From assembly GCA_012797215.1 (NCBI GenBank), contig JAAZPN010000273.1:1-38113 (forward strand): DNA of 38,113 bases, written 5' to 3'. Shown here piece after piece: positions 1 through 38,113 of the stretch (the first letter of the stretch is position 1; every line of letters starts with the position of its first letter). The notes under the pieces are model-generated. The model was given only the letters and a program-made list of their open reading frames with translations. It was not told the DNA's origin and made no database searches. Source of the DNA: Chloroflexota bacterium. GTDB lineage: Bacteria; Chloroflexota; Anaerolineae; Anaerolineales; Anaerolineaceae. Made by a program: the position numbers and the translations under genes.

Positions 1-1426
1 CATACGCTTGTGGCAGACTCGAGATAAAGGCATGCGCTTGTGCTTTTTTGGCTGCGTCTTCCACTTCTTCCCGGCTTGCTGTAGGTTTGCTGAAGGCGAT
101 ATTTTCAAATATGGATTTGGAGAAAAGGAAAATATCCTGTTCAATGATTGAAATCTGGCTGCGCAGGGTGTCCAGTTTCCAATTGCGCAGATCCACTCCG
201 TCAATTTGCACAGAGCCTGAGCCAGGGTCGTAAGTGCGGTTGATGAGCCTGACCAGCGTTGTTTTGCCTGAACCAGTTTGACCGACGATTGCGACCGTCT
301 GGCCGGGCTGCACCCGAAAACTGATATTCTGCAAAGCGGAATTGTGGGCGTCATACGAAAAACTGACATCCGAGAAAGACACTTCACCCTGAAGCTGGTC
401 AGCATTGCCGCCGTCGTTTTTATCCAGGTTATTCTCTGCGTTCATAATGGAGAGCAGTCGCCGCGCGCCGGCAATGCCCAGAGAGATCTGAGAATAGGAA
501 TGAATTGAGGTGTGGGTAGGGAAGCCCAATAGGGAGAGCGCGCTGAAATACTTAATTACGTCCCCCAGGGGGATAACGCCATTTTGGAACAAAATTAGAG
601 CATGGAGCAGCCCAAAGCCCATTGCCAGTGCCAGAAGGAGCAAAGGCAGAAAACGGGCTTCCATATCGCCTTGTTCCACAGACGCGTTTCTGTAGGCTCT
701 GATATTGCGCTGGAAAAGGCCAATTTCATTTTCCTCCTGAGCGGCGGCTTTGACTGTCTCGACCCCATCAATTGCTTCAGCCAGACGGCTGTTCATCATA
801 CCAAAGCTGCTGCGTACTTTGCCTGTGATTGGCTTGAGTTTTTTGAGATACAAAAGAATGGAGAGAAAGTAAGTGAGAATGAACAAGAGCGGTGTAAGCA
901 GCAGCGATGGATTGATTTCCCAGCTGATTATCAGGGGGATGAATAAGAAATTTATGGATCCGATAACCATATTGATGCCCGGACTGAATAGGAAATTCAC
1001 TTCGCGGATATCATTCGTGGCGCGCGCCATAAGATCCCCAACCGACTGCAGCGCATGGAAAGTCATGCTTTTTCCAAGCAAGTTAATATAAAACTCATCG
1101 CGGACGTCCCGCTCAATTTTCTGAGCGGTGGCTTCAAAGCCAAAATTGCGCATCAACTGAAAGAGACCGCGAATGACCTGCGTGTAGGTGATAATAATTG
1201 CGGCGCGGATGAATACGTTTTTATCCGGTGAGCCGCTGGTCAGGTTGGTGAAAACAATGCCGAATTGCACCGCGGGGACGGCTGCCAACGCGGCATTGCC
1301 AGCCGCACCTACCAGCGCGGCAAGAAAAACCGCCCAATGATGGAGTGTGTGCGAAAAAAGCCAGGCAAACGGATTTGCCTTGTTCGTCTTGTAACGAAAA
1401 GGAATCGAGAATTCGCTAATACTCAT
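1..1426 (-). CDS. ABC exporter (permease + ATPase half-transporter), 3' end outside window
   Basis: An open frame runs from an ATG at 1426 off the left edge (475 codons seen). The N-terminal part carries the hydrophobic segments of a type 1 exporter membrane domain. The nucleotide-binding domain follows, with a Walker A GQTGSGKTT near 240-280 and a Q-loop region (IEQDIFLF) near 130-155. The signature motif, Walker B and H-loop lie beyond the edge. This is the one-polypeptide TMD-NBD half-transporter layout, often one member of a heterodimeric pair; the partner would be off the left side. No clear Shine-Dalgarno precedes the ATG. The substrate cannot be told: multidrug, lipid and peptide exporters share this design. 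Confidence 0.9.
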   Translation of the reverse strand, partial: MSISEFSIPFRYKTNKANPFAWLFSHTLHHWAVFLAALVGAAGNAALAAVPAVQFGIVFTNLTSGSPDKNVFIRAAIIITYTQVIRGLFQLMRNFGFEATAQKIERDVRDEFYINLLGKSMTFHALQSVGDLMARATNDIREVNFLFSPGINMVIGSINFLFIPLIISWEINPSLLLTPLLFILTYFLSILLYLKKLKPITGKVRSSFGMMNSRLAEAIDGVETVKAAAQEENEIGLFQRNIRAYRNASVEQGDMEARFLPLLLLALAMGFGLLHALILFQNGVIPLGDVIKYFSALSLLGFPTHTSIHSYSQISLGIAGARRLLSIMNAENNLDKNDGGNADQLQGEVSFSDVSFSYDAHNSALQNISFRVQPGQTVAIVGQTGSGKTTLVRLINRTYDPGSGSVQIDGVDLRNWKLDTLRSQISIIEQDIFLFSKSIFENIAFSKPTASREEVEDAAKKAQAHAFISSLPQAY

Positions 1427-1626
1427 TGATAATTATGAAACCGATGATAAATTCTAACCCATTGTACCTTAGGAGCAGGGGAAAAATACAAAAAAAGCGC
1501 ATGATGACAGGGAAAGGCACAGGTAAGGGAAGTGGTAATCGGCAATTCTTTGAACCCTGGTGATTAGAAGCAATTTGCCCATCTTTAGCTGTTAGTGGAA
1601 AGCAATAAAGCGGCTTGGGGTATCAA

Positions 1627-1640
1627 TAATCAGATTAATA
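1627..1640. promoter_or_regulatory. Operator copy 1, upstream of the -35 box
   Basis: A 14-base sequence, TAATCAGATTAATA, contains the perfect inverted repeat TAATC-A-GATTA. It is repeated identically at 1701-1714, 74 bp away (about seven helical turns). It sits 12 bp upstream of the -35 box of the regulator promoter. Odd-centred short palindromes are usual for GntR/FCD dimers, so binding by the adjacent regulator is a reasonable inference. Confidence 0.65.
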
Positions 1641-1652
1641 GCTTGAAGCATC

Positions 1653-1682
1653 TTGACGGATGCTGTGTGTAAAGGCTATAAT
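1653..1682 (+). promoter_or_regulatory. Sigma-70-type promoter of the GntR-korAB operon
   Basis: TTGACG at 1653-1658 and a perfect TATAAT at 1677-1682 are separated by 18 bp. Transcription would begin near 1689, giving a leader of roughly 35-40 nt before the ATG at 1726. The promoter lies exactly between two identical palindromic operators, so binding at both could block or loop the start site. Confidence 0.75.
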
Positions 1683-1698
1683 CAAGTAAGTAAGCAAC

Positions 1699-1714
1699 AT
1701 TAATCAGATTAATA
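1699..1714. promoter_or_regulatory. Operator copy 2, just downstream of the predicted transcription start
   Basis: The same 14-mer as at 1627-1640 recurs here, and this copy extends to a perfect 15-base palindrome ATTAATC-A-GATTAAT at 1699-1713. It lies about 10-25 nt after the predicted start of transcription and just before the regulator gene, a position typical of a repressor site for autoregulation. Confidence 0.65.
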
Positions 1715-1725
1715 AAGAAACGGTG

Positions 1726-2403
1726 ATGAATAACAAGAGCAGTTTGCTCGATTATCTGGCCGAAGCGCACCAAGCGCAGGCATCGATCCCCAGCATTCCA
1801 GAGCTTAGCAATGTGCTGGGGATTAGCGTTGCCAGCGTCCGTGAACAGCTCGAGGTGGCGCGCTCCCTGGGTCTTGTAGATGTGAAGACCAAAGTAGGTA
1901 TTCAGAACCGCGAATTCACTTTCAACCACTTGTTGGAACTAGGGCTGCGTTTTGGCGCGAAGGTACAGCCTGGCACGCCGGATGCTTTCCGCGATTTGCG
2001 GAAACATGTCGAGAGCAGCTACTGGCACGAAGCCGCGCCGCTGCTCACAGCGCAGGATAGAGAAACCCTGCAGGAGATTGTCCGCAGTGCGTTCGCGCGA
2101 ATATCTAAGGAACCTATCAGCAATCCGAGCAAGGAGCATCAGGATTTTCACCTGACGATATTTTCTCACCTGGAAAACCCAATTGCCAGGAGCATTCTGG
2201 AAACTTTTTGGAAACTGAACGTAGAGGCAGAACGCGATTTACAGCCGGACCGCCCCTATCTTGAAAATGTGTGGACCTATCACCAACGCATCGCTGACGC
2301 GATCTCCGCGCAAGACTATCAGCTTGGTTATCAATGGCTGGTTGAACACATGGATCTGGTGAAACAACGCAAAAAAGCTGAGTTATCCCAGCGTTTCGAA
2401 TAA
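1726..2403 (+). CDS. GntR family transcriptional regulator with FCD-type effector domain
   Basis: A 225-residue protein. Residues about 20-60 form a winged helix-turn-helix of GntR type (PSIPELSNVLGISVASVREQ), followed by an all-helical C-terminal domain with the spaced Asp/His residues of FCD domains (EHQDFHLTIFSH, then YHQRIADAI and VEHMD) that usually bind a metal and a carboxylate effector. An overlapping GTG lies one codon upstream; ATG at 1726 is preferred. It is the first gene before korA-korB, with only 27 nt to the korA ATG, so it most likely controls that operon and itself through the palindromes at 1627 and 1699. An organic-acid or amino-acid effector is inferred, not shown. Confidence 0.85.
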   Translation: MNNKSSLLDYLAEAHQAQASIPSIPELSNVLGISVASVREQLEVARSLGLVDVKTKVGIQNREFTFNHLLELGLRFGAKVQPGTPDAFRDLRKHVESSYWHEAAPLLTAQDRETLQEIVRSAFARISKEPISNPSKEHQDFHLTIFSHLENPIARSILETFWKLNVEAERDLQPDRPYLENVWTYHQRIADAISAQDYQLGYQWLVEHMDLVKQRKKAELSQRFE

Positions 2404-2430
2404 TTGGTAGTAAGGAGAGCAACAAGAGCT

Positions 2431-4263
2431 ATGGATCATCCTAACGAAAACGCACAGACAGGACAAAAACCGCTTGTGAACGATTTTTGCATGACAATTT
2501 GCACTGTCAATGGGTCTGGGAGCGCGACGGCGAACACGATTTTGTACCGGGCGCTTTTTAATATGGGGATTCCCACTTCTGGTAAAAATATTTTTCCATC
2601 AAATATCAAAGGGCTACCAACCTGGTTTGTGATTCGCGCCTCAGAAAAAGGGTATCTTGGCAGAGTGCCGTATGATGACATCATCGTCGCGATGAACGCT
2701 GACACTTTCGCGAACGACCTGACGTACCTGCCAAAAGGCGGCGTAGTCTTCTACGCTGACCACCTGCAGAAGCCAGCGGATGCCAATCCCGACCTTGTCT
2801 ATTACCCCATGCCCATCCGCCAAATGGTGCGCCAGGCAGAGGTCCCGCGAAATTTGCGCGAATACATGGAGAACATGGCTTATGTCGGCATTGTGGGTCA
2901 GATCCTGGGAATTCCGATGGAAAATATCGAGTATGCCCTGCGCAAACACTTTGGCAGTCGTCAGACGGCATTGGAATCTAACCGGAGTATGATCCAGTCG
3001 GGTTATGAGTGGGCAAGCGCCAATGTGATTAAACAAGACCGTTACTCCGTGCGTGTGCTACCGCCACTCGCTGATTACATCCTTACCGATGGAAACAATG
3101 CCGGGGCGCTGGGCGCCTTGTTTGGTGGCGCCCAATTCTGTTCGTGGTATCCAATTACGCCAGCTTCTAGCTTGGTGGAATCAATGATCGCGCAGAATCC
3201 AAAACTGCGGAAGGATCCGCAAACTGGAAAAAACACTTGCATTATTCTGCAGGTTGAGGATGAGCTGGCAGCGGCGGGTTCCGCGATCGGAGCGGGCTGG
3301 GCGGGTTTGCGCGCGATGACTGCGACCTCCGGCCCTGGACTGAGCCTGATGACTGAAAATGTCGGTCTGGCTTACTATACCGAAACACCGGTGGTTATTT
3401 GGGATGTTCAGCGCGTGGGACCCAGCACCGGATTGCCAACGCGCACCGCTCAGAGCGACCTGGCAATGGTCTATCGATTGGGACACGGCGACATCAATCA
3501 CATCATCCTGATCCCTGGCAGTGTGAACGAATGCTTTGAGTTTGGATGGAAAGCGTTTGACATTGCTGAACACTACCAGACGCCAGTCTTCGTTATGAGT
3601 GATCTGGATCTCGGAATGAACCAATGGATTACCAGGAAATTCGATTACCCGCACGAGCCAATGGACCGCGGCAGAGTGCTGTGGGAAGATGACCTTGCCC
3701 GTTTTGAAGGCGCCTGGGGCAGGTACAAAGACATTGAAGGAGATGGCATTCCCTGGCGAACGGTCATGGGAAACCAAAACCCTGCCGCGCCGTACTTCAC
3801 CCGAGGAACTGGTCACGATGAATACGGCAACTACAGCGAAGACCCGCAGAACTGGGCCAAGACCATTCAGCGCATTAAACGCAAACTGGAAAGCTCTTGC
3901 GAATACCTGCCTTGTCCGATCATCCGGAAGAAGCCAAATGCCCGCATAGGGATAATCGCCTTAGGCTCTACTGACCCGGCAATTATTGAAGGGCAGGACC
4001 AGCTTGAGGAAGCTGGTCTTCCGGTCGACTACCTGCGCATTCGGGCTCTCCCTGTGTGCTGTGACGTACGGGAGTTTTTGGAAAATCACGAGAAAGTGTA
4101 TGTCTTGGAGCTTAATCGCGATGGGCAGTTGTACGGAATCCTAATCCAGGAGCTGCATGATTATTCACCCAAACTCATCTCAATATCAGAAGTTGATGGC
4201 CTGCCAATGACCGCTATCTGGGTAAAGCAACAAATACTCTCCAAGGAGCAACAAAATGGATAA
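2431..4263 (+). CDS. korA: 2-oxoacid:ferredoxin oxidoreductase, fused gamma-alpha subunit (KorA type)
   Basis: A 610-residue subunit. The N-terminal ~190 residues are the gamma domain (start NDFCMTICTVNGSGSATAN). The alpha (pyrimidine-binding) domain begins near residue 215 with GNNAGALGALFGG and the diagnostic YPITP near residue 240. The complex oxidatively decarboxylates a 2-oxoacid to acyl-CoA and reduces ferredoxin, or runs in reverse. An in-frame TTG at 2404 exists, but ATG 2431 has the better ribosome site (AAGGAG at 2412-2417). Its stop overlaps the start of korB by 8 nt (ATGGATAA), with AAGGAG just inside korA, indicating coupled translation. 2-oxoglutarate is the usual substrate of this two-subunit layout, but pyruvate or branched-chain oxoacids cannot be excluded. 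Confidence 0.9.
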   Translation: MDHPNENAQTGQKPLVNDFCMTICTVNGSGSATANTILYRALFNMGIPTSGKNIFPSNIKGLPTWFVIRASEKGYLGRVPYDDIIVAMNADTFANDLTYLPKGGVVFYADHLQKPADANPDLVYYPMPIRQMVRQAEVPRNLREYMENMAYVGIVGQILGIPMENIEYALRKHFGSRQTALESNRSMIQSGYEWASANVIKQDRYSVRVLPPLADYILTDGNNAGALGALFGGAQFCSWYPITPASSLVESMIAQNPKLRKDPQTGKNTCIILQVEDELAAAGSAIGAGWAGLRAMTATSGPGLSLMTENVGLAYYTETPVVIWDVQRVGPSTGLPTRTAQSDLAMVYRLGHGDINHIILIPGSVNECFEFGWKAFDIAEHYQTPVFVMSDLDLGMNQWITRKFDYPHEPMDRGRVLWEDDLARFEGAWGRYKDIEGDGIPWRTVMGNQNPAAPYFTRGTGHDEYGNYSEDPQNWAKTIQRIKRKLESSCEYLPCPIIRKKPNARIGIIALGSTDPAIIEGQDQLEEAGLPVDYLRIRALPVCCDVREFLENHEKVYVLELNRDGQLYGILIQELHDYSPKLISISEVDGLPMTAIWVKQQILSKEQQNG

Positions 4264-5299
4264 CGCGCAAACCACCAAGGTTGAACGGAATTTTGTCGGG
4301 CTTTCGCCAATCGATTATCGTGGCAAACCTTCAACGCTCTGCCCGGGTTGCGGACATAACACTGTTTCAAACCAGATTCAACAGGCCGTCTACGAGCTGG
4401 GCATCGTGCCTGAAATGATCGCGAAATTTAGCGGCATCGGGTGCTCCAGCAAAAGCCTGAACTATTATTTGTCGCGCTCATTCGGGTTCAACGGGCTGCA
4501 CGGCCGCATGCCTACCCTGGTTTCCGGGGCATGTTTTGCTGACCGGCGCATCAAAGCTTTAGGAACTTCCGGGGATGGGGATACCGCCAGCATCGGACTG
4601 GGGCATTTTAAGCACCTCATCCGCCGCAACGTTCCGATGGTTTACATTATTGAAAACAATGGTGTCTATGGATTAACCAAAGGTCAGTTTTCAGCTACCT
4701 CGGATTTGGGATTGGAGCTGAAGCATCAAGGGAAAAACTTCTTGCCTCCGTTGGATCTATGCATGGAGGCTCTTATCAGCGGCGCCAAGTTCGTCGCCAG
4801 AGCTTTCTCCGGTGATATCAAACAGATGAAAGAACTGCTGAAAGCTGCGATTGCGCATAACGGCATTGCTGTAATCGATGTGATCAGTCCCTGCGTAACC
4901 TTTAACAACCACGATGATGCCCTGCAATCCTATACCTGGGGTAGGGAGAATGAAGCGCCTATCCAGGACATAACCTACGTTCCGCGCGCCCAGGCCATTG
5001 AGATTAAAGAATTCCAGGAAGGGGAAACGCGCGAAGTGAGACTGCATGACGGTTCCAGTATTATCCTGAAGAAAATTGATCGGGATTACGACCCTACCGA
5101 TAAACACGCGGCGCTTGATTTGCTGACGGAATCGTATAAAAATCACTATTTTGCTACGGGTTTGATTTACATCGAGAATGCCTCGACAAATTTTTTTGAT
5201 GAGTTTGACTTTGTCGAAGAACCGCTGAACCGTCTGACGCCAGACAGACTGCGACCGGAACCAGCCGCGCTTGACCGGATTAATCAAACATACCAATAA
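4256..5299 (+). CDS. korB: 2-oxoacid:ferredoxin oxidoreductase, beta subunit (KorB type)
   Basis: A 347-residue thiamine-pyrophosphate-binding beta subunit. CPGCGH at residues 29-34, a Cys at 63 (GIGCSS) and the later SPC motif match the four Cys that hold a single [4Fe-4S] cluster in two-subunit enzymes. GDGDTASIG followed by ENNGVYGLTKGQ is the TPP/Mg binding region. It pairs with the overlapping korA. No separate delta (two-cluster ferredoxin) subunit is present, so electrons would pass from the single beta-subunit cluster to a free ferredoxin. The family assignment is firm; exact 2-oxoacid preference is not readable. Confidence 0.92.
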   Translation: MDNAQTTKVERNFVGLSPIDYRGKPSTLCPGCGHNTVSNQIQQAVYELGIVPEMIAKFSGIGCSSKSLNYYLSRSFGFNGLHGRMPTLVSGACFADRRIKALGTSGDGDTASIGLGHFKHLIRRNVPMVYIIENNGVYGLTKGQFSATSDLGLELKHQGKNFLPPLDLCMEALISGAKFVARAFSGDIKQMKELLKAAIAHNGIAVIDVISPCVTFNNHDDALQSYTWGRENEAPIQDITYVPRAQAIEIKEFQEGETREVRLHDGSSIILKKIDRDYDPTDKHAALDLLTESYKNHYFATGLIYIENASTNFFDEFDFVEEPLNRLTPDRLRPEPAALDRINQTYQ

Positions 5300-5340
5300 C
5301 ATTTTTTCTCCGCGAGCATAAATCGCGCGAAGAATGTTAT
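5296..5340. other. Imperfect hairpin just after korB
   Basis: ATAACATT at 5296-5303 pairs with AATGTTAT at 5333-5340, and inner CGCG tracts can extend the pairing. It starts inside the korB stop codon. It lacks a long downstream U tract, so it is more likely an mRNA 3'-end structure than a stand-alone terminator. Confidence 0.45.
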
Positions 5341-5348
5341 AGAAAATA

Positions 5349-5387
5349 ATCAAGCGCGAGCCTATATCACAAAGGCTCGCGCTTGAT
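5349..5387. terminator. Terminator between convergent korB and the SIS-domain gene
   Basis: A perfect 14-bp stem (5349-5362 with 5374-5387) closes an 11-nt loop. On the minus strand it is followed by a U-rich stretch (ATTATTTTCT), so it best serves the gene at 5435-6430. It may also help stop korAB transcripts arriving from the other side. Confidence 0.75.
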
Positions 5388-5434
5388 ACTTCCAAAAAAT
5401 TCAGCCTGCCTGGCTAACGTCGGAATTCTGGCGT

Positions 5435-6430
5435 TTAGTAATCCAGGCGGCGGTAGTACCTGCGAATGTCCATCGGATGGCAATTCAGTTTTTCGATATG
5501 CGCGTCAATGCGTTCCGTGACCGCGTGACTCACCTGATATGAAATTAAGCCGCGGAATTCCGGGCTGATTCCTTCCAGAGGATAGTCTTTTGTGTCGATT
5601 ATTGTGTAGCGGGCGCAAATACGCGGCAGGAAGCGAGCTACGCGTTCTGCCAGCGGGCGTTCTTCATCTTCACCCACGAAAACGGTAACATTTGTGTCGC
5701 GGTCGATTACTTCCAAAGTGCCGTGGAAGAATTCAGAGGCGTGGATGGACTTGGACCGGATCCAGTGTTGTTCCTCGACATAGCACATCGCGTAGGAGTA
5801 CACTGCGCCGTATTGGTTGCCCGCCGCGACGTAGTAATGCAGCGGGTCATCTTTGTGCGTTTCCGCGAAAGAAAGGGCGAAAGCATCGGCGCGTTTTGAG
5901 ACGTCCACAAAAGCTGCTGCCAGGTGGGCATCAAGTTCGGCGTAGAATTTTTCGTAAGCCTCAAATTCACCGTTTCTGTGCATTAGCCGGTGAGCGAACA
6001 TGAACAGCTTCAATTGTTCGTTGTGTGGATAAGAAATAAGACGATCACTGAGCCTGGCTAGCGGAGATTCCACAAATTCCACAAAACCGACGATTAAAGC
6101 GCCGGCCTTTTTTGCCTTTTCAACTGCCTCAACCATTTCCTGGGTTGTGCCGCTGTCGGAAGCAATCACAACCACGGATTTTTTGGTGATATGTTTATTG
6201 CCGTGCGCAACATAGCGGGCAGCGTGCAGCAAGTAAATTGGAAGGGAGCTTTTGCCTTCCACGGAATCCACTACCTGAATACCAGTAGCGTAAGTTCCGC
6301 CGATACCCATATAGAAAAGCGCGTCAAACCCTCTGTCGTAGAGTTCATCCGCGACGGCTTCAATTTTTGGGCGCATCGCCAGCGCACCGTTCATACTCTT
6401 TACGATTTTTTCCTCATCAAATTTCAACAT
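5435..6430 (-). CDS. SIS-domain sugar-phosphate isomerase/deglycase, FrlB-like
   Basis: A 331-residue protein with tandem SIS domains. GIGGT at 42-46 and the phosphate-binding SDSGTT at 91-96 mark the first domain; SEFFHGTLEVID in the second and the C-terminal HPMDIRRYYRRLDY resemble fructoselysine-6-phosphate deglycase (FrlB) and the related GlmS-like deglycases. Such enzymes split phosphorylated Amadori products into glucose 6-phosphate and an amino acid. AGGAGG stands 6 nt before the ATG. No kinase, transporter or regulator of an frl or gfr operon is adjacent, so the substrate is uncertain; other sugar-phosphate aldose-ketose isomerases are possible. Confidence 0.75.
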   Translation of the reverse strand: MLKFDEEKIVKSMNGALAMRPKIEAVADELYDRGFDALFYMGIGGTYATGIQVVDSVEGKSSLPIYLLHAARYVAHGNKHITKKSVVVIASDSGTTQEMVEAVEKAKKAGALIVGFVEFVESPLARLSDRLISYPHNEQLKLFMFAHRLMHRNGEFEAYEKFYAELDAHLAAAFVDVSKRADAFALSFAETHKDDPLHYYVAAGNQYGAVYSYAMCYVEEQHWIRSKSIHASEFFHGTLEVIDRDTNVTVFVGEDEERPLAERVARFLPRICARYTIIDTKDYPLEGISPEFRGLISYQVSHAVTERIDAHIEKLNCHPMDIRRYYRRLDY

Positions 6431-6718
6431 TGCACTTCCTCCTGAATTCTCCTTTGATACAACTACCGCGCATTCATGATTTTCATTACCATTCGATCAG
6501 CTCATGGCGTTCAAATTTCTCTACACTATGCGTTGGTTAATATTATCCATCCTCTTATATAGATAAGTAGCCAATTATTACATACCAATAGTGCTAGTTT
6601 AACACAGTAGTTTCCACTTTGCAATGGCATTTTCCGGGAATATCAGCAAATACTTTCGGATTAGCCGCATGCAAGACTTTTTACGCAACGGTGGATAGCG
6701 CTGCATGATACATTTGGT
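6431..6718. other. Intergenic leader of the SIS-domain gene
   Basis: About 290 bases without a convincing gene. It should hold the promoter of the SIS-domain gene on the minus strand, but I found no -35/-10 pair close to consensus. A small AT-rich inverted repeat (CTTAT-atag-ATAAG, 6554-6567) could be an operator. The only reading frame, on the minus strand, has no ribosome site or recognisable motif. Confidence 0.4.
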
Positions 6719-6757
6719 ACAAAAAAACACAGCTGTCTCGCAAGCTGTGTTTTTTCT
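6719..6757 (-). terminator. Rho-independent terminator after pyk
   Basis: ACACAGCT at 6727-6734 pairs with AGCTGTGT at 6743-6750 around an 8-nt loop, flanked by A and T tracts on both sides. Read on the minus strand it lies about 40 nt after the pyk stop and is followed by a run of U. The symmetry makes it potentially bidirectional. Confidence 0.85.
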
Positions 6758-6795
6758 TTTTCGATTTGGAAGCCAGAGCATTTTTTGTTGGATAC

Positions 6796-8238
6796 TCATC
6801 CTCTCAGTGTATAGAGCAAGGTCAGGTTGGGTTTTCCAAAATCTCCAACCGGGAAACCGCTGATAACGACGACCTGGTCACCCGCGCAAAGCGGCGTGGA
6901 GGATGTGATGGCAGTTTCTACGTGCTTAATCATTGTTTCAAGCGTGTCTGCGTGCGGGACCAGCAATGGCGTAACGCCCCAGGCTATTCCCAGCCATTGG
7001 TAGGTGCGCATCTCGGGGGTGAAAGCGTATATTGGCACGGACGGTTTAGTTTTTGACATCCACATGGCGCTGGCGCCGGAGATAGTGAACACCACAATCG
7101 CGGATACTCTGGCGTCTGCCGTCAGGTCTTTAGCAGCCCGGGCTATAGAAATGGCTTCGTCCAGCTGGTCTGAACTGACCACACTGTCCATGTGACCCCA
7201 CTCACTCAGGTGCTGTTCAGATTCGCGAATGATTGCTTCCATCATGCGCACGCTTTGGACGGGATATTTGCCCGCCGCGGATTCAGCGGAAAGCATGACC
7301 GCATCGGTTCCGTCAAAAATCGCGTTCGCGACATCAGCCGCTTCGGCGCGAGTGGGACGCGGGTTGTTAATCATGGACTCGAGCATTTGCGTGGCGGTAA
7401 TGACAAACTTACCTTTGTGGTTTGCCGCGCGGATAATTGCCTTTTGAGCCGAAGGCACCACCGCGGGTGACATTTCCACGCCAAGATCTCCGCGCGCCAC
7501 CATGACGCCGTCAGTCGCGTCGATAATGGATTCCAGGTTCGCAACTGCTTCGGGGCGTTCTAATTTGGCTACTATCGGAGGTAAGTGCCTCATTTTAGTC
7601 ATACTGCGCATAGTATCGCGTACAGTCAGGATGTCTGAGGCTTGTTTTACGAAAGAAATCGCGACAAGATCGACGCCAATATCAAGGCCGAATTGCAGAT
7701 CCTCCAAATCTTTGGGGGTCAGGCAGGGAATATCTAGCTTTGAACCAGGTAGGTTTACGCCTTTGTGAGACTTCAGATTTCCGCCTAAAATCACCTTAGC
7801 ATAGATGTTTTCACCGTCCAGCTCGGTGACCTCGAATTCCAACTGGCCGTCATCCATCAGGATATGGTTGCCAGGCACCAGCGCTTCGTGCAGCTTGGGC
7901 ACGTCGAATGGAATAAAAATGGTTCCTTCGCGCACATTTTCTGGATTTTCTGACGAGCTGAGGGCCACCACTTGATTGGATTTGAGTTCGATGAAATCCT
8001 TTTCCAGCTTCCCAATGCGCAGTTTTGGTCCCTGCAAATCCATCAGGATGGAGATAGGTTTGCCAAGTTCGTCAGAAAGTTTCCGCAGCAGCTTCACTTT
8101 TTGCGCGTGGTCATCATGCGTTCCATGCGAAAAATTGAGGCGGGCGACGTCCATGCCTGCTGAGATTAACTCCCGCAGGGTAGCTTCGTCCGAGCTGCTT
8201 GGACCAAGAGTGGCAACGATCTTGGCAAACCTGTTCAT
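6796..8238 (-). CDS. pyk: Pyruvate kinase
   Basis: A 480-residue protein of normal short-form pyruvate kinase length. It begins FAKIVATLGPSS, with DVARLNFSHG for nucleotide/phosphate binding, DLQGPKLRIG, the catalytic region SFVKQASDI, the Mg/PEP helix ARGDLGVEMSP, and TATQMLESMINNP-RPTRAEAADVANA. It makes pyruvate and ATP from phosphoenolpyruvate in the cytoplasm. The C-terminus has the usual alpha/beta domain but no appended PEP-utiliser swivelling domain. It is the last gene of a long same-strand run, 13 nt after rocD and followed by a terminator. Confidence 0.97.
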   Translation of the reverse strand: MNRFAKIVATLGPSSSDEATLRELISAGMDVARLNFSHGTHDDHAQKVKLLRKLSDELGKPISILMDLQGPKLRIGKLEKDFIELKSNQVVALSSSENPENVREGTIFIPFDVPKLHEALVPGNHILMDDGQLEFEVTELDGENIYAKVILGGNLKSHKGVNLPGSKLDIPCLTPKDLEDLQFGLDIGVDLVAISFVKQASDILTVRDTMRSMTKMRHLPPIVAKLERPEAVANLESIIDATDGVMVARGDLGVEMSPAVVPSAQKAIIRAANHKGKFVITATQMLESMINNPRPTRAEAADVANAIFDGTDAVMLSAESAAGKYPVQSVRMMEAIIRESEQHLSEWGHMDSVVSSDQLDEAISIARAAKDLTADARVSAIVVFTISGASAMWMSKTKPSVPIYAFTPEMRTYQWLGIAWGVTPLLVPHADTLETMIKHVETAITSSTPLCAGDQVVVISGFPVGDFGKPNLTLLYTLRG

Positions 8239-8251
8239 GTTTACCTGCTTT

Positions 8252-9454
8252 CTAAGCTTGTCTCAGAACCTTCGCGATTTTTGGCAGCGCCCAATCGAGC
8301 GTCTCCTGGTCGATTACCAGGGGAGGCGCGAAACGTATCACATGCGTGTGGGTTTCCTTGGCGAGGATTCCTTCCGCTCGCAAGGATTCGCAGAAACGCC
8401 GGGCGCCGCCTGCCTCTGGCTTTAATTCGACGCCTATCAGAAGTCCCTTCCCACGAATTTCTTTAATGTGTGGGGAGTTGATTTCGTTGAGATGATCCAT
8501 GAAATACTTCCCAAGTTGAAAGGCGCGCTCTGGCAGTCTTTCTTCCTCGATGACCTCTAAAGCGGCAATGCCAACCGCCGCGGCAAGTGGACTGCCGCCG
8601 AAAGTTGAGCCGTGCTCCGATGGGACGATTAATCCCAGCACCGCTTTGTCAGCCAGAACCGCGGATACCGGGTACATCCCGCCAGAAAGAGCTTTTCCAA
8701 TAATGGTGATGTCAGGACGGACATTTTCGTATTCGGACGCGAAAAGTTTGCCAGTGCGTCCCAAACCAGTTTGGATTTCATCCGCGATGAAAAGCACGTT
8801 GTTTTGCTTGCAGAGATGAGCAGCGGCGCATAAGTAACCCTCTGGAGGGATAATGACGCCGTTCTCGCCCTGAATCGGTTCTAACATGACCGCGGCGGTA
8901 TTGGGAGTGATGGCAGCTTCCAGCGCTTCCAGGTCGCCGAATGGAACAACCTTAAAACCGGGCGTAAAAGGACCAAATGCGTCCTTGTAGAGCGGTTCGG
9001 TGGAGAAAGAAACGATGGTGACTGTGCGTCCGTGGAAATTCCCGGCAGCCACAATGATTTCCGCTTCGTACTGCGGTATGCCTTTTACCACGTAGCCCCA
9101 TTTGCGGGCAACCTTAATCGCGGTTTCAACTGCTTCCGCGCCGCTATTCATGGGCAGGCTCATTTCGTAGCCGGTCATGTCAGAGAGTTTCTTGTAAAAA
9201 ATTCCCAGCTTATCATTACGAAACGCGCGCGAGGTCAGGCTGATTCGTTGAAGTTGGTCTGTCATAGCCTGAACAATCCTGGGATGGCAGTGCCCTTGAT
9301 TGAGGGCGGAATAAGCGCTCAGACAATCGAGATAGCGATTGCCTTCAACATCCTCAACCCAAACACCATTTCCTTTGCTCAGTACAACATCCAAGGGTTT
9401 ATAGTTATGCGCGCCGTACTGGTCTTCAAGTTCGATAAAATCCTGGGAATTCAA
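8252..9454 (-). CDS. rocD: Ornithine aminotransferase
   Basis: A 400-residue class III PLP transaminase with strong RocD features: [20 protein letters not shown] at the N-terminus, [25 protein letters not shown] and the PLP lysine in [14 protein letters not shown]. It converts ornithine and 2-oxoglutarate to glutamate-5-semialdehyde and glutamate. The start is a TTG at 9454, fixed by family alignment of the N-terminus and by AAAGGAG a few bases upstream, inside the end of argF; only one base separates the two genes. The pairing suggests a local ornithine node (arginine/citrulline to ornithine to glutamate or proline). Confidence 0.95.
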
Positions 9455-9455
9455 T

Positions 9456-10382
9456 TTATTCTCCTTTCAAGAGCGTGTATAGAATTGCTTTTTGGGCGTG
9501 CAGACGATTGTGCGCCTGTGGGAAAATGCGCGAATGCGGTCCGTCAGCGACACTATCCGTGAGTTCGTGGTTGCGGTGCGCAGGCAAGCAGTGCATCACA
9601 ATAACATCAGGATTGGCTTCTGAAACGAGTTGGTCGTTCACCTGGTAAGGTGGGAACACGCGTTCACGTTCCGCGGCTTCTTCCTCCTGCCCCATGCTCG
9701 TCCAGGTATCAGTATAGATAACATCCGCGAAGCGCACAGCTTCATGCGGGTCCCTGATGAAACTCAATCGTGACCCGCTGACAGCGGCAATTTCTCGCGC
9801 GGTTTCCACCGCAGAGGCGGGCATGTCATAATTCTCTGGGTTGGCAATGGTGAAGTTAGCGCCCATCTTCGCGCTAATCTGCATCAGGGACACAGCCACA
9901 TTGTTTCCATCTCCAACGTATGTAACGTTGACGCCTTTCAGTTTGCCATAGTTCTCATAAACGGTCAGCGCGTCTGCCAGCGCCTGGCAGGGGTGACTGA
10001 AGTCACTCAAACCATTGATGACAGGGATGTTTGCCCAATGCGCCAGTTCAAGCACGTGCTGATGTTCGAAAACACGCGCCATGATGCCGTGAACGTACCC
10101 GGCCAAGACACGCGCGATATCCGCGACGGATTCACGTTTGCCCAAGCCAATTTCATTGGGGGATAGGTACAACGCGTCTCCACCAAGGTGGCGCATCGCC
10201 ATATCAAAGCTTACTCTGGTGCGAAGCGAAGGCTTTTGAAAAATCATCGCCAGTACTTTCCCCTTCAGAACGGGTTCATTACCGCCTTCCTTGTATTCCC
10301 GTTTAAGCCGCACAGCGAGGTCTAACAGCTCTTGCAGCTCTTCCTGACTGAAATCGATGATATCCAAGAAATCTTTGTACAT
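9456..10382 (-). CDS. argF: Ornithine carbamoyltransferase
   Basis: A 308-residue enzyme with the carbamoyl-phosphate loop as [10 protein letters not shown] (usually S-T-R-T-R), HPCQALAD, and HCLPAHR near the C-terminus, all diagnostic for ornithine carbamoyltransferase. It joins carbamoyl phosphate and ornithine to citrulline, or runs backwards in arginine fermentation. GGAGAG precedes the ATG. It is followed directly by rocD. No arginine deiminase, carbamate kinase or other arg gene is adjacent, so whether it is anabolic (ArgF) or catabolic (ArcB) is unresolved; the family itself is certain. Confidence 0.94.
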
Positions 10383-10444
10383 ACACTCTCCTTATTACTT
10401 ATTATTTTCACGAATCCAGAGCGCCTTAGGGTTGCCCCAGAGTC

Positions 10445-11266
10445 TCAAGGGATTTTACCAGACTTAAGCTTTTCTAACCCTTCCTGCAATCGTAAAAGTT
10501 GGTTGAGCAGAGCCCAAATGGCGAAGGTTACGACGAACCAACTCCCCAGATTGATGCTGGCTGGCAGTTTTGAGAATAACGAGCGGGTATCCGTTTGGAC
10601 ATCCGTAAGGATTCTTAAGTAGTTGTCCAAAATGGGTCCGGCATCCGCCAGGCTTTTCTTGATTTCCGCGACCTGAACGGACAGCGCGCCCACATCGCTT
10701 CCAAGCTGTTTAATATCCCCAGCTGAAACTTGCAGGTCTGTTGTGATTTTTCCGAGCAGCGGGGAAAGGCTGTCTACATCGGTAGAAAGCTTCTCAAGAG
10801 TCACATGCAGCGGCACATCCGGAACATAATCCAGCCTGAGAAGCGGGATTCTCGCGATTAGCTGCAAGGTTGTATCAATCAGTTTGGAACTTTCCGCGGC
10901 GGAATTCAGAGTGACCGCTCCTTCTGCAGTAATCTCAGCGAAATCAGTGCCAATGAGTCGGCTGAGGTCCATCAGGAAGGGAGACAGTGCTCCGACCGAG
11001 GTTTCCACAGTATTCAAGGAGTTCTGGAGCTCGTTGATGCTGGCTTCAACACTGTCCAGTGACTCAATTATCAGTTCAAGGCCGCTGTTGGTGGTCTTTA
11101 GAGTCTCCTCCAGTGATGCTCCAAATGTTTTTGACGTCCGGATGAGAGCAGGACGGGTGACCAGAGCGCCAACAGCCAACGCGGCAGCCATTATCATGCC
11201 AACGATGCTCAAGACAATCTGAAGTCTCCAACGTTTTTTTCCAGGAAAAGCGTCACGCTTATTCAC
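10445..11266 (-). CDS. Unrecognised membrane-anchored coiled-coil protein
   Basis: I do not recognise a family. The 273-residue product has a basic N-terminus and a membrane helix at about 16-36 (IVLSIVGMIMAAALAVGALV). A long polar helical segment of about 200 residues follows, rich in heptad-like Leu/Ile/Val, and a second membrane helix (SWFVVTFAIWALLNQLL) lies near 242-258 before a short basic tail. This topology leaves a helical loop outside or between membranes, recalling methyl-accepting-protein sensor stalks or structural spacers, but no signalling domain is present. Its start overlaps the ybeY end by 8 nt, so translation is probably coupled. Confidence 0.75.
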   Translation of the reverse strand: MNKRDAFPGKKRWRLQIVLSIVGMIMAAALAVGALVTRPALIRTSKTFGASLEETLKTTNSGLELIIESLDSVEASINELQNSLNTVETSVGALSPFLMDLSRLIGTDFAEITAEGAVTLNSAAESSKLIDTTLQLIARIPLLRLDYVPDVPLHVTLEKLSTDVDSLSPLLGKITTDLQVSAGDIKQLGSDVGALSVQVAEIKKSLADAGPILDNYLRILTDVQTDTRSLFSKLPASINLGSWFVVTFAIWALLNQLLRLQEGLEKLKSGKIP

Positions 11267-11720
11267 GGCTGATACTCCCCAGTACAGGATTGTCTATTTC
11301 TTTTAAGATTTCATCCTGCAGCGCGCTCATCTCTTCGAGATCGGCTTCCTCCATATGGTCATAACCGTACAAGTGCAGGAGTGCGTGCACAAAAAGCATT
11401 TCCATCTCCTGTTGCAGGCTAAAGCCCCGCTCTCCTGCCTGAAACTCCGCAGTCTCTATCGAAATGACGATGTCTCCGATAAATCTGGAGCCAGTTTCAA
11501 GATCAATGTAATCGTTTTCAAAGGAAAGCACATCAGTAGAGTCATCCATACCGCGGTAAGACTTGTTGAGCTTGCGAATAGCGGCGTTATCCGTAATTTT
11601 CAGGGTAACAGCTTCCTGCGTTGGATTGCCAAACTTTTCAGCTGTTCTTTGGAAAGCAAGCAAAAAGCGGTTTGAATCGAGCTTACCGCGATGTTTGCGA
11701 GGTATGGAAAAATTGATCAT
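11259..11720 (-). CDS. ybeY: Endoribonuclease YbeY (16S rRNA 3'-end maturation, ribosome quality control)
   Basis: A 153-residue protein with the zinc-binding H-x3-H-x5-H motif HALLHLYGYDH at residues 112-122, and the family N-terminal block ending IRKLNKSYRGMDDSTDVLSF. The length is normal for the family. The protein is a cytoplasmic metal-dependent RNase. It follows the PgpH gene by 24 nt; the pgpH-ybeY pairing is also known from Firmicutes (yqfF-ybeY), which supports both calls. Confidence 0.95.
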   Translation of the reverse strand: MINFSIPRKHRGKLDSNRFLLAFQRTAEKFGNPTQEAVTLKITDNAAIRKLNKSYRGMDDSTDVLSFENDYIDLETGSRFIGDIVISIETAEFQAGERGFSLQQEMEMLFVHALLHLYGYDHMEEADLEEMSALQDEILKEIDNPVLGSISRE

Positions 11721-11744
11721 CAGGCGCTCCTTCCAACTTGGTGC

Positions 11745-13865
11745 CTAACCAGCGGAATCACTGCCTTTTGACACGGCATTTCCGTTGGTTCTCAGATTTG
11801 GATATTGAATGCGGGGATGATAGGATCGCTGCAAGGTTCTAAAAAATGATTCCTCAATTGTGCTCAGGTCCTTTAATGTCAGGTCAGTCGCATCCAGCTG
11901 ACCTTCGTTTTTATACATGTCAATAGTTTTGCGAATGAGAGACCGGATTTCTTCGTCAGTGCGCGGCGTTTCCGAGCGGGATCGGGCTTCTGTGCCGTCC
12001 GAAAGCATCAGAATAGCAGTCTCTCTGGACTGCGGTTTTGGACCGGGATAAGTAAAGAGGGCTTTGTTGATGGTATTGGGATCATCCGCGGCAGTCGCAG
12101 CTTGGGAGTATTGATACATGGTGAGCATAGTCCCGTGATGCTCACGCATGAAATCGATTACGCGCGACGGCAGGCGATATTTTTTGGCCAGCGCTACACC
12201 GTCATGCACATGTTGGATAATGGTCGCGGCGGCAGTGACCGGGTCCAGATTATCATGCGAATCCAGCTTGTCCTTGACCTGATTCTCAATGAAAAATTGC
12301 GGATTATTGGCTTTGCCTGCATCATGAAACAAAGCTCCGACGCGCACCAACATCCGATCAGCGCCAATCGCTTCGGCGGCTTGTTCCGCCAGGTTAGACA
12401 CCAGCAAGCTGTGTTGATAGGAACCAGGGGCGTTGCGAAGTATGTATTGCAGCAAAGGATGATCCGGACGTGAAACATCCAACAGTTGCAGGGCGGTGGG
12501 GATATCGAGGATTTGGGACACGACGTATTGTAGCAGCAGTGCCAGGCTGCCAGAGGCAAGCCCATTGATGAGCGCGGAAGCGGCCAGCGAAGCCAGACCA
12601 ATCAAGTCCGTGTATGTGTCGCCCAACCGGAACGCAACGACGACAGCCAGCGCGGCAAGACCGGTAAGAAGACCCGCGGCGAGAAAAGCGCTAATTCGAC
12701 GCGCGCGGCCGATGGTCAGCATACCCACGATGGCTGGAATGATGTAAAAAACACCCAACTCGGCTTCGCGGGTGTTATCAAACACCATCAAAATACCAAG
12801 GAAGAGGCTCATTACGACGCCAAGCTCAAGGTTGTAAATGATTGAAAGGGTTATTCCGAAAGCGGCGACAGGATAGAGATATGGAACAATCGTCCTGTTC
12901 ATCACCATAAAGCGCCCCAAGGCCAGAAAAATGATGAACAAGCTTGCGATGACCAAGAGCGCTTTCACCGAAAAGAAAGGTTGCTCTTGTCGGCGGAGAT
13001 AATAAAGAGCTGCTAAAACCGAGACTGTTCCGGTTATCACAGCGCTGGTGACAAATCTATCAGTTTGATTGACCGGCTTTGCCAGACCAAAAATGTTGAG
13101 GGCTTCGTAATCTTCCTCGCGAATAATTTGACCGCGGCGTACCACCACCTCCCCCGCGATAATGCGCCGGGAAATCGGCTCAATTTCAGCCCTGGCTTGT
13201 TCCCGCGCCTGGTTCGTCTGCTCTTCACTGAAAAGGCTGGTTGGAGTAATCAGCTGCGAAACCAGCGCTATTACCACTTGCGATTCTTCCTGTTGGAAAG
13301 AAAAATCAATAACAGCGGGAAGGTTGCTGCGTATTTGCGCTGCGTTGTCATTACGGATGGTATCCCGCATGACTTGTTCCAGGACGCGGCGCGCTTCGAT
13401 TTCAATCGCCTGCCAATCCTGGTCGGAGAATTCAAGCATCTGCTCAGCAATGCTGCTGGTCAGCTTTACGGAGCTGATAGCCGCCAGATCGCCAAGCTTT
13501 TGCTCCTGCGTGGAAAAGCTGTCTTTGCGGACCGCGGAGATGTAGTATAAAACGCTGTTTAGCGTTTCGTATTGGTGTCTTGAAATTGTGGGATCCGCGG
13601 GCAAGAAAACCGGGCTGACTGCTGCCGCGGCTTGAGTGCGGGCGCGTTCTGTAAGAACTTTACTTTCAAAGGTGATGGAGTAGGGCGCAAGAATTTCCTG
13701 GGATGCCACCTCTCCCACACCTGCAGGAATATTGGATTGACTGACGAGACCCGGCAGCACCAGAGCGCCGAAAACTAACAAACTCGCGGCAAGTAAAATG
13801 GACAGACGCAATGCGCCTTGCGTAAAGCCAGCTGTTTTTTTCCCGTTTTCTTGCTTAGTGGCCAT
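11745..13865 (-). CDS. pgpH: 7TM-HD cyclic-di-AMP phosphodiesterase, PgpH/YqfF-like
   Basis: A protein of about 706 residues. It has an N-terminal membrane helix, an extracellular 7TMR-HDED domain of some 230 residues, a block of seven membrane helices (about 275-470), and a cytoplasmic HD domain: HSLLVSNLAEQAAEAIGAD, FHDAGKANNP with the metal HD near 514, IIQHVHDGVALAKKY and REHHGT. PgpH proteins hydrolyse c-di-AMP to pApA, controlling potassium and osmotic balance. A GTG two codons upstream (13871) overlaps the yqeY stop as GTGA, so the start could be either; translation is coupled to yqeY. No diadenylate cyclase is in the window. Confidence 0.9.
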   Translation of the reverse strand: MATKQENGKKTAGFTQGALRLSILLAASLLVFGALVLPGLVSQSNIPAGVGEVASQEILAPYSITFESKVLTERARTQAAAAVSPVFLPADPTISRHQYETLNSVLYYISAVRKDSFSTQEQKLGDLAAISSVKLTSSIAEQMLEFSDQDWQAIEIEARRVLEQVMRDTIRNDNAAQIRSNLPAVIDFSFQQEESQVVIALVSQLITPTSLFSEEQTNQAREQARAEIEPISRRIIAGEVVVRRGQIIREEDYEALNIFGLAKPVNQTDRFVTSAVITGTVSVLAALYYLRRQEQPFFSVKALLVIASLFIIFLALGRFMVMNRTIVPYLYPVAAFGITLSIIYNLELGVVMSLFLGILMVFDNTREAELGVFYIIPAIVGMLTIGRARRISAFLAAGLLTGLAALAVVVAFRLGDTYTDLIGLASLAASALINGLASGSLALLLQYVVSQILDIPTALQLLDVSRPDHPLLQYILRNAPGSYQHSLLVSNLAEQAAEAIGADRMLVRVGALFHDAGKANNPQFFIENQVKDKLDSHDNLDPVTAAATIIQHVHDGVALAKKYRLPSRVIDFMREHHGTMLTMYQYSQAATAADDPNTINKALFTYPGPKPQSRETAILMLSDGTEARSRSETPRTDEEIRSLIRKTIDMYKNEGQLDATDLTLKDLSTIEESFFRTLQRSYHPRIQYPNLRTNGNAVSKGSDSAG

Positions 13866-13867
13866 GG

Positions 13868-14320
13868 TCACGCAAGCTTACTCAGGCAGTCCTTAACCAC
13901 TCTGCTTGCGTCCTGATTAGTCGCCCGGCCTGCCAGTTTAGGGATCAGCACTTTCAGCACCTGACCCATATCTTTTGGGGAAGCAGCGCCGACCTCGCGG
14001 ATGGTTTGCTCAGCTAGAGAAATCAATTCCGTTTCGGTGAGCTGCTTGGGAAGGTAGGCTTCCAGCTCCTTGATCTCCATTCGTGATTCAGCCGCCATCT
14101 CAGCGCGTCCCGCTTTTTCAGCGTCAGCGATGGTATCCAGCTTGGTCTTGATTTCCTTCTGCACGACAGCAAGGAATTCAAGATCACTAAGCGGCGAACC
14201 CTTTGAGACCTCCGCCAATTGGATGGTAGAAATGAGCAGACGCAGCACGCGCTTCCGCAGCGTGTCCTGGCTTTTTATGGCTCTTTGCAAATCCTCTTTA
14301 AGTCTTTGGTTATTATCCAT
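13868..14320 (-). CDS. yqeY: YqeY / GatB-tail domain protein
   Basis: A 150-residue protein matching the YqeY family over its full length: an N-terminal helical block (LKEDLQRAIKSQDTLRKRVLRLL), then EIKELEAYLPKQLTETEL and a C-terminal DMGQVLKVLIPKLAGRATNQDASRVV. It is related to the tail domain of the amidotransferase subunit GatB and may bind tRNA, but its role is unsettled. The minus strand has TATAAT at 14333-14328, only 7 nt before the ATG and without a Shine-Dalgarno, so an internal promoter with a leaderless transcript is possible. Confidence 0.9.
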   Translation of the reverse strand: MDNNQRLKEDLQRAIKSQDTLRKRVLRLLISTIQLAEVSKGSPLSDLEFLAVVQKEIKTKLDTIADAEKAGRAEMAAESRMEIKELEAYLPKQLTETELISLAEQTIREVGAASPKDMGQVLKVLIPKLAGRATNQDASRVVKDCLSKLA

Positions 14321-14327
14321 GTCTGGT

Positions 14328-14333
14328 ATTATA
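14328..14333 (-). promoter_or_regulatory. Candidate -10 box for a leaderless yqeY transcript
   Basis: A perfect TATAAT ends 7 nt before the yqeY ATG, so the predicted start of transcription coincides with the start codon. TGTGAC 16 bp upstream is a partial -35. No ribosome-binding sequence fits in the gap. This is suggestive only. Confidence 0.4.
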
Positions 14334-14372
14334 CCCGCCTTATCCCCTCGTCACAGCACATGTGAAGGGAAT

Positions 14373-14963
14373 TTATGGGCCAAGTACGATCAACCCGGAG
14401 ATCTCATCCAGGATGGCTTGTCCTATTCCGGGGACGTTCAAGAGTTCGTTCAAATTTGTGAATGGTCCATGTTCAGCGCGGTAGCTTAGGATTGCCTCGG
14501 CTTTACTCTCTCCAATTCCAGGCAGGGACATAAGAGCTTGTTTGTCAGCGCTGTTAATGTTTATCAGGCTATCTGGCGCGGCGATGCCAGTTGAGGACCG
14601 AGCTGTATTGTCCTGCGGTACGGCTTCTCCGATGCGGGGCATGTACACTCTTTGGCCGTCCGCCAGGTACGCGGAAAGGTTAATTCGTTCAAAATCCGCG
14701 TCAGCAAGCGCGCCACCTGCCGCGGAAAGCGCTTGATGCACCCGCGCGCCTGTAGGCAGAGTGTAGACTCCCGCGTTTGCCACGGCTCCGGCAACATGAA
14801 CCTCGATTAATGCGGCGGTGGCTGTGGCCTGAGTGCGGATGTCAGGAGTTATGGTGACGAGCTGAATAGGTTCTCCTCTTTGTGGAAGGATGAGCAGAAG
14901 AATCGCGCCAGAAAGGAGCAAACCGCCGATAAAACCTAAGAAAACAGCCTGCCAGGTCTTCAT
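14373..14963 (-). CDS. ComEA-like helix-hairpin-helix DNA-binding protein
   Basis: A 196-residue protein with an N-terminal membrane anchor (VFLGFIGGLLLSGAILLLIL), an SLBB-like beta domain (VHVAGAVANAGVYTLPTGAR, about 54-110), then paired helix-hairpin-helix motifs (INSADKQALMSLPGIGESKA and LLNVPGIGQAILDEI). This is the full ComEA layout: the anchored receptor that holds incoming double-stranded DNA during natural transformation. No comEC is adjacent. It lies 52 nt before yqeY in the same run. A role outside competence, such as nucleic-acid scavenging, is equally possible. Confidence 0.88.
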   Translation of the reverse strand: MKTWQAVFLGFIGGLLLSGAILLLILPQRGEPIQLVTITPDIRTQATATAALIEVHVAGAVANAGVYTLPTGARVHQALSAAGGALADADFERINLSAYLADGQRVYMPRIGEAVPQDNTARSSTGIAAPDSLININSADKQALMSLPGIGESKAEAILSYRAEHGPFTNLNELLNVPGIGQAILDEISGLIVLGP

Positions 14964-14974
14964 TTTCTCAGGGA

Positions 14975-15880
14975 TTACGCTTCAGCTGTTTCATGTTCCA
15001 GTGCGAACATGCGATTAAAGGCCGCGATAGCTACTTCGAGCATTTCAATAGTCGGTTCTTTTGTGGTCAGTCTCTGCAGAAGAAGGTTGGGTTTAATGAT
15101 TGTTCGTACAAACGCGCTTTTGTCCATCATCTTGGCGGCCCAGCGAATATATTCATAAGCGATGCCAGCCACTACTGGCAGCATGAGAATGCGGGAGATA
15201 AGACGCCAGTGGAGCGGCAGCGGACCCAACAGAGAAAATATCAGGACTGAAAAAATAACCAAGGTCAGAATGAAAGATGTACCGCAGCGGGGATGTACTT
15301 TAGTTTGAAGGGCCACGTTTTCAGGGGTCAATTCCACGCCGGCTTCAAAAGCGTTTATGGTTTTGTGTTCTGCTCCGTGATACATAAAGGTCCGTTTAAT
15401 GTCCGGCATCCTGCCGACAAGCAATAGATAGCCAACAAGAATGGTCAGGCGCAGGAAACCCTCAAATAGGTTGCTCCACCAGGAGCCAAGACTTAGGCTT
15501 TTATCTACCCAACCAGCGGCTAGCGCTGGCAGCAGAAAGAATATCCCTACGCCGAGCGCCACTGCGAGAAGTACAGTTAAAACAAGCGTGCCGCCTTCGA
15601 TTTTTTCATCTTCACCGGTCTGCACATTAGCAGCCTTGGTAAGGTAACGCATTCCAAGTTCAAGGGAATCCCAGAGACCCAAAACACCCCGCACAAATGG
15701 GGTTCTGAACCAAACAGAACGGTAAACAGCTGGAAGCTGTTCCTCAAACAGCACAATTTCGCCCTGAGGTGAACGCACTGCCATCGCAACAGCTTTCTTA
15801 CCGCGCATCATCACGCCTTCGATTACTGCCTGTCCGCCGTAGGAAGGCATCTTTAGTTCAGGAGCCGCTTCAGTTGTCAT
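14975..15880 (-). CDS. DUF1385 integral membrane protein (YqhQ family)
   Basis: About 301 residues. The N-terminus has the family signature GGQAVIEGVMMRGK, followed by several membrane helices (two near 100-155 and two near 205-250). The conserved polar stretch YHGAEHKTINAFE lies between helices, with HPRCGTSF just after. The function of the family is unknown. The ATG at 15880 overlaps the end of the upstream peptidase gene by 11 nt; a TTG two codons earlier is less likely. The gene sits in a run with nucleic-acid and envelope genes, which gives no firm clue. Confidence 0.9.
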   Translation of the reverse strand: MTTEAAPELKMPSYGGQAVIEGVMMRGKKAVAMAVRSPQGEIVLFEEQLPAVYRSVWFRTPFVRGVLGLWDSLELGMRYLTKAANVQTGEDEKIEGGTLVLTVLLAVALGVGIFFLLPALAAGWVDKSLSLGSWWSNLFEGFLRLTILVGYLLLVGRMPDIKRTFMYHGAEHKTINAFEAGVELTPENVALQTKVHPRCGTSFILTLVIFSVLIFSLLGPLPLHWRLISRILMLPVVAGIAYEYIRWAAKMMDKSAFVRTIIKPNLLLQRLTTKEPTIEMLEVAIAAFNRMFALEHETAEA

Positions 15881-17246
15881 GGTCAAAGCTCAAGAAAAAG
15901 CGTATTAACGCCTGGACGCCTAATTTCCAGGTAGGCAAGTGTTGATGTTCGTTTGGTGAGTGGATTTGGTCATCAGGAAGACCAAACCCAGTCAGCAAAG
16001 ACTTAACACCCAGGTACTTCAGCATTGTGGTGGCGACTGGTATGCTGCCGCCCTCCCGTTTATAACTGACCTCGGTGTTCCAGGTTTGTTGCAGCGCTGT
16101 TGATAGTTGCTCTAGCCCAGGCGCATCGTCCGCGAGGTAGGCTGGAGCGCCAGAATGCTTGAAAATCGTGAGGCGAACAGCTTCTGGTGTGAGGCTGGTA
16201 ATGTAGGCGCGAATCAGTTCATAAATCTCGTCAGGGTTCTGGTTTGGAACCAACCGGCAGGATATTTTTGCCTTGGCGTAGGCAGGAATAATGGTCTTGC
16301 TGCCTTCGCCAATGAACCCGGAATAGATCCCGTTGACATCAAGGGTAGGCCTGGCGCCTGTCCGTTCTAAAGGTGAATAAGCTGCTTCGCCAAAGAGTTG
16401 GGGTACGCCAGTCATTTTCAATAGAGCTTCAGTATCAGAATGCACAGACGCAATTCGCCTTTTTTCTTCATCAGTAAGCGGCAGCACTTCATCATAGAAG
16501 CCAGGCACAGCTACTGAGCCATCAGGGTTATGTAATTTCGCGATAATCGCGGCAAGAACGTTGGCTGGGTTTGCCACGTTCCCGCCAAACAAACCCGAAT
16601 GCAAATCAGCCTTGGGTCCATCCAGGCGCATCTCCAGGTAAAGCAGCCCGCGCAGACCGTAAACAATGGTTGGAGCATCTTTGGACACCATGCCGGAGTC
16701 TGGGTTAAGAACGATATCGCATGCCAGCAGCTCCGCGTGGCTTTCGATAAAACCATCCAGAGATGGAGAGCCTATTTCCTCTTCTCCTTCCAGCAGAAAC
16801 TTGAGATTTACAGGCAGTCGACCTGCCGATAGTATGCTTTCCACCGCAGCCAGGGAGGCCATCACCTGACCTTTCATGTCTGAGGCGCCGCGGGCAGTCA
16901 TATACTCACCAGAAATAGACGGTTCGAATGGTGGGGTTTGCCATTCTTCAATCGGATTGACTGGTTGAACATCGTAATGACCGTAAATGAGAATAGTGGG
17001 AGCCCCTTCAAAGTATGAGCGTTTCTCCGCGAAAAGAATGGGGTGCTTATTTGTCGGGAAGATTTCCACGTGTTCTGCACCGAGGCTGCGAAGTTTGACA
17101 GCCAGGAATTCACAGGCCGCAATCATATCCGATTGGTGTTCGGAGTCTGTGGAGACAGAGGGTATCCGAACGAATGCCTGGTATTGCTCGAGAAAATAAT
17201 CGTAGTTGTTTAAAAAATATTGAAGAGAGTCAGAAAAGTATGTCAT
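15870..17246 (-). CDS. M20 family dipeptidase/deacylase
   Basis: About 458 residues. Metallopeptidase family M20 motifs are clear: ILIYGHYDVQP (metal His and Asp), TARGASDMKGQ (bridging Asp), and LEGEEEIGSPS (catalytic and metal Glu). It has the inserted dimerisation domain of the DapE/ArgE/carnosinase-like group and ends with the metal His in HSPNEHQHLP. It hydrolyses dipeptides or N-acyl amino acids in the cytoplasm. ATG 17246 is chosen over an upstream in-frame ATG at 17306 because it has AAAGGAT close upstream and aligns with the family start; a -10-like TATAAT at 17279-17274 lies between the two. Confidence 0.9.
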   Translation of the reverse strand: MTYFSDSLQYFLNNYDYFLEQYQAFVRIPSVSTDSEHQSDMIAACEFLAVKLRSLGAEHVEIFPTNKHPILFAEKRSYFEGAPTILIYGHYDVQPVNPIEEWQTPPFEPSISGEYMTARGASDMKGQVMASLAAVESILSAGRLPVNLKFLLEGEEEIGSPSLDGFIESHAELLACDIVLNPDSGMVSKDAPTIVYGLRGLLYLEMRLDGPKADLHSGLFGGNVANPANVLAAIIAKLHNPDGSVAVPGFYDEVLPLTDEEKRRIASVHSDTEALLKMTGVPQLFGEAAYSPLERTGARPTLDVNGIYSGFIGEGSKTIIPAYAKAKISCRLVPNQNPDEIYELIRAYITSLTPEAVRLTIFKHSGAPAYLADDAPGLEQLSTALQQTWNTEVSYKREGGSIPVATTMLKYLGVKSLLTGFGLPDDQIHSPNEHQHLPTWKLGVQALIRFFLSFDHDN

Positions 17247-17344
17247 TGGTATCCTTTTTAAACTTCCGTTGATTATATGCGATAAAGTGGTGAATTGTGT
17301 TAACATTGATTAAATAAATGGGTATTACGGAGTGCTCGGAACCT

Positions 17345-18703
17345 ATGAACAGTGATGAAATCCTTTCTACATCTATGAAACACAATCTCTGGACCTGGAC
17401 CGCACAGCGTAAAGCGGAGGTATTGCCTGTCGAACGCGCTGAAGGGGTTTACTTCTGGGATACCAACGGAAAACGCTATCTGGATTTCAATTCCACGGTA
17501 ATGTGCGTGAATATTGGGCATGGAAACGCGCATGTGCAGGAAGCCATGATCCGACAAATCCGCGAACTGACCTTCGCGGGTCCGCACATGGCCACGAAAC
17601 CGCGAGCGCTCTTGGGTGAAAAGCTTGCCTCGATCACACCCCCCGGCCTTACCCGCTTTCTTTACACTTTGGGTGGTTCCGACGCGAATGAAAATGCGGT
17701 GAAAATCGCGCGGGATTACACCGGTAAGTTCAAAATCCTGACGCGCTATCGCTCTTACCACGGCGCGACAATGGGAGCGATGGCTCTCACCGGCGATTAC
17801 CGCCGCTTGCATTGGGAACCTGAAACCATGCCCGGCGTGGTGCATTTCCTCGATCCGTACCCCTATCGTTCGCCGTTCTTTCCGGATGGAAGCAGCATTG
17901 ATTTAGCCGTGTTTGCTCAGGCCTATCTGGATCATCTGGAGGAAATTATCCGTTTTGAAGGACCAGAAACCATCGCGGCGGTGCTAATCGAGACCGTCAC
18001 TGGCACTAATGGCATTCTGATACCACCAGAAGGTTATTTGCAGGGGGTGCGGGCGCTTTGCGATAAATACAGGATTTTGTTAATCACTGATGAAGTGATG
18101 TGCGGATTTGGCCGCACAGGAAAGTGGTTCGCGTCCGAGCATTGGAATGTCATCCCCGACATCATCACTATGGCAAAAGGGCTGACTTCTGGTTACGCGC
18201 CGCTGGGGGCAGTGGCAATGAAGGAAGAAATCGCGGCGATTTATGACGAGCGCCAGTTCGTGGGTGGGATGACCTACAACGGTCATCCGGTTTCATTAGC
18301 TGCTGCGCTCGCTAATATCGAGGTAATTGAGGAGGACGGGCTGCTGCTGAATGCCGCGCAGCGCGGAGAAACTTTAAAAGAACTCCTCGCCGATTTGAAA
18401 GAAAAGCATCCTTGCGTTGGGGATGTGCGCTCCATCGGCCTATTCGGGGCAGCGGAATTGGTTCGGGACCGCGCGACAAAAGAACCGCTCAGCCTGGCAG
18501 CGAAACCACTTAGCCCGGCAATGAAGAAGGTGAAGAGCTTTATCTTGGAAAATGGCGTGTTCATGTACAATACTTTCCACACGCTGTTGTTCATACCGCC
18601 GTTGATAATCACCGACACGCAGCTGCGTGAGGGCTTTAAAGTCATTGATGCTGCGATGAGTTTGGCGGATGAAGAAATTCAAGCTGGATTGGAGTTAAGC
18701 TGA
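17345..18703 (+). CDS. Class III PLP aminotransferase, substrate uncertain
   Basis: A protein of about 452 residues. Features include VYFWDTNGKRYLDFNS, the conserved NIGHGN, LGGSDANENAVKIAR, SYHGATMGAMALTG, ITDEVMCGFGRTGKWFA and the PLP lysine in TMAKGLTSGYAPLGAV. Overall it looks like the omega-aminotransferase subgroup often labelled taurine or aspartate-family aminotransferase, clearly different from the rocD protein in this window. ATG 17345 is preferred to 17318: a GGAG lies upstream, and TTAACA-17-TATTAC (17299-17327) forms a possible promoter that would leave 17318 out of the mRNA. It is followed by trxB after 5 nt. The amino donor cannot be named. Confidence 0.85.
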   Translation: MNSDEILSTSMKHNLWTWTAQRKAEVLPVERAEGVYFWDTNGKRYLDFNSTVMCVNIGHGNAHVQEAMIRQIRELTFAGPHMATKPRALLGEKLASITPPGLTRFLYTLGGSDANENAVKIARDYTGKFKILTRYRSYHGATMGAMALTGDYRRLHWEPETMPGVVHFLDPYPYRSPFFPDGSSIDLAVFAQAYLDHLEEIIRFEGPETIAAVLIETVTGTNGILIPPEGYLQGVRALCDKYRILLITDEVMCGFGRTGKWFASEHWNVIPDIITMAKGLTSGYAPLGAVAMKEEIAAIYDERQFVGGMTYNGHPVSLAAALANIEVIEEDGLLLNAAQRGETLKELLADLKEKHPCVGDVRSIGLFGAAELVRDRATKEPLSLAAKPLSPAMKKVKSFILENGVFMYNTFHTLLFIPPLIITDTQLREGFKVIDAAMSLADEEIQAGLELS

Positions 18704-18708
18704 TAGGC

Positions 18709-19638
18709 ATGGAAGCAAACACGCATCATCAACTTGTAATTATTGGCGGAGGACCAGCAGGTTTCGCGGCCGCGCTGTACGGCGCCCGCGCTGACCTAAA
18801 ACCTGTGATTTTTTCTGGCATGCTGCTGTATGGGCAGGCTTCCCAGACCGATGTGATTGAAAATTACCCGGGTTTCCCGGATGGTATCCATGGCGTGGAA
18901 TTAGGAAAGCTCTTTGAGCAGCAAGCCTCCCGTTTTGGGGCGATTATTGAGTACGACCAGGTGCTTTCACTGAACCTGCAGGCGCGACCTTTCACTGTTC
19001 AAACCTACAGCGGCAGCCTTAGCGCTGATTCAGTGATTCTGGCGATGGGGGCTGACCCCAAGAAATTGCATATTCCTGGAGAGGCCGAATTTACCGGCCG
19101 CGGCGTATCCTACTGCGGGACTTGCGATGGGTTCTTTACGCGCGGTAAAGATATCCATGTAATTGGTGGTGGGGATACCGCGCTTGAAGAGGCTATCTTT
19201 TTGACGCGATTTGCCCGCAGCGTCACGGTCGTGCACCGCAGGGACTCGCTTCGCGCTGGCGCGATTCTGGAAAACCGTGCCCGCGCCAATCCGAAAATTA
19301 GCTTTTTATGGAATACCGTCGTTGATGAAATTCGAGGGGACGAGAAAGTTCATGCTTTGGTGACACGCAACACCAAAACCGGTGAGATTAAGGAAGTTCC
19401 GACAGAGGCGGTTTTTGTATTTGTTGGACACAGTCCAAATACCAGTTTGATTGATGGTCAAATAACTCTGGATAAACAAGGTTACGTAATCGTCGACGCG
19501 AAAATGGGTACCAACATCCCGGGCGTTTTTGCCGCGGGAGAAATCGCGGACCCCCATTACCGGCAGGTGGTTACCTCTGCCGGAATGGGTGCCGCTGCCG
19601 CCATATCGGCGACACAATATCTTGAAAATCTGGAATAG
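18709..19638 (+). CDS. trxB: Thioredoxin reductase
   Basis: A 309-residue flavoprotein with FAD-binding GGGPAGFAAALYGAR, the redox pair in SYCGTCDGFF (Cys near 136 and 139; usually C-A-T-C), NADPH-binding IGGGDTALEEA, and the C-terminal FAD loop GVFAAGEIADPHYRQV. It reduces thioredoxin using NADPH. It is probably cotranscribed with the aminotransferase, ending 13 nt from the convergent LysM gene with no clear terminator between. It could supply electrons to thiol/selenol peroxidases such as the one at 32880-33356, although no thioredoxin is nearby. Confidence 0.93.
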   Translation: MEANTHHQLVIIGGGPAGFAAALYGARADLKPVIFSGMLLYGQASQTDVIENYPGFPDGIHGVELGKLFEQQASRFGAIIEYDQVLSLNLQARPFTVQTYSGSLSADSVILAMGADPKKLHIPGEAEFTGRGVSYCGTCDGFFTRGKDIHVIGGGDTALEEAIFLTRFARSVTVVHRRDSLRAGAILENRARANPKISFLWNTVVDEIRGDEKVHALVTRNTKTGEIKEVPTEAVFVFVGHSPNTSLIDGQITLDKQGYVIVDAKMGTNIPGVFAAGEIADPHYRQVVTSAGMGAAAAISATQYLENLE

Positions 19639-19651
19639 CCTGTCAGAATCT

Positions 19652-20803
19652 TTAGGGGTTAGGTGTGGCGCCTACTCCGGTTCCAATCCATGAGAAAACG
19701 CGTTTTTCGCTAAGGAAGCCCGCTTCCTCGTAAATTGGATTGGAAGCGCCGCTGTTTATCAGACGCGCGACAGAAACTGACCACTGAATGATATGGGGCG
19801 TTGTGTCGGTAGGTCTAAAACTGGTGGGCAGAATGAACCGGGTTTCCCGTACATATTCCACCAGGATGCGTCCGTTTCCAGCGGTCAGGTCTTCCACAGT
19901 CACACGGTAAAGCTCGTTTTCCCGCAGGTCAGCCACCGCTGCCCACTGTAGCGTGATGGCATCCTGTTGAGCACTGAAAGCCGCGCCGGAGCTGGGGAGC
20001 AGCAAATTGGGCGCCGGATAAGGTGGGGCCGGTGTGGGGGTCGGGGTTGGCCCGGCTGTGGGTTTGCGCTCGCATAGTGGGATGATTAGGTTTAAGCCTT
20101 CATAGACTACATCATTGGTCATACGGTTGTATTCACGAATGGAAGCCATGGTAACGTTGTAATTCAGGGCAATGCTGCTCAAGGTCCAGCCAGATTCCAC
20201 CTTGATGGTGATTGTCTGGCAGTCAGATTCGGTTGCCTCGAGACCCGAAGACGTAGCGGTTGGTTGCGGCGAAGGCGTTAGCGTCGGCTGCGGAATCAGG
20301 AGCAAGTCACCCTCTTTAATGGTGCAGTTCGCGTCCAGGTTGTTCTGACGGATGATGCTTTGGATAGAAACGCCAAAAACAGCCGCGATTGAGGAGCAAT
20401 AATCCGTGTTTTTCACAGTGTACTCAATTGGCGGAAGCGGCGTCCAGGTCGGCAGGGGGGTAGGCGTCAGGGTTTGGGTAGGCGTAAGGGTTTGGGTAGG
20501 TGTCAGGGTGGGTGTCGCCTCGATGACCTGACCAGGCGCGGCAGGCGCGGCGCTGGTCGACTTGATGATGAAGAAGACCAATAACCCGGCCAGCGCGAGG
20601 AAGACAAAGCCCAAACCGATCGCGACCGGGAGGTTTAAGCGTACTTCAGGCAATTTTCGGGATGGGATTCCTGAACCTTTTTTCACTGTCGCTGTCGTGG
20701 AAAGCTGAGTCCCACAAACCAAACAACGGGAAGCGGTCTCGCTCAGGCGGGTACCGCAAACCGGACAAATTTTTGTGTTTTGAGTATTCTTATCTTGAGC
20801 CAT
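19652..20803 (-). CDS. Zinc-ribbon, membrane-anchored protein with two LysM domains
   Basis: A protein of about 383 residues. In order: a double zinc ribbon with Cys 13, 16, 27 and 30 (CPVCG, CLVCG); a membrane helix at about 58-80; a Thr/Pro linker containing repeated QTLTPT; LysM 1 (YTVKNTDYCSSIAAVFGVS); a Thr/Pro linker; LysM 2 (TIKVESGWTLSSIALNYNVT); another Pro/Thr linker; and a C-terminal beta-rich domain with Trp residues suggesting an FnIII-like fold. LysM binds peptidoglycan or chitin-like glycans. The ATG at 20803 is chosen; an in-frame ATG at 20851 would add an unrelated 16-residue tail and would fall inside the promoter. Confidence 0.85.
   Translation of the reverse strand: MAQDKNTQNTKICPVCGTRLSETASRCLVCGTQLSTTATVKKGSGIPSRKLPEVRLNLPVAIGLGFVFLALAGLLVFFIIKSTSAAPAAPGQVIEATPTLTPTQTLTPTQTLTPTPLPTWTPLPPIEYTVKNTDYCSSIAAVFGVSIQSIIRQNNLDANCTIKEGDLLLIPQPTLTPSPQPTATSSGLEATESDCQTITIKVESGWTLSSIALNYNVTMASIREYNRMTNDVVYEGLNLIIPLCERKPTAGPTPTPTPAPPYPAPNLLLPSSGAAFSAQQDAITLQWAAVADLRENELYRVTVEDLTAGNGRILVEYVRETRFILPTSFRPTDTTPHIIQWSVSVARLINSGASNPIYEEAGFLSEKRVFSWIGTGVGATPNP
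20458..20511. repeat. 18-bp tandem repeat encoding the Thr/Pro linker
   Basis: Three near-identical 18-base units (GGGTAGGCGTCAGGGTTT with small changes) lie head to tail inside the LysM gene and encode repeated QTLTPT hexapeptides. The copy number is likely to vary between strains by slippage, changing linker length without shifting frame. Confidence 0.8.
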
Positions 20804-20822
20804 AATAGTTTCCAGGTGGATT

Positions 20823-20886
20823 AGTATACACAGCCCACTTAAAACCTGCAAGTCAGGCAGAAGCAGCGGTGGATGACTGTTAGAAT
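20823..20886. promoter_or_regulatory. Divergent promoters of the LysM gene and hemW
   Basis: On the minus strand, TTGCAG (20851-20846) and TATACT (20828-20823) are 17 bp apart and face the LysM gene. On the plus strand, TAGAAT at 20881-20886 ends 6 nt before the hemW ATG, which has no ribosome site, so hemW may be transcribed from its own start codon. The hemW -35 is poor. Confidence 0.45.
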
Positions 20887-20892
20887 AGACGC

Positions 20893-22068
20893 ATGTTCAG
20901 TGTCTATATCCACGTGCCTTTTTGCGCGCGGAGATGTTATTACTGCGATTTTATCACGTATGCTGGCCAGTTGAATCTGCTGCCCACTTATACTGACGCG
21001 GCTCAAAAGGAGATTCGACTGCTTGGACAAGTGGCGAGCGGGGCTGTTTTGCCAACGGAAACCGTCTATTTTGGCGGCGGGACGCCTTCCTTGATGGAAC
21101 CAACAATGGTGGAGACGCTTCTGGGAGAGATAGAGGGCGCGTTTGGCCTCACAAAGCATGCAGAAATCAGCTTGGAAGCCAACCCAGGTACCCTGAGCCC
21201 ACAAAGGTTGCGGGATTTTCATACGGCAGGGGTTACACGCCTGAGCCTCGGCGTACAATCGTTTTCTGATGCGGAACTGGCGCTGTTGGGCAGAATCCAC
21301 ACTCGCCAGGAAGCGGAGAAATGCATCGCCTGGGCGCGCGCTGCAGGATTTGACAACCTGAACCTCGACCTCATCTTCGGTCTTCCTGGTCAGACGCTTG
21401 AGGCTTGGCGGCAAACCCTGCAGAGGGCGGTTCAATTCAGACCAGAGCATCTGTCCGTCTACAGCCTGATTGTTGAGGAAGGAACCCTGCTGCATCAGCA
21501 GATTTCCAATCGAAAGCTGCCCGAGCCTGATGATGACCTGGCTGGAGACATGTATGACTTGGCGCGGGACCTTCTTTCTGGCGCTGGCTACAAACAATAC
21601 GAAATTTCAAACTGGGCGGTAGCAGACGAATTCGAATCCAGGCATAACAAGGCGTATTGGAAAACCACCCCTTACCTTGGTATTGGGGCAGCTGCTCATA
21701 GTTTCGCGAACGCTTATCGAACCGAAAATGTTCCCGGCATCCTTGATTACTGCGAACGAATTCAAGAATGGGGACAAAGCCGGGAATTTCCCTTCTCGGC
21801 AGCTAACCAGCAGCGGTCCTTGCTGGACCAGCGAACGCGAATGCAAGAGTTTATGCTGCTGGGGCTGCGCCTGACCTATGAAGGGGTTTCTCTCTCGGAA
21901 TTCTCAGGCAGGTTTGCCCAGGACGCGCTGCAGGTTTTTGCTGTTGAGATTAAGCGTTTGGAGCAAAAGGGTTTGGTGGAATTTTCTGAGTTCCCCGATG
22001 GTCGGCACCTGCGATTGACACAACGCGGGGTCATTCTGGGCAACCAGGCGTTTATGGAATTTGTCTGA
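20893..22068 (+). CDS. hemW: HemW-like radical SAM heme chaperone (HemN-related)
   Basis: A 391-residue protein with the radical SAM cluster motif at its extreme N-terminus (CARRCYYC, Cys 11, 15 and 18), VYFGGGTPS, the family block LSLGVQSFSDAELALLGRIH, NLDLIFGLPGQT, and ISNWAVADEFESRHNKAYW. HemW lacks the longer N-terminal region of true HemN and is thought to insert heme into target proteins; many such genes are mis-labelled coproporphyrinogen III oxidase. Its TGA stop directly abuts the stop codon of the convergent transpeptidase gene. Confidence 0.9.
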   Translation: MFSVYIHVPFCARRCYYCDFITYAGQLNLLPTYTDAAQKEIRLLGQVASGAVLPTETVYFGGGTPSLMEPTMVETLLGEIEGAFGLTKHAEISLEANPGTLSPQRLRDFHTAGVTRLSLGVQSFSDAELALLGRIHTRQEAEKCIAWARAAGFDNLNLDLIFGLPGQTLEAWRQTLQRAVQFRPEHLSVYSLIVEEGTLLHQQISNRKLPEPDDDLAGDMYDLARDLLSGAGYKQYEISNWAVADEFESRHNKAYWKTTPYLGIGAAAHSFANAYRTENVPGILDYCERIQEWGQSREFPFSAANQQRSLLDQRTRMQEFMLLGLRLTYEGVSLSEFSGRFAQDALQVFAVEIKRLEQKGLVEFSEFPDGRHLRLTQRGVILGNQAFMEFV

Positions 22069-23082
22069 TTATTCTTTGGTCAGTGTGATGGGGGTGCCAA
22101 AACCGTGCTTTTGCCAATCTTCAGGAGCGGCTACCGGAGTCGTCCACAGATAAATCCATTTGGCATCCGCCATGGTCATGTTGATGCAGCCAGCGCTCAT
22201 CGGTGTGCCGAAGTTGGTATGCCAGTATGTGCCGTGCGTCGCGATTCCTTCTTTCATTTCAAAGAAACAGTTCCACGGAACCCCAACAAGTTCATAGGCG
22301 CGGATATCGCTGGTGACGTAACCATTGCCCATGTGTTTGGAGGGCATCTTGGTCTGAATGCTGTAGGTCCCAATGGGTGTCAGTCCGCCTGAAGAGATTT
22401 TCGTCTCAAACACCAGATTATCGTATTCGTAGGCTCTCAGCCGCTGGAACATGATTGAAATTTCGATGCGTTTTTTCCCGAGCGGCACATCCGGAGAGAT
22501 GGGCTGCAGCTCCGCATCGGTCACAAAGCGCAAGTGCTCTGAAGGAACTGCCAGCATGACGCTGTTTTTTTCATCCTTAATTTTGTACCATGGTTTGTCA
22601 TCCGGTCCGGTTACCACATCCATGACCCAGTGCGTGGTGCCGTAATACAGACGGTATTCCGGGATCCAACCTTTATGCGGGCTGTAAAACATCGCGCGCG
22701 TATAGGGTACAGTAATCTCGGCCAGCTGTCCGGTCGGTCGTATATCCGTATTCAAACTGTTCAGCGTATACTGAACTTCGTAAACATCGCCGCTAAAGAT
22801 ATAGCCACCCCAAACCCGGAACCATATTGGATTCCAGTAGGGACCCGCCGGGCTCTCAACGGCATCGTAAACGTTCACGATTTCGTTGTATCCGATTTGA
22901 TAGATGATCAGACTATTCTCATCGGGCAGCTTGTGCACGCTAACGCCGTTTTGATTGCCAACCAGAACAAGGCGGGGAGCTTTGGCGGCGGCGAACACCT
23001 TGCTCGTTGGCAGCATTGCTGCCGCGCCAAGACCAATCAGGCCAAGTTTAAGAAATTCTCTACGTGAAAGCTTTGGTTCCAT
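22069..23082 (-). CDS. Tat-exported L,D-transpeptidase (YkuD domain)
   Basis: A 337-residue protein with a twin-arginine signal at the N-terminus (SRREFLKLG, residues 6-14), a hydrophobic stretch and an Ala-rich cleavage region near 32. A middle region of SH3-like character precedes the YkuD catalytic domain: THGTYWHTNFGTP then SAGCINM, giving His 283 and Cys 299 as catalytic candidates. Most family members have S-H-G-C; here the His is Ala. L,D-transpeptidases form 3-3 peptidoglycan crosslinks or attach proteins. The gene is 15 nt downstream of the HAD gene. Other surface cysteine transferases with this fold are possible. Confidence 0.85.
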   Translation of the reverse strand: MEPKLSRREFLKLGLIGLGAAAMLPTSKVFAAAKAPRLVLVGNQNGVSVHKLPDENSLIIYQIGYNEIVNVYDAVESPAGPYWNPIWFRVWGGYIFSGDVYEVQYTLNSLNTDIRPTGQLAEITVPYTRAMFYSPHKGWIPEYRLYYGTTHWVMDVVTGPDDKPWYKIKDEKNSVMLAVPSEHLRFVTDAELQPISPDVPLGKKRIEISIMFQRLRAYEYDNLVFETKISSGGLTPIGTYSIQTKMPSKHMGNGYVTSDIRAYELVGVPWNCFFEMKEGIATHGTYWHTNFGTPMSAGCINMTMADAKWIYLWTTPVAAPEDWQKHGFGTPITLTKE

Positions 23083-23097
23083 GATCAGGCAGTTGCT

Positions 23098-23877
23098 TTA
23101 GTCCAGTTCCTTCGGATTGATATCCGCGACGGACTCGAAGACCCATTTTGGGCGGTAAGAAAACTTTTCCATGCCAGCGCGGTCTGTGGTTCCACTGAGC
23201 ACCAGCACAGTGTCCATTCCGCTGGAAATGCCGCTCAGAACATCGGTATCCATCCGATCTCCAACCATGATGGAGTTTTCGGAGTGCACGTCGAGATAAT
23301 TAAGCGCGGAGCGCATCATCAGGGGATTCGGCTTCCCGACGTAAAAGGGGGCGATGCCTGTAGCGCGTTCAATCAGGGCGGCCATGGCGCCGCAGGCCGG
23401 CACCAAGCCATGCTCTGAATTTCCGACAGGATCTGGATTAGTGGCGATAAAGCGGGCACCGGCATTAATCAGGCGCACCGCGATGGTGATTTGCTCAATA
23501 CTGTAGGCAAAGGTTTCACCGAGAACGACATAATCAGGATTAACCGAGGTCTGGGTGTAACCGATGGCATGGATAGCTTCGCTGAGCCCTAACTCACCGA
23601 TGACATAAGCAGTACCATTGGGGCGCTGATTATTTAAAAAGGCAGCAGTCGCGATGGCGGAGGTATACAATCGGTCTTCCGGGATATTCAACCCAGTAAC
23701 CTGCAATCTGTGCGCCAAATCACGTGTTGTGTACAACGGATTGTTGGTAAGAATCAAAAACTTTCGTTTTTCTTCAATCAATCTGTTGATAAAGCCGTCC
23801 GCGCCAGGAATCATGTTTTTCCCGTGGACAAGGACGCCGTCCATATCAATAAGATAATTCTTTTTTTCCTTCGACAT
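23098..23877 (-). CDS. HAD-IIA family phosphatase (NagD-like)
   Basis: About 259 residues. HAD motifs: I in [12 protein letters not shown] (nucleophile Asp and general acid), II in LILTNNP, III lysine in YVGKPNP, IV in VGDRMDTDV, with the IIA cap between motifs II and III. These enzymes dephosphorylate small phosphates such as nucleotides, sugar phosphates or 2-phosphoglycolate. ATG 23877 with GAGGTG just upstream is better than a TTG four codons before. A TATAAT at 23896-23891 sits just after the upstream terminator and may start a separate transcript with the transpeptidase gene. Confidence 0.88.
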
Positions 23878-23903
23878 AAAACACCTCAATTATAATGAGA
23901 CCT

Positions 23904-23943
23904 AAAAAAACAGGCCGCTGTTGATTGTACCAGCAGCGGCCTG
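23904..23943 (-). terminator. Rho-independent terminator after the acyl-CoA synthetase gene
   Basis: A GC-rich 10-bp stem (CAGGCCGCTG at 23911-23920 with CAGCGGCCTG at 23934-23943) is followed on the minus strand by seven U. It lies between the synthetase and the HAD gene and separates the two transcripts. Confidence 0.9.
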
Positions 23944-23967
23944 AGAATGCTTCAGTTGTAGAACTGC

Positions 23968-26076
23968 TTACTTTTTCTTGAGGATGATGCGCGCATCCAC
24001 AACCTTGACGCCCTGACCATTCTCATAAACGATGACCGGGTTCGCATCTGATTCTGCGACCTCGTCCTTCAGATCGTAGATCATGTGAGCGTAAGCCGCG
24101 AGCACTTTTGCTAGAGCGGCTTTATCACGGGGGCTTTCGCCGCGTGTGCCGTTCAGAATTGCAGCGCTGCGAATTTCATCTTGCATTCCAAGGGCTTCTT
24201 CCTCAGTAATCGGCGCGACGCGGAAGGTAACGTCCTTCAGAACCTCTACAAAGATACCACCCAAGCCGAACATCACGGTCGGTCCAAAGGTATTGTCGTT
24301 AACGGAGCCGATAATGACTTCGGTCGCCCAGGGGGCCATCTCTTGCACGGCAATGCCTTCGATAAAGGCATCCGCTTTGTAATTGTGAGTGTTTTCCAGA
24401 ATGGTCCGGTAGGCGTCTTTGGCCTGTTCAGCGCTTTTGATGTTCACTTTTACGCCGCCAGCATCGGATTTATGCAGGATGTCCGGAGAGACAATCTTCA
24501 TTACCACAGGAAATCCAATTTTCTCTGCGAGTCGGACAGCTTCTTCTTCAGTGCTGGCAAGCTCGGTGGCCGTGACGGGCAGTCCGTAAAGGCTGAAAAC
24601 CTGCTTGGCTTCCACTTCAGTCAGGGCGTCGCGACCTTTTGCGCGGGCGGCTGCGATAATCGCGCGCGCGGCGCCAGGATCAATATTCCCGGGTTCGTAA
24701 CTGCCGTTATGATTGAGTTCTTGCATGCGCTGGTCATCGCGCAGGGTGGCGATAGCTTTCACAGCTACATCCGGTGCGTTGTAAGCGGGAATGCCGCGTT
24801 CCACTAACCATGCCATGGCTTTGTCGCTTCGTTCGCCGCCAACAAACGACACGGTAATCGGTTTATCGCTAATTCCAGAATCGCGCCAACCGCGCAGAAT
24901 CGCGTCCGCTATTTGTTCTGGTTCTGTGATGGCAGTTTCGCAATAGAGCACAACCAGGCCGTCTACCCAAGGATGGGAGTACGCGCTGCGAGTGGTCTCG
25001 TAATACCAATCATTCCCAGCCATGCCGGTCATATCCACCGGGTTTTTGGCGGAACCAAAATCGGGCATGTGCTTCTTCATTTCTTCTTGCACGTCCGCGG
25101 GAGCGAAGTGCAGAGGAAGGCCGTACTTTTCGGCAGAGTCAGTCGCGAGCACGCCCACGCCGCCGCCATTGGTCAGGATAAGCAGATTTTCGCCCTTCAT
25201 GCGGGGTTGCAGGGAGAGGGCCAAGGTGCGGTCAAAGAGGTCATTCAGATCTGTCGCCTGAGTGACGCCGGCCTGGCGGAAGGCGGTGCTGTAAATTTTG
25301 GCTGCGCCAGCCAGTGAGCCGGTGTGGGAGGCTGCCGCGGCAGCGCCGTGGGCAGAAACGCCGGACTTAAGCACAACGATGGGCTTCTTGCATTTGCGCG
25401 CGGCTTCAATAAACGCGGGACCGTCACGCAAGCCCTCGACGTACAGCGCGAGACAGTTGGTATCGGGGTCGTCGCTGAGGTAGCTGATCAATTCCGCAAA
25501 ATCAACATCCGCCATATTGCCGATGGAAACCATCTTATCAAAGCCCACGCGGCGGGTATAGGAGGCCGCGTCCATGGCGATGAGCAGCGCGCCGCTTTGG
25601 GAGACCAGAGAGGCTTTGCCCGGCAAAGGCAGGAAGGGAGCAAAAGATGCGTTCATTTTGTCGCTGTTGGAAAGCGTTCCCACGATGTTGGGACCCAGAA
25701 CGCGCATCCCATAAGATTGCGCCACGCGGACAATTTCGTGTTCGAGTTCAACTTCGCCGACTTCAGCAAAACCAGAAGTGATGATGTTCAGACCCTTGAC
25801 GCCTTTTTCACCGCATTGTTTGGTCGCCTCGAGGACGAATTTCGCGGGCACTGTGATCACTGCCGCGTCCACCACGTAGGGGATATCCGTGACAGCGGGA
25901 TAGCATTTGAAACCGAGGATTTCAACAGCTGTTGGGTTGACAGGGTAAACGCCGCCCTTGTATTCGCTTTCAATCAGGTTGCGGATGACGGTGTTGCCAA
26001 TTTTGCCTGGAGTGGCTGATGCTCCGATGATGGCGATGCTTCTGGGTTTTAGAAGTCCGGTTAAGATGGGGTCCAC
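23968..26076 (-). CDS. acdA: ADP-forming acetate/acyl-CoA ligase, fused alpha-beta form
   Basis: About 702 residues. The N-terminal CoA-binding domain opens PRSIAIIGASATPGKIGN; the succinyl-CoA-ligase-like domain contains LVSQSGALLIAMD and the phospho-His motif ASHTGSLAGA. The C-terminal ATP-grasp domain has GFPVVMKIVSPDILHKSDAG and VMFGLGGIFVEVLKD. Such enzymes turn acyl-CoA plus ADP and phosphate into acid, CoA and ATP, the energy-saving last step of peptide and sugar fermentation. GTG 26076 is preferred because GGAGG lies 5-6 nt upstream; an upstream TTG at 26088 overlaps that site. A -10-like TATACT lies at 26117-26112. Substrate range (acetate versus branched or aryl acids) is not readable. 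Confidence 0.92.
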   Translation of the reverse strand: MDPILTGLLKPRSIAIIGASATPGKIGNTVIRNLIESEYKGGVYPVNPTAVEILGFKCYPAVTDIPYVVDAAVITVPAKFVLEATKQCGEKGVKGLNIITSGFAEVGEVELEHEIVRVAQSYGMRVLGPNIVGTLSNSDKMNASFAPFLPLPGKASLVSQSGALLIAMDAASYTRRVGFDKMVSIGNMADVDFAELISYLSDDPDTNCLALYVEGLRDGPAFIEAARKCKKPIVVLKSGVSAHGAAAAASHTGSLAGAAKIYSTAFRQAGVTQATDLNDLFDRTLALSLQPRMKGENLLILTNGGGVGVLATDSAEKYGLPLHFAPADVQEEMKKHMPDFGSAKNPVDMTGMAGNDWYYETTRSAYSHPWVDGLVVLYCETAITEPEQIADAILRGWRDSGISDKPITVSFVGGERSDKAMAWLVERGIPAYNAPDVAVKAIATLRDDQRMQELNHNGSYEPGNIDPGAARAIIAAARAKGRDALTEVEAKQVFSLYGLPVTATELASTEEEAVRLAEKIGFPVVMKIVSPDILHKSDAGGVKVNIKSAEQAKDAYRTILENTHNYKADAFIEGIAVQEMAPWATEVIIGSVNDNTFGPTVMFGLGGIFVEVLKDVTFRVAPITEEEALGMQDEIRSAAILNGTRGESPRDKAALAKVLAAYAHMIYDLKDEVAESDANPVIVYENGQGVKVVDARIILKKK

Positions 26077-26088
26077 ATTTTCCTCCAA

Positions 26089-26486
26089 AGTATTAGATTT
26101 ATCAAGCGATTAGTATACCGCAATTAATGAAAAATCTCCGGTAGTTTCTGCTAATTACTTTGAAAGAGGGTAAATTTCAGGCCGATGGAACCCAAGAAAA
26201 CCAATGGTAATGCGTAACGTGGCAATACTAACTGCGCTCCGATTGGGATTGGTAGGCGGCAAAGCGGCTGCCGAAATTTGAAAAATGAACATTGCCGTTG
26301 TTGTATAGGCGCAGCAAGTAGAACAACAAAGTCCGCGTTGCCAAAAGTAGCACATTGGCAATTGGCACACTGCAGTGAAAATTGATATTATGGTTTGAAT
26401 ATAGACCACATTGCGTGTAGTAGTTAGATTTATGTGCCAGTCCGAACAGAAGCTGCGCAGGATATAATTAGCCGCGAGGAGACATA
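26089..26486. other. Divergent intergenic region with inverted repeats
   Basis: About 400 bases between two divergently read genes. It contains a perfect 7-bp inverted repeat TTGCCAA-N10-TTGGCAA (26338-26361) followed by another TTGGCA (26362-26367), and a longer-spaced TTGTTGT/ACAACAA pair nearby. TATAAT at 26463-26468 lies 18 nt before the dehydrogenase ATG, with a weak -35. A 127-codon minus-strand frame (26155-26538) runs into the dehydrogenase gene and has no support. I see no RNA gene. Confidence 0.5.
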
Positions 26487-27383
26487 ATGGACAATTTACG
26501 CTTGGGATATATCGGCTTAGGACTAATGGGAAAGCCAATGGCTCAAAATTTGTTGAAAGCGGGGTTTTCGGTCGTTGTTCACAATCGTTCTAGACAGAAA
26601 GTGGCAGACTTGGTCAGCCTGGGCGCAAGCGCGGCGGAGAACCCGCGCGAAGTTGCGGAACGGTCGGATATCGTTTTCACTAACTTGCCCGACACGCCTG
26701 ACGTGCTTGAGGTGGTGCTGGGCGAGAATGGGGTCATTGCCGGTGCCCATCCCGGGCTGATTTCCGTGGATAATTCCACGATTAAACCAGCAGCCAGCCG
26801 CGAGATTTACCGGCGTTTGGCAGAAGTAGGGGTTCAAAGCCTGGATGCCCCGGTCAGCGGCGGCGATATCGGCGCGCAGCAGGGCACGCTTTCAATCATG
26901 GTTGGCGGGGACGCGGACGCGCTTGGGAAAGTAATGCCGGCGCTTTTGGCTGTTGGGAAGACTGTTACCCACATCGGAGGTCCCGGCGCGGGCCAGGTTG
27001 CCAAGGCATGCAATCAGATTATGGTCGCGGCGCAAATGCTCGCCATGGGTGAGCTGCTCATTTTCGCGCAGAAAGCTGGCGCGGACCCGGAGAAAGTGAT
27101 TGGGGCTATTCGCGGAGGAGCCGCCCAATGCTGGACGCTGGACGTAAAACCGCAGCGGCTGTTGGCCGGTAATCGCGCGCCTGGGTTTCGGTCGAGCCTG
27201 CAAAGCAAAGACCTGAATATCGTGATGGAAACCGCGCGCGAGTACGGCATTTCTCTGCCCTCCGCCGGATTGGCCGCTCAGCTCTACGCGGGCTTGTGCG
27301 CGAATGGCGGCGGGGACCTGGACAACTCGGGAATTATTGCTGTTATCGAGGCTCTCAACAACACAGATCTTCAACATATCTAA
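26487..27383 (+). CDS. Beta-hydroxyacid dehydrogenase (3-hydroxyisobutyrate / tartronate-semialdehyde reductase family)
   Basis: A 298-residue NAD(P)-dependent enzyme. The Rossmann motif GYIGLGLMGKPMAQNLLKAG is followed by NRSRQK, the substrate motif DAPVSGGDIGAQQGTLSIMV, the catalytic lysine helix GQVAKACNQIMVAA and a C-terminal KDLNIVMETAREYG. An Arg-rich NRSRQK after the second beta strand hints at NADPH. GAGGAG precedes the ATG. Candidates are 3-hydroxyisobutyrate dehydrogenase, 2-hydroxy-3-oxopropionate reductase (GarR) and succinic-semialdehyde reductase; sequence reading alone does not separate them. The apgM gene follows after 93 nt with its own promoter. Confidence 0.88.
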   Translation: MDNLRLGYIGLGLMGKPMAQNLLKAGFSVVVHNRSRQKVADLVSLGASAAENPREVAERSDIVFTNLPDTPDVLEVVLGENGVIAGAHPGLISVDNSTIKPAASREIYRRLAEVGVQSLDAPVSGGDIGAQQGTLSIMVGGDADALGKVMPALLAVGKTVTHIGGPGAGQVAKACNQIMVAAQMLAMGELLIFAQKAGADPEKVIGAIRGGAAQCWTLDVKPQRLLAGNRAPGFRSSLQSKDLNIVMETAREYGISLPSAGLAAQLYAGLCANGGGDLDNSGIIAVIEALNNTDLQHI

Positions 27384-27412
27384 AATATTGGCTAGAAATC
27401 AGGCGCTTTTGT

Positions 27413-27440
27413 TTGAAATCAGTCTGAATTCGCCTATAAT
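27413..27440 (+). promoter_or_regulatory. Promoter of apgM
   Basis: TTGAAA at 27413-27418 and a perfect TATAAT at 27435-27440, spaced 16 bp, lie upstream of AAAGGAGAG and the apgM ATG at 27477. Confidence 0.7.
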
Positions 27441-27476
27441 TAGTGCTTAGTCTACTAGTATCAAAGGAGAGTAAAG

Positions 27477-28688
27477 ATGGACTTCGACGTCATCAAACCA
27501 TTGCTGAAAGAAGATCAAAAATCCAAGATTGTTCTGCTGGTCATGGACGGACTTGGTGGGCTGCCAATGACAGAAGGTGGCAAAACCGAATTGGAAAGCG
27601 CTAACAAACCCAATATGGACGCACTGGCTGTCAAGTCCGTGCTTGGCGCGCATCATCCTCTGCCCTTTGGGCTTACGCCAGGCAGTGGCGCGGCGCACCT
27701 GGGTTTGTTCGGATTTGACCCGATCAAGTATGAAATCGGGCGCGGCGTGCTCTCCGCGCTTGGCGTGGATTTCGACCTGCAAAAAGGGGATGTGGCTGCT
27801 CGGGGCAACTTCTGCACGGTTGACCAGGACGGCGTGATTACCGACCGCCGCGCGGGGCGCATTCCCACCGAAGTCGGGGAGCAGCTCTGCCAGAAATTGA
27901 TGGAGAGAATCAGCATTCCCGGCGTTGAGGTCATTCTGCAGGTCGAGAAAGAGTACCGTTTTGTGTTCGTTTTGCGCGGGGAAGGCTTGAGCGGCGAAGT
28001 GAGCGACACTGACCCGCAGGCTGTGGGGAAGAAAGCCCACGTTGCCAAAGCCGCAGTTCCTCAAGCAGAAAAAACAGCGGAGTTTATCCGCGAATTCGTG
28101 CGCCAGGGCAATGAAATTCTGGCAACGGAACACCCAGCCAATAGCTTTGTCCTGCGCGGTTTTGCTCAGCTGCCAAAGTGGCCGACCTTCGGCGAAATCT
28201 GGGGCGTGAACCCGGTGGCAATCGCGATGTACCCGATGTACCGCGGCGTCGCTAAGGTGGTCGGGATGACCGTGCTGGATGCAGCTGCTTCCATGGAGGA
28301 AGAAATCACCATGCTGGAACAAAACTGGGATAAACACGATTTCTTCTTTGTGCATATCAAGAAAACCGACAGCTACGGCGAAGATGGCAATTTTGACGCT
28401 AAGGTCCACATCATCGAAGAAGTAGACGCGCTGCTGCCGCGCATTCTGGCGCTGGATCCGGATGTGCTCATCATCACCGGCGACCACTCCACTCCAGCGA
28501 AACTGCGCGCGCACTCATGGCACCCCGTCCCGACCATGATTTACAGCAAAAACTGCCTGCCGGATGGGCTGACGACCTACGGCGAACGCACTTGCGCCAA
28601 AGGCAGCTTAGGCGCGCGCTTTGACGCGACCGACATCATGCCTTACGCTCTCGCGCATGCCCTGCGCCTGGAAAAGTTTGGCGCGTAA
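27477..28688 (+). CDS. apgM: 2,3-bisphosphoglycerate-independent phosphoglycerate mutase, archaeal type
   Basis: A 403-residue member of the alkaline-phosphatase superfamily. Landmarks are LLVMDGLGGLP (metal Asp), the phosphoserine region LTPGSGAAHLGLFGFDP, the aPGAM block GRGVLSALGVDFDL and the metal-binding ITGDHSTPAKLRAHSWHPVP near the C-terminus. The length is right for the archaeal/ApgM type and shorter than the ~510-residue bacterial GpmI. It interconverts 3- and 2-phosphoglycerate in glycolysis and gluconeogenesis. A strong ribosome site (AAAGGAGAG), promoter and terminator make it a single-gene unit. It complements the pyk at 6796-8238. Confidence 0.95.
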   Translation: MDFDVIKPLLKEDQKSKIVLLVMDGLGGLPMTEGGKTELESANKPNMDALAVKSVLGAHHPLPFGLTPGSGAAHLGLFGFDPIKYEIGRGVLSALGVDFDLQKGDVAARGNFCTVDQDGVITDRRAGRIPTEVGEQLCQKLMERISIPGVEVILQVEKEYRFVFVLRGEGLSGEVSDTDPQAVGKKAHVAKAAVPQAEKTAEFIREFVRQGNEILATEHPANSFVLRGFAQLPKWPTFGEIWGVNPVAIAMYPMYRGVAKVVGMTVLDAAASMEEEITMLEQNWDKHDFFFVHIKKTDSYGEDGNFDAKVHIIEEVDALLPRILALDPDVLIITGDHSTPAKLRAHSWHPVPTMIYSKNCLPDGLTTYGERTCAKGSLGARFDATDIMPYALAHALRLEKFGA

Positions 28689-28705
28689 GATCTGTTCGTA
28701 AATTT

Positions 28706-28740
28706 AAAGGCTGTCCTGGAAACAGGGCAGCCTTTTTTTG
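28706..28740 (+). terminator. Rho-independent terminator after apgM
   Basis: AAAGGCTGTCCTG (28706-28718) pairs with CAGGGCAGCCTTT (28723-28735), with one G-U pair, around a GAAA tetraloop, followed by a T run. It sits 18 nt after the apgM stop. Confidence 0.93.
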
Positions 28741-28748
28741 ACCTTTTT

Positions 28749-29540
28749 TTAGAGTTGATATTGCGCTGGTCGGCGGTCCGCAAAGAGGTCATTGCCGGCT
28801 GAAAAACGCTTGTTAAGACTGTCTGCCGGGTCAATATCGACAATGCGTAAATCCTGGTCATTTTCGCCGGCCTGCGCCAGAAGCTCGCCTCGCGGGGAAA
28901 GTATCTGGGACCGGCCGGTAAAGTTCAAGGCCAGCGCCTGCCCGGATTCAGCGCCGGTGCGGTTGGCGGTGATGCTGAAAATAGTATTCTCCAGGCTGCG
29001 CGTGACCATGGCCGTCTGGCACCAGGGCAGCACCAAATTGGCAGGATGGCAGAGGATTTGCGCGCCTTTTAGCGCCAGAGAACGAGCGGCTTCTGGGAAA
29101 ACCCAATCAAAACAAATCATCATTCCCAGGCAGACCTGTTGGAAAAAAAAGACTGGAAAGCCTCTGTCACCCGCAGAAAAGAGCTCTTTCTCGGTGTTGA
29201 AAAGATGCACTTTCCGGTATACGCACAGTACGCCATTTTCATCCACAGCGGCAGCTGAATTGTAAAGAGCATCATCAAGGCGTTCGCTGAACCCGCTGAC
29301 AATGCAAGCGCGGTGCGTCCTGGCTATCTCTGTCAGGCCGCGCAGAAAGGGTCCGCTTCCGTTTGCTGGTTCGCTAATCTTATATAATTCGGTCGGTTCA
29401 TCAAACAGATAGCCAGTGGAGGCTAATTCCGGCAGCACAAGCAGGTCAAATTGGCTTCCCGCAAGCCCTTCTTTAATCAATTCGAGATTGCCGGCAGGGT
29501 CCCCGTGTCGCGGGCAGAATTGGTAAAAGCCGATTTTCAC
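28749..29540 (-). CDS. Carbon-nitrogen hydrolase (nitrilase superfamily)
   Basis: A protein of about 263 residues with the Glu-Lys-Cys triad: LPELASTGYLF (Glu), CVYRKVHLF (Lys) and GMMICFDWVFPE (Cys). It hydrolyses an amide or nitrile bond in a small molecule; omega-amidase, N-carbamoyl-amino-acid or putrescine amidohydrolase activities all occur in this superfamily. The start is a GTG at 29540, supported by GGAGG about 7 nt upstream and by the family beginning V-K-I-G-F-Y-Q; an ATG eight codons earlier has no ribosome site. It diverges from the radical SAM gene, 59 bp away. Confidence 0.9.
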   Translation of the reverse strand: MKIGFYQFCPRHGDPAGNLELIKEGLAGSQFDLLVLPELASTGYLFDEPTELYKISEPANGSGPFLRGLTEIARTHRACIVSGFSERLDDALYNSAAAVDENGVLCVYRKVHLFNTEKELFSAGDRGFPVFFFQQVCLGMMICFDWVFPEAARSLALKGAQILCHPANLVLPWCQTAMVTRSLENTIFSITANRTGAESGQALALNFTGRSQILSPRGELLAQAGENDQDLRIVDIDPADSLNKRFSAGNDLFADRRPAQYQL

Positions 29541-29599
29541 GTTCGCCTCCAGTGTACAATACAAATATCTACTTACAGTTTACAGGGAAGGATGCGGCT

Positions 29600-30643
29600 A
29601 TGTCAAAGCATTTTGAAGCGCTGCTTTATGAGGCACTACCGGAAAACAAAGTGCGCTGCCAACTTTGCGCGCACAACTGCTTAATTGCTGATGGCAAGCG
29701 CGGAATTTGCAAGGTGCGCGAGAATTCTGCGGGGGCCCTCTTCTCTCTGACATACGGCCGGTTAATTGCCGCGCATGTGGATCCGATCGAGAAAAAGCCG
29801 CTGTTTCATTTTTATCCCGGAAGCCGCAGCTTTTCGATTGCCTCGCCCGGGTGCAATTTTGACTGCCAGTGGTGTCAGAACTGGGAAATCTCGCAGGGCG
29901 ACAGTGTCGCGGCTGCCGCGCGCTGCCCATACACGCCCCCACAAGAAGTGGTGGCTTCGGCGCTGCGCAGCGGTTGCCGCAGCATTTCCTACACCTATAC
30001 CGAACCGACAGTCTTCTTTGAATTCAGTCAGGATGTCGGCCGTCTGGCCCGGGATGCTGGCTTGAAAAATGTGTATGTGACCAATGGTTACATGAGCCAG
30101 GAAACCGTTGAATTACTGGGCCATTGGCTGGATGCGGCGAATGTGGACATCAAGGCATTCTCGGACGAAGTTTACCGAAAGCATATTGGCGCGCGGCTGC
30201 AGCCTGTCCTGGATGCCTGCGTGGGGCTAAAAAAAGCCGGGGTCTGGCTGGAAATCACCACGCTGTTAATTCCGGGTCTGAATGATGATGAACAGCAATT
30301 GCGCGGCCTGACTCAATTCATCGTCAGAGAACTTGGCGCGGATACTCCCTGGCATGTCAGCCGCTTCTTTCCTCAGCACAAGTACCAGAACGTTGAGGCA
30401 ACAGGCCTGGCGAGCATAGAAAAAGCGCTTGAAATTGGCAAGGCAGAAGGTTTGAAGTACACCTACGCGGGAAACGTGGCCGGTTCAGCGGACACTTATT
30501 GCCCGCATTGCGGGGAGGTGCTGATCGAACGCAGCGGGATGAGCGTATTTAGCAATCACATTAAAATGCCAGCTTTGTGCCCAAAATGCGGCACGTCTAT
30601 CGCCGGCGTTGGCTTGAGTTTTGATGAGGTTGCGCTAATCTAA
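29600..30643 (+). CDS. amrS: AmrS-type radical SAM enzyme (AmmeMemoRadiSam family)
   Basis: About 347 residues. An N-terminal Cys cluster (CQLCAHNC at 20-27 and GICKV) precedes the radical SAM motif GCNFDCQWC (Cys 85, 89 and 92), then SYTYTEPTVFFEF and NVDIKAFSDE. The C-terminus has paired CxxC motifs (CPHCGEV, CPKCGTS) like a zinc ribbon. This is the layout of the AmmeMemoRadiSam radical SAM protein, related to pyruvate-formate-lyase activases. ATG 29600 is preferred, with GGGAAGGA upstream. The usual partners, AMMECR1 and Memo, are not in the window. The 3' end overlaps the convergent hutH gene by 9 nt. Confidence 0.88.
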   Translation: MSKHFEALLYEALPENKVRCQLCAHNCLIADGKRGICKVRENSAGALFSLTYGRLIAAHVDPIEKKPLFHFYPGSRSFSIASPGCNFDCQWCQNWEISQGDSVAAAARCPYTPPQEVVASALRSGCRSISYTYTEPTVFFEFSQDVGRLARDAGLKNVYVTNGYMSQETVELLGHWLDAANVDIKAFSDEVYRKHIGARLQPVLDACVGLKKAGVWLEITTLLIPGLNDDEQQLRGLTQFIVRELGADTPWHVSRFFPQHKYQNVEATGLASIEKALEIGKAEGLKYTYAGNVAGSADTYCPHCGEVLIERSGMSVFSNHIKMPALCPKCGTSIAGVGLSFDEVALI

Positions 30644-32179
30644 TTCTGGAGTCAGCGCGGCAATTTTGCCCGTACGCACCAGCATGAGAATCTTTTCCAG
30701 ATGCGGATGCAGCAAGCTATCCTGGGCGATAAACGGAACCTCCGCGCGGATAAATGCGTATGCTTCCCGAGTAATCTCTCCCATTCGGGCTTCTGGCTGT
30801 TTCTGCAGGCGGAAATCCAGCGCCTGGGCGGCGCAGAAGAGCTCAATTGCCACGATCGTTGAAAGGTTTTTCAAGATCTCCCGGCAGTGCAATGCGGCAT
30901 TGGGACCCATGGAAACATGGTCCTCCACATTGCCAGAAGACGGGATGCTGTCGGTGCTGGCTGGGTGCGAGAGCGTCTTGTTTTCGGAGCTTAGCGCAGC
31001 GGCCGTGTACTGCAGCAGCATGAAACCCGAGTTCACGCCGCCATGTTCCGTGAGAAACGGTGGATAAGTAAGTGAGTCACAATGGCTGTCCACCAGTTTG
31101 GCAATGCGACGTTCGGACATATTGCCCAGGTCTGTCAGCGCGATGTTCAGGAAGTCCAGGCAGAATGCCAGCGGTTCACCGTGGAAATTTCCACCAGAGA
31201 TAACCAAAGGGCTGCCTTCTTCACTACGAAAAACCAAAGGATTATCTGTTACCGAATTAAGCTCAATGCTGATAGTCTCTCGGGCTTGCGCTATAACATG
31301 ATGAACCGCACCGTGAACCTGGGGGATACAGCGCAGCGTGTACGCGTCTTGAATATTCTTTGGGTCATGCGGACGTGTGAATTGGCTGTCTTTCAGGAGA
31401 GCACGAAAAACGGCAGCGGTTTCTTGTTGTCCGGGCTGAGGTCGCAGGCTGTGAATTTGCTCGTTGAATGCCCACAATGTTCCGTTTTGGGCTTCAAGCG
31501 TCAGTGCGGCAGCCAGGTTAGCCGAATCCAATAAGGACTTTGCCTGCGAGCAAAGGAGCGCGCCCATAGCTGTCATCAGCGTGGTGCCATTCGTCAGCGC
31601 CAGACCTTCTTTTGCGTGCAGACGCACTGCGCTCAGTCCTGCCTGAGAAAGAGCCTCAGAGGCTGGTAATTCACAGCCTTTCCAACGCACAATGCCCTTG
31701 CCAATCAAAGGCAACGCCATGTGCGCCAGAGGAGCAAGGTCGCCGCTAGCGCCTAAGGAACCTTTTTCTGGAATCCGGGGCAGTATGTTTAAGTTCAAAA
31801 GCGAGATCAGAAGCTGTATTGTTTCCAGGCGGATACCTGAGTAGCCGCGCGCAAGCGTGTTGGCGCGGATCAGCATCATTGCTCTCACAGTCTCATCGTC
31901 CAGGTACTCCCCAACGCCGACTGCGTGACTGAGCAAAATGTTCTCCTGCAGCGTTTCAACCTGGTCGCGTGGAATGACGCGGTCCTTGAAAGCGCCAAAA
32001 CCGGTTGTGATTCCATAGGCAACCTCACCCCTCGCGACCAGTTCCGCGACTGCGTCGGCGGATTTCTGGATACCAGGCAGACAAGCGTCTGAAAGCGCGA
32101 CCTGAACCTCAGGATTTTGAGAAACCCGCCGGACTTGTTCAATGGTCAGAGATTGTCCGTCCAGGAAAACATGCTTCAT
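30635..32179 (-). CDS. hutH: Histidine ammonia-lyase
   Basis: A 514-residue MIO enzyme. The cofactor-forming Ala-Ser-Gly is at 144-146 in KGSLGASGDLAPLAHMAL. Active-site landmarks agree with histidine specificity: YGITTGFGAF (Tyr), LLSHAVGVG (His 85), LTNGTT, IQDAYTLRCIPQ, GGNFHGEPLAF, and the Glu of VAIELFCAAQALDFR, which separates HutH from tyrosine and phenylalanine lyases. It releases ammonia from histidine to give urocanate. GGAGG lies 7 nt before the ATG. It follows the cyclophilin gene by 22 nt. No hutU, hutI or hutG is nearby, so the rest of the pathway must be elsewhere or absent. Confidence 0.93.
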   Translation of the reverse strand: MKHVFLDGQSLTIEQVRRVSQNPEVQVALSDACLPGIQKSADAVAELVARGEVAYGITTGFGAFKDRVIPRDQVETLQENILLSHAVGVGEYLDDETVRAMMLIRANTLARGYSGIRLETIQLLISLLNLNILPRIPEKGSLGASGDLAPLAHMALPLIGKGIVRWKGCELPASEALSQAGLSAVRLHAKEGLALTNGTTLMTAMGALLCSQAKSLLDSANLAAALTLEAQNGTLWAFNEQIHSLRPQPGQQETAAVFRALLKDSQFTRPHDPKNIQDAYTLRCIPQVHGAVHHVIAQARETISIELNSVTDNPLVFRSEEGSPLVISGGNFHGEPLAFCLDFLNIALTDLGNMSERRIAKLVDSHCDSLTYPPFLTEHGGVNSGFMLLQYTAAALSSENKTLSHPASTDSIPSSGNVEDHVSMGPNAALHCREILKNLSTIVAIELFCAAQALDFRLQKQPEARMGEITREAYAFIRAEVPFIAQDSLLHPHLEKILMLVRTGKIAALTPELD

Positions 32180-32201
32180 CCTTTTTCCTCCAAAACGAAG
32201 A

Positions 32202-32714
32202 TTACTGTTCTGCGATGAGCACGGAGTTCAGCATAACAGCTGGCGCGTTAATCAAGTTTGGGTCCCGAGGTGGAATCGCGAAAAGCACATCCAGACCGGA
32301 GACAACCTGACCAAATACAGCGTGTTTTCCGTCAAGCCAGGGCGTTGCGACGTGGGTGATGAAAAATTGCGATCCATTGGTATTCGGTCCTGCGTTTGCC
32401 ATGGAAAGCACGCCCGGTTTGTCATGGCGTAGTTTCGGGTCAAATTCGTCCCTAAAGCGGTAACCCGGACCGCCGCGCCCAGTGCCGGTCGGATCGCCGC
32501 CTTGCGCCATGAAATCCGGAATGACGCGGTGAAAAATTGTGCCGTCATAAAAGCCTTGGCGAGCAAGAAAAACAAAGTTGTTGACCGTGTGGGGAACGTT
32601 TTTCGCGAATAAATCAATCACGATATCCCCTTTGCTTGTACGCAAAGTGGCTTGGTATTTTTTGGTAAGGTCCAACTGCATTTCAGGTTCAGACTGCCAT
32701 TGTTGAGAACTCAT
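32202..32714 (-). CDS. Cyclophilin-type peptidyl-prolyl cis-trans isomerase
   Basis: A 170-residue protein. The cyclophilin core begins [34 protein letters not shown] contains the catalytic Arg and surrounding residues, followed by [20 protein letters not shown] and [12 protein letters not shown]. No signal peptide is seen, so it is cytoplasmic. It speeds proline isomerisation in folding proteins. GGAGG stands 4 nt before the ATG. It may share a transcript with hutH downstream, and is separated from the upstream selenoprotein gene by a terminator. Confidence 0.95.
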
Positions 32715-32811
32715 GATGCCTCCAAGTGGTTTTGGACAATTGTAGCATCAATCCGATGGCGTGACTGAAGGGGGGCGCAGCGCATAACCATAATTCGGCG
32801 GCTGAGGTAGT

Positions 32812-32842
32812 AAAAAAAGAATCACAAATTGCACTGTGATTC
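32812..32842 (-). terminator. Rho-independent terminator after the peroxiredoxin-like gene
   Basis: GAATCACA at 32819-32826 pairs with TGTGATTC at 32835-32842 around an 8-nt loop, followed on the minus strand by seven U. It lies about 40 nt after the stop codon of the putative selenoprotein, marking the real 3' end of that transcript. Confidence 0.88.
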
Positions 32843-32879
32843 AGTCTTCATCAATAATTAAGTTTTGTCTTCTGCGTAA

Positions 32880-33356
32880 TCAGGCGAATTCTTTATTGAG
32901 CGTATCAAGCAGCGCCAGAATTTCCGCATTGGCAGGGATATCGGTCATGTCGTGTCCGTAGTGGATGTAGCGCACAAGACCGGCTTTATCCACAATAATC
33001 TGACCAGGCATGCGACCGAGCTTGAATAGGTTCACCTGTTGACCTAGCAGTTTGAGGACTGAATGGCTTGGGTCGGGGAGACCGATAAAAGGCAACTTTT
33101 CCCGGAGGAAGTAGGCGTTGAAGGCTTGGGGGCTTTCAGGGCCGATCACCAGGATCTGCGCGGCGGCAGCAACAAATTTGTCGTAATCATGACGCAACTG
33201 CGCCATATGCCGCTGGCAGAATGGTCAAGTAAATCCGCGGTTCAAGACGAGAATGACATGCTTGAGACCCTTAAAATCCGAAAGCGCGATTGAATTTCCA
33301 AACACATCTACAAGACTAAAATCAGGAGCAGGCAGATTAAGGGTTACGAGAGTCAT
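32880..33356 (-). CDS. Putative selenoprotein: peroxiredoxin-like (AhpC/TSA, thioredoxin fold) with in-frame UGA for Sec44
   Basis: Reading from ATG 33356 with GGAGG 6 nt upstream, one frame runs 158 residues to TAA/TGA-type stop at 32880, interrupted only by TGA at 33227-33225 (codon 44). The start MTLVTLNLPAPDFSLVDVFG and the strand HVILVLNRGF are typical of AhpC/TSA proteins, and the TGA falls where the first Cys of the C-x-x-C site belongs: N-R-G-F-T-U-P-F-C-Q-R-H-M-A-Q-L. C47 would be the resolving Cys. Conserved Prx-like features continue after it (GLPDPSHSVLKLLG, MPGQIIVDKAGLVRYIHYG). It likely reduces peroxides using a selenol. A hairpin matching the bacterial SECIS rules follows the TGA. 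Alternatives are a nonsense mutation of a Cys codon or a sequencing error; the intact frame, start and terminator argue against decay. It lies 80 nt after the ABC importer genes. Confidence 0.82.
33189..33206 (-). promoter_or_regulatory. Candidate bacterial SECIS element
   Basis: Eighteen nucleotides after the UGA, ATGGCGC (33206-33200) pairs with GCGTCAT (33195-33189): seven pairs including one G-U, around the 4-nt loop AGUU. The apical loop begins 25 nt after the UGA and carries G in its second position. Known bacterial SECIS elements have a small apical loop 16-37 nt from UGA with a G among its first two bases, so this fits. It is wholly within the coding frame, as required in bacteria. 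Confidence 0.7.
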
Positions 33357-33436
33357 AGAAAGCCTCCGTTAATAAATCCCTTTTTACCGCGATTCGAAAG
33401 CCCAATATTCCATCAATGGTGTTGTTGGCTTCTTTG

Positions 33437-34264
33437 CTAACCTTTTACCGCGCCGCCAAGCATGCCGCGGATAAAGAAGCGCTGGAAGAGAATATACACG
33501 ATGACGGTTGGAACAGCCACTATCAGCGCGCCAGCCGCGAGCAAGGGGATATTGGCAGTGTATTTCCCCTGGAAGAAGGCCAGCCCTACCGGCAGCGTGC
33601 GCATGGTTTCATCCTGAACAAGCACAAGCGCGAGTAAGAATTCATTCCAGGTCCACATGAAAATGAGGACTACCAAGGTTGTAACCGAGGGTTTAGCCAG
33701 CGGCCAAAGAACGCGCCAAAGCGTTTGCCAGCGGCTGCAGCCGTCCATGGCGGCCGCGTCCACAAGGTCGCGTGGCGCGTTTTCAAAAAAAGACGTCATC
33801 CACAAGCTGCCAAAAGAAACACTCAACCCAATCTGCGGCAGGATTAAAGCCCAATAGCTATCACGCAGGTTTAACAAGTCCAGAAAGTGATAGAGCGGAA
33901 TAATGACTGCTTCGAATGGAACCATGTAGCCCAGCAGGATGAGCGGAAAGAGCCATTTCTTTCCAGGAAGGGGCAGCAGTCCAAAAGCGTAACCTGTTAG
34001 TAAAGAAAGAAACACGCTGGCAGCCACAACGGCGACCGAAACAATCACGCTGTTCTTGAAAAAAATGTTGAAGCGGCCGGTGAACCACGCTTGTCTGAAA
34101 TTATCCAGGTTCCAGGTCTGCGGAAGACTGAAGGGTCCCTGGATAAGCTGAGTGTCGGTCTTAAAAGCCCCCAGGAGCAGACCCGCTATTGGTAATAACA
34201 CGAGCAAAGCAAAAAAACTGAGCAGAAGATAACGAGGAACAAGCTGGCCTTTTCTACTGTTCAT
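33437..34264 (-). CDS. Carbohydrate ABC importer permease, MalG-like
   Basis: A 275-residue inner-membrane permease with about six membrane helices. The EAA loop that contacts the ATPase reads DAAAMDGCSRWQTLWRVLWP, typical of the CUT1 family MalG subunit, and the protein ends in FIRGMLGGAVKG, a usual MalG tail. Its ATG overlaps the stop of the MalF-like gene by 4 nt (coupled translation). The importer is a binding-protein-dependent uptake system for an oligosaccharide or glycerol-phosphate-like sugar; substrate unknown. Confidence 0.92.
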   Translation of the reverse strand: MNSRKGQLVPRYLLLSFFALLVLLPIAGLLLGAFKTDTQLIQGPFSLPQTWNLDNFRQAWFTGRFNIFFKNSVIVSVAVVAASVFLSLLTGYAFGLLPLPGKKWLFPLILLGYMVPFEAVIIPLYHFLDLLNLRDSYWALILPQIGLSVSFGSLWMTSFFENAPRDLVDAAAMDGCSRWQTLWRVLWPLAKPSVTTLVVLIFMWTWNEFLLALVLVQDETMRTLPVGLAFFQGKYTANIPLLAAGALIVAVPTVIVYILFQRFFIRGMLGGAVKG

Positions 34265-35163
34265 GCGCTGTTTTCCTCGTTTCCGGTTTGGAATCGGCGA
34301 ATAAGCAGAGAAATTCCCAGGATAATAAGCATGAGAATTGTTGCGATTGCGGACGCATACCCGATACGGTTTTGTTGAAAAGCAGATCGGTAAATCAGAA
34401 AGCCGACCACCAGGGTCGCGTTGCCGGGCCCTCCGCGCGTGGTGACGTAAACGAGGTCAAAAACCCTCAGCGCGGCAATGATAGTAGTCACCAAAGCCAC
34501 GCCAATTTCTGCGCGAAGGCCGGGAATGGTGACATGCACGAACTGCTGAAACGCGTTCGCTCCGTCCAGGCTGGAAGCTTCGTAGTACTCCTCTGAAATG
34601 TGCTGCATGCCTGCCAAAAAGAGAATCATGCAAAATCCGTACTGCACCCAGGTGCCAATGGAACCTACCGCAGGAAGCGCGAGCGCAAAATCACCCAGCC
34701 AGGCTCTGGTAAGACTGCTCAACCCCACCGAGTTCAGGAGGATATTTAGTGGGCCGAATTGGGGGTTAAAAATCCAGCGCCAAATCACGCCTACAACCAC
34801 CATGCTGATGACCTGGGGCAGAAAAAGCACGGTACGGAAAAACGTCATGCCGGGTAGAGCCTTGCGTGTCAGCAGCGAGGCAAGCAGCAGCCCAAGCAGT
34901 ACTGGCAAGATGCAGAAAAATAAAATAAAAATCAGGTTGTGAAGAAAGGCGTCTGCGAATTGGGCATCAGAAAACACCGTACGGTAATTTTCCAGGCCGA
35001 CCCAATCCCGCTGCGCGCTAAAACCGTTCCACGCAAAAAAGCTGGTTCTGACCGTTTCGAGGATTGGGTAAAAGATAAAACCAATGTAGATCACAAAACC
35101 AGGCAGCAGGTAGAGCCACCCTTTCCATTTATTTTCGCCTGGGTATGCCTGGTTTGATCGCAT
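34261..35163 (-). CDS. Carbohydrate ABC importer permease, MalF-like
   Basis: A 300-residue permease beginning with a polar stretch then LYLLPGFVIYIGFIFYPI, the usual CUT1 MalF/UgpA-like opening. The EAA loop is EASSLDGANAFQQFVHVTIP. About six membrane helices are seen. The ATG lacks a good ribosome-binding site and lies just beyond a strong hairpin, which suggests lower expression than the binding protein gene before it. It pairs with the MalG-like protein to form the membrane channel. Confidence 0.92.
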   Translation of the reverse strand: MRSNQAYPGENKWKGWLYLLPGFVIYIGFIFYPILETVRTSFFAWNGFSAQRDWVGLENYRTVFSDAQFADAFLHNLIFILFFCILPVLLGLLLASLLTRKALPGMTFFRTVLFLPQVISMVVVGVIWRWIFNPQFGPLNILLNSVGLSSLTRAWLGDFALALPAVGSIGTWVQYGFCMILFLAGMQHISEEYYEASSLDGANAFQQFVHVTIPGLRAEIGVALVTTIIAALRVFDLVYVTTRGGPGNATLVVGFLIYRSAFQQNRIGYASAIATILMLIILGISLLIRRFQTGNEENSA

Positions 35164-35170
35164 TGCGTTG

Positions 35171-35206
35171 AAAAGACAGCCGGCGCTTGTTTGGAGCGCC
35201 GGCTGT
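35171..35206 (-). terminator. Intra-operon attenuator hairpin between binding protein and permease genes
   Basis: A perfect 12-bp GC-rich stem (35176-35187 with 35195-35206, 7-nt loop) is followed on the minus strand by CTTTTC. It occupies the 54-nt gap between the two genes. Such partial terminators commonly allow much more binding protein than permease to be made; it may also protect the mRNA 3' end. Confidence 0.8.
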
Positions 35207-35217
35207 GAGGAGAGAAA

Positions 35218-36540
35218 TTATTTACTTAGGTAGGTCTCATAGTCTTTTTGGACGGCTGAGACGAAGTCTTCAGGCGTGCTGATGCTGCCGAGCAATTTCT
35301 GCAATTCAGCCACCAGTGTGTCATAAAAAGTAGGGGTAGCCCAGTCAATATAGTGACCGACGGCGTTGCCCTTGTTGATGGCGTCCCAGGCGCGCAAGGT
35401 GTCGCCAAAGAGATTGTCCGTCTTGATATCCGCGCCCTCAGGCAGCGCCATGGCGGGGAGCATGCCGGCATTCGCCCAGAGTTCGGCAGCGCGCGGGCTG
35501 ATCATCCAGTTGAGGTACTCCGCGGCAAGGTCAGCTTTGGTTGTCGTGGCTCTGATCGCGAACGGGATACCGACACCACCAATAGCCAGCGCGGTTTTTC
35601 CTTCGAAGGGCGGCATCAGGAAGAAACCAAACTCCTGATCAGTATCGTTCACCAGTTCGCCAGCCAGCCAGGAACCGGTGATGGTCATCGCGCCGCTGCC
35701 TGCTTTGAATAGCGCGTTGCTGTCGTCGTAGCCGATGCCTGGATAGCCTTCGGAGAAGTAACCGGCTTTAGCCCACTGCTGGAGGATGGCCGCGGCCTTG
35801 GTGTTCTCATCAGTTTTGAAGCTGACATTATTCACGCCGTAGGTCAGGTTATTGATGTAATCCAGGCTTACGAGCAGATGCTGAATTGCGCTAAATTCAT
35901 GGATGGCGTTCCAGCCGTCCAGGCTGCCAAAGGAAATGGGAGTTTCCCCGCTTTCCTTAATCTTAGCGAGCAGTGTTTCAAACTCCTCAAAAGTTTGCGG
36001 AACTTGCCAGCCATTCTTTTTGAATAGGGTTTTGTTGTAATACACCCCAACCACTTCAGCGGTCGGGCTTACGCCGTAGAGGTTGCCCTGACCAAAGGTC
36101 TTGCCATCGGCGGTAAAACTGTTGCGGCTGGCGACTGAGGTGGAGAAAACCGAACCCCAATTGTATTTGGCGAGGTAAGCATCAAGCGGCAGCAGCAGAC
36201 CCGCTTCTACCATCGCGCCCATATCGCTGCGTCCTTGATTCACCTGGGCAACGTCCGGGCCATTGGCTTCCGTCAGAGCGAGCTTGAGGGTCACTTTTAG
36301 GTCGTCGAGAGTTTTGACCACGCGTTCGATCTTGACGCCCGGGTGAGCGGCCTCGAATTCCGCGTTGAGCGTATCCATCACCTGGCTTTCAACGTCGCGG
36401 TAAAACTGATCCCATACAACCAGCGTGGTTACTTCCGTTACAGGCGCCTCGTTCTCAGCGGGTTTTTTGATGCTTTGGCAGGCACCCAGGATCAAGGCGA
36501 GTACCAAAATAATCGATATGGTTAAGCGCGTTCTTTTCAT
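35218..36540 (-). CDS. Sugar ABC importer substrate-binding lipoprotein
   Basis: A 440-residue family 1 solute-binding protein. The N-terminus is a lipoprotein signal with lipobox LGAC (Cys 21). The mature part opens TTLVVWDQFYRDVESQ and contains AHPGVKIERV, VAQVNQGRSDMGAMVEAGLL and the hinge-region MTITGSWLAG typical of CUT1 sugar-binding proteins. It is anchored outside the membrane and delivers a sugar to the MalF/MalG permeases. ATG 36540 with AAAGGAG directly upstream is chosen over an upstream in-frame start at 36573. No ATP-binding subunit follows, so a shared MsmX-type ATPase encoded elsewhere is inferred. Confidence 0.93.
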   Translation of the reverse strand: MKRTRLTISIILVLALILGACQSIKKPAENEAPVTEVTTLVVWDQFYRDVESQVMDTLNAEFEAAHPGVKIERVVKTLDDLKVTLKLALTEANGPDVAQVNQGRSDMGAMVEAGLLLPLDAYLAKYNWGSVFSTSVASRNSFTADGKTFGQGNLYGVSPTAEVVGVYYNKTLFKKNGWQVPQTFEEFETLLAKIKESGETPISFGSLDGWNAIHEFSAIQHLLVSLDYINNLTYGVNNVSFKTDENTKAAAILQQWAKAGYFSEGYPGIGYDDSNALFKAGSGAMTITGSWLAGELVNDTDQEFGFFLMPPFEGKTALAIGGVGIPFAIRATTTKADLAAEYLNWMISPRAAELWANAGMLPAMALPEGADIKTDNLFGDTLRAWDAINKGNAVGHYIDWATPTFYDTLVAELQKLLGSISTPEDFVSAVQKDYETYLSK

Positions 36541-36574
36541 ACTGCTCCTTTGTGACATTAAAAAAGTTAGCAAA

Positions 36575-36580
36575 ATTATA
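36575..36580 (-). promoter_or_regulatory. -10 box of the ABC importer operon
   Basis: TATAAT on the minus strand lies 34 nt before the binding-protein ATG, giving a leader of about 28 nt that includes AAAGGAG. The -35 region is poor, which would suit activator control. Confidence 0.5.
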
Positions 36581-36905
36581 CCTTACATGAACTGCGCCAA
36601 TCTCTTCCCTTAGAGAGAAATAATGGAAAATCTAAGATGTTCTGCAAAAACCAGGCGGATAATAAGCACCTTTTGGGGATTGGCTCCCAGCTTGTTGATA
36701 TAATGAGATCAAGCAAATTGATTGCAGTCAAAAACTTTGCTTGTGATTTTTGGAAAGAGCGATGACTTGATGAGAGTACGGCTCCGCACTAATTATTTGA
36801 TGTATGACAATATTCCCCTTCAGTTTATGGATGCCTGGGTAATCTGACTGGACGTTGTGCCAGTTTTTCTATTTTTCTTTGCCAAAAATAGTTACAAAGG
36901 AGAGA
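36581..36905. other. Intergenic region with structured leader upstream of glpX
   Basis: TATAAT at 36699-36704 could start a glpX transcript with a leader near 195 nt. That leader contains CAAAGC-type pairing: CAAGCAAA (36710-36717) with TTTGCTTG (36736-36743), followed by TGATTTTT. A second site just before the ribosome-binding sequence has ACTGG/CCAGT (36847-36864) followed by five T, and an overlapping-side hairpin CTATTTTT/AAAAATAG (36869-36891). The arrangement suggests attenuation. I do not recognise a known riboswitch and see no gene. Confidence 0.4.
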
Positions 36906-37934
36906 ATGGTGGAAATAAAAGAAGCAAGTTCTTTGCGGGACGCGTTCGCGCATTTATCCTGGCAGTTGTTGATGGTAACGGAGAACGCTGCGATTGCTGC
37001 CGCGCGGTCTGCTGGGAAAGGGGATAAAAACCTGGCGGACAAAGCTGCGGTAGATGCAATGCGGGATACGCTGGATAAGATGAGCGGATTTTCGTCACAT
37101 ATCAAGATTGGGGAAGGAGAACGCGACGATGCACCAATGCTGTTCATAGGCGAGCGGCTTGGCAGCGGGGATATCGAAATTGATATAGCCGTGGATCCAT
37201 TGGAAAATACCAACGCCACTGCTGACCTGAAGCCCGGCGCGGTGTGCGTTTTGGCAGCTTCTTCCAGGGGTGGGCTCATTGAGGGCTCAGATACTTACCT
37301 GGACAAATTATGTGTTGGACGAGAAGCCGCGCCTGTGGTCGATATCCGCTTGGCGCCAGAGGAGAACGTACGTAGGATTGCTGAAGCTTTGCGCCGCAAG
37401 GATTACGCTGAAATAACTGTGACCGTGTTGGACCGTCCACGCAACGAGGAACTTATCCAGCGCCTTCGGTCGACTGGCGCGCGTGTAAATCTTATCGCTG
37501 ATGGAGACCTGATGCCATGCATCTTTACGTGTTTTAAAGGCGCTGGCGTGCACGCGGTCATGGGCATCGGCGCGGCGCCGGAAGGCGTAATTTCTGCCGC
37601 GGCGATCAAACTGCTGGGCGGCGGCATGCAGGCAATCTTTAAGCCCAAGGACGAAGCTGACCGCCAGCGATTGACGCGTATGGGAATCAAATTGGACCAG
37701 GTTTACACAGCGGAAACCCTTGCTCCTGGAGAAAATCTCATTTTTTGTGCCACTGCGGTCACGCCGATTCTCACAACTACCAAGGCAGTCCTGGAAGGCG
37801 TAAGCTTCTTCCCCGGCGGCGCAAAAACCCACAGCCTGGTCGTCTCGAACACCTTTATGAATTTTGTTCCGACCACCCACGTGCTTGACTGCGAAAGCTT
37901 CACGAGAGAAAAGAGCGAATTCCGATTATGGTAG
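36906..37934 (+). CDS. glpX: Class II fructose-1,6-bisphosphatase (GlpX family)
   Basis: A protein of about 342 residues. Family landmarks include TENAAIAAARSAGKGDKNLADKAAVDAM (split between residues 25-52), KIGEGERDDAPMLFIGE at 67-83, DIAVDPLENT at 93-102, LIADGDL and GIGAAPEGVISAAA. It removes the 1-phosphate of fructose 1,6-bisphosphate for gluconeogenesis, possibly with sedoheptulose bisphosphatase activity. ATG 36906 with AAAGGAGAG is preferred to an in-frame ATG at 36855 that would read through a U-rich hairpin. The usual metal/phosphate motif D-P-x-E-G-T appears here as D-P-L-E-N-T, a notable change. Confidence 0.92.
   Translation: MVEIKEASSLRDAFAHLSWQLLMVTENAAIAAARSAGKGDKNLADKAAVDAMRDTLDKMSGFSSHIKIGEGERDDAPMLFIGERLGSGDIEIDIAVDPLENTNATADLKPGAVCVLAASSRGGLIEGSDTYLDKLCVGREAAPVVDIRLAPEENVRRIAEALRRKDYAEITVTVLDRPRNEELIQRLRSTGARVNLIADGDLMPCIFTCFKGAGVHAVMGIGAAPEGVISAAAIKLLGGGMQAIFKPKDEADRQRLTRMGIKLDQVYTAETLAPGENLIFCATAVTPILTTTKAVLEGVSFFPGGAKTHSLVVSNTFMNFVPTTHVLDCESFTREKSEFRLW

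Positions 37935-38113
<179 letters not shown>

What the first reader, a model, noticed from the sequence alone, without database searches (positions are those of the whole stretch)
32880..33356. Unannotated selenoprotein: peroxiredoxin-like enzyme with UGA in place of the redox Cys (U-P-F-C)
Seen: from ATG 33356 (GGAGG 6 nt upstream) a single frame continues through TGA 33227-33225 to 32880. The two halves together form one thioredoxin-fold protein, and the TGA sits on the first Cys of an expected C-P-F-C motif. Known: Cys-to-Sec replacement at CxxC sites in Prx-like and thioredoxin-like proteins is a recurring theme in anaerobic bacteria. TGA is a normal stop for other genes here, so recoding would be local. 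Automatic calling would start at ATG 33206 and lose the catalytic residue and a core beta strand.
Basis: partly seen in the sequence, partly recalled or inferred. Interest (0 to 1): 0.88.

Follow-up and report, generated by a model that had tools for sequence, protein, structure and literature searches.

The report
Misread selenoprotein, peroxiredoxin-like, in Anaerolineae
A small redox enzyme gene in an Anaerolineae-type bacterium contains an in-frame UGA that almost certainly codes for selenocysteine; it is of an already known kind of selenoprotein, and most of its closest database entries lack or misread its active site.

Summary
Confirmed. One frame runs from ATG 33356 through a single TGA (33227-33225) to a stop at 32880 and encodes a complete Prx-fold protein, motif U-P-F-C. 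The TGA is conserved: the 80 genome loci fetched as best relatives all carry it at the same codon, as do 102 of 102 distinct sequences at 40% identity or more. Downstream lies a hairpin with an AGUU loop; its codons are frozen (TTG 102 of 102, background 20%), and 3 of its 6 pairs show double compensatory changes. Distant relatives carry Cys at that column. The window's own genome is not held, but nine relatives' genomes, among them the colinear G002, have selA, selB and tRNA-Sec, 9 of 9 each. The kind is known: Prx-like UxxC selenoproteins were described by 2005 (PMC1088965; also PMC9312934). Sec sits at the Thr column of the peroxiredoxin TxxC motif, not at the peroxidatic-Cys column, so I read it as a thioredoxin-like UxxC redox enzyme on a Prx fold. 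Selenium insertion and substrate are untested. Real, well supported, a new member of a known kind.

The parts
32880..33356 (-). Prx-like selenoprotein gene, 158 residues, Sec44 (U-P-F-C); final stop also TGA (32882-32880)
33225..33227 (-). in-frame TGA, codon 44, read as selenocysteine
   Evidence: TGA in 80 of 80 fetched genome loci and 102 of 102 distinct sequences at >=40% identity; Cys at this column in distant homologs
33190..33205 (-). predicted bacterial SECIS apical hairpin: 6-bp stem, loop AGUU (33199-33196); stem starts 19 nt and loop 25 nt after the UGA
33216..33218 (-). Cys47 codon (TGC), second residue of the redox pair; column of the peroxidatic Cys in peroxiredoxins
   Evidence: TGC in 102 of 102
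33363..33367 (-). GGAGG ribosome-binding site, 6-nt spacer to ATG 33356
   Evidence: sequence
33204..33206 (-). internal ATG (Met51) at which the mechanical ORF starts; it overlaps the 5' arm of the SECIS hairpin
32819..32842 (-). terminator-like hairpin followed by seven T, downstream of the gene
   Evidence: 1 found, 1.2 expected in shuffles, so not significant by count

Best explanation
The gene makes a 158-residue selenoprotein of the Prx-like UxxC kind. A hairpin just downstream of UGA-44 recruits SelB with Sec-tRNA, so UGA-44 is read as selenocysteine, while the final UGA ends the protein (hairpin supported by comparison; recruitment inferred from the established bacterial mechanism). 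The protein has a peroxiredoxin fold with a thioredoxin-like active site: Sec44, just before the first active-site helix, is the attacking nucleophile; Cys47 one turn on resolves it as a selenenylsulfide; a thioredoxin / thioredoxin-reductase system re-reduces it. Most likely task: reducing peroxides or disulfides under oxidant stress. The confidence given is for Sec at codon 44 and for the kind of protein; the chemistry is inferred (about 0.55 for Sec44 as nucleophile with Cys47 resolving; peroxide versus disulfide substrate is open).
For: Full-length Prx domain across the TGA. TGA at codon 44 in 80 of 80 fetched loci, 102 of 102 distinct sequences >=40% identical, and 128 of 128 at >=45% in the larger set of 171. 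Sec/Cys pairs: of the 171, column 44 is Sec in 149, Cys in 16, another residue in 6. Synonymous freezing just downstream: GCG 97 of 99, CAG 101 of 101, TTG 102 of 102 (backgrounds 23, 68, 20%); the same in the 30 loci found without codon patterns (TTG 30 of 30, GCG 29 of 30). Hairpin: 99.0% of cells paired versus at most 66.3% when slid, 3 of 6 pairs with changes on both sides (shuffled mean 0.5; 0 of 500 shuffles as high). MFE versus synonymous shuffles: mean z -2.07 (n=102) against -0.03 for control windows (n=204). tRNA-Sec, selB, selA over cut-off in 9 of 9 relatives, selD in 8 of 9. AlphaFold model pLDDT 90.9, helix from residue 45; best PDB matches are peroxiredoxins. U44 aligns with the Thr, and C47 with the Cys, of the Prx TxxC motif in the printed 2ywn alignment; Sec-peroxiredoxin-like L187 and L191 have their TGA at column 47. 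Members that keep Sec44 but lack Cys47 (UxxA 5, UxxD 2, UxxT 1, UxxS 1 of 171) point to residue 44 as the essential one.
Against: No genome is held for the window, so its own sel genes are unseen. In the class sample selA is common anyway (167 of 199 over cut-off), so 55 of 59 carriers of the close Sec form having a selA match is a weak test; the other 4 have no selA match, and of these 2 have a clear tRNA-Sec, 1 a borderline one and 1 none over cut-off. G002, the colinear relative, lacks selD over cut-off, and 1 of 9 carriers titled as other phyla lacks selA. The tRNA-Sec model also rings over cut-off in 5 of 14 control genomes. The percentage of paired cells is also high in shuffles (97.7%), because the columns are conserved. 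Fold energies of Sec and Cys forms overlap: UxxC -16.9 to -3.6 (n=140), CxxC -13.0 to 0.0 (n=12), and one Sec form (L168) shows no hairpin. The window's own z is only -1.39. Rfam at gathering thresholds found nothing in the window. There are no selenium or protein data. Cys47, invariant in close relatives at the peroxidatic column, would also fit a mechanism in which Cys47 attacks and Sec44 resolves.
Confidence: 0.92

Rival explanations
1. Selenoprotein, but working as a true peroxidase in which Cys47 (peroxidatic column) attacks peroxide and Sec44 is the resolving residue.
For: Prx fold, with the best PDB matches all peroxiredoxins in the rows shown; Cys47 invariant in 102 of 102 close relatives and aligned to the Prx motif Cys.
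Against: Members with Sec44 and Ala/Asp/Thr/Ser at 47 exist (9 of 149 Sec44 sequences); Cys44 forms likewise have Ser/Thr at 47 in 4 of 16.
Confidence: 0.25
2. Pseudogene or sequencing error: TGA is a nonsense mutation of TGC/TGT.
For: A single base separates TGA from TGC/TGT; one distant Sec-like sequence (L168) without a hairpin beside a Cys sister (L170) may be such a case.
Against: Same TGA in 80 of 80 fetched loci, titled as several phyla; otherwise intact frame; frozen downstream codons.
Confidence: 0.02
3. UGA is read as another amino acid (for example Trp, code 4), or termination occurs and a 108-aa protein starts at Met51.
For: 40 of the 120 listed database proteins show W at this position and 73 start at the post-UGA Met.
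Against: UGA also ends this gene, and relatives carry Sec machinery. W is what table-4 translation of TGA gives (inferred; the DNA behind those proteins was not seen). A Met51 start removes the redox pair and the strand at 33-38, and no ribosome-binding site is apparent before it (by eye). At column 44 the 22 non-Sec sequences have Cys in 16 and Trp in none.
Confidence: 0.04

Closest known systems
Prx-like selenoprotein with UxxC, also called Prx-like thiol:disulfide oxidoreductase (PF00578; PMC1088965, PMC2398784, PMC9312934, PMC13188914; passages seen)
   Different: The published reference sequence (WP_010940744.1) was not available for comparison; the passages seen name no Chloroflexota member of this family. 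Among the relatives gathered here Sec forms outnumber Cys forms (149 to 16 of 171, a set biased to close kin), whereas PMC2398784 lists 2,740 Cys homologs against 225 selenoproteins for Prx-like 1
Sec-peroxiredoxin (TxxU, PrxU)
   Same: Prx fold, Sec at the active-site helix
   Different: Sec at column 47 with Thr at 44; here Sec at 44 and Cys at 47
SelL-related redox protein (NCBIfam NF040769)
   Same: best NCBIfam hit, 76.5 bits, best stretch residues 9-105
   Different: below the curated cut-off of 120 bits; motif UxxC here, SelL UxxU (recalled)
Thiol-disulfide oxidoreductase ResA / TlpA, CxxC
   Same: thioredoxin-type two-residue active site at the same columns (CGSC in L223 and L230; ResA identity of these two is recalled from the motif)
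   Different: only weak similarity (34.7 bits against a cut-off of 170)

Membership tests
Prx-like UxxC selenoprotein (PF00578) | PF00578 domain | tested here: met
   72 bits, cut-off 26, E 5.7e-20
Prx-like UxxC selenoprotein (PF00578) | Sec codon in a UxxC motif | tested here: met
   U44-P-F-C47; UxxC in 140 of 171 aligned relatives
Prx-like UxxC selenoprotein (PF00578) | Sec/Cys pairing with Cys homologs | tested here: met
   Cys at column 44 in 16 of 171, e.g. L167, L170-L172
Prx-like UxxC selenoprotein (PF00578) | bacterial SECIS: hairpin downstream of UGA with G in a small apical loop | tested here: met
   loop AGUU in 95 of 96, GGUU in 1; by comparison only, bSECISearch not run
Prx-like UxxC selenoprotein (PF00578) | direct kinship to the published reference WP_010940744.1 | not testable with these tools
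   sequence not at hand; no look-up by protein accession
Prx-like UxxC selenoprotein (PF00578) | selenium shown in the protein | not testable with these tools
   needs experiment
Sec-decoding organism | selA, selB, selC (tRNA-Sec) in the genome | tested here: inconclusive
   own genome not held; 9 of 9 relatives incl. G001 and colinear G002 have all three
Sec-peroxiredoxin TxxU (PrxU) | Sec at the peroxidatic column after Thr-x-x | tested here: not met
   Sec at the Thr column, Cys at the peroxidatic column; PrxU model NF040737 not among the hits for P0002
SelL-related redox protein NF040769 | curated cut-off 120 bits | tested here: not met
   76.5 bits

The most novel reading that the evidence does not exclude
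This gene belongs to a Sec-dominated clade of Prx-fold enzymes in which Sec has replaced the Prx Thr and the old peroxidatic Cys has become an expendable resolving residue. In part of the clade the gene sits among light-stress genes (DNA photolyase, MerR-B12-binding regulator of the CarH/LitR kind), so it may be a photo-oxidative-stress selenoenzyme under B12-based light control.
Probability: 0.2. Interest if true: 0.6.

Novelty: new member of a known kind. Interest (0 to 1): 0.42.

Why it matters
The active site of an enzyme common in Anaerolineae is lost or misread in most of the closest database entries: of the 120 listed matches, 73 start after the UGA, 40 show W, 4 show C, and 3 show something else; no NCBIfam model reached its cut-off for the four members tested. 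The set gathered here (102 distinct close Sec genes with a covarying SECIS, plus Cys sisters) would support a curated model and correct the records. The shift of Sec to the Thr column, with some members lacking Cys47, makes the order of attack in Prx-like selenoenzymes directly testable.

Tried and rejected
Rfam at gathering threshold and ARAGORN on the window found nothing, so neither SECIS nor tRNA-Sec comes from there. A scan of viral contigs gave no relative. I considered pseudogene, code-4 Trp, and a Met51 start, and rejected them on the conservation of the TGA and of the downstream codons. I expected selA to tell carriers from non-carriers in the class; it hardly does, as 167 of 199 have selA over cut-off. 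Promoter scan: nothing on the gene's strand. Neighbourhood: the light-gene link is absent from the window and from L001 and L002, so it is only a lead. Kinship with the published reference sequence could not be tested. bSECISearch is not available here.

One search tabulated 108 distinct matches and used the 102 at >=40% identity; the other 6 are Cys paralogs at 27-31%. A2 holds 96 distinct 45-base stretches of those 102. One search fetched 58 regions, 54 gave a match (L178, L180, L183, L186 did not), and five of the 54 (L219, L220, L225, L228, L229) showed no column 44. One search used tblastn matches reaching from residue 40 or before to 100 or beyond with columns 44 and 47 present (171 kept; L225, L228, L229 printed as dropped; matches of smaller span dropped uncounted; loci L081-L107 and L138-L156 left out as machinery or context regions; duplicates removed). 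The tree used 89 of the 171.

Full report
What is there. On the minus strand the frame from ATG 33356 to TGA 32882-32880 holds one internal stop, TGA 33227-33225. GGAGG at 33367-33363 lies 6 nt upstream of the ATG. Translation with TGA as U gives 158 residues with N-R-G-F-T-U-P-F-C. PF00578 covers residues 9-131 (72 bits) and PF08534 9-139 (56 bits), so the domain spans the TGA.

The TGA is conserved. A scan of GTDB species genomes with an alignment of 37 homologs (A1) gave 518 relatives, of which the best 80 were kept. All 80 have TGA at codon 44 (row list; one search counts 81 with the window). Most are titled as Anaerolineae or Chloroflexota; others as KSB1, Myxococcales, Deltaproteobacteria, Syntrophaceae, Desulfobacterales, Actinobacteria and Thermoleophilia. 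Together with the 30 loci of a separate class search the set is 102 distinct sequences at 40% identity or more, all TGA. In 199 genomes of the class of G001, the 59 best-scoring genomes each carry a TGA inside the match (my count from the rows).

Sec/Cys pairs. In a sample of 198 genomes of the phylum of G215, 10 have a match at E<=1e-15. L167, L170, L171 and L172, all in one genome (G300), have TGC at codon 44, with Ser or Thr at 47. L221, L222, L224 have CPQC/CYQC and L223, L230 CGSC. Of 171 aligned homologs: UxxC 140, UxxA 5, UxxD 2, UxxT 1, UxxS 1, CxxC 12, CxxS 3, CxxT 1, TxxU 2, SxxU 1, other 3. In a tree of 89 of them, a branch with support 100/95 holds 55 rows, the window among them: 51 Sec, 4 Cys; over the whole tree the Sec label needs at least 6 changes.

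SECIS. In 96 distinct sequences the consensus fold is one hairpin at nucleotides 23-38 counted from the T of TGA, 6 pairs around the loop AGUU, i.e. window 33205-33190. Loop AGUU in 95, GGUU in 1. Standard pairs in 99.0% of cells (97.7% in shuffles, as the columns are conserved; at most 66.3% when slid). Three of 6 pairs have changes on both sides, 5 cells in all, 0 of 500 shuffles as high: G-C to C-G in L136 and L137, G-C to U-A in L069 and to A-U in L056, G-C to A-U in L073. Synonymous codons in the hairpin are frozen: Ala52 GCG 97 of 99, Gln53 CAG 101 of 101, Leu54 TTG 102 of 102, against gene-wide backgrounds of 23, 68 and 20%. The 30 loci found by a search that uses no codon patterns show the same. 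Against synonymous shuffles of each gene, the folding energy of nt 16-45 has mean z -2.07 (n=102; the window alone -1.39), against -0.03 for control windows (n=204). Some more distant Sec clades show other hairpins near the same place, such as CACC-UGGA-GGUG in L162 (by eye) and CAACUC-GUG-GAGUUG in L181. Against: L168, a Sec form, lacks one, and the energy ranges of Sec and Cys forms overlap. Relatedness inflates the codon counts; they are not independent events.

Machinery. No genome is held for the window. L002 is colinear with window 36360-29917 at 78% DNA identity; L001 matches from the gene through 29915 and a short piece upstream. In the genomes of L001, L002, L003, L004, L005, L019, L033, L054, L058: tRNA-Sec over cut-off 9 of 9 (53-72 bits; 5 of 14 control genomes also ring over the cut-off), selB 9 of 9, selA 9 of 9, selD 8 of 9, G002 failing. 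Of the 59 class genomes above, 55 have a selA match (E 1e-90 or better); G116, G136, G188, G192 have none, and tRNA-Sec is clear in G116 and G192, borderline in G188, below cut-off in G136. As 167 of 199 class genomes have selA over cut-off, this is consistent but hardly discriminating. Nine carriers titled as other phyla: selA in 8 of 9.

Known or new. [quoted passage not shown] PMC2398784 (passages) lists Prx-like 1, pfam00578, UxxC. PMC9312934 and PMC13188914 (passages) list 'Prx-like thiol:disulfide oxidoreductase', PF00578, UxxC/UxxU, reference WP_010940744.1. PMC1794560 (passages) counts 8 such proteins. The window's gene meets the domain, motif and SECIS criteria. The listings of my searches show no paper whose title or abstract start is about this gene in Chloroflexota; that is a limited search of an open-access library, and I did not read the papers listed there beyond the five named. 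No NCBIfam model reached its cut-off for the four members tested.

Context. In 19 of 80 loci a photolyase or MerR-B12-binding homolog lies within 3 kb, in 10 of 80 within 1.5 kb, against 0 of 40 control loci (sel genes and tRNA loci of relatives, about 1.5 kb flanks); none in the window. Pfam supports the photolyase (L003) and MerR + B12-binding domains (L018). This is a lead, not a result about the window.

Verdict. The observation and the selenoprotein reading stand. It is a new member of a known kind, often mis-called, of moderate interest.

Noticed in passing
L003, L018, L037, L056, L064, L071 and others (19 of 80 loci): Homologs of this gene sit within 3 kb of DNA photolyase or a MerR/B12-binding (CarH-like) regulator, often with DUF4345, DUF1295, DUF3159, SDR or MFS genes.
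   Followed up: partly
L168 (genome G226): A TGA at codon 44 with Ser47 and no downstream hairpin, sister to a Cys form (L170): possible recent mutation, error or an odd SECIS.
   Followed up: no
L139-L143, L145 (selD of relatives): selD over cut-off has an in-frame TGA in 7 of the 8 relatives' genomes that have it (one of them, G001, as a second copy), so SelD may be a selenoprotein there; position of the TGA not checked.
   Followed up: no
L173-L177, L179 and L181, L182, L184, L185, L189, L190: More distant class members with TGA at the same column: UIQC/ULQC/UMQC/UMSC, and UGPD/UPWC/UGPC/UGVC/UGTC. The first group keeps AGUU in the loop on a different stem.
   Followed up: partly
database proteins P0025 and P0031: Leu and Arg at the Sec column; source DNA not seen, each could be one base from TGA.
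   Followed up: no
window 18709-19638: Thioredoxin-reductase-like flavoprotein with a CGTC motif, a candidate component of the electron donor system.
   Followed up: partly
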